From Cinnamomum chago (taxonomy: Eukaryota > Streptophyta > Magnoliopsida > Laurales > Lauraceae): 64,000 nt of DNA. Positions 1 through 64,000 of the stretch are shown in pieces. Position numbers and translations under genes: made by a program. The first letter of the stretch is position 1; each line of letters starts with the position of its first letter. Where the stretch lies: assembly GCA_038049695.1 (NCBI GenBank), contig CP142453.1, positions 129,591,001-129,655,000 of the forward strand, given 5' to 3'. Below the pieces are notes generated by a model. It did not search any database and was not told where the DNA came from. It saw only the letters and a program-made list of their open reading frames with translations.

Positions 1-2292
1 ATGGCCGCACTGTGACGGATTGGACCCACTCGTTCACGACTCCAATCAAGTGAAAAACATGCCATAATACTACGTCACAAAACCAATAATGTGGTAGTTG
101 CTCCAAGGACAGCTCATGGGAGTCCACTGCCACCCTAAAGATAGGCCAGATATTGCCTACAAGATACACGGAGGTAGCCGCAGTTGCATAGTTTCCTTCC
201 GTAATAGGAGACGCGGAGAAATGCGTAATTCTAAAAAAACAAGCAAGGGACCGTACGTGAACAAAGTGCTGACCCCGAGTGAAGAATAATCAATGAACTT
301 GCTTCTTTTCTTTGGTATTTCTAAATTGCGCATTCTCATCGTAAATAGGACTCCCTCAATTAAATTTCTCCACTTAGTATCAGGCGATTATGATTACTTG
401 AATAACATGGAATACATTAAGGGTTATGTTACAATCTGTCACAACGGAAAGGCATGCGAGGTTTATTCCACGATCCTGTCGATCGTCTTTATGCGGCAAC
501 AGATTTCATCCTCGATGTTAAGGCAACAAAGAAACATTTCGGTAAAAATATGGAAGGAAATCTGTCGCTATGGATATAGAAGATAGACCTAACCGGTGAT
601 CGTCTGGATCGTCCTTTTGCATCAAAAGATTTCAACATCCATGAGAGGGCAAAAACAAAAACTTCGATCATAACATGGAATGAAGGGGCCAAGGTGGATG
701 CAAAATTGGAATTCCAAATTCTGATCTAAAATATTCACAATGATCCGGGGTCCGTGTTGGATTAATTGAGTCCATCCATCACTCCGAATTCGACTAAAAA
801 GATCCAGAGATCGAACGACTAAGACGGCCGCGATGCGACGGATTGGACCACTCGTTCAAGACCCCAACCAAGCGAAAAACTTGCAACAATACTAGTTCGC
901 AACACCAACAATGTGGCTACTGCTACGAGTACAGCTGGAGGGAGTCCACTTCCACCCTAAACATATGCTTGATATTGCCTACATTAGACATGGGAGTTAG
1001 CCACAGTTGCACAGTATCTTTGTGTACTCGAAGACGCAGAGAAGTGGGTAATTTTAAAGAAAGAAGCAAGGGACCGAACATGAACAATGTGCGGACCCCA
1101 AGTGAAGAATAATCAATGAACTTGCTTCTTCTTTTCTTTTGTATTTTTAAATGCTCACTATCATCGTAAATGTGACTCCCTTAAATAGATTTCTCTATTC
1201 AGTATCAGGCGCTCATGATTGCTTGAGCACGTTAAGGGTTATGTCACGATCTATCACAACGGAAAGGCATGAGGTCTATTCCACGTTTTTGTCGATCGTC
1301 TTTATGCGGCAACAGATTTCATCCTCGACGTTAGGGCAACAAAGAAACATTTCGGTAAAAATATGGGACAAAATCTGTCGCAATGGAGATAGAAGATAGA
1401 TATAGAGAGCGATCGTCTGGGTCTTCCTTTCGCATCAAAAGACTTCAACATCCATGTGAGAGCAAAAACAAAACATTCCAATCATAGCATGGAATGAAGG
1501 GGCCAAGGTGGATGCAAAATTGGATTTCCAAATTCCGATCTAAAATATTCTCCATGATCCAGGGTCCATATTCGATCAAATGAATTCGTCAATCACTTCG
1601 AATTTAATTCAAAAGATCAAACGACTAAGATGACCGCGCTATGACGGATTGGACCCACTCGTTCACGACCCCAATCAAGCGAAAAACATGCCATAATACT
1701 ACATCACAAAACCAATAATGTGGTAGTTGCTCCAAGGACAGCTAGTGGGAGTCCACTGCCACACTAAAGATAGGCCAGATATTGCCTACAAGATACACGG
1801 AGGTAGCCACAGTTGCATAGTTTTCTTCCGTAATAAGAGATGCGGAGAAATGCGTAATTCTGAAAAAACAAGCAAGGGACTGTACGTGAACAAAGTGCTG
1901 ACCCCGAGTGAAGAATAATCAATGAACTTGCTTCTTTTCTTCTGTATTTCTAAATTGCGCATTCTCATCATAAATGGGACTCCCTTAATTAAATTTCTCC
2001 ACTTAGTATCAGGCGATTACTATCACAACGGAAAGGCATGCAAGGTCTATTCCACGATCATGTCGATCGTCTTTATGCGGCAACAGATTTCATCCTCGAT
2101 GTTAGGGCAACAAAGAGACATTTCGGTAAAAATATGGAATGAAATCTGTCGCTATGGTGATAGAAGATAGACCTAACCGGCGATCGTCTGGATCTTCCTT
2201 TTGCATCAAAAGATTTCAACATCCATGAGAGGGCAAAAACAAAACATTTCGATCATAACATGGAATGAAGGGGCCAAGGTCGATGCAAAATT
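1..2292. repeat. Tandem array of an ~815-bp unit, three copies
   Basis: The same text recurs three times head to tail. The anchor 'gacggattgga' falls at 14, 837 and 1643, giving periods of 823 and 806 bp. The first copy is cut by the window start, and the third stops matching near 2292. Copies differ by many substitutions and short indels, and copies 1 and 3 resemble each other more than copy 2. Each copy has a weak open frame of about 60 codons ending in a shared 'LTPSEE' tail, but the frame is not kept over the unit and shows no recognisable domain. I read the array as non-coding satellite-like DNA or tandem duplications of an unknown element; the family is not recognised. Confidence 0.85.
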
Positions 2293-3060
2293 GTGGTGCT
2301 CTCAGGTAGGCAGAGAGAGTAGAGAGATTCTCAAGTAGTTGTTTTACAAGTACTGACTGTAGAGAGTTTTTTACAGCCAATACATGGTGTGGGTCAAAAC
2401 GATAAGGGGTATGTGAGAAGTGTAGAGGATCGTGTGAACAGAAACTGTGAAGTTTCACGACAACCTTACCAATATCAACAGTTGAAATTTCCTATAAAAT
2501 TTAGCACCTTATGAAACCTATAAAATGTATGACCCACCCTGTTCCCATGGGAGTTTTTCTATGATTGTAGATCTACTGGGATTCATCCATCTAGATAGAT
2601 AACTGGTGGGTTCAGTTTCATCCCCATCCAATTGAAATTCACTATTGAATTTTCATAACCAAACTTGGCAAACCATTAAAACATGCCACTAATTTTAGTG
2701 TTGGATATCGGTCGAATGAGGTGGAACTTCAGGCAGCCCTCAATCATGAGATCCTCTACATATCCCACTTTCCATGAAGCTCCCACCTTTTACCATGGAG
2801 AACTAGTCCAATCATCAAGTTGAATAGTCATTTTTTGGCCCCTAATTCGGATTGGTTGAACTTCAATCACTCTGATCAGACAAAGCATCCCAATTGCTAC
2901 TGTCCTTGTTTTTTTTCTAGAAAGGGAGCAAGTGGTACTTGAAATATATCTCTCACTATGACAAACGGACAATTCTTGTCTAGAGAACCAGTTCGTGTGG
3001 TGTATGCTTTTCATGGTTGCAAAAAAAATAAGAACCAACATACTAACATGTTTGTTTCCA
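2293..3060. other. Unannotated stretch
   Basis: I see no gene here. It starts where the tandem array loses similarity and runs into the intron-like sequence before the peroxidase fragment. There are only short AG-rich runs and short unrelated open frames. Confidence 0.5.
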
Positions 3061-3070
3061 CATATTGTAG

Positions 3071-3180
3071 GCGCTCACACCATTGGTTTTGCCCAATGCT
3101 TCACCTTCAAGCAGAGGCTTTTCAACTTCAAGAGCTCCGCATCGCTCCTCCAAGGTCTGACAAGCCTTTGCCCCAACAGC
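3071..3180 (+). pseudogene. Class III peroxidase exon fragment
   Basis: The translated stretch contains 'GAHTIGFAQCFTFKQRLFNF' followed by 'SASLLQGLTSLCPNS'. This is the proximal-histidine block of plant secretory (class III) peroxidases and the region just after it. It is preceded at 3070 by a good splice acceptor (T-rich tract then 'attgtag'), which is where an intron commonly sits in this family. Residues expected between 'NF.SS' and 'SLLQ' appear shortened. After 'CPNS' the similarity ends and the sequence runs into a T-rich tract. I found no heme-distal domain upstream and no downstream half. It is best read as a relic of a peroxidase gene, not a working gene. Confidence 0.65.
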
Positions 3181-3449
3181 ACAAAACAGATTACTCTAAT
3201 CTCCATCATCCAATTAATAACATTTTTTTTTTTTTTGGGTGAGTGGCTGGCTGGATTAATTGAGTTTCTATATATGCATTGAAATCAAAGGTGATTTCCA
3301 CAAGTACATCTTATTCAAATACCTTCAAATATAATTCTTGAAATGGTTCGCGTCAAAACGCATTAAAAGATAGATAGATGGGTTTCTTGAGAGGACTGAA
3401 ATACCTCATCTCAGACCCAGAAGGAAGTAACCCCTTTCAACTAAGCAAA

Positions 3450-4000
3450 AGGGTTTAAACCACAAAGACCTCAGGCCTCACATGGACAGAACAAAAATTT
3501 CCAATCATCAGATGCATATTTTGTTGTTAAATCAGAAATACAAAGCCGAATAAACCCTAGATATCCCAAAAAAATAAGAACTAATCCTCGCCAACTTGTC
3601 AAACTACTGAACAAGAACAAAACACAATGAAGAAAGAAATCAAGAAAGAGTTTATCAAAAAGAAACCCAGAAACCCTAAATACCTGGATTCTTTTGCCTT
3701 TATGACATTGCTCTCGACTTCGATTAGGGTTCTGCAATACGAGAAGATGCATTTGCCGATCCATGTAACTCTTCCAGCAATGCAGCAACAACCATTTCCT
3801 CAATCAGAAGATCCAAGAAAGAGAAGATCGATTTGTTTTTGCTTGTCATCTTCGTTTTCCATGGATTTCGTCTTCTCTCTTTAGATAGAAAGAGGAGTCT
3901 GTGAGAGGAATTAAGGCGTGAAGGAGAAGCAAACGTTAGCAGGAGAGAATGGATAGTGTGAGTGTTGAGTGTGAGCGGTCGCTTATAAATAGGCATACGA
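3450..4000 (-). other. Possible 5' end of a minus-strand transcript
   Basis: Read on the minus strand, 'gcctatttataagc' near 3990 resembles a TATA box. It is followed by a pyrimidine-rich leader and then ATGs near 3860. One frame reads MENEDDKQKQ and stops after about 20 codons. The next ATG opens 'MTSKNKSIFSFLDLLIEEMV' and runs about 41 codons to a stop near 3724. A good splice donor ('ccag|gtattt') follows near 3685, with a C/T-rich downstream tract. This looks like an exon 1 with short ORFs, a non-coding RNA or a lost gene's promoter. I recognise no product. Confidence 0.3.
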
Positions 4001-4462
4001 GGCCGCGGAAACTTGCCGTTGTACGCGGCGAAACTTGCCAAATAAGTACGCGGGAATTTACAGCTGGCACTTTCAAATTAATTTGAAAAGGAGGTGATGA
4101 TATTTGCACCGTGGCCCACCAAATTTCGATCTTTCCCTTCGGATTTCTGAATTTGACGGCCATGATTGACATGATATGTGGGACCCATTGTCGATGGTGC
4201 CATCATTGGTGCAGCACTCGATCCTTCGTCGCAGCTGTTACATGGATCAGTCTAATAAATTCATGAAACTCTATTGTGGGGGCCATACAGGGATAATTCA
4301 CACCATTGAAGATAAATCTCATCCCCTCTTATATATTTAGATACTGAGGTCTCGGTTCAAAAATAGTGGGTCCCACTAAATGGTTGAGCACATGATAGAA
4401 ATGTAAATAGGAGATGACCAGGCATCACTGCTTACGTGGTGTTAATCTTGATTTGGAGTACT

Positions 4463-4770
4463 GGGGTAAATTGAATGGTCATTTCTAAGAGACAATAAAA
4501 TAAAAATGATCAAATCAAAAGGCTTCATATTTTAAAAATAATCATTACTTTTTACCAAAAAAATAAAAGAATTACTTTACATGCCACGAAATGATAAAAA
4601 TATATTTTATCTTTATAAAAAAAGTTTAAAGGGTTATGTTCTCATCTCACTAAATTACAAAAAATATATGTATATATTATTTTTTTATTTGACCCCTCTT
4701 CTTTTTTATCATTAAATTTGACACTTCACCTCATTTCATTTTAATAATAAAATGACCTCATTGACACTAA
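4463..4770. repeat. Degenerate AT-rich inverted repeat related to the 5060-5830 element
   Basis: The left side contains 'taagagacaataaaataaaa' followed by 'gatcaaatcaaaag'. The right side contains the near complement ('tttgacccctcttctttttt', 'cacttcacctcatttcattt'). These words recur in the longer element at 5060-5410, so this is probably an older, more decayed copy of the same MITE-like family. No target duplication could be identified. Confidence 0.4.
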
Positions 4771-5059
4771 AATAGAAGTTTAAGGAATTTGTTATATAGT
4801 TTCCATGTAATAGCTGTGGTAGAGGGCCTGGATTCGCTGTTGCATAGACATTTATTGTTAAATGGTCCTTGTTAAAGACAAATGGACGACAATAAGAAGG
4901 GTGTATAAAACTGAATGTGGGCCCTCTTTCTTCTCCAAAGACGTCCAGCGCATAAAGAGCCCACTAAGGAAAAATCTCATTTTTCTAATCTTCCTATGTT
5001 TGTGATCTTTTTTTAAATACATTTTTACTATGTCCAGGAATTTGGAATTATGAATCCTC

Positions 5060-5830
5060 TTATATGTGCTTGGTAACTTCACTAGTAAAGTGAAGTGAGG
5101 TAAATGGTTAAATTAAGAGACAAGAAAATAATGGAGGTCAAATCAAAAGATCACCTCTTCTTCTTTGATTTAAGTCAAAAAGATATTTCATCTTCTTCTC
5201 TTTTTTTTTTCGAAGTCTAAAAGATATTTTGTCGTGCCATTAAATGACTCAAAATGCTACCCCATTTTACCAAAATTTCTTTAAAAAGATACATTCCCAT
5301 GCCATTGATACTATTTGATTTGACCCTTCTTCTTTTATTTTCTCTTGATTTGCCATTTTATCTTCACTTTACTCTTCAAGTGAATTACCCAAACAAGTCA
5401 AAGAATAGAGTAATTTCGTGTGGCATAGCAGGTGCTTGTGTTTTTTTCCCCTATTGATTCGGCCTTTTCTCTTCACTTTACTCTATAGGTAAATTACCCA
5501 AATAAGCCAAAGCATCGAGTGGTTTCATGTGGATGCTAGGCCTTTTCTCTTCACTTTACTCTACAAGTAAATTACCCAAATAAGCCAAAGCATCGAGTAA
5601 TTTCATGTGGATGCTATGTTTTCTTTCTTCTTGATTTGACATTTTCCCTTCCCTTCACTCTCAAGTAAATTGCCCAAACAAGCCAACCCATAGAGTAATT
5701 TCATGCGGTAAAGCAGGTTGTGCTTTTTTATCTCTCTTTGACATTTTCTCTTCACTTCACTCTAATGTAAATTACTCAAACAAGCCAAAACTTAGAGTAA
5801 TTTCATGTGGTAGAGCAGATGCCTGTGTTT
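5060..5830. repeat. Long-armed inverted-repeat element with amplified right arm
   Basis: The left arm near 5065-5150 (ttcactagtaaagtgaagtg, then aagagacaagaaaataatgg) is the rough reverse complement of the right arm near 5312-5395. Together they give about 80 bp of degenerate inverted repeats, as in a MITE. The right arm is then repeated about five times at roughly 75-100 bp spacing (starts near 5353, 5464, 5541, 5641 and 5743). Each repeat has the order cttcactttactct, aaattacccaaa, aagcca, gagtaatttcatg. The result is a transposon end turned into a minisatellite. It is non-coding and lies beyond the RAB3GAP1 3' end. Confidence 0.6.
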
Positions 5831-7125
5831 TATGAAAATGAAGAAAACTTAAAATAATTCCGAGTGTCTGTCCTAATCTCAAAAAAGGGTTTCATAAATT
5901 AGTAATCTTAAAATCGTCTCTAATTTTTTAGTTGCCATTATCACTAAAAAAAATAGAGTCCGGACGAAGTCTAATGATTTAGTTGTTTTTGCATCCACTA
6001 CCTTTTCAGCTATTTGATGCAATGATTTATCGTGAGAAAAGACCTAGGAAACACCATTTTTCAAAGAAGGGAGACCATAGAAATTGCTTTTTTATTGACT
6101 CACTTTTCACATGTTATATAAATGTGTCATAAAGGTGCATTTATACAATGAGAGGATTCCACAACACAGGAAAATTATTTTTATTTCCATGCAACTCATT
6201 AGTTTATGATTGTGTGAGACATATTTTTTTTAAAACGAGCAATTCTCCTTAACAGAAACCATTTCAATTTCCTATAAAAATGATAGAAATGTAGGATTCC
6301 TTTAACCTAAAAATACAAATCTCTATTCATGAAATCCTGGTACGATACAAACCATTTCAAAATGTGAACATTAAGCAGTAGAGAAACGAACGTATCACAA
6401 TTGATCGATGAGGATGTCTCATCATCATATCATTTTATTTAACTCTTTATTTATATTTTAGTTTTTCATCAAACTACTTTCTTTGATTAGAGACGATTTT
6501 AACATTTAAAGGTTGAGCTGAGTCCACCTGAAACAACATTTTGGCCACCCCTTTTTTAAAGACCAAAGCATAAGATATATTGTAACAACGTGGATTGATG
6601 CAACAACTTAATATAAACTTTGCTAGCTTGTTAAAAAATGAAAAGAACAAGTATAAGGAAAAAACAGTGAAGTTTGTGATGAGGCACCTTTAAATTAAAA
6701 GCTTCATAGCCCTTTTCAAACCTACATATTTTGAATAATCGGTTTCAGTCACACCAATTTGAACAGTGGTCAGTCTCTGCCTTGCCAAATTACAAATCAC
6801 CCCTTTTGATCACAATTAGAATTAAAAGAAAGAAAAAAGAATTGCTATGACAATCAATAATTCCATTACATGAACATGGGTCTCATGAGATTAGGAATTA
6901 GAAGCACACAGAGACCAGCCTAACATTGCAATACTTATTATCACAGATATTTTGCTATTATCGGATAGATGGGGTGTCCAAACACCCACAGAAATATTAC
7001 AAGATTGCGGCATTGACAGTGCTTATCTGAACATCAAAATAATTAGCTCAGAACTGAATATTTTAACGTTGTGATACGTGGAGAAGGACAAACCAGAATT
7101 CAGCCTTCCACCAAAACGCAGAGCA
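5831..7125. other. Intergenic / 3' flank of RAB3GAP1
   Basis: AT-rich sequence with no coding region that I can support. The part nearest 7126 should include the 3' untranslated region of the minus-strand RAB3GAP1-like gene. I could not place a polyadenylation site with confidence. Confidence 0.5.
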
Positions 7126-10100
7126 TTAATCACATGACGTGACAGATAAAGCGGCCTGCAGATCATTTGATGTCCCACAAATGTACATGCGATGTGTCTC
7201 GATTTCTCGATGATGGGACCGAGGGCTGCTGGTTCCATACTGACCTTCCCCGAAGTTATCATATAATGAAAATATGATCTCCCTAAAGATGGGTTCGTGG
7301 CCATTAAAAAGATTGCCCATGCTCAAAACTTTTCTCCATGATTGATTGGCAGTCGGTGGTGGAAACATATTTGCTACCACTTGTCTCTCAGAACTCCTTA
7401 CGGGCTGCCTGACATTGAACTCCTATGGAAAATCATGACAATGCTGAAGAATCAGACAGAAGCATGAGGAATTTTCTCCAAATTTATTGTGCGGCTAAAA
7501 CTTTGCAACTCAAATATAACCTCCACCATTGCTAATGTCCGGTTTATCTTTTAGATTGTAAGATCCTAGCAGTCCATTCATTAACAAATTCTTCTACACT
7601 TCATTTGTTCAACCTGGAAGATTTTAGGACATCATCCACTGCAGGGTCCATGGCATCAATGGACAAGAAGATGGAACCTTAGACCCTGCATATGCCAATT
7701 AAAGACCAAAAATGATCGTGACACTAGCAGTGGCTCATGAGTCGATGGTAATTTCTCCTATGATCTCCCTAGATCAAGTAAAGAAATCTCACGACATGTA
7801 CCTTCTCATCAGCATTGCCCACTGAACTTGTTCCCATTCTTGGAAGATAGAAATTGTAGTAGTCAGCAAAAATTGCTTTAGAGAGGCGAGGTGCACTTAA
7901 CAGCTTGCGATGCAAAGAAGCAGCGAGGATCAGCAACTGCTCGACGTGTTCGAAAACAAGACACAGCCGCTTCAGGTCATCTATGAGCTCGCCCTTGTCT
8001 TTCAAGTGATTTGCTGTGTCAAATGATGGGTTCAATTACTTGCAAAGCAGAAAAGTAAAGAATCTGAACAAAAAGAGGAACTGAGTATAAAAAACATCAG
8101 TTTCATCTTTGAAATTAGATACACCTTGCAAATGCTTCAAAATGGATGCCATCGTTTGGTAGAGCTGTTCAATTTTCGTTCTCATCTGTTGCAAATCGCC
8201 AAAAGAGGTCTGACTTAAGTTGTCAGCTGATGCTTTGAAGGCAGTGCAAACCATTTGCTCAAGAAGCTGATGTGGTCGCAATGTCTCTAAGTAATGGAGT
8301 ATCTGCAGTAACCAGAATTCAGAACCAGTGAAGTGAAGTCTGAAGATATGTGTAACGTGTGTAAATATTTTCATAGATATTTGGTTGATGCAGGTCAATC
8401 AATGCCCATCTGAGGTGGTTAGTGTGAAGGAAGAAATCATCATCATCATCAAAGTCTTGTCCCAACTATGTTGGTTGTGTGAAAGGAGAAAAAGAGGCCC
8501 ATACTCCCTATGACTAGTGCAACACCCTGCATCATTCTGTAACTTGCACAAGACCACCACCCTTGTCATTTTGTAATTTATAAATCATTGTATATAGGCA
8601 TGATAACTAAACCAGAGGTCCAGCGAATCATTGACTTCAATCTCATTCTTCTTTCTTGCTTTTACTTTTCCGTTCTATTAATACTAAGGTTTAACCATTA
8701 AAAAAAATAGTACTAAGGTTTACAATCATGGATCTCACATGGTATCAAATCATGGTTCTGCATTGCAAGTCACTTCTCTCCGACATTTATTTCAACAAGA
8801 AAACAAGTGTGATCACTTCTGCAGGTCTGCCAACAATTAGCCAATCGAGTCTCAAGTTTTAGATTCTATTGAACCCGCATTTTCCAAGGTTTTTCATTAT
8901 TAATCATGAATTTCCATCCTCATCATATTAATAAAATCTTTTTTTTATAATGGTAACAAGACTCGGGACCTGGAACCCTGTGGTTGTGACAGAGCCCCAC
9001 TTGTCAATTATGTTCCAAACCCAGTTCAGTTTGACTCAGTACTGAAACAATTCAACTAGTTCGGTGTTTTGGTGTTCCATTTCAAAGTTTTGTTTCGCAA
9101 AAGTTTTTAACAAATTAATAGATACAGCAAATTTTGTAAAAAGCATTTGGTCCATTCAACTAAATAAAAAATGTAATTTTAATTTCTACATGCCAAATAA
9201 ATAACTTATAAGCCATGTGTGTGAGATGATGTTATCCAATCTTAACTCTCATCTCCAAAAATTCAATGTCAGCCAAGAATAGCATAAAATAACCGCATTC
9301 ATACATTGTTCTTGTTTGCCAATCCGATTTAGTTGAAATCTGGACAATAACAGCTGAACGAGCTGAACATATCTGAATTCAAGACCTTTTTTTTTTACTA
9401 TTTTTTATTTTGCAGACAAATTAGCAAAAGCATGATCCTATGGAGTGGACATTTTGATTAAGAATGACTTAATTCTAAGAATTTGCTTTTCGGCAGCTAT
9501 TTTGGTTTCCATCTCATTGTTGAACCAAGTTTCTGCACCACTCAGTTTCATTTTCAATAAAATGATAATTGTTCACGTCTTTAAGTCATTAAGAGCCTAT
9601 TTGGAAAGTCTGATCTGTTAGAAACAAAGCTGATTCATAGATATGTTTGAAATAGAGTTATTTCAATTAGACCCTTCTACAAATAGACCAATATGTCAGT
9701 CATTGGTTTCTCTTCCGAGGCGATTCCAGATTTATGCTCTTTATGTGGGGGAGGGAAGGGAGTCAATTGATAACTCTTTTTTTTTTTTTTTGCATTGTAA
9801 ACTTTCTTCTCCTTTATGGAGAGACTTTGTTCATAGTTGCAGCTAGCCGTGGAACTTGTCAGGCTCATTGGTTGGTATGTTGGAGGCATGGAGTTATAGT
9901 CCTCTTTTCCAGTTGTAGTGCTGTTCTTTGGAGATTTATTCCATTTGCCACAGCATGGTCCATTTGGAAAGAAATGAATGATAGAATCTTCACAGGTGAG
10001 AGGATGGGTTTTAACGATCTTCTTTCTGTTATGAGTTGGAGGTTAGCAAAGTGGCTATCATTGGGGAGGAGTTTTCTAATTTGAGGCTAGATGACATTTT

Positions 10101-13100
10101 GTACAATTGGGAGGCTTGCTTCAGATATTGGCTCCAGTCAGTCCAGGTCCTGACTGGCACAGAGATTGGCATTCGAATTGTTATCCTCGGTCAAACACAT
10201 CTACACAATTGTCACACAATGAACCACATATATCCTTGATATAAATTTTAGGTGCTATAAAAGAGAAAAACAGAATCATAAGGAGAATTTGCATCAACCA
10301 AAATACTGGATCAGCCCAAGTGATAATACGTGTTGTGGCATAGCAATACCTTCTCTCCTTCTCGATTTGGATCCAAAAGAGGCTTTTGCTCAGAGGCTGG
10401 CAAAGCAGGAGAAACATTCCAAATTTGGCGCCAGGAATTCCCACCTTCAGACATGCGTTGTGAAAGTCTCCCTGGAGGCGGCCAATCATATCCTTCAACT
10501 CTTAATTTGTCATCTTCTTCATTTTCATCTCTCTCCCAATCACCCGGTGAATGCCATCTGATAAAATCTTCAAAAACTGCATCTGGATTTGCTGCTTTGA
10601 ATGCAGACATATCTGGTTCAATTGTACAAATAACACATGAATACGATAAAGTTCCTAATGACTAATGTGGCAGCTACTGCCACAATATAGTTGAAATTTA
10701 TATTTGTACAGTAAATGCTGGGGCATTGCTAAAAAGTAACTGATGAGAACTATCACCATCATCCATGAACATAGAAAGTGCAGTATGATAGTGAGAACAA
10801 TATATTCTGTAAGATTATAATTATTATCTTAGGGAATCTAGGACAAACAAATGTCGGATAGAGAATTCAAGTAGCCATATACATGATTCAATGAAACTGT
10901 GTGGCAGAAAAAAGGTAGAAGCTATTTACCCGAAGACAAGACATCTTTCTCCAATTGGGCAGAGAAGCTCTGTAACAACAAAATATCATGTAATTTCTTG
11001 GTTGGAAACAAATATACTATGTGACCGAATTGAAAATATCACATGCAACTAATATAAAAATTTGAAGCAAATGAAGGAAATGAAAACTGATTTCAGCAGT
11101 TAGATTGTTTGATGGATAGTGTTCAATAACTCAATTCAAGTGTTTCCTTAGAAGAATATCAAATATTAGAGTAGATTACCAAGCCAGCAACATAATTCAA
11201 CAAAGGCCCTAGTTAGTTGTCAAGCAGATTGATGGATGAATGGAAGCATTTAGGATCAAGCCATAGATGCACTTGCGAGGGATCAATGGCCTCTGCCCTA
11301 GAAGCTGATGAGAGCATCCCACCACAACCTGCCTCTTCCTCACCACAATGAACTCCAGCGTTCTCAACCAATGACTGGAAGAAAAGCTGGACATGAAAGA
11401 GGAATGGAATGGTGTGTAGGTGTAGAACCAAAATACAAATGTCCAATCGATCCCATCTATGCCAGAAGAAGTCAATCTTTCTAAGCTGCCCTCCTATCTA
11501 TGAGAATCTATTAGATTGTTTGGTCGAGCATAGGTGAAAGACTGATATAGTTAGCAAGCATCACGAAGAATAGGTTATGAAATAGCAAAGGTTTGTTTTA
11601 TGAACCTAATTTTTAGGCACTTAGTAGAGCATAGCAAGACTAAGGGACAGAGTCACGTCAGCTGTGGACATAGAATGGGCTAACGAACAGAAACTTTGCC
11701 GAGACTACCGAAGCAAAGGACCTTCCCTTGTTGGTTGACACTGGCAAGGGATCAGGCCAGATCACTAGCAAATAGAAACTAGAAAACATGGCTGTTCCAG
11801 CGGAAATACTAGGAATAATTCTCGAACTTCTACTAGGAGTAGCCTTTTTAGTGCTAGCTGAATGTAATGGCTTTTGTGTCACGTCTCCACTTTTTGTTGG
11901 ATGCTCTTTACACATAACAATGATGCTTTGTCATCTAGGGGAGCGCCGAAGCTTGCGGCTTTTCTAGAGTTTTCCTGGTCATCAATATGACCTTATCCTC
12001 AATAGAACTGATCTAATTCTCAGAACAACTGAAATTTCCTTTATAATGCACGGGGTGGAGACTAGGCGCCTAACTCTGTATGAGAGTGAGGCACAAGGTG
12101 CAAACCTAAGGAAAAGCCTAGCTTTGCTAGGCACAAATACAGGCCTGATTTGTTGAATCATGGGGAAGAATCAGTGCATCCAGTGTAGAGGGTGAGGCTC
12201 CGATGAGGCAGGAGGGGAAAGGTCCCTCGGTACAATGGCCACCCATGAGGACAAGGACCATTGATCCCTATCTATATAGGATCTAAAAAAATCCATAAGA
12301 TTGGTTGAGGTATCTCTGATTTTTTCATTACCATCATATTCCACCAACTGTGGTGAATTCTCCGTACCATTAGGCCATGATGGATACCATCGCTTAGGTG
12401 GGTCTAGAGTGAAGCCTCCAACGCATATGAAACTAGCGGCAAGTATCTTGTTATGGAGATCGAGGAAAGTAAGAAATTTGTGCATGATCACACATAAATA
12501 GATGGTCTAAATATGGTGCACATTTAAGAGAACCAAAAGGCCAGATAATTTAGAGACCATTTGTGTGATGGTACTGTATTTTGGAGTCCTTTGATGTCTC
12601 ATGCATTACTAAAATCAACTGGAGACTTCTAGGAGAAAAGGAAAAGATGCTGGACTTTGTTGGCCGTGTATTGCTAACGAGGCCACGTTTAGGGCAGCGG
12701 GCAAGTTATTAGAACAGAAGCATCTGCATCTCATTTGGATTTCATGCATTGCACAATGAATAAATTTGATGCTACATGACACCTACAAGATACTAGAGGT
12801 ACATGATGCTATTGAAGAGAGTAAAACAACTATAAAATTCTGGTGAGGGCATTATATAACTGTGGTTGGTAGGAATGGTTGTTTTACTCTATTTGATAGG
12901 GTAATCACACAGACCCTATCTGCACAACCCCATCTAAGAGAGAAAAACAACCATTGTCATACCAGCATTATTCTCGAGTCTCAACACAGCCCATCCTCAG
13001 AATAGTAATTTTCTTAGCATAAGAATGATGCAGAACAGGCACTTAAACTCCACCAATCATCAAACCCCAGCAGGACCAGCCTCTTGAAAACTCTTTCGCA

Positions 13101-16100
13101 ACCCTAGTTAGGGTCTTGAATGCTGACATCAGCCAACCTTATAATGTCAAAAAAAAAAAAAAAAAAAAAAAAAAACTTTTCACTCCTTGCTGTTCCTCAG
13201 CAAGACTCCTTGGATTTGGAATGCTCCGACACCAAGCAGAAGCTTTAAAAGTTCAAGAGTAGAAGAGAAGAAGAGAGTGAAAGAGAGTAAGTAAGAAGAA
13301 GGAATGCGTTGCTAGTTGTCCAACATAAGATTGGGCGACCAGTACACACACAGACTATCTAGTGTGCACAGCCTCTTGAAAACTCTTTCGCAACCCTAGT
13401 TAGGGTCTTGAATGCTGACATCAGCCAACCTTATAATGTCAAAAAAAAAAAAAAACTTTTCACTCCTTGCTGTTCCTCAGCAAGACTCCTTGGATTTGGA
13501 ATGCTCCGACACCAAACAGAAGCTTTAAAAGTTCAAGAGTAGAAGAGAAGAAGAGAGTGAAAGAGAGTAAGTAATAAGAAGGAATGCGTTGCTAGTTGTC
13601 CAACATAAGGTTGGGCGACCAGTACACACACAGACTATCTAGTGTGCACAGTGAATTCCATGAACACCTCATAGTGGGGGCCCAACTGCTGGTCCATCCG
13701 AATGGACACCACATAGGGACCCCCAATAGTCATTGGACCCCCTGGTTTGCACCCATCTGAATGGATCCACTGTGCACCTATTTTTAATGGTGAAATTTAT
13801 GGGCCGTTGATCAAAGGATTAGGATGATCCCTTTAGCCTCCATCACCGTACACCAATAGGGCCCACCCAAATCTTCCGACCCGTCACCCTCCCCCACCGG
13901 GTTCCCATCCCCAGGTCCGTGCACTATATATGGGAAATTCTCAAAAACACCCCACTTTAAAAAGGCCCCTTTTTCGGTCCCTCTCTTTTTTTTGGTCATG
14001 GGCCTGAATAGTCACAGGTCCAAGTTTAACACTCATCTAACTTCTCCTCACCGTTGGATTGAAAGCATGATAAAATGATGCCTCTAAACCATTAAATTTT
14101 AGGGTCATGGATCAAAAGGTTAGGATGATCTTATGGACTCAACATTTTGCATATAGGTAGGCCTCATATGGATCTTTCCATCCAATGGACATCATCATGC
14201 ATCCAAGTGGGCTCAACTAGGAGGGCATTTTCTCCTAACAAAACGCCTAGGCGCTAAGTAGCGCGCGCACATATAAAGAATTCACTGAAGTTTACAGATC
14301 AGTCCTCATAATTTTAGAAAATCATAAAGCAGTCCCCTCAGGCCTTAACAATTTCTAGCACTCTTCTACTGGTCTTTTTTTTTTCTTTTTTCTTTTTTTT
14401 GAAAATGACTGGTCTGTTGGATTAACAGATGGCTCTAGATGATCATAATGACCAAATGCATAATGGCGCATCAGTGAATTTTTTTGTCATTACAGCCTCC
14501 AATATTGAATTTGATAAAACAGCATCTCGAGTTAGAGAAAAGCTATGTTCATAAGATAAAAGAAATTAGCTTACAAATGAATTTCCAAAAGCTTCAACTG
14601 CTTGGAGCCGTTCTTCATGCATATCTTCTGTCATAATTGGTGCATCCTGAAATTTTCAGTGCTGATTAAAAATGGACTGTACAGATACAAATAAAGCAAC
14701 TACATATCAGAGAACTAACAGAATATCCACAATGAATGAGAAACCTGAGTGTATGGAGCATGCATCCTCTGGTATGAGTTCAGAAGCATCATAGACCCCA
14801 CAACGCCAGCTGACCTCCTCCTAACTTGGGCTGGCGATTCTATCTTCATAGATTTCAGTAAGGACTTAGACTTTAGCTCAGACGCCGATTTATTTATTTT
14901 AGAACCGTGGTGAGCTTCTTGTCTCGAGCTGAGCAAGAAAAAAGAATTAGGTGAAAAGGCTATGAAGGACCAATCATTCATACTTTTAAGTTGCAGACAG
15001 CTAAAGGACTTCCAAAAAAGAGCGTATAAACATTTAAAGCATGTATGACCATAATTTTTTTGAGAAAAGTGACTCTATTAAAAAGAAAAGCTATACAGAT
15101 AACAATAAACCAACAATCGAATAACATTGAACTGAAATGCTATCTACTTATGTTCCTACATAAGTGGTTATCGTGAAGCAATCAAGCAAGATAATTGAAG
15201 CATGCATGAGAACAAGCCAATTTGTATATGAAAAGAAAAACATCTCCGAAATTCTAAATGGCATGCCTTGTGCAACCACTCATAACCATAGTTGTTACAG
15301 GCTGACATGCTTTAATTTTATGTTACGAGACATAACAGATTAAATAATGGTAGTTGAAATACATCTAAAATAAGTTTTTACAGGCTGACATGCTCTATTT
15401 TTATGTTGACCTGTAAATACCAGTCTTGAAATGACAAAAACACTGGGACTCTCGCTTAGCTCACCTATCACATTTCTCATCAATATCTGAAGACTCTGAC
15501 ACTAGAGACGGCTGCCCTTTGAATTGAAGGCTTTCCTGCACTTGCAAATCAGAAACTTTACGTCCAACTTTGTCACGTAAGCCAAAACAAATAATGTGAT
15601 TTGCCAATATAAAGTTAATAATTCATGTAGATGTCCAATCAGTACAAAAATTAGGATAGCAATAAAGGGACCATAATAAAAACAACCTCACAGCCACCAG
15701 AACTTTTGTGCAGATCCTTTTCCACCACGACCTTTTTGTCAATGCAAATTGCAAGCTGAACAGGACAATTTAAAAAATAAGAACTGACATATCCAACAGA
15801 GAACAACAACCAAGACATCTCACTGTCACATAAGAAAGAGGAAACAACCAATCCTATTATAAAACAATGAAACAAGAAGGCTTCATAATTAAAACTAAAT
15901 GATGACAGGAAAACACCAATCCTATCATAACATTATATAACAAGAAGGTTTCATCATCATCATCCCACCACACTCAAGGTTGAGTAGTGTTGGCACCTTA
16001 GTCTCACATGCATACCCAGGGACCAATCCCTGGGTCCTCAATTGAAAGTATCACTCCTGGACCAGTGGCCCAACATTGAAAAGAAAAAAAAGGCTTCATG

Positions 16101-19100
16101 ATAAAATGAAAAATAAGCCCCCAATCTATCCAAGCCCTAATCCAACAGATGAAGCAACAAGATCAAGGATAGTCCAGGCAAAAGTATGATGAGATTTCTT
16201 CAAATAGACTGAAAATAGCCCCAGAAGTCCACACCCAAGAAATAGTCACCGGCTGTAGCTCAGCTGGTTATTGACATCAGCATCAACCTGTAAAGGGATA
16301 TCAAATTTTCTCGTTTTCTCATTAGTAATTGTTTCTGGTAATTTTTATTTAAGCCTAAAGTGTTTTCTAAAGAAACCGAACCACAAATAGAGAAAGAAGA
16401 AGATTTTCAGACAAGTTCTTATAATTCAATGTAAAGGAATTTCATGGTTTTAAATTTGTTAGGTGAAAATTCAATGCAGTACTATAAATCACATCCAAGG
16501 ACACTCTCATTTGATATGTAATTCTTGGTATCATATACACAAATCAGGATCGTCATTGCAAAGCAACTTGCACTCTTCACATACAGTAGGTACACAACAT
16601 TTCTAGGGAAAATGAACCACATGAATTCAGAAAAATGAGAATTATAATTTATAAGATAGAATTTTAATGGTATGAAATCTGGATCCATAGAGGAGTGCAG
16701 TGAACAAGACTGAAGACACCTTCATATGATATAAAAGCAAGGATTACCATCTGTAGTTTTTGGTGTATTAGACATGTAGACAAGTCAATACTTCCATTAG
16801 TAAGCATCCTTGGTAAAGGTTGGGATTCCTCCCAGAACCAACGAACTTCCCTGACAAATTCTATCCAGAGAGTGGCTATTGCTAATCATCAGAAAAAGAA
16901 ATATATCAGAAAAACTATATATTGGCAAGATTTTAGTCAAATAGATACTTTTAGCATAAGTATACACTCTGTTAGCAACAAACAACCACAATACAAGTAC
17001 ACATAAAATCTCCGCACACAGATAGCTTCTATTGACAATACATACCGCGTATGTTGCAACTGCCAAACCAAAGCGAATGTAAACAAAACTGAGCAAAAAG
17101 TGACTCAAAAGGTGCGCCTTTGATAGCACGGGAATTCTGATGTTCACTTTTTGAATAATTTGAAATTTTCTCCCCTATAGAAGAAAAACCATATTAGATC
17201 AAATAATAGTGTAAAAACATTAATAAAAAATCATAGCATGAGAGAAAACAAACAATTTATACACTCCAATCTGCAGGATCAGCAATATTTACAAACCTAG
17301 AGCAAAAAGAATCTCAAAGTCAAAATTAACTAACTCTTCACTAGTAGTTCAATGAATTGATATAAGCACCATCAAACAAGGAAAAAGAGTTGTTACCTAA
17401 ATTATTTAGGAAGCAAGATAGTATTTGAACCATAACTTATTATGCAACCCACTCTTAACATCAAAGATAAATGATTGATCTCAAGTAGCAGTGTGATGTT
17501 GGAATGCGGTAGAAAAAGTCCCATTCAGACGGGTATTGAACAATCCAACTAACAAAGATCATGTTGCCAACAAAACCAAATGAATGAACTACAGCCAATT
17601 TACAAACATTTTTCATGTTTCTTAATGTGTCCGAAGGAAAAATGTCTAATAATCACATCAGAAACTAGTGAAAGCACAATAAGCGACAGATACAGCCAAA
17701 AATAAGAGCTCCAAAAAAATGCACCTTCATTGAAGAGGTCTTTGAGCACACGATCTAGAACTGTAGGAGGAGGAATCGGTGTTGACTTTAGATTGTCAGA
17801 ACTTGCTTTTTCAACTGCCTTAGATTACAAAGCAAGAAATCAGGGAAGTTCCAGAAATAGAAAAGAAAAATCCCAACACTACTTTTTTAATGGGTAAGAG
17901 ATCTCAACAAATAGCATTACAAACAGAAGCACCTGGCTCGATTATTTCTAACCTGATATAAAATCTTCTATAAATTGGGCCTCAAAAGAAACATTCAGCG
18001 CATTTACTAGAAGGTGTAATTGGGAGGCAAAGCTAGTCATTTTATCTTTAGAATCAGCATTTCTGAGGGGAAAAAAGAACATCTTACAATGAGAATAATA
18101 ACAAGAACAATTATAAGCCAGCATTTCATAAAACTCTATTTCATATTTCACAATATTAACTTCAAACTTGACTATGAAGAGGCAAATCAGCACAATGAAA
18201 CTTGAAAGACTCAAACCATCCACTTTATGCAGTACAACAATTATAGCTCTAAGGCTATGGTACAATTTAATAATGAGGCAGACACGACTGGCTTTGCTTC
18301 ATAATAAATACAATCTTAGAGGGAGATCTAGTCCATTGCAGCTAAAGGAATTCCTTTACAAGGTGAACTCTTAATATATCACAGAATCTGAGGCACAACT
18401 TCTAGATGTGCAATCTTGGAAGTGTGCATGAAATGACTAAAAACACTGCCAAGCAAAGATAAATTTGGTCATGTAAATTGTAATAGTAGGATAAACAAAT
18501 TTACCCACTATTTTTTGGTACGTCATTGAATCCCAGGTACCATCTTTATCACTCAACTTGTGATTGACCTCATGTAGAGTATCAGTGGATCTAGCTACCA
18601 AATTTCCAGTAAAGTGCAACAAGTCGAGCATGCTTCATCTCCAATAAGATTTCTTGATGAGACCTAAAGACTTCGAATACAAGAAAGTTTTCTAACCCAT
18701 CTTTGATACTGAACAATTCTGCTAAGATACACCTACAATTCTAATATAGCTGCACCATCATTTCCTGTCAGGATGATGACATCAACATGGCCTGACACCA
18801 AGCAATCCCTACAACAAATACAGAATGATTAAAGTTGCACCATTTGAATACAACTCTGAACGGGCACTACTGAAGTTACCAAAGCATTCTTGAGGAGATT
18901 GTGTTTATATTTAGATGGCCTTCTTAAAGACAAGAGCTTTTTCTCCCCCACCTGATAAACAAAGCCTGCAGAAGTGATACAGGCTTCTTCTTTTTTTAAT
19001 TATTAAGAACACAATGCAAGAACGCACTCTTCATGTCAAGTTGGTAAATTGACAAATTTAGATTTGCTTCATAACTCTTGTGGAGCGAAGTTTCACAACT

Positions 19101-22100
19101 AGCACAAATGCCTCCAAATTACCTTCATCATACACAAGTGAATCCTTTGCCACTGAGCAATACTTTCATCTAGGTTGTAGTTTAAGGCAAACACCCATTT
19201 ACACCCCATTGGAAGCTTGCCCACAAAAAGATTAATCGTCTCCCAAGTGTAATTCTTCTCTGTGAAAGCTATTTTATTTTCCATTGCACTTTGCAAAGGC
19301 AAAGTTTCAAGGGTATATTTGATACTCTATGGAAGAGAAGCAGCAGGGAAACATAAAAAATAAATGACATGTGAGAAGGTAAGAGACCATGATAGGAGAC
19401 AAACTGGTAAATGTGATGAGCAGCACAGCTCATCGCCCTTTTCTCAAGGCGACAGGTAATTGTAGAGATGGACCCATAGAAGGATCCATATCGGTGGTAA
19501 CTACTATTGATGAACAGAAGCTGGAGAAGAAACATTGCCTGCATCCGAATCAGCTTGATTGATGGTGGAAGAAAATAAAAGATTGTGTTACTTTTAACCT
19601 ATGGGGTCTTATCGGGTTGCTACTGACCAAAGATTCCCAGTAAGTACATTGCCATTATTAAATTTACATGATACTGACCATTCAACAAAAGGATTGGCAG
19701 AACTAAAGGAGTGGTTATATCTAATTAAGGATGATGGGAAAGAAGAATTCTTTTTAATATAGTAAAACGAATCTATACGGCAATCAACACTAAAAATACA
19801 ACATACAAAGAAAGAAAAAGAGAGATGATGAAACCCATAGGCATCAACGATTGATGCCACAAGAAGCAAGCCAATACCGCCAAAAGTCTGAAGAAATAAA
19901 TCAATGAATTCTTTAATGATGAAAGCACAACAGATCATACGACTCTTTGCCTTGACCACAATCAACATTCAATTCCACAGTTGTTTTGAAAAACTCTTGT
20001 TCCTTTCAAGCCAAATGATAAAAGAACAACCACTGGGATACGGCTCCATAAGATATTGCATCTTTTCCTATGAGATTCAAATTTTCATTGCGCTTATAGC
20101 TTGAGAACCATATCCAATATCACCCATTCACTCCAACAAGTTTAAGGAAGCAGTCCCAAACTCACTTAATGAACAGGCACAGAATAAAGAGATGCTGCGA
20201 AAGATTGGAACCAAAAACTACAAGCATTCGCCAAAAAAGTTCCATATGCTTTCTTTCTGGTCATTGTTCAAGTAAGAATACTGTCCACAGCGGCTGTTGG
20301 AAAAAAAAAAATTAAACAGTAGGTGGCTCTTTCATTTTCCACAAGTGACCCCATCCGCTGGAAATAGATCACTAGTCTAATAAATAGCCATAGAACACTA
20401 GTGTTTTATACATGGTTCAAAATCTCGGTCTCGATCGCGGTATCGGCCGGGCCGAAAAACCGATATGATATCGGTATCGGTCGCGGATATCGGTCCGTCG
20501 CGGTCATCGCGGTATGAATTTTTTTTAATCCAAAAAAATTCACAAAAATATCCAAAAAATCCAGAATATTAGAAAATGTTGGAAAACAATATTTGTTTTC
20601 ATTAATAACAGCAATAAATCAAAATCTCGGTCACCTTAAGTTATGAGTCCTGTCTGTCTCGCAGTTCACTGTCTTTTCCAGCATTTCATATAATGCAGGC
20701 ATTATTGATGCTCATGATCAATTTATTAGTGCAAAATATAAGAAAATAAAAATAACATATCAATCATCATTTAATACTAACTTAATCATCAAATAAAGTT
20801 GTGAAATTCAAGACCTTGAAGATTAGTGACTGAGATAGATAAATCATAAAGCACTTGGGCATCAAAATGTTCATGGTTTACATGAAATTAGAGGGGACTA
20901 GTGGAGAGTAGAGACTAGAGAGAGACTGATAAGTATGACTGTATGAGTGTATGACAGATTGATAGCCTAATACCAAGTGGAGTATCGCCCTGGCTCGAGT
21001 AGATGTAGATCTATCATCTACACACTATTAATAAGCCATTAAGCCTTTGGTATCACAAATATCCTAACAAGTAACAACAATTATTTTTTGAAAAACAAAA
21101 ATTAATAAAATCATTTTCAAAATCCTAAATATATAGATCTAACATAAAAGTATGTAGATCAATCATTTACACACCATACAATGATCATGAATCATTAAAA
21201 GAACATATTTATGATGAAATCCCCAAAAAATGATATATTATAATTCAAATATTAAAAAATCCGAAAATAAAAAAATTTGAAAAAAAGTTCAAAATCATGT
21301 GTATAAGTAGATCTAGCATGAAAGTATGTAGATCTAACTTCTAAATGAAGAAAACAACACAAGTGACAAACCTCTATGCTTCATCTATAAAAAAATAAAA
21401 AAAATAAAAAACATAATAAAATGCTTTAAGTTGATTTTCTCTTACCTTAGATAATATTTTCTTCAAAAAATAGAAGTGAGATTTGAAAATATGCAAGAGA
21501 GATGTGTGATGGAGTGTGGCTGCTCCTATGGGTAGTAAGGAGATGAGAAGAGAGGAGAAAAATGAAAAAATTAGGATTTTAACCCTTTTTGACATATCTC
21601 GGTCGATATTTTCAAAATATCGGCCGAGATATCGGTTCCACCGAGATGACCGAAATCTCGGCCGATGTAGGCCGAGATTTTGGCGATTTTTACCGAGACC
21701 GATATCTCAGTGAGATATCGGCTCGGTATCGGCCAATTTTTTCAACCATGGTTTTATAAGAAAACCAGAGGGATAAACAGACGGAGTAGGCAGTTCAGTC
21801 CAAACCAATTCCCAGTTCCTCCATTAAAAAAAAGACAAAAGAAAAAAAAATTAAATGATTAATGGCAGCTCCAACAAGTTCATCGATTGTTATTTTTTCA
21901 GGGTTTGAGCAGTTCATACAAGCTTTTGACCATGGCTTTAAAAATCGGTCGAGTCTATGTCAACCGCAGAATCAACTTGGACTCAGCCAGTGGTGATTCG
22001 AGTCACCCTCTGATTCACATATATGGCCGATTCCTTTCTATTTTTGGGTTTTTAAGGCTTTTTCCCTTTTTTGAAAGAGGGTGTCAAAGGTCTCTAATAA

Positions 22101-23913
22101 GGTTTTGGGGTGAGTTTTGAAAATCAAAACTAACTATTTTACAAGATCCAATGATACAAAAGGTGAAAGTTGCTACTCACCGGAACATAAACAACGAATC
22201 TCAAATCCAATGAACCGTCCACCTCTAACTAATGAAATCTATTAGAAAAATATATATATATATATATATATATATAATGCAAGTCCTAAAAGTTCCATAA
22301 TTATACAAATTATTTTCATTTTTAGGACTTTTAAATGTATTTAACACATTTTATGCAATTTTATTGGCTTAAGTGAAACTTGATCTGACTGGGCCAAGTC
22401 TATCCAACTCAAGGTTGACCAAATCACACCCCCAAGTCCAACTTTTGAAACCTTAATTTTGACCAATATACTGGTTTGAATCTAAGAAGACAGGAGTAAG
22501 GCACCAGTCCTAGTTTATGTCAATCCAGCCCAGCTGCGCAGGCTTGGAACTTGCTTGGAACTCGTATTATTAAGTTAGCAATAATTTAGGAAACTTGTAT
22601 CATTAAGTTATCTATAATTTAGGAACTTGTATCTTTAAGTTAGCTATAACTTTGGAACTAGAATTGTATTAGGATACTAATAATAGGGTAATCAATCCCT
22701 ATATAATGAGAAGGATACAACCCTAAAGGGGACACGTTTTTTCTCCAATCTCCTTGTTCTCTCTCCATGCGTGCATAACTGACAGTTTAACCTGGTTCAA
22801 TCAGCCAATTTTATCTGGTTTTTTAAAATAATGCATAGAACTAATCCACAGTAACATCTCATGTGGATGAGGTTGCATTATTCTGAAAACTAGAATCATA
22901 ATGCATATCATTCAGGGGGTGGGGTCGAAACACACAGTGAATCATAAGAATACTAAAAATTAACTACTAAGTTGAGATAAAAATATAGCATTTTTACTTC
23001 TTGTTTTTTTTGTTCCCTTAAAGCTGAAAAACCATATTCAAACCATCATAGCATGGTTACAATGTGTAGCCTAAATTAAATAAGTGATCCATGTAGAAAC
23101 AAATTATAAGATTTAGAAAAAAATGTAGGGTGAAATCCATACCTACAACAGAATGCTCCAATCTCACAACTATGCGTTGATTCTCACCAAAAAACTAAAA
23201 ATTAAAATAAAAAAAGGGACCTAAAATGTTTGAAAATAGACATTTCAATGTTGCTATTCCCACCCAAACAAATTGCATGAATCATGCAATTTGATACTGC
23301 ATGTACTGCATGTTTCATGCCTAAATACTAAGCTTTACCCAAAAATGGGATTTGTTGTACAAGGGACGAGTCTTTAAACCATAGGACTCGACACAGACCG
23401 AATCCTAGGATTTTAACAACAATGGAAACCAATGCTCAGTAATCTACCCAGCCCTAAAGAAAAGAAAGAAAAGACAGAAGTTGGATCAATCACTATCTCA
23501 TCGTCCCAAAGATTATTCCTAAATATTGGTGTCCATACAACACTCACAACTGCCCCATCACAAGAAACCAAAACTATAGCCAAAGAATTTACAAGTACCT
23601 GGACCAAAGAAGGAAAAGCTACCTCAAGGGAAGTATCTAAACACGGTTGAGTGTTCCAGTGCATAAAATGCCTGCCACCTCTAGCTTTGTATCATATTTG
23701 ATTGAAAAACTTACCACTATTAGAGCAAATCACCCTCCAGAAAGCAGAATATCAAAAGTTGGCCTCTGGAACACCCAACCATTATTTCCAACATGATATT
23801 TCTAGGCCAGAAACTGCTTTTGTAATCCACTTTCCCCTGCTGCCAATGGCCACAACCATCCACCCAACAAGGCAGTGTTCACCCATCCTAAGGATCGAAT
23901 GCCAATCCCTCCA

Positions 23914-24011
<98 letters not shown>

Positions 24012-27000
24012 ACAGCTTTATCCAAAAATATTACACAGACATACATACGGCAAACACTTTCTAATTTTTTGCTAAGCATGGAGCTTATGTTGACTCAAGT
24101 GAAGGAAACACAAGAAGAACCAGCCAATATGTACAATGCCTGGGCTTAACAGTCATTGAATCTAGGATCATGCAAACATAAGAGGAAAAAAATTATATTT
24201 GCAACATTCCTACGAACAAAAATGAAAGCCTTACGAATTTGGTGTCAAAATAGGAAGAAGAAGCCACTTTTCAGCATCATGACATGAAGCATTTTCTAAC
24301 TCAGCCATCTCAAGACTATTTTCAACAATCCTGCTTGACCAAATGGCAATCAACTCAAAACCTGAACATAGAATAAAATGAGAATGGAAGTAAAACTGCC
24401 TCTTGTCCACTATATAATGACTCTGCAGTGACACTAAACCCTTAAAAAGTTATCTATTGAATTCATAGTATCATACTGCAAAAAAGTGAAGGTTAAAGTA
24501 CAAAAATGCAAAACAGAATGGAACCACATGTAATAGTTAAGTGTAAACTTCAGAGAAATAATCCAACACCAACTCTAGGTAAAGTAGCAAAACTGAATGA
24601 GTTGTCACCTTCTTAAATTATAGGGGGAAAATCCTACTACTTAAAACAGTTGTAGAGACAATAGTGCTCACTGGGGTTGGTGGTATTATCCATGCTCATA
24701 AATTGAAAAGCTCAGTGGTTCTTCTTCTGTCTGTGAACCACGTAATCTGTAACACGGCATAATAGAAAGAAACTGTGCTCCTATAAAGGTCTCATCTACA
24801 ACTGACGGATTCTTCTTCTATCTGTGAACCACGTAATCTGTAACATGGCATAATAAAAGAAACTGCGCTCTTATGAAGGTTTCATCTCCAACTGAAGGAC
24901 TTCCTTGGAGAAGGACTTCAGGCACATTTGTGCAGTGAGTTTTCCGCAGAAATGGAAGACCCATTTCCGCACTGTACTATTTATTCTTGTTCGGAGCAGC
25001 ACAAGTGTGCACATAAAACAGCAATTTATGAACCAACTTTCCTTGTAAGCTTAGAAACCCAAATCTGACCGCCCCCAACAGATTTGCATATCTGCAGAAA
25101 GGAAGCATGGGCTTCCTCTTCCACGCATTTACACAAACAAGCCATCAGTGTTATGTGCGATCCACCAATAATGAAAAGACATCAATGAGGGGATCTGGTT
25201 CAACTGATTATTCAAGGAATTTTCAGCACTTTTTGAAGATTTTTTTTGCTGAGAAAAGGCAAGCACTTTTGGGATTCTTTGGAAACGTATTTAATAAACC
25301 TTTCAAGTTTGATCTTCACCATTGATCTTAGTGGATATTATATGTTTCTTTCAGATATATAATTCTCTAAGTTCTTCTCTTCTTTTTTTTTTTTTTTGTA
25401 TTTGAGACCACCTTGGAGATAGATTGATAAAAGGATGGTGCTTGAAAAATAGTGACAATCTAGCTGTGAAATATGGGGCACCTAACAAGTTTTGGACTCA
25501 GGACCTGACTCGGTCATGGCCGAGTCCAAGTCAACTCGCCTAGTTGCATGGGATTCGGCCGAGTCTGGCTTCGTCCCAATTTCAGTTGGAGAGCCGAGTC
25601 CCATGCAACCCGACTCGGTATGTGCCGAGTCTAAGTCGACTCGGACTCTGCTAATTTTTAAACCATGCTTGAGATTACAAGAACGTTTGAAGATGACAAA
25701 AAGAGCAAACGACCCGAAGTAGTCCAATTCACTCATGAAACACAATTACAGTAAAGACTAAAGCCCAACAGAAAAAAGAGACATTGCAACACAAAAACCA
25801 TACATAACAAGTCTACCTTCTATAGGGTCTTCCGCAGTATACCATTCTGACCAAGGACAATCATCATCCCATTGCGTTTTGCTGTGGGTATCAACTTCAG
25901 AATTTCCATCTGATTCTGTAATTTCAGGTTCCCCTCCCTGTATGCCATCATCTTCTTCATAGGGAGGTGTTCTATAGGTAAGCTTCATTGTGAAATGGAC
26001 CTTGAAAAGACTTGCAGAGAAGTCTACCACGGAGAAGACCTTTAAAGAAACAAGTGAAAAAAACAAAATTTTAGAACTGACAGGATAACAAATAAAGCAA
26101 TACATCAGATATTAACAGAATACGGCATGAGTTCCAAGTATAAAAGTAGACTCCTTCAGACCTATGATGCACAGATACGTCATGGATACGGCAGGGACAC
26201 GGATTTTACACATAAAAAGTGAAGTATCGGATACGATACGTTGCCCATTTTAAAGTATCCATGCATCATAGCTTCAGACAATAGCCAAAACATTATGGGA
26301 TGCAAACTGAGACAAGTACATGGATGCAGACAAAGATATGAAAACTATATTTATTTATTTTCTATTACGCAAGGTTCCCAGCCCTTTGGGCCAGAATAAT
26401 CCCTACAGGCCCAGGAGAGAAAGCCGGGTAAAATTCCCTTGTGGCCCCAGTGTGGTAGTGCAATTTTGAACCCACAACCTCCGAGTGCAAACCGTGGTCC
26501 TACGCCAACTGAGCTACCCATCGGGGTTGGGATATGAAAACTATATAAATTGAGAAAAATTATGAAACCAACTATATGAATTATTACCCACTTAATTCTT
26601 GTATGCCTTTCTTGAGCATGCAACTTACCGAAGCCCGCTTTTGATTAAGGCCCTCAACTAGAGTTGGAAATCTTTCTGTGTTTTGGATTTCGTGAACAAT
26701 TTTGAATTTTGGGAAGATTTTTTAAGTCATTTATTCTGTTTTGATTTTTGGATATTAGGTTTCAAAGATATGACGGCAAAATTCAGTATAGAAGAGGAAG
26801 GAAGAGAGTTGGAAGAAATGGTCGTATCCCTCTTGGATCGACTGATGAATATATATAAGGTACTTTTCACAGACTTGCATCAGAGGTAACCTTTTCACCA
26901 CCATGTGGGGAACCCCATGACAAATCCAACCCCCTCACACTGACTAACCCCCAATGAATTAGCACTTTAGACTAGAGGGGGCACTGTGTGATTTGGACCT

Positions 27001-30000
27001 AATCTAAGTAATAAGCAGTTTAGACTAGAGGGGGCACTGTGTGGGGCCACAACCCCATATCGCCCCAGTTAGTTCCACACTTCCACCCCTAAGTGACTGT
27101 GGAAGGCCTCTCTAGGGCTTTCTCAATCAAGAAAGGAAGAAGGACAACAAGAGAAATGATGGTTGAAAGAAAATGGGAGATCATGACAGAGAGATGGGAC
27201 AAGCCCCTCCTATGAAAAGTGGACACATCACATGGCAACTCACAACAAGGCCACCTCACAAAGCCAAAGAAAGAGACGACGATGATGATGATGATGACAG
27301 TGAGAAGGGGCCAGAGAGAGAGAGCAAATGGACTTGGGACCTTCGAGCCTCCAGGGACTTTCACACTACAGGTTATCAATGGTGCAGGCAAGGGTGACAA
27401 TGAGTCTGGTTGAGTATTTTTGTGTAACATGTGTAGGCTCTACCTGAAACGTAATTAATAGATTGGGTTTGGGGGGCCATAGTGCAGTTTGCTCCGTTAG
27501 GTCAATTTAGGGTCAAGTTGGAGGGTTGAATAACAGCAATGCACTCAAACCTAACCCAAACCATTTCTTCATTGGGTTATGAATTATGAGTGTCACCCAG
27601 GAAGGAACAATCCAAACCCTGAATGACTGGGGGTCAGGTTCAAATAGGGTTGGTACATCGTGTGAAGAACTGCCATTCTTAGACATGGAGACTGAAGTGG
27701 GCCCCACATGAGCCCAAATATCTAATAGAACAAATATTTGGAATATAGTTATGAAAGCAAGAAAAGTCAATTTTTGTAATGACGTCCTCATCTCTCTATC
27801 ACTACCATGGAAAACAGACAGGCAAGTTTCTCAACTTCAAAAGATGATTCAAGAACCATTATATGAGAGAGAGAGAGAGAGATAGATCATGAGAAATGGA
27901 TTAGCTTCAGCCCATGATGCATGGATACTTCAAAATAGGCAATGTATCATGTCGTATCATATCCGATACTTCGCTTTTTATGTATAAAATCCGTGACCTG
28001 CATGTCCACGGCGTGCCCCTGTTGTATTTGGGCATCATAGGCTACAACAATGTATGCAAATGAAAAAATAATGGCATACAGATCTAAGGGATAAGAATTT
28101 ATAGAAAAATTAAATCAGGTTAGAAGAAAACATAAAGATTAAAACTTACAAATTTAGAGATGAAGAGCTCATACAGTCCCTCCAAATGCATGAGCTTTAT
28201 AGGAACCTGACTGCCAATACGATCTGCCTCAAACCTTCTAGTGTAATCTGTTCCCATGTTTTGGATTCCTATGTATGCTTTCCTCGAAGGGTCATGCACT
28301 GGAACAAATGCCGGCCAGATGCTGTGATGTGGAATTCACTAAAGACATCAATTTTTTAATCACACGACACTGATTTCTCAAGCCCTAATTAGAGCCACAA
28401 CAGGCCAAATATTGCATGACATCCTCTTAATGCATTGACACACTAATTTTTGGACCAAAATGAAAACTTATACAACTATTTCAAAATATTGGTTATATAT
28501 CGATTTTATAAGTTACAAAAGATTAACCAAAACTTTTGAACATTCTTTGAAGAGTAGAAAAAAAAATTGCTCGGTGTATTCATTGTAAAACTACCTTTCA
28601 TAGTTAGTTAACTGTAAGTATTAGATTCATTTTTTTTCTAAACTGGAAGCAACAGAAATATCCATCATATAACACCGTAAACAAAACTAGAGAGGGAAAA
28701 ATTGACCAGAAGCACCAATAAACTGAGTCTGATTTTATTGCAAAGTGCAAACAAGAATGGTGTCAATTTAACTTCCTCTTTGGAAAAAGGAACAATGAAT
28801 TCAAATGAGGATGTGAGGAGAAAATTAGAGTCCTTTATTGACATTAGCCAAGACTCCTCAAACAAGCCTAAGCCTTGTAAATCTAAGAACTAGATTCATG
28901 ATAAGGCCAAAAAAAGTTGAATTAAGCAATCCTCACTATTTGAAAGAGGCAAATGATGCAGCTAATTCTTGCTAGAACTGGCACGTTGAAAACAGTAGTA
29001 CATTGGGTTCCTTGATCCCATTTTTAAGCCACTTTAATCCTTTTTTCTTTTCTATTACTAGAAAGAGGAAGAAGTCCAAACGTGATGACCCTTGCAGAGG
29101 GGAACAAACAACCCAATATCTAATAAAAGTTTCAAGGACACTAGGGTTAACACTGGAATTAATTAAATAATAGAAATAAATTAGAAACAAGCATTTTGAT
29201 TTCCAATGGTAAATAACACCCTCGTATATGTTTTTTAACATGTTTCCTATATGGTGATATAGATTTCACACAACTCAAGAACACCTTATTATACACATAA
29301 TAAATTTCACAATACCTGCCACAATTAGATAAAGCAATGGCAACTGCACTCAGAAGTTTGCTGGCCTCAGGAGCATCAAGGACCACTCCACTAGCACTTA
29401 TAGGTGCAATCAACTGACGGTACACTTAGAAGCAACACAATGAGAGAGTATATAAAACATCGGATCTAGTAACTTGCATATTATAGTAAGTTAGTAACAC
29501 CCCACTTTGAAATTAGAACTGGAACCCCAAATCACAGGAATCATAATAATAAGCAGAAAATAAACTTGCATGATACAGGCATGAAAAAAACATAGAATTT
29601 CAATTAAAAAAAGGGAGATACTACTGTTCTGGGGATGACATTAGTGGCATGAACGCTGAAATGTTTACGGAATCAAAAAGGTAATATGACAGTGCGTTTG
29701 AAGATAAACAAATATGAACTCGTCTCTAGGTACAAAACATTAGAAAATTACTCTAAATTCATGAACAATAAACAGAACACAACTTTAGATCCATTAGATA
29801 AATGAATCAAAAGGTTCAATGTCGCTCATTTATTAAAGTTGGTGATCCATTGCATCAAGGACCATCTGAGAACAATAAGAGTTTAAGAAAGTCATAGTCA
29901 TATGACTACAATTTTGCAAAGAGAATCATTCATCTTGTTATATGAAAAATATTTTTGCAATGAGATTAATTTCTTCTGATGGAATCTCCATTTCCACTAC

Positions 30001-33000
30001 TGGCCATAGTAATTCTTAATGACAGTGAACTAACCTGAAAGACATTACTACATTTGAGTTTTAGGCTCTGTCATTCTAACATTTGAAACAGGGCCTGTAA
30101 TGTTGAATCACTGGGCTGCAGGCCCCAAATTGGGCTTCATTTGGACCCAAACTATTATACATGTGCCTGGCCTATGTAGGCCTGTAATAGCTCAAAACAG
30201 GCCTATGGCCTGGTGATGCAGCCAAAGGAAAGCAATAATTGAATAGAAAACCAAAAATCCCAGCCCTCAACCAAATCAACAGTAACCAAAGCAAGAAAAC
30301 AAGGAGAAAAATAAGATTACTAACTGTTATTTATGAATAAGAATAAACAATTGTTTTCTCCAATCCCAAGGAGAATACATTAATTCGATGGAGAAGAGTG
30401 CAAAATATTGCACAAACAAGCTTTCATTCAAAACTGTCGTGTAAACTACAGAACTGTCGACCCCTAATCCAATTATCTAAATGATCCCCTAAAAGTCCTG
30501 ACTTTATTATTTATTTTATATTTAAGCTAATACAAAACCCCAACTTTACAATTTTAAAATTTTTATTCTTATAGAAAATTTGTTAAGATGAAAGATCTTC
30601 AACACTGTAACTTCTTCCATCAAATTATTTGCTTCTAGCCATCACCACAAATTCACCATCTGATCAAAATGATGACCAATATGACAATGTGTGAAAACAT
30701 CATTTACGTGAGTCAGAGCCTTCTTTTTCATGATATGTAACACATGACTGAAACCCACAACCTCCAGGTTGCAACAACAAGCAGCTTCCATCCATGTACG
30801 AATTTAGTCTTCAATTCACATTAGTTAGAACGATCCTCACTATCAATTGTAATATGCCTGAAGTGTCACTTCTTGACTGTGGCTACAAGATGAATACAAC
30901 TGCATTTCATTACTACTATCAAGTCTGGCCAGTCGAGACATGGAGGGCTGTTAATTCAGTCTAAGAATAATTAGTGATTCAATGGAATCCAAAAATCACA
31001 ATGTTCACAAATCGGGATGTCAATAGACCTCCACAATTAGACAGTTAAAGTAAAATCCGACCAAAAAAATATGGGTAGGTCCTGGTTCAATTGGCAAATC
31101 ATTCAGCTGTATATTTAAAAAGTAAAAGAAAAAATAAATAAAGGTAGCACAAGAGACATCCATCTGTTGCCACTACACAGAGAGCTTAGTTCAAAACCCC
31201 TACCATCACAATTGAACTATCCCTTTCAACGCTATTACAGGAAATTTAAAAAGAAACTACATAGTTGACGATAGGAAGAAAGATAAATGATAAAAGCAAA
31301 GAGTTTTCAATTGCCAATAGTTAGAAATCAAAGGTATACTAGTTAGTACTCTTCGCTTAACTAATTCATATACGTAGAAATGAGATTTTCTATGCGACAA
31401 AGGATTATATAAGCTTAGCACATACCAAAAACTCATTTACTCCAAAAGATAGCTGCAAATTGTGTGAATCAATACTCCATTCAACAACTTTGCCTGTATG
31501 AACAAAAAAATAGATACTAATATGCAGAAAATTTAATCCTATTATAAGTGCCAATGAAAATTCAGTCAGCTTGGAAAGTACCACTGCCACTCATCTCAAA
31601 GAAGTACTCCATGCAATAGCTTTTCATGCCATACTTCAGTTCAGATTTGACCTTATATAAGTTATTTGGTGAACCCAAGCAATCTGCACCCTTTTTCTAC
31701 AACCATATAGTCAATCAGTCATCTCAGTGAGGTCAAACATGTGAAAAAAAAAATTAAAATGATGGTAAAAAAAGAAAAAGGAAAGAAAAATAAAGAAGAT
31801 AGCAGAACATAACCAACGTCCCTAGATCAAAGGGTAAAATGGTAAAAAAAATACCCACATTCTACCTGATATCATGAATTTTTAGAATCTCACAATGTAC
31901 CTTAATTTCAAAAATATCCAAAATAGGCAGATCGATGAATACATTATGTAACAATAAAACAACACAAGGGGTTTGGCTATAGGTTACCCAGAAATTTTAC
32001 CACAGATATCACTCATTTCAGCTTTATCCTAGTAAGTGGTGCATCTATTTTCAAACAGCATCTATGCAGATTTCCAAAAAAATAGATCCAAGTTTCCAAT
32101 AGTTCCAAAAATCCAGATGTTGAAATATGTGCACTAGACAGCCAATTTGCTCTGGTTCATTTCATAGTTACCTATTTCAGTCAAGAGGCCGTCAAATTGC
32201 TTCATTTCGAACAATTCACAGTTCAATTCACAAACTACTAGTGAATTAATTTAATGTAGTTCTGTAAGTTGAATCATACAATTCGATTGTGGTACCTACC
32301 TAAAAACACAAGCCACTCAAAAGCATTACACCCCGATGTATTAGCGCTAATCCATACCTAACTCTGATCAGGTTTGGCCCCACATAAAGACTGATTACCA
32401 ATATAACGTGGAATTTTACTTCGGTTTTTATTAGCTATGATCTACACACAATCAATCTAATTGTGACCCAAACTATAATTGAAGTAAAATTTCACCTATA
32501 GGGTAAATGAAAACAAAAATTGCTTTGAGGGGTTTAGATTTTAGACGAGGACCTTCGAGATGGACTTATAGAATGGGCACACGTGAATTAGTTTATCTAA
32601 CTTGTCGAACTCAAACTTCAAATTAACCGAATTGAGAAGCAACTCAAATGAACCTACTATATCGAATTTTATGATCAAGCTAAGTCAAGAATTATGAATG
32701 GCGGACTCGAATGCGAGGAACTACGAATTAGGTGACTATGGTTCATTATGAAGAAAGCCCTCAACTAGATATCTTCTTCATTTTTACTTGCACTCTTAAG
32801 TATCCTTTGGATGGGAAGCAGACTCCTCTTTAGAGAATGGCAGCATCCTCACAAAAGCAAAAAAAGATGGTCAGATGAGAAGATGGACTAACCAGTTTCG
32901 ACCTAAATAGTCAAACACTCAGGCTTTTGAGTCCCCGAAAGATTATCCATGACTCGAATGAACCAGCAGACCAATTCCAATAAGTTATCCTGTTATAGCT

Positions 33001-34306
33001 TCTTTCTTTATGGGAAGTGTATTTCTTCCAGGGGCAATGCCTCCACTCATTACAAGAGAGTGAAATGGGTCACAAGCCAAGACGCTGGATTAGATAGGGA
33101 TCTCATTCTCACGTATTGAGTGAGAAATAAGTTACAAGTAGGGAATCAACTAGATAGAGAACTCAATGCATTGCCTATTGCAATCTGCCATCGTGATTTT
33201 GGATTGCGTCACTACTCGATTTGGACTAACCCTCAGATCCGTAAGTAATAGAAGAAAAAGGTCATTACACAATGTGGGTCCCACAGAAGCGGGGTCACCG
33301 CCCGAATCTTGTGGTCATTGCCCCGTGATCCGGATTCAGCTGTGTATTTGGCTTTAAATATAAAAAAAAAATGAGATGCTACACGCATGGTATCCACACA
33401 TTTTCAAGGTAGACTTTCTGTACATATGTAATCCAATCCAATCCCCTGAAAGGGGTCAGATATAGAAATCTAGCACCAGTCAAGTACAGACATTTCTTTT
33501 TCAATGAAACAAAACTTCACTTAACACCCTTAAACAGAAGGACTGTTAACTTACATATGCAAACAACAGAAACAATAAAGCATCCCCAGTAATGAGTTGT
33601 CATAAACTTCCAAAAAAAAAAAAACTTAACATGAAAATTAGTTAGTACATAATTGATGAGAACATAGAATAGCATACCAACAAATTCTTTGGACCATCAA
33701 CAAGCCATTGTCGGCAAACTGCCTCTATTCCAGATATAAATCTAGAAGCATTAGAAAACATAACATGTTTAGTGATTTCCTCCATTCCAGACATACAAGG
33801 ACTACTGGTACAAGAAGCTCAAATTTCACTGCCGTTAAAAGCAGAAATGAAATCATGTAAATGGTAACAAAAACAAGTGAAAAGATGTCATTCCCATACC
33901 GTTCCCATGAAGAAGCAAGTGTGAAATCATCAAAACCTTCCAGCTGCAAAATCAGATCAACTCACATATGATTCATCCATTACGAGGCCCATTGAAGCAT
34001 CAGTATCATTAGAAAACCCTTAGAAATGTATATAGATTGACATGAAAGACGAAGATATATGCACTGCGTATGCTTATAAAATTTGAACGGATTCGATGAT
34101 CTGGGATTTCGTTCTTTGGAAGGGGAAATTTGAGAATGAAGAGGGAGGCGATCTTAGAGAGTATGACGGATCACATCCACAAAAATCCATGAGATTCTAA
34201 CATGGAATTCATCTAAAATTAGAGTTACCTCTTCTAGGGTTTCCTCTTCGTTTTCTTCGTCCTCTTCTTTCATCTCCTCTCGTTTCTCTTTCTCTGCGTC
34301 TTTCAT
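7126..34306 (-). CDS. RAB3GAP1: Rab3 GTPase-activating protein catalytic subunit (RAB3GAP1-like), 22 exons
   Basis: Catalytic subunit of the Rab3GAP complex. In animals, with its partner subunit, it acts as a GAP for Rab3 and an exchange factor for Rab18; the plant role is inferred. Exons read 34306-34229, 33943-33900, 33741-33678, 31696-31582, 31493-31426, 29413-29316, 28321-28150, 26039-25817, 24361-24235, 18062-17953, 17814-17725, 17174-17046, 16875-16748, 15755-15687, 15535-15465, 14928-14745, 14646-14575, 10969-10930, 10612-10350, 8302-8125, 8013-7802, 7422-7126. All have GT-AG borders and keep frame, giving about 943 aa (human about 980). Family blocks in order: acidic N-terminus; DFTLASSWERF (human DFTTASEWERF); the plant-conserved IKGAPFESLFAQFCLHSLWF; LWIEFVREVRW; QKLQM/LAICIDKK; SAGVVGSMMLLNSY; FKAANPDAVFEDFIRWHSP (human FKAANPGCSLEDFVRWYSP); NREGEK-ILHYL; and the C-terminus MYICGTSNDLQAALSVTSCD. 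The NREGEK arginine lies in the block thought to contain the catalytic Arg; I could not align it. The 27-kb span is almost all intron. Confidence 0.93.
8515..8752 (+). mobile_element. Ty1/copia-type LTR fossil with primer-binding-site-like edge
   Basis: The stretch looks like a copia LTR. There is a TATA-like 'tgtatatagg' near 8590, a T/C-rich transcribed part and a 3' edge near 8737. The edge is followed by 'atggtatca', which resembles the initiator-Met-tRNA primer-binding site used by Ty1/copia elements. I found no matching internal genes or second LTR nearby. It is a broken remnant, probably old, in a RAB3GAP1 intron and in the opposite orientation to the gene. Confidence 0.4.
9770..10130 (+). 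mobile_element. LINE 3' fragment (reverse-transcriptase zinc-binding end)
   Basis: Two overlapping plus-strand frames read 'SSPLWRDFVHSCS', then 'IPFATAWSIWKEMNDRIFTG' and 'LLSVMSWRLAKWLSL', then 'EFSNLRLDDILYNWEACF'. This is the typical C-terminal region after the zf-RVT domain of plant L1-type LINEs ('W..A..IWKERN.RIF'). The frame shifts once between the second and third blocks. No RT core or poly(A) tail is visible, so it is a truncated remnant. It lies antisense in the intron between RAB3GAP1 exons 19 and 20. Confidence 0.6.
11650..11920 (-). mobile_element. Possible LINE ORF1 remnant
   Basis: A minus-strand frame contains 'LPVSTNKGRSFASVVSAKFL'. This resembles the start of the DUF4283-type ORF1 proteins of plant LINEs ('GRSFAS..'). 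Only this short similarity supports the call. It lies in RAB3GAP1 intron 17. Confidence 0.25.
13079..13650. repeat. 292/280-bp recent tandem duplication
   Basis: Two head-to-tail copies (13079-13370 and 13371-13650) begin 'gcctcttgaaaactctttcg' and end 'tctagtgtgcaca'. By eye they differ at about three single bases, plus the length of an internal poly(A) tract (27 versus 15 A), so the duplication is recent. No open reading frame covers the unit. It lies in RAB3GAP1 intron 17 between exons 17 and 18. Confidence 0.9.
13651..14280. other. Intronic repeat-like stretch, unclassified
   Basis: Phrases such as 'ggatcaaaaggttaggatga' occur twice in similar form (near 13810 and 14108), as do 'gtgggccc'-type words. 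The stretch looks like an old repeat, but I found no terminal repeats or target duplication. Confidence 0.35.
18440..19450 (-). mobile_element. Ty1/copia reverse-transcriptase fossil
   Basis: Minus-strand reading recovers the copia Pol order. First comes 'ISTITCRLEK..HHIYQFVSYHGL' with 'LPLQSAMENK' and 'NYTWETINL..GCKWVF' (19450-19100). Next are recognisable pieces of the 'VYVDDIILTGND' region (about 18800-18650). Last is the 'HKLSDKDG...YQKIVGKFVYPTIT' block (18640-18440). It covers much of the reverse transcriptase. Gag, integrase and LTRs were not found nearby. It is clearly broken, with several interruptions, and old. It sits in RAB3GAP1 intron 9 in the same orientation as the gene. Confidence 0.75.
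19920..20260 (-). mobile_element. LINE 3' fragment
   Basis: Minus-strand text reads in pieces such as 'FIIWLERNKSFSKQLWN'-like residues and, further upstream, a 'SLYSVPVH'-like segment. These resemble the post-zf-RVT end of plant LINEs. The pieces lie in different frames, so the copy is decayed. It lies in RAB3GAP1 intron 9. Confidence 0.4.
20411..21750. mobile_element. Non-autonomous hAT-like element, 1340 bp, 8-bp target duplication
   Basis: The left end reads 'catggttcaaaa' and the right end, reverse complemented, 'catggttgaaaaaa'. Both sides are flanked by the identical 8 bp 'gttttata' (20403-20410 and 21751-21758). An 8-bp duplication and CA(T)GG-type ends fit the hAT superfamily. The first and last ~110-150 bp are dense in GATATCGG/CCGATATC words, likely subterminal transposase-binding repeats. 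The ~1 kb centre is AT-rich and encodes no transposase that I can see. It lies in RAB3GAP1 intron 9. Confidence 0.8.
21931..22455. mobile_element. Probable hAT-like MITE
   Basis: It starts 'catggctttaaaaatcgg' and ends, reverse complemented, 'taaggtttcaaaagttgg'. It is flanked by 'cttttgac' (21923-21930) and 'attttgac' (22456-22463), a 7 of 8 match. The ends resemble those of the larger element just to the left. A (TA)n run at about 22251-22276 lies inside. No coding capacity. Moderate to low certainty because the ends are imperfect. Confidence 0.4.
22540..22800 (+). mobile_element. Possible LTR remnant
   Basis: The sequence has the look of a copia LTR promoter: short repeated 'aagttagctataa'-type words, then 'cctatataatgagaagg', then a C/T-rich leader. 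I could not define ends or target repeats, so this is a weak call. It would be a broken, isolated LTR in RAB3GAP1 intron 9. Confidence 0.25.
23420..23870 (-). mobile_element. LINE reverse-transcriptase fragment (pre-zf-RVT region)
   Basis: The minus-strand frame includes 'SLEVAFPSLVQV' and 'VWTPIFRNNLWDDEIV'. This matches the 'FP.LF.....W...FRRNL.D.E' segment lying between the RT core and zf-RVT domain of plant LINEs. It is an isolated internal fragment in RAB3GAP1 intron 9. Confidence 0.55.
23921..24011. repeat. (TC)n/(TG)n microsatellite
   Basis: About 79 bp of uninterrupted TC dinucleotide (roughly 39 units) runs straight into a short TG run. It lies in RAB3GAP1 intron 9 and accounts for the Ser-Leu and Arg-Glu repeat open frames there, which are not genes. 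Confidence 0.97.
24715..24900. repeat. Tandem duplication of ~90 bp
   Basis: The words 'ctgtgaaccacgtaatctgt', 'ggcataataaaagaaactg' and 'aaggt.tcatct.caactga' occur twice at about 90-bp spacing with several substitutions. It lies in RAB3GAP1 intron 8 and is non-coding. Confidence 0.75.
25487..25672. repeat. GC-rich inverted-repeat cluster of ACTCGG/CCGAGT words
   Basis: In a locally AT-rich intron this island carries about ten ACTCGG or CCGAGT motifs in both orientations, plus a distant inverted pair around 'ttgcatggga' and 'tcccatgcaa'. The right end '..tttaaaccatg' resembles the ends of the hAT-like elements at 20411 and 21931, so it may be a small member of that group. No target duplication was found. 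Confidence 0.45.
26162..26271. mobile_element. 110-bp hAT-type MITE
   Basis: Perfect 10-bp terminal inverted repeats (ctatgatgca / tgcatcatag) flanked by a perfect 8-bp duplication 'cttcagac' (26154-26161 and 26272-26279). A close relative lies inverted at 27912-28040. It lies in RAB3GAP1 intron 7. Confidence 0.85.
26351..26530 (-). mobile_element. tRNA-derived SINE, 180 bp, with 16-bp target duplication
   Basis: On the minus strand the element starts with 'gatgggtagctcagttggcg', which carries a tRNA-like A box. A B-box-like 'gtgggttcaaaattgc' follows about 35 bp later. The element ends with an A-rich 'aatagaaaataaataaa' tail. It is flanked by the same 16 bp, 'gatatgaaaactatat', at 26335-26350 and 26531-26546. 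Its promoter head, A-rich tail and long duplication are classic for a SINE inserted by LINE machinery. The perfect duplication implies a fairly recent insertion. It lies in RAB3GAP1 intron 7, in sense orientation. Confidence 0.88.
27912..28040. mobile_element. Second copy of the intron-7 MITE, inverted
   Basis: Its reverse complement shares 'cacggattttatacataaaa', 'gcgaagtatcggata' and 'aagtatccatgcatcat' with the copy at 26162-26271. Its ends are more eroded (ccatgatgca / gggcatcatag) and the flanking octamers match only partly, so it is older. Confidence 0.75.
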
Positions 34307-36260
34307 CTTGTTGAATGAAATCAGACTACACGAAGAGCGAATAGCGAAACCGGTTTTACAGAACGAAAAAATAAATAAATTTACAGCGGTTTTACGGAAG
34401 CTGTGGTTTTTGTTTAATTTCAAAATGGTGTAAAAATCTCAGCTAATTTTTTAAAAAGTACATGAAGATTTGAATGTTTGAAAGGGCGTAGAACTTTTCC
34501 ATTCTTTTCAATCAAGTCCCCGCCATTGTTTTGGAAAATTGACCCAAAAAATAATAAAAAACTTACGTTGTTTTCAAATTTTATCTTTAATAAGTCATTA
34601 AAGAAAAACATCAAGTCCAACACAAATGATCTACACCTATCTTTATGCATGGATGGTTAAAAAAATATTTATATAAATTAAAATGACTGAAAAACTAGCT
34701 CATTTAAGTGATTATGGTAGTCAAAAATCAATTTGAAACATGGATGGTATGAAAAATCTAAAAAAAATTATTTCAAAACAAATTCTGCCGTTCTCTTCGG
34801 TGACTGACCTTAGCAGGTACTCGAGTATCAACACTTAATCAATGAGGCCCATAAATTGATTTTTGGATTTGCTTGGAAATAAAAGATAGTTTAAGAAAAA
34901 GCGCAAAAAAAAAAATTGTTATAAGGGTATTTGTGTCATTCTTCAAAAACTTATGAAAAATAACTTGATTGAAAGAAATATAGAAAAAAATTATACTTTT
35001 TTTAAATATTCATACTCCCGCACGAAGCTTTATGCCTTTTTTTTTTTAAATGTTCCTTTTTAAGTAGAGATGCTTTTTTTTAACACGTTTACCAATAAGT
35101 GAGGAATTCCTACATTTAATCGTTATTTGCACGCATTTAATATTTCATTGAAAAAGGCTAGGCATGCATAAGCACTCATACTACCTAGTGTTATCAAAGG
35201 GCCAGGCCTGGCCAAGGCTAAGGCCAGTTAAGCCCTTACCCTCATATATGCAGGGCAGGCCTAGGTCGAGCTAGAATCCTCCTTAGAACTCTCATAGAGT
35301 CTACTATATTGAAGTCTTCCCCAACCCTCAAGGGTCAAGGCCGAAATAAATGATAGTTTTTATGATATTATATATAATAATCTTTTTAAATTATGATGCT
35401 AGCTGTCCTTTATTCGAGCTAATGACACGTGCAGGAGTCAATATTTTTCGTGTCATTTTTAAAAGAATGCACATAACAAGTTACTTTATCCTCATATAAA
35501 GATATTATTTATGATTAAATGAAATAAGCTAATTTGATAGTATTGTGACGTGAAACTAAGTTATGGATAGCATTATTAAAGACCTCAGCACACAAGCTCT
35601 AGTTACATGATTTAAGGAATGTGCCTAATTTTTTTTGTTGTCAGACTATTAGTAAGATTGTTGCAATTGAAGTTTGGTCGGTTGTAGTCTATTTTACTAG
35701 TTCATGTGCTGCATTTTTTTTTACAGAGCAATGATATGAACCACATATTCATTTGACTCAATTAGATTTATTCATTAAAAACGGCATTATAACTATTCTA
35801 AATAAATTATTTAGTATGTGGTTCAAATAGACATCGGGCCACTTTTGAATTGACATTAACCATAACTTATAATTATTTGCAACATCACCACTTGATTTTA
35901 TAATGAAACAATTAAACTTTGACTACTTAAGACGAATGACATATAATCTAAATATGGGTTTGAGTCGTAAACTTTAACTCCACATGTGGGGTCCAGTTGA
36001 ATTAGATAATAATCATGAGAGTAAGGGGATAGAAAAAAATTGGTATTGATCGGTGGCTATTGGTTAAAGACCCCACCTGTTGATGACCATCCATCTAAAC
36101 TCTCCAAAATCAGTAGTTTTCATTCATGGTGAAAACTAGTATAGTCAATGACAACTTGAATTCCCTTTCCATTCCATTGAAGAATAGGCCGGTATTGGGA
36201 AACCGTAAAATCAAATCTAGGTGGTACTATTGGCATTAGGATCTATAAGAATACCCATTT
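34307..36260. other. Intergenic region between divergent RAB3GAP1 and E1 genes, proximal part
   Basis: AT-rich and non-coding. The first few hundred bases should contain the RAB3GAP1 promoter, but I could not pick a convincing TATA box. A GC-richer patch at 35180-35340 (repeated 'gcctggcc/aaggc' words) resembles the repeat text at 36790-37190. Confidence 0.5.
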
Positions 36261-36274
36261 AAAAAGTTTTCCCT

Positions 36275-36655
36275 AAGTGTTTTTTTGTTTTTTTTTTGTA
36301 ACCTAGCGAAAGGGGCTGGGACCCTGAGACTCGTGACACAACTCACACATGTGAGGTGATGCGAATTTACACATGAGAGGAGAGACAAACACGACCCACA
36401 CATGCGAGGAGGATAGAAACTTGCATATGCGAAGAGACACGGACACAACTCACACATGTGAGGTGATGTAAACTCACACATGCAAAGAGACATAGACACA
36501 ACTCACACATGTGAAGTGATTGAAACTCACACATGCGAGGAAAAAAAATACAACTCATACATGAAAGGTAATAAAACCCACATATGCAAAGAGGGAGGAG
36601 ACAGAGTTTGAACCCAAGACCTCCCAATGAGAACTAGGACTCCTTGCTGATTTGG
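36275..36655 (-). mobile_element. SINE-like element with internal minisatellite
   Basis: On the minus strand, a tRNA B-box-like 'gggaggtcttgggttcaaac' near 36630-36608 stands at the head. A 3' end 'tttcgctaggttacaaaaaa' with a long A-rich tail lies near 36310-36280. Together they look like a plant SINE. Between them, about five copies of a ~54-bp unit (acaactcacacatg..ag..gatg..aactcacacatgcgaag) are inserted or amplified at about 36336-36595. No flanking target duplication was found, and the A box is weak. Confidence 0.45.
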
Positions 36656-36789
36656 TTAATATTTCTTGACAAAATATTAGGGCTCTATCATCAATTACTA
36701 ATTAAATGGATTCTTTATATATTTTTGATAAAAATCGATATATACATATTAAACTATACATATTATTTATTTTATATATTAATAAACAA

Positions 36790-37190
36790 ACGGCCGGACC
36801 GGGCTCCCTCAAGCCGGGTAAGTCAAGCCCTAGCTCGGCCCTCAAGGTTGTGGACCTTTTCAAAATTAGGCCCTACCCACCGTCGGGCTTTAGGACAAGA
36901 AGAAAAGCCCCTGTTTTGCAGGCTTTTGAGGGATGAGCCTGGCCGGGCCCTCTAGAGGGCCAAATTGACAACCCTAATCCTACCCTCAGATATGTGGGTC
37001 GGGCCTAGGTCAAGTAAAGGACTTGATGTCCTAGGTGAGTATACAATATGTAAGAGAGGGCCAAATTGACAACCCTAATCCTACCTTCAGATATGTGGGT
37101 CGGGCCTAAGTCAAGTAAAGGACTTGATGTCCTGGGCAAGTATACAATATGTAGGACTCCTGCCCTCAATGGTCAGGGATGAGCTATGGC
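36790..37190. repeat. GC-rich repeat with 101-bp tandem duplication
   Basis: The segment 36954-37054 (agagggccaaattgacaacc ... caatatgtaag) is repeated directly at 37055-37155 with few differences. The preceding 160 bp is rich in 'gccggg/cccggc'-type words. It is a non-coding, probably transposon-derived repeat, but no ends were defined. Confidence 0.7.
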
Positions 37191-38033
37191 TTTTTTTTTT
37201 CAGCTAGTGAAAAAATGCCCTTGTTTAGGCATCAAAATGACTTAAAAAAAGGGGTGAAAAAGAGTACAGAGCAGAATGAAAAGGATATTCATGGGTCAGG
37301 TTGAGCTGGGTTGATGAATATCCAGGCCCAGCCCCACTAGTATTATAGAAGACCAAGCTCGAATCGGGCCACGGGTGCTAGCCCAAGCCCATCCCACTTA
37401 AAAACTATTAAGCCCGAGCCCAACCCATTAGTTAATCATGCCTTAACTCGATTAAATTCTTATCCATAGCACCGTACTAATCACATTTAGAATTTTACTT
37501 GGAATGTACCAGAATAAGATAGAAAGAGGACTAGATGATAGTGCTCAGGCCATTTTATCCATTGCTAGATTTATAATTTATTGTTGTATCATCTACCATT
37601 AGCTATATATTCATTAAAGTCCCATGCAGGCCTTTGTTTGCAAGTGGTTTTACCATTGTCCATCAATAGATCTAATGAGAGTTTGTCCATCATCCTAATG
37701 TGGATTTTAAACTATATATAATGTAAACTTGTATACAATTTATCTTTGAATTTCATTCATCTCGTGCTTTGGGTCTTTAACCCATGCTTGACATATTAAT
37801 TTTAATTTCTTATATAATTTGCATAAGAGTTCACCTGCACAGGCTTTATTTTAGTTTATGAAAAAAAAAGTTGCAATGATTATAGATTCATGACAAAAAT
37901 ATCAATACAAGTAGGTTCAAATGAGCAGGCCCACACCGATATTTTTATGGGTCGGAACCTTCAGATAATTAGATACCTGTTTAAAATAACAATCCACTAG
38001 TATTATTCACTTAGGTTGGGTTAGGCTTTTAGA
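37191..38033. other. Intergenic stretch
   Basis: There is no gene. A 'gcccaagcccatccc'-type GC patch lies at 37290-37440 and resembles neighbouring repeats. The remainder is AT-rich. Confidence 0.5.
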
Positions 38034-38561
38034 TAAGATTGTAAACGGGTATTCGATTATCCGATTACCCAGAAGTTCCGACCCGTAAAAAAATCGGGCT
38101 GGAACCTATTTTAGGTTTTGATTTATAAACGGGTCCAAATCCGGAACCTAATTTAGGTTCCGATTGATAAAACGGGTTCGGTTCCCAGTCCATGTAGGTT
38201 CTAACTCGGGACCCGGCATATAAGTATTTGATATTGCAATTTGTACTTTAAAATCAACTCTTTTATGACATTCTTATGTATAATACTGTATGTTGTACAT
38301 TTGATGCACGGTTACAAGTTGAATGATACGCGTATTTTAAGAAAAAATGAAGAATAAAGAGAAAATAAAATTGATTGAGGAACTAGATTCGAATCCTCTA
38401 GGTTGACCCGGTTCCGAAATTGGATCAAAGTTTTCTTATCGAAAGTGGGTCCGAAACCAACAAAACAAGTTCCGATTCAAAACCGGATCCGGAACCAGAA
38501 CCATGATTTAAAAATGGTCCGGATCCACTATGGTTCTGATTCGGAACGGTATGCATCCCTA
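38034..38561. mobile_element. hAT-like MITE, left of a tandem pair
   Basis: It starts 'taagattgtaaacgggta' and ends 'ggtatgcatcccta'. It is flanked by 'cttttaga' (38026-38033) and 'cttttggc' (38562-38569), a 6 of 8 match. Inside are many GGTTCCG/CGGAACC and 'gacccg' words in both orientations. It shares end sequence and internal words with the element directly to the right. No coding region. Confidence 0.6.
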
Positions 38562-38569
38562 CTTTTGGC

Positions 38570-38953
38570 TAGGGTTGTAAACGGGTCGGTCCGGTCCAGG
38601 TCTACAGTGGACCTGTAACCGGAACCGTTAAGGAGAAGGTGGAACCGGATTTGGACTCGGAACTATTTAAGAACTGGTTTCTTGGCTCCGAAACCGGAAC
38701 CAGAACCATATATGAGACGGGTCTGGATCCGGGTTCGGGTCTAGGTAAAGAATGATATTAAAAAAACATGATTTTTAAGAAAGATTTTTTAAAATTGAGG
38801 TAATATGTCGGGTATTGGTCCACGAGTCTGAACCAAGGTGGAACTGGACCCGACTCATTTACTTATCGAGGCCTAAATAAGGAGTCAGACCCGGTTTTTA
38901 ACGGGTCGGAACCTCCGGATAATTGGAAAATCGAGTACCCATTTACATTCCTA
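38570..38953. mobile_element. hAT-like MITE, right of a tandem pair
   Basis: It starts 'tagggttgtaaacgggt' and ends, reverse complemented, 'taggaatgtaaatgggt' (14 of 17 matches). The flanks 'cttttggc' (38562-38569) and 'cttttgac' (38954-38961) match at 7 of 8. The left flank is also the right flank of the preceding element. It lies about 380 bp upstream of the E1 start codon, so it may contribute to the E1 promoter. Confidence 0.7.
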
Positions 38954-39330
38954 CTTTTGACTTTCTATCACTAAACGGGCCTAGATTATATTTTTAGGCC
39001 CAACCCAAACCGGGCTGCCCCGACACTAACCCAGACGGTTAAAGCTTCTCTGCTGCATGCATTTCTCTTTTGTTTCTCTGTAGAAAAATCTCCTGTAGCG
39101 AAGAGCAAGAAAACTGCTCCAAAACCCTACACAGAAAGAAAGAAAACAGAGAACGAAGAAGTAATAAAGAAACAGAAAGTAATAAAAATCCCTTTCCCTT
39201 ATCCTTGTCTCACTCGTTGGAATCGCATTCCTTGCTTTTTTTTCATCGGTACGTTCTGTCTCTTTATTCCTTCCCTTCTCTTATTTCCTTCTTCCGCTGC
39301 TGTAATCCTCCCGAATCTCCTTCTTGTACA

Positions 39331-42300
39331 ATGGAGTTGAGATTAGGGTTAGGGTTATGCTTAGGTCTTTTCCTTCCCATTTCAATTGCAATCGCATCTA
39401 TTCATTTTAAGGAAAAGGATTTCCATCTCAATTTCTCGCATCTCTCGCCGTTGTTGATCATCGCCATGGGTTGCGGCTGGGTTTTGAGCAATTTATTGCG
39501 ATCTATGATTCGTAGAAAGAGAGCAGCTGGTGATGAAGCTGACAAAAGCAGCGCCAGTTCCAGCAATGTCGCCAAGGCATCGCGCAAGAAGCGGAGGGTT
39601 GATTGCTTGAATTCTGGTTCTTCATTTACGTCGAACGACAACGAAAACATTGGTGGCCACGCCATGGATGGAAACTCGTCTGAGATCGATGAGGATCTCC
39701 ATAGTCGGCAGCTCGCTGTCTATGGACGAAAGACGATGAGACGGCTCTTCAAGTCGAATATATTAGTTTCTGGAATGCAAGGTCTCGGCGTTGAGATTGG
39801 TATGCAATTGCTTGTTTGGTTATTTGTTTGTTTTTCTGTTTGCTGTGGATTCTATCTCAATTTTACGATGTTAGCCTGTTATCGACTTAATCTTGAGCAT
39901 TTTCCTTGGAAATGTTTAGTTGCGCCAAACAATAGCAAGTGAGACTGTAGAAAATGAAAATGAAATCAGTGTGGAAAACTGTCATGCCTAAGGGCGCCTT
40001 CTTGTCTGGAGCATTTCCCTTGGAAAATGAAAATTGTTTCCTAGGGAGGATCATTTCCGTTGTTCAGTGTTCACAGTTTCTGCAATTTTAATTTTCCCTG
40101 GTGAAAGCATTTTTGCGGATTTTGTGGAAATTAGATCAAGACCAAGAGTTATGAAACCATTTTCTAAGTCTTACGCAAGAGGCATGAAGGCATTTCGTCG
40201 TGGAAAAATGTTTTGCCACGCCAAACAATAGAAACTGAAAATTGTAGAAGACGGGCTTCAGTTTTCATTTTCTGTAGATAATGGAATTGCTGTGGAAATT
40301 AAATGCCCCGACACTGGTGCACGTAAACGTGCCTTAAACTATTTCTCTGTCAATTCGGTTTGGGGGCAGAAAATTTGGAAAATCAGTAGGTAACATGAGA
40401 TATTGTCCAACTTTTGTTCTGCCTGAAAATGTAATCACAGAGGAAGGCGTCCATTCTGCCAGTGCATTTGGACCGGTTGCAATTAGAGGGATGTCTTTAT
40501 GTACTGAGTTGCAGCATTCCAATTTCCTTGATTCCTTTCCGAGATTCTGCTTTGATTGGATGCTGAATGCCAGAATCATGATCTGGTTTTACATGGGGTT
40601 AGTTTTGCATATTTTGTATTATTATAGTTTTTAAGCTCATAAAGATGACTATAAACTTGACTGTCTTGACTGTAATGAATTTCACTCAACTTCTTAAATT
40701 GAGTCACATTCATATGCTTTAGACGGTTATTTTGAAATGTCTATATAAAATTATTTAAGACCTAGGAGAGTCATTGTTCTGACTTATCGAGTTGCCCAAA
40801 AGTGTACTTGACTGACTTGGTCGGATATTGAGTCAAGTTGGGTTCTCAAACGTTTTCTTTTCTTTTTTTTTTTTTTTTTTTTTTTTAATTGTGTTTGATA
40901 ATCAAGAGTATTGGGTAAGAGTAACTTTGTATTATAGCCATTGACTATGGTAGAAGAATAATGGCAATGCCGAGTGAACACAACACGAGAGTCAGGATAT
41001 GTGGGAACTTTTATGGGCCCAACTTGTCAACATTTTTGTCTTTTGTTTTAATGGGCTGTAGTACTTCTTGCAGCAAAGAATCTTGTTCTTGCCGGTGTGA
41101 AATCCATTACACTGCATGATGAAGGGACTGTGGAGCTGTGGGACTTATCTAGTAATTTTTACTTCTCAGAGGATGATATAGGGAAGAACCGGGCAATTGC
41201 TTGTGTCCAGAAGCTCCAAGAGCTCAACAATACTGTTACGATATCAACCACGACGACAAAATTATCCAAAGAGCAACTTTCTAATTTCCAGGTTTTGCCT
41301 CTTTTTGTTGCTTCAGTCATGATGTTATGGAATTCTTTATTTATGTGTTTTGGTCCATATGTAAGTCTTTTTGCATTGCTACCATTTGAAAAGAAAAGTC
41401 ACTTCGTATTCACTCACACTAAGTGATAGTGCACTGATTGCAATGCTTTCTCATGTGGTTCAAAGACGAGTCATGAATGTTACGGAACTTGAGGAATGAT
41501 GTAGGTGAGGAAAAAAAAAGATCTTTTACCATTGTTGCCAATATTTTTGAAAGAAACTCATGTAAAATTTATCGTAAAAAAAAAAGAAGTGAAAACATCA
41601 CAATGTCATAAAGCTCTCAACTTGTGGAAGAATTATGTCATTCATAGTGTCAAAAACCAACTTCTCACCCCTTACATCATTATGCAGACAGGTAAAATAA
41701 ATAGCCAACTCATATGCGCAACAACTAGTAAATCATACTAGACTCATGCTTTTAATCGTGTTTTATAACACTCGATAGAAGACCAAAATTTGTTACTGTG
41801 TTTTCCCCACTAACCTTCAGGACTGAAATGGCAAAACTATTTGAAATATGTAGAAATATTATATATTTCACTAGAAAACCTTGGAAATGAGTTTTTTGGT
41901 AGGCAACTGAGAAATTTCTTTGTTGACCTAGTAAGATGATGAGATCATGATAAGAAAGCTATCATCATAGATATGACATAAAATCTATGTCTCTACAGCA
42001 TGCTATGGCCCAACATCCTGATCTTTTTGAAAGCGTCATCCTTTAAATTCCGGGAGTGTTTCAGGGTGAGTGTGGGAAAAGAAAAAGCTGTTACTTGCTT
42101 GAGAGGCACTAATGGCACCAGCTAGCAGGATTGCTTGAGCAGCTTGACTGGCACCATCTCCAAGCATTTTTCAGCTATATCCTGTTTTCTGAAATGTGCT
42201 ATCAGAAGAGATCACGATACCCTTTCTGGAAGGCACTGCCTCTTGAAGTTGATTATCCCAATCTCCTAGAAGATTTGAAGACCTCATCTCTCCCTCTCTC

Positions 42301-43301
42301 ATTCATTCATATGTCCTTTCTTTGTTCAGTTGGCTTGCTACTCTAGTTTGGAAAGAACTTTTCCTAGGGAGGTTGAAATACTCAGGGCTAGTCTCTTATT
42401 TATTAATCTACTAGATTCTTTTTCCTATGCTCTCCATCCTGCATGTTGATCCTGACCATCAAATGGATTGAGAACCAGTAAAAAGTTTTCTTTTATGGAA
42501 GGGATTCAAATTTTATTTTTTGTAAGTTAAATGGTAGAATGGTAGTGATATTTTGTTGGGAAAGAAAAATGCTGTACATTGAGGAAAGCATTGCCTCATA
42601 TACGAGACAGATTCACCACAAACTATGAGGAGGGAAAAAAAGGAAAAGAAAAGACAACTACAACGGGTAGGGGACTAAATTCTCAACCATATTGAAATGC
42701 TCTACATCCTAGTTTGCAAGAATATTTGACTTGCCAATCACCATTTGACCAGGTTTCTGATATATGCAAGTTTGAAGCCTGTACTGGGTTAGTTCAATAT
42801 GTGTGTACACAAACATGTTCATTTATATTTGAGCAATAGCAATTGGTGCAGGATGCTTCTTTCCTTTGCTGTTGGATTGCCACAGCTACAGGTCTTTGTT
42901 TGCATTGACCAAAAAGTCTGAATTTCAGGACCAGTAGTGGATGTTTGGTCCGTTACTTAAAACAACAAGTTCTGCGATCGTAAGGATTAGTAACCATTTC
43001 ATATGCATAACTACAATTAATTTTTAAAGCCACTGATGGGTTTTGGTCTTGGTAACATTACCAGTCCTCTTTCTCCACTTCAAAAACAAAATCGGTGCAT
43101 ACTGAGAGACTATGATGAGTGCATGAGCTCGGACTGAACTGGTCTTTAGCATTGGGAAAGTGCTGATTGCTTGGATATGTATTTATCTTAGTATGTGGAT
43201 GGTTGCTTATCAAATTTTGTAAAATTGCATTGCTGGATAATTTTATTTTTATTTTGGATTGTGCTGGATCTTAGTCCTAGTTGTTTGAACCTTAGCAGAA
43301 T

Positions 43302-43342
<41 letters not shown>

Positions 43343-46300
43343 TAAAATGACAAACTCACGATCACAGAAAAGAGTTTGAATATACTCTTGAGAATGTATT
43401 GATTTTGTGTGTATTTCTATGGAGACTGTCCTCCAATATATAGGTATTTACATGCCTTTAATCAAGGCTGTAAGAAAGGAAACCAATCTAATTATATCAA
43501 TCACTAATCTAAGTTAAGAAAACAACTAATTACAACAATTGCTATTCTAAGTTAAGAAGGCTACAACTGTCTCAATATTGACCCAAATCAATTCCACGTG
43601 AGGTATAAGATTGGTTTGACTACTGATGGGCTTTGGGCCTTGGGCCTGTTTAACATAAAATTCTAGTTTTTATATTTTTGCATGTTAAGTTGTTAATAGT
43701 TATTTCTCTTGATGTAAGCTCCCTGTTGACAGTAAGTATCATAATGCAGGCAGTAGTATTCACAGATATAAGGCTAGAGGAAGCAATTGAATTTGATGAT
43801 TACTGTCATAATCACCAGCCACCAATTTCCTTCATCAAATCTGGAGTCCGAGGTCTATTTGGTAGTGTGTTTTGTGACTTTGGTCCTGAATTCACTGTTT
43901 TTGATGTTGATGGTAAGGATCCACATACGGGTATAATTGCTTCTATCAGCAATGACAGTCCTGCACTTGTATCATGTGTTGATGATGAAAGGCTTGAGTT
44001 CGAGGATGGGGATCAAGTTGTATTCTCTGAGGTTCAAGGCATGACAGAGCTTAATGATGGAAAACCAAGAAAGGTTAAAAATACAAGGCCGTACTCCTTC
44101 ACTCTCGAGGAAGATACCTTAAATTTTGGCCAGTATGAGAAAGGTGGTATTGTCACACAAGTGAAGCAACCAAAGAAATTGAACTTCAAACCTTTAAGAG
44201 AGGCACTCAAAGATCCTGGTGACTTCCTTCTAAGTGACTTTTCCAAGTTTGACCGTCCACCTCTGCTACACTTAGCATTTCAGTCTTTGGATAAGTTTAT
44301 AACTGAAGTGGGGCGCTTACCTATTGCTGGGTCGCAGGAGGATGCTGAGAAGCTGATAGGGTTGGCCTTAGGTATTAATGAAGGCATGGGGGATGGTAGA
44401 CTAGAAGACATTGATAAGAAACTTTTGCGGCATTTTGCCTACGGCTCCAGGGCAGTTCTGAATCCAATGGCTGCCATGTTTGGTGGTATTGTTGGGCAAG
44501 AGGTTGTGAAAGCATGTTCTGGGAAGTTCCATCCACTTTTCCAGGTGATGCTTTAATCACATTATTTAGAACTTTTTAACTATTGTTTGCTTCATTCATT
44601 TTCAAATCTTAACATCTTCGAGTTGATTTTTTTTTTTTCAGTTCTTTTACTTTGACTCTGTTGAGTCCCTTCCCATTGAGCCATTGGAACCTGAAGATTT
44701 GAAGCCGTTAAATAGCCGTTATGATGCACAGATCTCTGTATTTGGATGGAAGCTCCAAAGGAAGCTGGAAGAGGCCAACGTATTTATTGTAGGATCTGGT
44801 GCGCTTGGATGTGAGTTTTTGAAGAACCTAGCTCTGATGGGTGTTTGTTGCGGTAACCTGGGAAAGTTAACCTTAACAGATGATGATGTTATTGAAAAGA
44901 GTAATCTCAGTAGGCAGTTTCTTTTCCGTGATTGGAATATTGGGCAGGCAAAGTCTACCGTTGCTGCATCTGCTGCAGTTTCAATCAACCCCTGTCTGCA
45001 TATAGAAGCATTGCAAAATCGTGCAAGCCCAGAGACTGAACATGTGTTTGATGATGCATTTTGGGAGAGTCTAGATGTGGTCGTTAATGCACTGGATAAT
45101 GTGAATGCCAGGATTTACATGGATGCTCGGTGTGTATATTTCCAGAGGCCCTTATTGGAATCGGGAACATTAGGTACCAAATGCAACACACAGGTTGTGA
45201 TCCCTCATCTCACGGAGAATTATGGGGCTTCTAGAGATCCACCTGAGAAACAGGCACCTATGTGCACAGTTCACTCATTCCCACATAACATCGATCACTG
45301 TCTAACATGGGCCCGCTCTGAGTTTGAAGGCCTGCTTGAGAAAACACCAGCTGAAGTAAACAAATTTTTGTGTAATCCGCACGAATATGTGTCTGCTATG
45401 AGAAACGCAGGTGATGCTCAGGCGAGGGATCTTTTGGAACGTGTCATTGAGTGCCTTGACAGGGAGATATGTGAAACATTTCAAGATTGCATCAGCTGGG
45501 CACGCCTAAAGTACTGTTCACGATCTCCTCTTTTCAGTTATTTACTTTTGCTTGAACTGAAAGATGGAAGATTTTCTTAAATCCCAATTCCATTATGGGA
45601 ACTGATTATGCATTTATCCAAACCATTTGCTAGAAGGGCCCACCATGATGATGCCCCTCCCAGAAATCTCCAATATGAGAACTTCCTAACTCTTGAATGA
45701 GTGGTGGGCAAATAGTAAAGCAAGTGCAAGAACAGTTGTAGAAATGAATGTTAACTATAATCCTAGAAAAGGGGGAGATGGCTTGGAGCTCCAATGCTTG
45801 ATGTTTTTGGGCCATCGTTTTGGACCATTGCTAGGAGGGCTCCACCATTGATAATGTCCTAGATGCCTCCAATAGAAGAACATCCTAATCCTTTATGGTG
45901 TGTCCGACAAATAGTAAACATAGAATTGTGACGTCTTAGAATGGACTGCTGCACTGTTTTCGAAAGAGTGCAAAGAATGGATGGCTAGGATTTTAGTGTT
46001 AGAGAATTTTGGGGCATAATTTTGGTTTGGACCGCTATGTGGCCGTCTTCTACCTGAACCTAAAGGATTGTGCCCTGGGTCTGGGCTTGAAGGCTTTACC
46101 CAGTTAGTAATCAGGTTGACCTGGGATTCTCTCTTGAACCCTTAGTTTGATATACTCCCCTGAGCTGCCCGTGAGGAACTTGATCTTTAATGTCCTGACC
46201 TGCTGAGTTGGCAGCCCAGGACCTTATTTCCTATTTTCATTCTATAATAGCCTTTTCCATGTCTTTAAAATCCCTAGGAAAGTTTCTCACTGTCATTGAG

Positions 46301-49300
46301 CTGGGGGAATCAATGACACGTTTGGTACAATTAATTTTTGTGGGCATGCCTGCTATTACATCCTGAATCACTTTTGTGAGTGAAATAACGTTCTGATTGG
46401 ATGATTCTAACCACTGCATCGAGGGCCCTTCAAAATGGATTGGTCAGACCGTCAGAGCAAATTAATTGCACATTTCATGGCCCAAAATCACGTGGCCTGG
46501 TCATCTATCATGGCAATATTTCATCATAAGTAATTCAGGATGTGCTCTTTTAAGTCTTTTACTAGTGATAGGCTAAAGATTGCCTTACTAAGGCTTGCAG
46601 TAGCACAACAGTGCTCTTTCTTTCTCAAACTTGTAAATTTAAAGACTAATGGGTCTGTTGTGGTTAGGCCCGATTGAGGCCCGGATTTGATACAGGTGTA
46701 ATTTCTGAAAAATGAAAGCTTGGGGGGTTTGCCCACATTCCTCAAAATAAATATTCTTGGTTGATGCATCAGAGTAATCCCCTTGGTAACAAAACAAGAC
46801 ATGGGCCGATGGTCCCCTCTCCCCCTGTATGGGACCATATTTTTTTGTGTAATATGGGAATTGACCAACTATGCAATAGCCACTTGGAACTCTCTCTCCC
46901 TCTCTCTCTCTCTATATATATATTAATATATATATATGGAGATGTTCCTATGAGAGATAGGGGTGGGGTCACATTTAAGTTGTTGGCATTGGATATGGAT
47001 GTGAGGGCCCACCCTATCTCTGACCCTATATATATATATATATATATATATGCATCATCTATTTTTATGTTCTCATTGATTTTGGTGATTGCCCATTGGT
47101 TTGATGTTCTCATATGTTACAACTTTTTGTGGTTTGATGTTCTCATATGTTACAACTTTTTGTTTCTTGGTCATGACTACTTTCTGACCAGGTTTGAAGA
47201 CTACTTCTGTAATCGTGTCAAGCAGTTGACCTTTACTTTCCCAGAAGATGCCGTCACTAGTACAGGGGCACCTTTTTGGTCAGCTCCCAAGCGTTTTCCC
47301 CGACCATTGCGGTTTTCATCTAGGGATCCAAGTCATCTTCAATTCATCATGGCAGCATCCATACTACGGGCAGTGACATTCAGAATCCCCATACCTGATT
47401 GGGTCACAAATTCTAAGAAATTAGCTGAAGCTGTCGAAAAAGTGAGTGCTCCTGATTTTCAGCCCAAGGAAGGGGTAAAGATTGTGACCGATGAGAGTGC
47501 CCCAAGCCTTTCTGCTGCATCTTCTGATGATGCTGCAATTATCAATGACTTGATTATGAAGCTAGAGGAATGCTCTAAGAAGTTGCCGTGTGGGTTCCAA
47601 ATGAACCCTATACAGTTTGAGAAGGTGCACCTTTCCTCCAATTTACCTGCCTTTATTCCCTGCTTGTAAAACTGTATATCTTGCTTACAATTGCGTCATA
47701 CATAGTTATCCAAACCTTTGTTCTGGTGTAACCATCATGGATGACTCATGAACAGAAAACACTCTTGATGGGATAATTATAACCCTTTACTTGATGTCCA
47801 TGCAAGAAGATGAAGAAAGAGAATAAGGGAACCATTTACTTTTAGGAGGACAATGGCGATAGCTTTAATGATTAGGGTCCTGCTTTATGTTCTCCTGAGC
47901 ATGGACCGTCCATAGTGAGGCTTATCATTTTTGCTTTCAGATTTCTCAACTGTGAGGCACATTTTAAGTCTGAGCAGTTGGTTCGTGGTGACACAGTTGA
48001 GGAATAAAGAAATCCACCATCTGCGAATAAAAATATTGAACCCCTTCCCATTTATAGGCAGGCTGAGGGATTAACGGTTAAATCCTGAAACCAACTAGGA
48101 GTTATGACATGTTTTACAATTAATCAATTTTATGGTGAACATTATTCCTTCAATCGGGATGACATTTTTGAGCCTTTCAATTCGTGGTGCAGGTTTGATA
48201 GAGTAGTCTGTAATAACGGAAGATGGGCTTATCATCATGCTAAGGGAGGGCCCCTGGACGCTTCCTGATGAAGGAGTGACCAGCTTACCCATACTACTCC
48301 CACAAATGGAAATTGAAAGACTAGCATATCCCTTTTACAAAGAGGCTTTATATAGTTTCTTGATTGATAGTGTGTTCTTGTTCAGGATAGCAATGTCAAT
48401 GTTGAACCAGCCATTTGATCCTATGCGATGCTTCTGTGGGCATCATCATGTGATGGACCTTGTCTTTTTATGTTTTCCCTTTTTGATGATCTTTGCAACT
48501 GTATTGGTGTTTTGTAAAATGCAGCCAATAGTCTGCAATATTCTGCATTTAACAAGGGAAGAATTGTGTTAGCACCAGCTGATAGGGGTAGTTTTTTGGG
48601 CAGGCCATCTCGTGATAGGGGCCATCGTCTGAACTATTTCAAGGAACAAATCTGGGCCTGCACATGTAACCTGTGCAGGGCTGAGGAATATTATATATGA
48701 ACAAAATTTGTTTTCCTTGAAGCATACTCACAAGGCCTTCTCTAGTTGGTCATTTTATTGGCAACCTATATATATCATTTTTCTTTTTTTTCGAAGTGCA
48801 GGATGATGACACAAATTACCATATGGATTTCATAGCTGGACTTGCCAATATGCGGGCTAGGAATTACAGTATTCCTGAAGTTGACAAGCTGAAAGCCAAG
48901 TTAATTGCCGGAAGGATTATCCCTGCAATTGCTACTTCCACCGCATTGGCTACAGGGCTCGTCTGCCTAGAACTATACAAGGTGTTGGGTGGCAGGCACA
49001 AGGTGGAGGACTACAGAAACACATTTGTGAACTTGGCACTGCCATTGTTCACCATGGCAGAGCCAGTCCCACCTAAGGTGGTCAAGCACCGGGACTTGAG
49101 CTGGACCATTTGGGACCGGTGGATAATAAGGGAGAATATAACGTTGAGAGGGCTGCTGCAGTGGCTGAAAGGCAAGGGGCTGAATGCTTACAGTATTTCA
49201 TGTGGGTCATGCCTGCTTTACAACACCATGTTCCCCAAACACAAGGAGAGATTGGATCGGAGAGTTGTGGACCTGGCCAGGGAAGTGGCCAATGTAGTAG

Positions 49301-49398
49301 TTCCCCCATACAAATGCTATCTAGATGTTGTGGTGGCCTGCGAGGATGACGACGACAATGACATTGACATCCCTCTAATATCCATCTACTTCCGGTAA
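39331..49398 (+). CDS. UBA1: Ubiquitin-activating enzyme E1, six exons
   Basis: E1 adenylates the ubiquitin C-terminus, forms a thioester on its catalytic cysteine and passes ubiquitin to E2 enzymes; it is cytosolic and nuclear. Exons: 39331-39799, 41074-41291, 43750-44544, 44642-45510, 47192-47624, 48802-49398, all GT-AG and in frame, 1126 aa. The sequence is very close to plant UBA1 throughout: inactive adenylation half ([32 protein letters not shown]), active adenylation half with the ATP motif GSGALG (about residue 545), the SCCH domain with catalytic Cys in [12 protein letters not shown] (codon 45263-45265, residue 702), and a ubiquitin-fold C-terminus ending [10 protein letters not shown]. 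Three in-frame ATGs are possible: 39331, 39466 and 39505. Plant relatives usually begin at a point like 39505 (MIRRKR..), giving 1068 aa; Arabidopsis UBA1 is about 1080. No ATG occurs between about 39060 and 39331, so scanning would favour 39331. A basic SRKKRRVD cluster in exon 1 looks like a nuclear localisation signal. Confidence 0.96.
39800..41073 (+). other. E1 intron 1
   Basis: No coding sequence. It contains a 24-T run near 40864-40887. An AT-rich stretch at 39930-40330 has repeated 'ccaaacaatag.aa' and 'aaaatgaaaat' words, possibly an old MITE, but without ends I could define. Confidence 0.45.
41292..43749 (+). other. E1 intron 2
   Basis: The longest E1 intron (2458 bp). It holds a (CT)n microsatellite of about 37 bp at 43303-43339 and several AT-rich stretches. 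I see no convincing gene or complete transposon. Confidence 0.5.
45511..47191 (+). other. E1 intron 4 with degenerate and simple repeats
   Basis: Two degenerate copies of a ~100-bp segment (..gctagaagggcccaccatga.. near 45628 and ..gctaggagggctccaccatt.. near 45832) lie about 200 bp apart. (TA)n tracts at about 46912-46938 and 47029-47051 flank a 'gagataggg...accctatctc' inverted repeat. The phrase 'tttgatgttctcatatgtta' is directly duplicated at about 47100-47160. Confidence 0.6.
47625..48801 (+). other. E1 intron 5
   Basis: No gene or recognisable transposon that I can support. It separates the QFEK and [10 protein letters not shown] segments of the protein, which are contiguous in relatives. 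Confidence 0.5.
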
Positions 49399-50640
49399 TT
49401 GTAGAGAGTAGACACAATTGCATTTGTTTCAAAATCTAGGAGACTCTGTCCAAAGTAAATTTAGCTTTTAAGATATCATTTACCATGTATATGTTAATTC
49501 GACATTCAATTCTTATCCCCAATGAAATCACAAGAATGTGATGTAGTTACATTTTTTTCGTGGTTACCATCTCAAGTGATAGAAATAAACTACTCCATGC
49601 TTCGGAATGGTAAGCTTCTGCTGATGTTGAAAAGAAATAATTTGTTGCCTTGATTCAAATGGTTTCCATTGACATTTTTCAATTGCAATTTTAATGTAAT
49701 GTTTTGTGGAATTATCTTATACCGTTATATTGAACAGTGGTGCCAACCTTGTATCTTTAGGCTTTCCTTATGGTCCCAGCAGCGGTCCATCAAGACTCAA
49801 CAGCCTCTGATTGTTCTACATTCATTCGCAGAATCATACATTTTCATTATCTTTTGGCACGGTTAAGACTCATTTGTAGCATACGGAAAACCCATGTTTG
49901 GCTTTTTTCTGAAGGGGGTTTGTCCTTGTGCATAAATGACAAATTTTGCATTTGAACATCTCCTATTATCATTAGCAGCAGCCCCCCCCCGCCCCCGCCC
50001 TCCCTCCTCTCCCTCCTCATTGTGCTTATCATGGAAGACCTGTCTCATCTAACTCTAAGGATCAGAGTTTTCCAATTTTACTCACTCCCATGTAACTATA
50101 ACTGATCGGGTCATGAAACCTAATTCAATCTAACATGAAATTACGTTGATATCAGTGACATTTGCATTCATGACCATTCATGAGAGAGACGTTTAGTGCA
50201 GCAGTACATCTTAACCTTATGCAGAAGCCCAAACACAGATTTCAAGGGGATGCACAATGTATAATTGTAATAATGCACCGCAAACATTTCTCGTGTCATC
50301 AAACCAAAGGTATGTAAAAATTGGATGCTGTTCCAGTGTGGCATTCCAGTCTTCTGGTATTTTCTCATCTTTGGATCATATAGGGATATTTACCAATTGA
50401 TAAGATATAAGAGTTTCTAAAATTTCATAAAAAATGATTGGAAAATACACACGCACCTACATATATAGGTAGGCCCCAATCAGATGAAGAGATCCCCCAA
50501 CTCCCATCCCCAACTGGAGTCCCAGGTGGGCCCCACATTGAGGTGTGCATTTAAGCTAAAATGCCCCGTATGCACTGGATAACTACTATATATATATGCA
50601 TTACAATAATTCTGTTTTGGGAGATATAAAATGAAGGAGG
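49399..50640. other. E1 3' flank and intergenic DNA
   Basis: It begins with the presumed E1 3' untranslated region, with an 'aatgaaatca' signal-like word near 49521. A C-rich tract lies at 49983-50015. No further gene is evident. Confidence 0.45.
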
Positions 50641-52440
50641 ATTCGGCGAAAAGTCCCTGAACATTTCACTTTATTGCCTTAGGTCCACAATCTTTTTTTA
50701 TAGTGTGAAAGGTCATTTTTCCAAATTTGAAAACATAAAGTGTCTAATTTACCCTTTTTTCAAATCATATCCCATGATTAGTGGGATAAGCCATTAATAA
50801 TGGTCAACTACCATTAAATTAGTCACGATTAATAAAATTCCACTAATGAGATTTTCAAATAAAGTTCAAAAAATAGGAAACAAATTTCAAATAAATTTCT
50901 AAAACTGAAATAAATTTCAAACACGCAAATAAATTTCAAAAGATCCAAATAAATTTCAAAAGATGAAAATAAATTTTAAAAAAATGTAAATAAATTTCAA
51001 AAGACGAAAATAAATTTCAAAAGATGTAAATAAAATTAAAAAAAAACAAAATTAAACTCTAAAACAATAAAAACTAATTTAAAAAAATACAAATAAATTT
51101 GAAATAACGCAAATAAATTTTAAAAAATGCTATAATATCAAAAGAATATAGAGAAATTTAAAAAGACGCAAATAAATTTCAAAAAATCTAAAATTTTTCA
51201 AAAGATGAAAACCAATTTAAAAAGACGCAAATAATTTTCAAAAGATGAAAATCAATTTTAAAAGATCTAAATAAATTTCAAAAAAGTGTAAATAAATTTA
51301 GAAAAACGTAAATACATTTGCCACAAACTCGGATAAATTTGTCAAAACTAGGATAAATTTGTCCAATAACTCAGATAAATTAGCCAAAACTCAGATAGAT
51401 TTGTCCAGAGCGTAAAGAAATTTATTTCAGAACTCAGATAAATTTACAAAAAACTCAGATAAATTTCCAAAATGAAGATAAACTTGTTAGAAACTCAGAT
51501 AAATTTTCCAAAAACTCATATAAATTTGTTAAAACTCAGATAAACTTGAAAAAAACTTAGATAAATTTTACAAACACTCAGATAAATTTCATTAAAACTC
51601 ATATAGATTTGTCAAAAGGCTCATATAAATTTTTCACGAGTTAGGTCAACCTGGGCTTGACCCAAACTGGACTGGCTGGCTACTGGGCTTTTTCTGCAAA
51701 CGGGTCGGGCTTGATCCGACCTGACCTGCGCTGGAATCGACCCATCAGGGTCTTCTTCCTCCTCTGTTTCTCTGCAACAGGAACCGGAATCGTTCCTCTT
51801 CCGGTCTTCTTCTCCTTCGACGGTAACAGCGCAACATCGCTTCAGGGAATAACACGACCTGCTGTAATCGACGACATGGACTGCAAAAGATGGTAAGGAA
51901 GATGGGGTTGCAGGAAATGAAATATAAATGAAGAAGAAGACAGAAGAGACGTGAGATGGTAGTAGGAAATGAAATGAAACCTCTGTGATGCTTTAACATA
52001 TGAGAGAGGTAGAGAGAGAACGTGAAGTGACATGAACAACATCAACAGCAGCCATCGTACGAGAAAGCACTGATCCACTTCTTAGAAAACACGACACGTG
52101 GCATAATCAATGGGATGTTCATGGTCCACCTTCGTATGAGAGTAAATATTGACGGTGGGATCGAGGCCTTTGGGCCTGCGGGATATGTCGCAGAGATCAG
52201 ATCTGTGATTTTGAAATTTACCTAGAAATGAGGAGAGGAAATAGAAGATTTGTAATTTTGAAATTTCAAAATTTTATGCCTAAAATGGTTGAAAGGGTAA
52301 ATCAGTCATGAGAATTGTATCTAGGGACCTCTGGCTGCAAACAGTCTAGCTGCTTGGACCAGAGCCCTTAAAAAGAATTCGTCTGGACTAGAGGCTGGAA
52401 ACATTCAATTCTAGGGACCTTTGGCTAATTATCTCTTAGA
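50640..52440. mobile_element. Possible non-autonomous element containing a large AT-rich minisatellite
   Basis: The left edge 'ggcgaaaagtccctgaa' (near 50646) and the reverse complement of the right edge, 'gccaaaggtccctagaa' (near 52432), resemble each other, as terminal repeats would. No target duplication was found. Inside, 50858-51310 is a degenerate tandem of 'aaataaatttcaaaagatg' (about 17-20 bp). 51320-51640 is a related tandem of 'aactcagataaatttgtca' (about 20-22 bp). The part at 51640-52080 is GC-richer with promoter-like C/T tracts but no identifiable gene. Confidence 0.4.
50858..51640. repeat. AT-rich minisatellite, two unit types
   Basis: More than 35 degenerate units share the word 'ataaattt'. 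The spacer switches near 51310 from 'caaaagatgaa' to 'gtcaaaactcag'. It is non-coding, with stop codons in all frames. Such arrays can be matrix-attachment-like or easily unwound DNA; that is inference only. Confidence 0.9.
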
Positions 52441-52940
52441 AATCATTGATTGGGTTTTGATTCGTTGCAGAATCTTCACTAAAAAAAATATTATGAGATT
52501 TCTGAAACATGGGCAATATTGGTATAGTGGCTCCACTTTTCTCTTGTAAGAGGGCCTGTATGGCGAGTCTGATCTAATTGAATTAGAGTGGATTCAATTT
52601 AAACCTCTTTGAAATAAAGGTGTATTAATTAGACTCCTTTAGAAATAGACTAAATTGATAGGCCGCCATCATTTAAAAATGAGAATTTATCATATTGTAA
52701 AAATCACACAGAGGAAATTGTCAAAATAAATAAAAGCAGGCAAGCTTGTCATAAAATTAGTAGGCAAACTTATCATAATGCAAAATTATAGGGGTAAATA
52801 TGTAAAAAGATGTTTGATTGCTCTACACCTTCATGTTTGTAAGAAATAGTTTTCTTTTTATGATTTTGTGAGAAAGAAGCATAATGTCTTAAAATTAATT
52901 GAATAAGACGTTCAAACTTTTACAATAATAATAATAATAA
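52441..52940. other. Flank of the MULE insertion
   Basis: AT-rich and non-coding. It ends in an (ATA)n run at 52923-52942 immediately beside the MULE target duplication. Confidence 0.6.
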
Positions 52941-52949
52941 TAAAAACAA
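52941..52949. repeat. Left 9-bp target-site duplication of the MULE
   Basis: 'taaaaacaa' directly abuts the left terminal repeat and is repeated exactly at 63458-63466. Nine base pairs is the normal Mutator duplication length. Confidence 0.97.
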
Positions 52950-53086
52950 GAGGAATTTACCAAATAAATCCCTGTAGGTCCCTATACCACTCATGGGGTC
53001 CCAAAAAAATAGTATTATTGGATTAGGTCCTCAAGGGCTGTATTTGTATTTTTTTTTGTATTTTGGCTCTATGGCCGATATCGGCC
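52950..53086 (+). repeat. Left terminal inverted repeat of the MULE
   Basis: It begins 'gaggaatttacc' and ends with the 14-bp palindrome ggccgatatcggcc. It pairs with 63321-63457, with about eight mismatches over 137 bp. A second palindrome copy follows just inside at 53117-53130 and an imperfect one at 53503-53516. It presumably contains the promoter of the PMD-Ulp1 gene and a transposase-binding site. Confidence 0.95.
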
Positions 53087-53267
53087 ATTGTATTTTTTTT
53101 TGTAACTTGGCTATATGGCCGATATCGGCCATTGACAGTTACCCCACTCACGCGCGCTGTGGCCCCTTTTTCTTTTCGTTCGACCCGCACTCCCCCATTC
53201 CCTTTCGTTTCTCTCTGTCAACAGTCTCCCCCCTTTCCAGTGGTCCCAAGCAGGTGGTCCCAAGCAC

Positions 53268-53279
53268 TTTGGCGCCAAA
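53268..53279. promoter_or_regulatory. E2F-like palindromic site in the 5' leader
   Basis: 'tttggcgccaaa' is a perfect palindrome matching the E2F consensus TTTSGCGC on both strands. It lies 17 bp before the proposed ATG of the PMD-Ulp1 gene. Function is inferred from the match only. Confidence 0.4.
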
Positions 53280-53296
53280 TTTTCGAAGGTGGCTGG

Positions 53297-56200
53297 CATG
53301 GAGGTACGTTTCTTCCTCATTTCAACCATTTTTCTTTGTGCCTTGGATTTTGAATGAAGACGTGTTGTGCTAGGGTTTGGTTTGATGGCTGTTATTCTCT
53401 ACTTCTTCTCCTCATCTTCCCATCTTCTTCTCATCTTCATTACCCATTGTGCAGACGTGATTTCTAGATTTCCAACTTTCAATTTGACATATTGAATTGT
53501 ATATGGCCGATATCGGCTATATTTTATAAATCTCCCCCAACTACTGCAGTTTATGAATAGCTTCTTCCCTGTTGATGCGCGTGACCTGTAGGATAATAGA
53601 GTTGTCATGGAATCTATTGTGACGCACAAATCGATTATTAAAGACCATTTCTGAGTTCCAGAAAGATATAGGCATCAAGTAAAATGATTAAAAGCTTACA
53701 ATTATGAACAAATATGAAGTAAGAGTCACAATCAGTTTGAATGCTTTAAGCACTATAATTGTTATTGTTCCATTAGGTCTGGAGCAGTGTAACATACCTT
53801 CTAAAGGATGTTCTCATTGGTGATGTTACATTGGTGATTATACCATTAGGTCTGGAGCAGGAATGATAACATCCTCTGGTGATGTTTACCTCTGGTAAGT
53901 GAACTTCTAAAGGATGTCCTCATTCCTGGTGTCAGCCGTGACGGTTGTTATGCTAGTAAGCTTAGTATTGAATAATATCATGAGTAATTCATTCTACTGA
54001 TTGATACACAACAAAAAATCATGATGTTAACTGGCATATTTGTTCTCCTAAAAGGGTGTGTTGTTTCCAATTAAAACCTTCCATGATTGGAAAGTTTGCT
54101 TGTTCTGAATTGGAATCCCCAAAAGAGCGAGGAAAAAAAAAAGTACGAAGTATGAAATATAGAGAGGAGCATGTGGGGGGTGGGGGAAGAAAACAAAATT
54201 CAGGAGGCCATGTGCATTAGGAGGGGGGGGGTGTGGAAAGAGAAATCTGAGGAAAAATGGGATTCGTTTTTCCTTGGTATTTTATTTATAGTGGTTCGGT
54301 TTTTGAAAGCCTCCGTCAAAATTTGTAAGACTCATCAGTCATCTCCCTCTCTCTTTCTCTCTCTTCCTGGCTTGTAAATAGAAGACAAAGCGACGTATGA
54401 GCTTTTTTTAAATGATAATTGGTCGCGGAAACTACTGTATTCCACAGGTTTATGTGATACAATTTTTGTGACTGTCTTCCACTTTTGTTTGGTTGTTTAT
54501 TTTAGTGTTCTTTTACTTATTCTGTCTTAGTATAAGGATTTATGACTTCATCAATGTACATGATCAGTGTCCTATTTAGAGTCTCACATGGTAGAGGGTG
54601 GAATCTTGAATAGAGTTTGATATTCTTTTGTAGGAAGGTGAAGGACAAGCCCCCAAATCTCCGAATGTTCTACTATACAACCAATGCCTTCATGTGTCAG
54701 AGGGAATTCGACAAGGAGAGGTATATTGTATCACACGAAATCAATTACACTTTTCAAAGTATCGATGCAAATTGTTATTTGATATATTCGTTTTGTACTT
54801 GCTAACCACATTTTGTAATTGTTACGTTGCTAGGATTTTGGGAGGCTAAGATGCATACCAACCAATCCGGACCGAAACATATGGCAGCTAACAAAACAAC
54901 AGAAGGCATACGTGAGGCAGACGGGCCTCCATTACTTAGCTGAAATCGATCGCATGGTCATTGATCACGCGCTAATAACCGGTCTAGTCGAAAGGTGGCG
55001 CCCGGAGACAAATACTTTCCACTTTCCATCGGGTGAAGCAACTGTCACCCTTGAAGATGTTGCATACATCTACGGCCTACCCGTAGATGGCCCACCTGTG
55101 GCTGGACGAACTTTCCCGGGGAAGTTCGTCGCATCGGTGTGCGAGGAGGTTCTTGGCATCCGACCGGATAAGCGTGACTACCATGGTATAACAGTGAAGT
55201 TCAAGTGGCTTGAAGACAATTTTGCAGCCGCCGAACTTGAGAAAAAAAAGAAACATAAAAAATACAAGGATTACGAGATCCGGGCAACGCGAGCCTATCT
55301 CTTCTTTCTAGTGTCCGGTCAGATCGTTTCGCAGACTACTGGTGCCCGTGGACCGGCCTACATACTAGAGCTGTTCAAAGAATTTAAACCGTATGCATGG
55401 GCACCGGCTTGTCTCGCGAATCTATATAGGATGTTGACCAATGCCTCTCGATGGGGTCCGGAGAAGTTAGTTGCTGTGGAAGAGGGGAAAGATAAGCAAG
55501 GTGAGCTTGAAGGGCACCTGTGCAGGACGCCAACCGGGCCTCTACAGCTATTACAGGTCTTCTTTCTCATAGTGACTGTTAGTTTGAATTTTTTATTTAA
55601 TTCGAACTAACTCTTTATTGTGATGTAATCTGGTGCAGATATGGGCTTATACAAGGATGTCAATCGGAAGGTGTCCTAAGCCAAAAGAATCGTGGCAGGG
55701 GGACATACAATTCCCACTGTGCAAGACATGGATGAACAGGTTGCCTGAAAATCCACCACTCACCTCAGTCAAGGAGGTGAGAGGACAGTTAAACAATTTG
55801 AAAGTTGACGAGGTAAAACAAGAAATTGACTAGCTCCTTAGTTCGGTGTTCGATTATATGCATTCTATTTTGCTGAGATACTGGACTAACTGTTTTGTTG
55901 CTGATGTGTATTGCAGTTCATATGGCAACCATATGAAGGGTTTAGATCAAAGTTTTTTTCAAAAGTATCTAAAGTGGATCGCACTCTCCTACATTCGTCC
56001 ACTGTTTTGATATGGTATTGGATTGTCGAGCGCCACAACACTTGGCGTGTTATGAAACAATTCGGGCTCAAACAAATAGTCCCACCGCCTTTTACAATGC
56101 CGATCTTAAGACGAGAAAGGACATTCAGGTCTGTTGTCGATTATGCGGCAACGATGGATAAGGATGTCGTGTCGACGTGGGGAGCAAGAGCCACTCTTGG

Positions 56201-58025
56201 ACTTCAAGGTGAGGCTTGTGCTGCAGCTGCGCAGTCCGAAGAGTACATGGAATGGTATACGAAGAATACGTTGATGTTTATTGGTAGAGGAGAGGCAACG
56301 GAGCAGCCTGCGTCCGATGTCCCCACAGCTGAGGTGCTTGCAGAGGAGACCCGCACTGAGGATGAGCCCACCATCCCACAGAAGCATGTATATCAAATGC
56401 ACCCTATAATGGACTGTTACACTAGTTCCTTGATTTCTTTGTTCAAACTGTCGCTAATTCAATTACTTCTTTGATCAACAGGCTCAAGAAATGGTCGCAC
56501 GCATCGAACGGAGCCTCGAACGTTCTGCACGCAGGAAAACGCCAATCGACAAGCTATCCATGTCAATTTCGAAAAAGCTAGCTAAGTTTAAGTCGGGTTT
56601 TGGGACGAATTGGAAGAACTTCTCATTCGATGGATGCAGCAGCTCGGCGTCTGATAATGATGCCACGGAGAAGAAAATGTTGATCACATTTAAGCATACG
56701 AAGAGGCCTGCGCAAAAAAGCCCGGCTAAAAAGACTAAATCTGCTAAAAGAAAATCCACGGTCGAGGAACCGAACCTCGTGAGCATAAATGCAGAGGGAT
56801 CAGGTAGCAGCAGGGAACAACCCATGACTGAGCCAGCACTCCAGGACATTGTTCAGACCCCACCAGTCAGCAGGACTTTGTTCGCATCCCCATTAACGGT
56901 CTCCAGTGAATCTGCTATGGTGGTTGCAGCGCCATTGGCCACCCTTGAGTCATTGGTATGGAGGATGAAACGGTTGCCCCGAATGCGCAAGATACCGTTG
57001 AAGTTTGAAGACTACACGCATGATATTGTTCGGAGCGACTATGTGCTGTCTGAACCCGACAAATTCTTCCTCAAAGGTTTTCTAGAATACTACGATGACA
57101 GGTATGTTGGTTTAGTGTTGATCATGTTAATTTGTTTGATTGAAGTGCTTACGTGTGTTTGGACATATTCACTGTTACAGGAAAGATGAGCTTGGTGATG
57201 TTTGCACATTGATAAAGGCAGATGATTTGAAGAGTGTCCTTGATGAGGGAACTTGGATGGACACTAACATCATTTATTATTACTTTGAGATATTGAGAAT
57301 TGGGTGTGATTCATGCTTCATTGCCGACCCGAGTGTCTGTGTAAGTACAACCTAAACAGTGGTTGGGTAAATCCTTTATTATATGTATATTGGAACATTG
57401 TACCCACATTGATCAATTCAATGTATGCAGAGTTGGTGGCGCGATAGTGGTGACACAGCCGTCGAGGCAGTTTTTGGGAAGTACGGGCACCGGGTTTTGG
57501 ACGCGAGGGAAGCGCGAACGCTGATATTCATTGTCTATCAGAGGTCACATTTCACATTATTGGTCGGACTGGTTGATGAGAAGAGATGGGAGTTTTACAA
57601 TAGCATGGAGGGCGATCGCCGATCATTTAAACATGCGCAGAAGTTTGTAAGTTTTTCTTCCTTCATGCCAAGAGTCAGTTTATCTCGAACGCGTATTTCA
57701 AATTCTTCTGTCCATTGCTGACATTTAGACCCGATGTTTTATGTAGTTGGGATGGTTGGCCGAATGGTATAGCCATTTTGGGTGGAGCGACCCATTTCTA
57801 TGGCCACTAGTTGAAAAGACGGACATCCCTCGACAGAACAATACGAGTGATTGTGGAGTATTTGCAATGGCCTTTGCCACTCACTGTGTCCACCGGCTTC
57901 CCATCGCCTTTACGCAATCAGACATGCGTTACTTTCGAAGCAAAATAGTCGTGGAAATCTTCAAGCGGAGTTGGCAATTGAACGCTAATAGACTGGGCTT
58001 GACCCACTTGGCATCAATCCCATGA
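53297..58025 (+). CDS. Plant mobile domain-Ulp1 (C48) protease fusion carried by the MULE
   Basis: Exons: 53297-53302, 54634-54720, 54834-55556, 55639-55812, 55917-56387, 56482-57101, 57181-57340, 57431-57646, 57747-58025, all GT-AG and in frame, 911 aa. The first exon codes only Met-Glu before a strong GAG|gtacgt donor and is the least certain. Residues about 5-420 form an aminotransferase-like plant mobile domain (LLYNQCLHVSEGI, RQTGLHYLAEIDR, LVERWRPETNTFHFPSGEAT, EDVAYIYGLPVDG, QIWAYTRM, VERHNTWRVMKQFG). A Lys-rich linker follows, with an NLS-like patch at about 558-578. The C-terminus is a Ulp1-type cysteine peptidase: His787 (RSHFTLLVG), Asn804 (WEFYNSM), Gln849 and Cys855 (RQNNTSDCGVF). 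The usual catalytic Asp is Asn here. The family cleaves SUMO or ubiquitin-like proteins; the true substrate is unknown. It could protect the element from SUMO- or PMD-dependent silencing (inference). It converges on the transposase gene. Confidence 0.88.
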
Positions 58026-58309
58026 AGAATACGATCAGCCGGGAACTTTGAAAGTGGATTAGCCTGCATGTGATCAAATGTCAATCACTTCATAACTCAG
58101 ATTGTATAGAAAGATTGGTGGTTGTGGTGTTCATGATGATTTGTATAGAATTTGACATTCAAATTGTTCTAAATGGGTTGTATAGAATTTTCATTTGTAT
58201 AGAATTTCATGGTTGTCTGTGTTTCATGGTTGTTTGTGTTTCTTGATGTTTCTTGATGTTCAAGATTTGTACACCTCTGTGTTTCTTGATGTTTCTTCCA
58301 AACTCAGCT

Positions 58310-59345
58310 TCCCTTAACTGAGGCAAAACAGGACCTGCAGAAAATGGCCGATATCGGTCATAATATCGACCGATATCGGCCAAAATAGCAGTCTCAGGCA
58401 CCCTTAACTGGGAGTATGAAAAAACAGGACTGCAGAAAATGGCCGATATCGGTCATAATATCGACCGATATCGGCCAAAATAGCAGTCTCAGGCACCCTT
58501 AACTGAGAGTATGAAAAAACAGGACCTGCAGAAAATGGCCGATATCGGTCATAATATCGACCGATATCGGCCAAAATAGCAGTCTCAGGCACCCTTAACT
58601 GGGAGTATGAAAAAACAGGACTGCAGAAAATGGCCGATATCGGTCATAATATCGACCGATATCAGCCAAAATAGCAGTCTCAGGCACCCTTAACTGAGAG
58701 TATGAAAAAACAGGACTGCAGAAAATGGCCGATATCGGTCAACATTACGACCGATATCGGCCAAAATATCAGTCTCAGGCACCCTTAACTGAGAGTATGA
58801 AAAACAGGACCTGCAGAAAATGGCCGATATCGGTCATGTATTGACCGATATCGGCCATTCTGTACATGTACTGTTTTTTCATACTCTCAGTTAAGGGTGT
58901 CTGAGACTGCTATTTTGGCCGATATCGGTCGATATTATGACCGATATCGGCCGTTCTCTGCAGGTTCTGTTTTTTCATAGTCTCAGTTAAGGGTGCCTGA
59001 GACTGATATTTTGGCCGATATCGGTCATAATATCGACCGATATCGGCCATTTTCTGCAGTCCTGTTTTTTCATACTCCCAGCGGCCATTTTCTGCAGTCC
59101 TATTTTTTCATACTCCCAGTTAAGGGTGCCTGAGACTGCTATTTTGGCCGATATCGGTCATAATATCGACCGATATCGGCCATTTTCTGCAGTCCTGTTT
59201 TTTCATACTCCCAGTTAAGGGTGCCTGAGACTGCTATTTTGGCCGATATCGGTCGATATTATGACCGATATCGGCCATAATTTCATACTCATGCTCATTT
59301 AACTGAGAGTATAAAAAACAGGTCATGTATATTAGAATGGCCGAT
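58310..59345. repeat. Inverted array of ten ~95-bp palindromic units inside the MULE
   Basis: Each unit holds a 36-bp module: ggccgatatcggtc, an ~8-bp spacer, then its exact complement gaccgatatcggcc. Each arm is itself palindromic around ccgatatcgg. Modules start at 58346, 58441, 58537, 58632, 58727, 58822 (first orientation) and at 58917, 59013, 59146, 59241 (second orientation). Orientation is shown by the flanking text. The first six carry 'aaaatagcagtctcaggcac' and 'cccttaactgagagtatgaa'. The last four carry the reverse complements. The array therefore folds back on itself around 58860-58880. A truncated module lies near 59339. It sits between the 3' ends of the two convergent genes, starting about 285 bp after one stop codon and ending about 535 bp from the other. 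Short open frames inside are by-products of the repeat. Confidence 0.95.
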
Positions 59346-59881
59346 ATCCTTGCTCTCCCTCAATGCATACTTGGTTTCCATAGAAAGATTGGAATTTTTT
59401 TTTTTTGTGTTAAAACTGTAGTTGTTACCTGAAAGATTTATGTAGGTGAGATTTGTGCTGAGGTAATTATCTTCCTGAGATCCAAGATGTCCATTCATTA
59501 TGTTCAATCGAAGAGGTTCAACAAGCAGATACAGATTCGATGTTCACATAAAGCGTGCACAATTAAAAAAGGATCACATATCATTTATGAAATACAGTAA
59601 TACAGGACTCCCAAAATACACAATTACAGTCCACATTTGCATATATCTAGGCATCATCAATGGAAGTGTATGCATCATCAAAGTACTCGCCACGCAGCTG
59701 CAGCACCTGTTGTTACAGGAACTGGGAGTGTCGTGGTATGTGTACTGTGATGAAATAAAAACTCCCTTGATTAATACATCCTACGGACAGCTATCTGTAT
59801 ACATCATTAAGGGTCTTCTTAAAAAAACTGCAACCAGAATACATGCCAAAATGAATATACATTCGATGCTGTTCTAATTCG

Positions 59882-62433
59882 TCAACTGAGCACGGGAGGA
59901 TTGCGACAACTTCCACGGTTGTGGCCTCTCCCCTTGCAATTTGAGCACGTTACTGCCCTTCGAACACGACCAATATCTTCAGTCCGAATCCTGTTCTTTT
60001 TCGGGCGTCCGGGCTGTTTACTGGACATTGGTGGAATAACTCTCAATTCGGCTGTGTGCTCCCATTGCTTGCTGTCACGGGTAGCATGAATCACTTCACT
60101 GTACGTTGTACGATACGTGCTCGCAAAATACCAATGCTCACAGAATTCGTATGGATCGTAGTTTCTCATTTTCATTGCAGCGATAGCATGGCAACACGGG
60201 ATACCCAATATCTCCCATTTCCGACATGTGCAGGATTTCCGTTCGAGATCAACAACATCAACATACTCCGCAGACTGCACCTGAAATTCTACGATGCCAG
60301 CCACACGAACAAGCAATCGGCGAGCTTCATCCATTTCTTGACTGAGAACTTTCTCCGCATACGGGGTAAGACGAGTTGTTATGCTTTCAGACTGAAGATG
60401 CCGCTTTTGATAGAAGTCCATTAACTTTCCTCGTATCTCCTCAACTTGTTTCGTAATGGGCAGGACTCGCGTGTCTTTTAGGAGACTATTAGTGCACTCG
60501 GCTGCATTGCTAGTTAGCATGTCGTACCGACGGCCTTCTATGTATGCATTTGCCCACCGTTGCCGCCCAATTGCATCAATATAATTGAAAGCCTCCTGGC
60601 TAACTGCACGGATATCTGTCATATAAGCCTCGTACTCGCATGGTCTGTATGACGTTGCTGCACGCCAAAATTTCATCACGATTGCCCCGTCACTGAAAGC
60701 AGCTTTGATGTTCTCAGCAATGTGACGGCAGCAGTAACAGTGCATTGCATGCGGTATGGTGTTCTTCAACGCTGGAATGAGACCCTTCTGCCGGTCTGAA
60801 ACAATAGTAAGGTTAGTTGGCTCTCCTAGAGATATGGACAAGTTCGCAAGGAACCACTCCCAGCTATCGCGCCGCTCGGCTTCGGCAAAGGCAAAGGCGA
60901 TGGGAAGTAGCTTATGGTTGGCATCATGCGTCACGGCAACAAGCAACACACCTGGATACTTGCCTCGGAGGTGTGAACCGTCTACAGCAATCACTGGTCT
61001 CAACGAAGACGTGTAAGATCTTATGCACGGTCCGAACGCCCAAAAAAATCTTCTGAAACGGTCATCCGAAGTGGTATCTATGTTTGTCACAGTGCCAGGG
61101 TTAGTCAACTCAAGTTCCTTACAATAACGGGGTAGCAGCTGGAAGGACTCTTCATATGATCCTCGTACAATACAAAGTGCCATCTCCTTTGCTATATAAG
61201 CCTTTCTGTAACTAATTATTGAACCAAACTCCATCTGATAGTCATTCATGATCTCCTTCGGTTTCAAATTCACATTCTGCCTGACCCGTTCCATGATGAA
61301 CTCTCTAATAAGCGCCGAGGTTGCCTGTTTATGTGCCATGCCCATCAGTGGCTTTGAGCATCGATGGTTAGGATTGTACGTCCTAACTTTAAATTGTGGT
61401 CCTGATTCGACAATCGAAGCATGAATACGCCATGGACAATCCTGATCTTTGCATCGTGCAGTCACTTTGGTCATGTTGGTCTTCAAATGTTTAAGAGTGA
61501 AGTTACCGTATATTGCAAACTTCGCCAACGTATTCCGGAACATCTGTCGATCGGGAAAAACACGGCCAATCCACATCTCTCGTGCGGAGTTGTTGCCAAA
61601 TTCCATTTCCATGTCATCAGGCTCCATTTTATCATCAAATTCAACTTTTGGAATTTCATTAGACCGTAGATCGGTATTGGTTTGATTGACTTCATCCCTG
61701 CAACATTCGGCCTTGAAGATTGGTTTTGAATGAAGCTGTCCATTAGAGGGATGTCGGTTAAGATGGATATCATCAGCACGCATCATCCCAAGGTCGATAT
61801 GACCATCTAACGCCTCATTGCATACATCATCATCATCCGGCACAGATGGATATTGCATGTCTGTGTCATCGCGGAGATCAGCGGTGGGTTGTTCTCGAGG
61901 ACTTGTTGATAACTTCACTTGTTCCCTCTTCAAACTGGCTGACGACCTCCTTGGCATTTTTGGACTCTTAAATCCTACTGCGGTCCTTCGTAACCTACAA
62001 TGAATCGGGGCATAAATAAGCAAGTGCTAACATAAATAATTAATTTCGCATTTAAAATTTAGTGAGACAATTAGTAGGCATACCTGTCCTCTCCCCCTAT
62101 ACTTTCATTGTTGTTCGGACTATTAGAGACGTACAAGTATATCCCATTCGTTTCATTTCTGGATGCTTTGAACATAAGACGAACATCATTATCATCGTCA
62201 ATGCTTGCCATTGAGAATGCCCGTCCGTTGTGATGAAGGTATTGCATGCTTAAATCCTGGATGGCTGTATCCCAATTGGATGATTCCATTGCTTCGTTAG
62301 CCAGGCATTGATAAGAGATGTCTGACGATAAATATTTCATTTTTTGTTTTCCTCCACTGTACACCGGACGGCTGATGTCGAATTGAAAGTCACCGTCATA
62401 GTGGAATATGAACAACACCTCTCTGTCTGACAT
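59882..62433 (-). CDS. MULE transposase (MURA/MudrA-like), two exons
   Basis: Catalyses cut-and-paste movement by binding the terminal repeats. Exon 1 is 62433-62084 and exon 2 is 61994-59882, joined by an 89-bp GT-AG intron, giving 820 aa with no interruptions. Exon 1 encodes a PB1-like N-terminal region (MSDREVLFIFHYDGDFQFD) as found in MuDR-type transposases. Then comes an acidic linker and the MuDR zinc-binding-like region (about 250-340: VFPDRQMFRNTLAKFAIYGN, ARCKDQDCPWRIHAS). The MULE catalytic core has Asp455 (IAVDGSHLRGKYPG), Asp517 (IVSDRQKG) and probably Glu616 (SNAAECTNSLL). A SWIM zinc finger follows (Cys705, Cys707, Cys717, His719; SCTCRKWEILGIPCCHA), and a C-terminal CCHC knuckle (CSNCKGRGHNRGSC, 800-813). 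All expected parts are present, so it looks functional. Its promoter would lie toward the right terminal repeat. Confidence 0.96.
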
Positions 62434-63320
62434 GCTATCATTAAATCACAGGAAAATTATGAAGATATCAGTAAAATGTAGGCAGATTCAGCATGACAAT
62501 TTCAACAGATCGGTATTAGACCCATTTCATTTGTCCCTAGCTGCTATTCAAAAAATAATTAGACCGTATTCCACCTATTCTCCTATTGTTCATCAATCAG
62601 CAAGACAACCAACTCCAATTGGATGAGATACTGGCGTTGAAGTATCCATGTTTGCAAGATCAATATAGAACAATATACAAACATACAAACTAGACAATAA
62701 CATTTATGGATTTACTGATGCACACTAAACATAAATAAAATGGAATGCACGACCCACCATAGCTCCAGCTGCTGGATTGAACAGAACCCTGAAAACGACT
62801 ACACAGAATGTTTCAAAATGACGCTCTCTCAAACAGTTCTAGGGTATTCATGATGACTGTGGATTTTCGACAGTTCTAGGGTTAACAAGAATGAAATAAA
62901 GGAGAATGGGTACTCGATTGATGAAAGTGGGTTTCTTACAAACCCTTCAAACAGAAAGTTCTTCTATAAGCATTAAAGAAAGCCTGGTTTAGAGACCGGG
63001 TACTCTAATGATGACAAAGGATTTTACAGAGATCTAGGGTTAACAAGAATGCATTAATGGAGATAAATCAATGTTACGATGTCACATTAGAGAAGATAGT
63101 GCATTAAGATGTGTGTTTAATGTACAAACCTACCTCTCAATGAAGTCCAACAACCGATTCACAGAAGTTTTTTTTACATGGTTTTTGAAAGGAAAAAAAT
63201 CGCCATACAATAGTCGAGGAGAGGAATAGGGATGTCGCATAAACGAGAGTTGTGAGCAAAACACATTCGGGACAAGAGAAATAGGGATGTCGCATAACGG
63301 CCGATATCGGCCAATATTAC
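62434..63320. other. Transposase 5' region inside the MULE
   Basis: Non-coding DNA between the transposase ATG and the right terminal repeat. The phrase 'ctagggttaacaagaatg' and neighbouring words recur (near 62875 and 63042), giving a degenerate duplication of about 165 bp. The phrase 'agggatgtcgcataa' recurs at 63228 and 63282. An extra palindrome ggccgatatcggcc lies at 63299-63312, just inside the terminal repeat. Confidence 0.7.
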
Positions 63321-63457
63321 GGCCGATATCGGCCATAGAGCCAAAACACAAAAAAAAATATAAATACAGACCTTGAGGACCTAATCCGATAATACGGTTT
63401 TCTTGGGACCCCATGAGTGGTATAGGGACCTACAGGGATTTATGTGGTAAATTCCTC
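63321..63457 (-). repeat. Right terminal inverted repeat of the MULE
   Basis: The inner edge starts with the palindrome ggccgatatcggcc (63321-63334) and the outer edge ends 'ggtaaattcctc'. It matches 52950-53086 reversed. Confidence 0.95.
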
Positions 63458-63466
63458 TAAAAACAA
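63458..63466. repeat. Right 9-bp target-site duplication of the MULE
   Basis: 'taaaaacaa', identical to 52941-52949. Confidence 0.97.
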
Positions 63467-64000
63467 AGTCTAAAATACCCAAACATTTAGTCATTTACAG
63501 TCAAAAATAAACCTTACCGAATGACACCGAGTCTCTTTACACAATTACATTATAAGAATTCATTGGCCATGTGAACAGGATCCTAACTGAACCAGAGCCT
63601 GATTCACTCTCATTAGCAAATCTGATTATCATTTCCCCGCGCCAAAATGTGATCCTCATACAACAACCGTCTTACGTACACATGGCCCTGACTTATTCTC
63701 CTTATATGTGTGGTCCATGTTTAATTGAATGGTTTAGATCCTGACAACAATGGTGCCCAGCCATTACTTTCACCATCCAAACAATACAACGGTTAGGATC
63801 GTCCCAACACGTATTCTTCCTGCCATAGGCTATACCAAGTGGGACATAGCGCCAAATTGATCACGTAGATAGCTAAACCCCCGACCTGTCGATTGGGTGG
63901 GCCCAGCCGGTGGACCCCACAGCCTGCCACCTGTCGTTTTTGATAGGGGCAAACTCGTCATTTCGTCAATAACAAACTCTTCAGTACAAATGCAACACTT
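63467..64000. other. Right flank of the MULE
   Basis: Non-coding as far as visible. It becomes GC-richer near the window end ('gtgggcccagccggtgg') but no gene start could be supported. Confidence 0.45.

Follow-up and report, generated by a model that had tools for sequence, protein, structure and literature searches.

A probable protein-binding array of palindromes, rather than a hairpin, inside a Mutator-like transposon of Cinnamomum chago

Here, we report a fold-back array of paired palindromes in Cinnamomum chago, carried by a Mutator-like element (MULE) in a 64-kb window (the whole 64,000-nucleotide stretch analyzed, from contig CP142453.1 of assembly GCA_038049695.1; positions count from its first letter). 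The array has its motif and spacing in common with the element's own ends, lies between the element's two genes, keeps the motif nearly constant while unit number changes among copies, and switches orientation on palindromes. Judged from sequence, it is probably a landing platform for a protein rather than a hairpin. The reading we favor, at a little over an even chance, is a cluster of DNA-binding sites for an element-encoded protein, comparable to those of VANC proteins; the binding, the identity of the protein and its effect are what we infer.

The element (Table 1) is flanked on both sides, without mismatch, by the 9-bp target duplication TAAAAACAA, has the long terminal inverted repeats (TIRs) of a MULE, and encodes a MURA-type transposase (PF10551, 2e-18; PF03108, 6.1e-15; PF04434, 6.7e-10). 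In a foldback element the fold-back repeats are the ends, whereas this array lies 5.4 kb in from the left end and 4.1 kb in from the right. Its placement between two convergent genes, claimed by the first-pass annotation of this DNA, was confirmed: a single transposon carries both, and the array lies at their 3' ends, at distances of 286 and 534 bp from the two stop codons. Beside the transposase domains, a Pfam scan of seven unspliced open reading frames (ORFs; E up to 0.001) returned only a plant mobile domain (PMD) and a C48 domain, the latter match covering the domain's last part (profile 155 to 211 of 217), with no hit for DUF1985 or DUF287. Upstream of the transposase gene, a direct repeat of ~65 bp (62842-62905 and 62998-63063, 80% alike) occurs in the window and in siblings.

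Table 1. Coordinates of the element, its genes and its palindromes in the window
Feature	Position	Strand	Remarks
Whole MULE	52950..63457, 10,508 bp		Autonomous architecture; perfect 9-bp target-site duplication, inverted ends, transposase domains
Left target-site duplication	52941..52949		TAAAAACAA
Right target-site duplication	63458..63466		TAAAAACAA
Left TIR	52950..53094	+	145 bp, 92% to right one
Right TIR	63313..63457	-
Left-TIR palindrome	53073..53086		GGCCGATATCGGCC; starts at base 124 from left end
Second left palindrome	53117..53130		44 bp further in (44-bp tandem duplication)
Left subterminal palindrome	53505..53518		GGCCGATATCGGCT; one base off
Right-end palindrome pair	63299..63334		22 bp apart
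Accessory gene (several ORFs taken as exons)	54912..58025	+	PMD (PF10536), then partial Ulp1/C48 protease domain (PF02902)
Fold-back array of palindromic units	58311..59348
Five full forward units	58311..58781	+
Central core	58822..58856		Orientation switch, forward to reverse
Reverse units	58858..59240	-	Includes 38-bp partial duplication at 59044-59119
Last core	59241..59276		Second orientation switch
Degenerate forward half-unit	59299..59348	+	Array end
Transposase main exon	59882..62023	-	DBD_Tnp_Mut, MULE and SWIM domains
Probable first transposase exon	62071..62433	-	120 aa; no Pfam hit

Within the array, a core of the form GGCCGATATCGGTC-(7 or 8 nt)-GACCGATATCGGCC occurs ten times in ~95-bp units (starts at 58346, 58441, 58537, 58632, 58727, 58822, 58917, 59013, 59146, and 59241), with one base substituted in the core at 58632. 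Cores are spaced 95 to 96 bp apart with a single 133-bp step. Orientation was read from the non-palindromic linkers and changes twice, each time on a core; the sixth forward unit (58782-58857) ends on the central core. The first-pass annotation had described ten units, six one way and four the other, which is correct when cores are counted; ten cores in both orientations stand, but the degenerate forward half-unit at the array's end had gone unmentioned. Of the 19 measured arrays, the window included, 15 yielded a counterpart of this half-unit (L041, L042, L047, and L049 did not). In two reverse units (59013-59181), the 8-nt core spacer reads GATATTAT where the orientation of the unit calls for ATAATATC, an inversion that looks like a flip of the core between its two palindromic arms. 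Inverted arms within the array reach 214 nt at 93%, and its self-complementarity is far beyond chance: the earlier claim of a self-complementary fold of ~1 kb was borne out by a predicted RNA fold of 58310-59300 at -778.4 kcal/mol, against -263.0 +/- 9.0 for 20 shuffles (DNA fold, -495.7 against -113.9 +/- 5.7).

For sibling copies, the array served as query against the genome (1.06 Gb, 14 contigs; 413 matches; best 40 of 103 candidates scored), and 39 nonwindow sites were grouped by hand among the matches listed, 20 of which were fetched (10 kb each). These siblings were picked by array similarity, with the array as bait, a bias lessened by a search with transposase DNA (best 40 of 800 candidates scored). 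Transposase sites coincided with array-search sites in 33 of the 40; two more had exact cores 1.7 to 2.2 kb off on the array side (C1:24251374-24251913 and C1:106384935-106385451), and another two (C3:38931376 and C9:58101996) gave alignments that extend from the transposase side into the last core and half-unit. The array check covers 37 of the 40, with C8:16268274, C6:65223453, and C7:15770876 left out. All 20 fetched siblings carry array sequence between both genes or their remains, one as a remnant. Part of the transposase gene is missing in L036. L050 is rearranged: it keeps both TIRs but has lost about two-thirds of its PMD/C48 gene and almost the whole array. These two were dropped from measurement, where a flanking gene end was not found, leaving 19 measured arrays (the window and 18 siblings).

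Linker counts over the 19 arrays ranged from 2 to 11 forward and from 0 to 6 reverse. The inverted arrangement with variable unit number that the first-pass annotation had proposed to check in siblings is kept in 18 of the 19. Copies lacking the array, or carrying it in one orientation only, had been named as its refutation: the array is present in every fetched copy, but L042 has forward units only and has lost its reverse arm together with the first 65 bases past the array. Even among L031 to L035, whose listed gene segments are 99.4 to 99.9% identical to the window, forward:reverse counts were 6:3, 6:4, 4:4, 4:2, and 4:3. Forward and reverse arms differ at least twofold in 14 of 18 siblings (e.g., 10:3, 2:5, and 10:0), and a near-symmetric hairpin is therefore a trait of some copies close to the window and not of the family. 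The junction, in the 18 arrays having one, is a core or a single 14-bp palindrome (L037 to L040 and L048; in L048 the script continued to a later reverse linker). The array is also kept across copy groups, drawn by eye, with genes about 2 to 3% off the window.

Units were called with a profile grown from the window consensus (203 units; 135 of 85 to 100 bp kept), and 68 distinct units from 19 elements were aligned; one column without letters was skipped in the variability count. Mean minor-allele frequency was 0.022 in the palindromic arms, 0.079 in the linker, and 0.25 in the spacer (arms versus linkers, permutation p 0.0014), and columns above 5% numbered 3 of 30 in the arms and 21 of 57 in the linker (p 0.011). 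The inner decamers CCGATATCGG reached only 0.0074, about ten times below the linkers, with both intact in 60 of 68 units and at least one broken in the other 8. The difference between inner and linker columns was matched by 2 of 50,000 permutations, the true placement of the mask ranked first of 95 shifts, and the values by orientation were 0.0083 versus 0.0539 in forward units and 0.0058 versus 0.1164 in reverse units. The tests take columns as exchangeable and units as separate, which does not hold for related units; the permutation figures are optimistic, since units within one array share their evolution and those of siblings are not independent of one another. Although methylated CpGs mutate readily, each of the four CpGs in the motif survives in 65 to 68 of the 68 units, against 42 for the one bordering the spacer. 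The constancy signal depends on the siblings, being weak by column in the window alone (2 of 30 arm versus 11 of 58 linker columns, p = 0.20; by cell, p = 0.018).

The decamer CCGATATCGG links the array to the element's ends. All 24 of its copies in the window lie inside the element, distributed among the array, the inner edges of the two TIRs, and a left subterminal site (53507). The 14-mer begins at base 124 from each element end, and its pairs are spaced 22 bp in the array (21 bp in the central core), 22 bp at the right end, and 44 bp at the left end. The spacer of unit 5 (AACATTAC) agrees with the right-end spacer (AATATTAC) at 7 of 8 bases. Among 19 sibling right ends, 16 have the 22-bp pair with both sites intact; L035 and L037 have one site, and L042 has one mutated. 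The longest exact word common to the array and the rest of the element is 15 nt in the end regions and 10 nt in the interior. In both TIRs, the palindrome is preceded by a T-rich, TATA-like stretch, and it likely lies near TIR promoters, since the account in PMC3440606 places the start sites of MuDR transcripts near +165 within the TIRs and slightly further in.

Genome-wide, 364 exact core pairs were found and none with a reversed control (individual places were given for C1 only). Further arrays with steps of about 96 bp and different spacer sequences occur at C1:101897705-101898775 and C1:3963292-3963903. The former has seven cores of one spacer kind followed by two with inverted-type spacers, which suggests that diverged relatives may fold back too. 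In viral contigs, the core pattern gave no stretches and the transposase no match, as expected because the DNA is from a plant. Elsewhere in the window, a nonautonomous element of ~1.34 kb (20411-21750; ends CATGGTT/AACCATG), which we take from its duplication length and ends to be hAT-like, has a perfect 8-bp duplication GTTTTATA (20403-20410 and 21751-21758). Its ends are rich in TATCGG/CCGATA (10 inside versus 7 in 1-20400 plus 21771-52940), and it has the word GATATCGG in common with the MULE motif, by coincidence or through a shared host factor.

Both genes look to be under selection, judged from pooled pN/pS of 0.27 in the transposase main exon (premature stop in 5 of 18 copies) and 0.14 in the PMD ORF (premature stop in 3 of 20 full-length copies). 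Elsewhere, pooled values were 0.54 in the first transposase exon, 0.41 in the middle ORF, and 0.95 in the C48 ORF (on 27 changes); each copy was compared with the window, so changes common to several copies are counted repeatedly. Of the 20 fetched siblings, 19 have the first transposase exon at full length, one of them with a gap. Read by eye, the C48 region (57425-58025) gives H...FYNSM...QNNTSDCG, where Asn presumably stands in place of the Asp of the usual triad. That residue and the value of 0.95 in the last ORF suggest that the protease may be relaxed or noncatalytic.

A conserved stem and a conserved DNA site make different demands on the arms. The commonest arm variant, G43A, is found in 12 of 68 units from six sampled elements (L038, L041, L042, L043, L046, and L047), and may stem from one event propagated by conversion. 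In the stem, column 43 pairs with column 76, and A43 faces C, an A.C mismatch, in all 12 units; as DNA, it makes GGCCGATATCGGTC perfectly palindromic (GACCGATATCGGTC) in 10 of them, the other two carrying a further change. Such a change is one that a DNA site, rather than a conserved stem, would be expected to tolerate. Among the 1,020 cells of the within-core stem, there are 30 mismatches, 13 G-T pairs, and a single paired double change (A-T at 42/77), which falls short of the compensatory change expected of an siRNA hairpin locus. The earlier suggestion of a selected ~1-kb hairpin is accordingly disfavored by the imbalanced arms, the forward-only copy, and the uncompensated G43A, and a hairpin maintained for its length is ruled out as the main reading by the unequal arms. 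A nested foldback element inserted in the window copy was also rejected, as only the ~38-bp core is common to the array and the ends, and 20 siblings have the array at the same place.

The binding-site reading is favored because CCGATATCGG occurs in the array and in both TIRs and varies less than any other part of the unit; this reading gains support from G43A, which breaks a hairpin pair yet gives a perfect DNA palindrome, and from the signs of selection on both genes. Each unit would offer two near-identical 14-bp dyad-symmetric sites, 22 bp or about two helical turns apart. The transposase or the PMD/C48 accessory protein would bind the end sites (candidate target GGCCGATATCGGYC), and the array would concentrate bound protein in the middle of the element. 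This could keep the element accessible, an antisilencing effect like that of VANC on VANDALs, or could help to bring the element's ends together. The array would grow and shrink by tandem duplication, and its fold-back layout would arise because orientation flips on palindromes. The option of an internal transposase-binding hub, one of several raised by the first-pass annotation, thus fits the sequence best, although the binding protein itself is one that we infer. Several considerations weigh against site binding. Among them are the broken decamers in 8 of 68 units and the loss or mutation of one of the two sites at 3 of 19 right ends, and conversion between a core's two arms could be an alternative cause of their likeness. 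The maize MURA site, for its part, lies nearer the element's end and is not known to be palindromic.

The VANC system is, by analogy, the nearest functional parallel to the array. As described in the parts of PMC5735166 drawn on here, the short motifs bound by VANC proteins are arrayed as tandem repeats in introns and in intergenic and terminal noncoding DNA, where gain and loss are extensive, and silencing marks disappear as a result of binding (PMC5735166 and PMC10398659, in part). The noncoding tandem repeats here likewise change rapidly around a short motif. Like the arrays of VANDAL21 and VANDAL6 in Arabidopsis, the present one belongs to a MULE, repeats a short motif in intergenic and terminal noncoding DNA, differs in repeat number between related copies, and has a motif highly enriched in its own family. 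Here, however, the motif is a 10- to 14-bp palindrome in pairs 22 bp apart, and the array folds back instead of keeping a single orientation; the reading as sites is weakened because VANC motif arrays, as far as the consulted text of PMC5735166 goes, are one-orientation. VANDAL TIRs are degenerate (PMC10398659, in part), whereas those here are clear and long. With no DUF1985/DUF287 hit in the scan above, long clear TIRs, and two orientations, the sequence indicates that the element is not a VANDAL/VANC member.

Maize MuDR, as outlined in the portions of PMC3440606 and PMC9569675 used here, also has a transposase and a second gene in convergent orientation (PMC3440606) and a 9-bp target duplication (PMC9569675), with TIRs of about 200 bp (PMC3440606) against 145 bp here. 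The second gene of the present element is a PMD/C48 gene, and those portions of PMC3440606 describe no such array. TIR promoters are known in MuDR and are only guessed here. The Foldback/Galileo elements resemble the present one in having repeated units with several transposase sites in an inverted architecture (PMC3688188, in part), the sites here being candidates; there the repeats belong to the termini, whereas the present element ends in ordinary 145-bp TIRs and carries its array internally. For Galileo, the P element, and others, a transposition-enhancer role is discussed for repeated or subterminal transposase sites in the consulted part of PMC3688188 (P-element site layout, PMC7776569, in part), and by analogy that role is open to the array too. 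A C48/ULP1 domain inside a MULE would not be peculiar to this element. ULP1-bearing MULEs are reportedly the subject of van Leeuwen et al. 2007, a likeness drawn from the title alone. Among the matches listed in the open-licence literature, searched by titles and abstract openings with subscription papers mostly outside, no MULE was described as having its TIR motifs in an internal fold-back array.

A palindromic core near both gene ends could have seeded slippage and template switching in unconstrained DNA, leaving a neutral satellite that hitch-hikes without function; we consider this unlikely, but to be taken seriously. It fits the variation in unit number among L031 to L035, copies close to the window, and the array without a reverse arm in L042, while the palindrome-centered switches and the two inverted spacers of the window are what hairpin-driven rearrangement would produce; conservation by column is, moreover, not significant in the window by itself. 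Such a history accounts for turnover and flips and not for a motif about ten times less variable, despite its CpGs, than linkers of the same history, nor for the same motif and spacing in the terminal repeats, and the array persists across the diverged copy groups.

A hairpin could still act as RNA. Read-through transcripts would fold into a long duplex and be diced to siRNAs that limit or mark the element, a role we hold to be quite improbable. The very strong predicted fold, the convergent genes, and the presence of both orientations in 18 of 19 arrays agree with it, as does MuDR, where antisense RNA arises from failed termination between the genes and Mu killer, an inverted duplication, silences the element (both from the consulted part of PMC3440606). 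Against it stand the arm imbalance, the copy without a reverse arm, and the mismatched within-core stem with its single paired double change. The limiting of the element by siRNAs, as the first-pass annotation had proposed, is further weakened: small RNAs from the array have no exact 21-nt match elsewhere in the element, and they would act mainly on the array itself because no exact word it has in common with the rest exceeds 15 nt. Very improbable, in our judgment, is a bidirectional transcription barrier, in which bound protein or a hairpin halts read-through of the convergent genes. The position beyond both stop codons suits it, and neither AATAAA nor ATTAAA occurs on the sense strand between the stop codon and the array for either gene. 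Plant poly(A) signals are degenerate, so the missing hexamers say little, and one TGTAAT is present on the transposase side at 59628. A barrier would also leave the motif at the element ends unexplained, and unit number varies freely.

Returning to the binding-site reading, a single conserved palindrome ties the internal array to the element's own ends, and the family offers many copies that are nearly identical. That the PMD protein is targeted to DNA is thinkable and no more. Still, the system may be a second, independently evolved antisilencing counterpart of VANC, an idea we regard as doubtful. In it, the PMD/C48 protein of a long-TIR MULE would recognize a paired palindrome that adjoins the presumed promoters in both TIRs and is multiplied in the array between the genes, and this one protein would mark both promoters and both 3' ends. 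If true, plant mobile domains borne by transposable elements would be sequence-directed, which bears on how MAIN and MAIL1 find their targets. Arrays of varied size form a natural series in which site number can be set against methylation, expression, and transposition, and in which to ask whether a DNA-targeting factor gave rise to the domesticated plant mobile domain.
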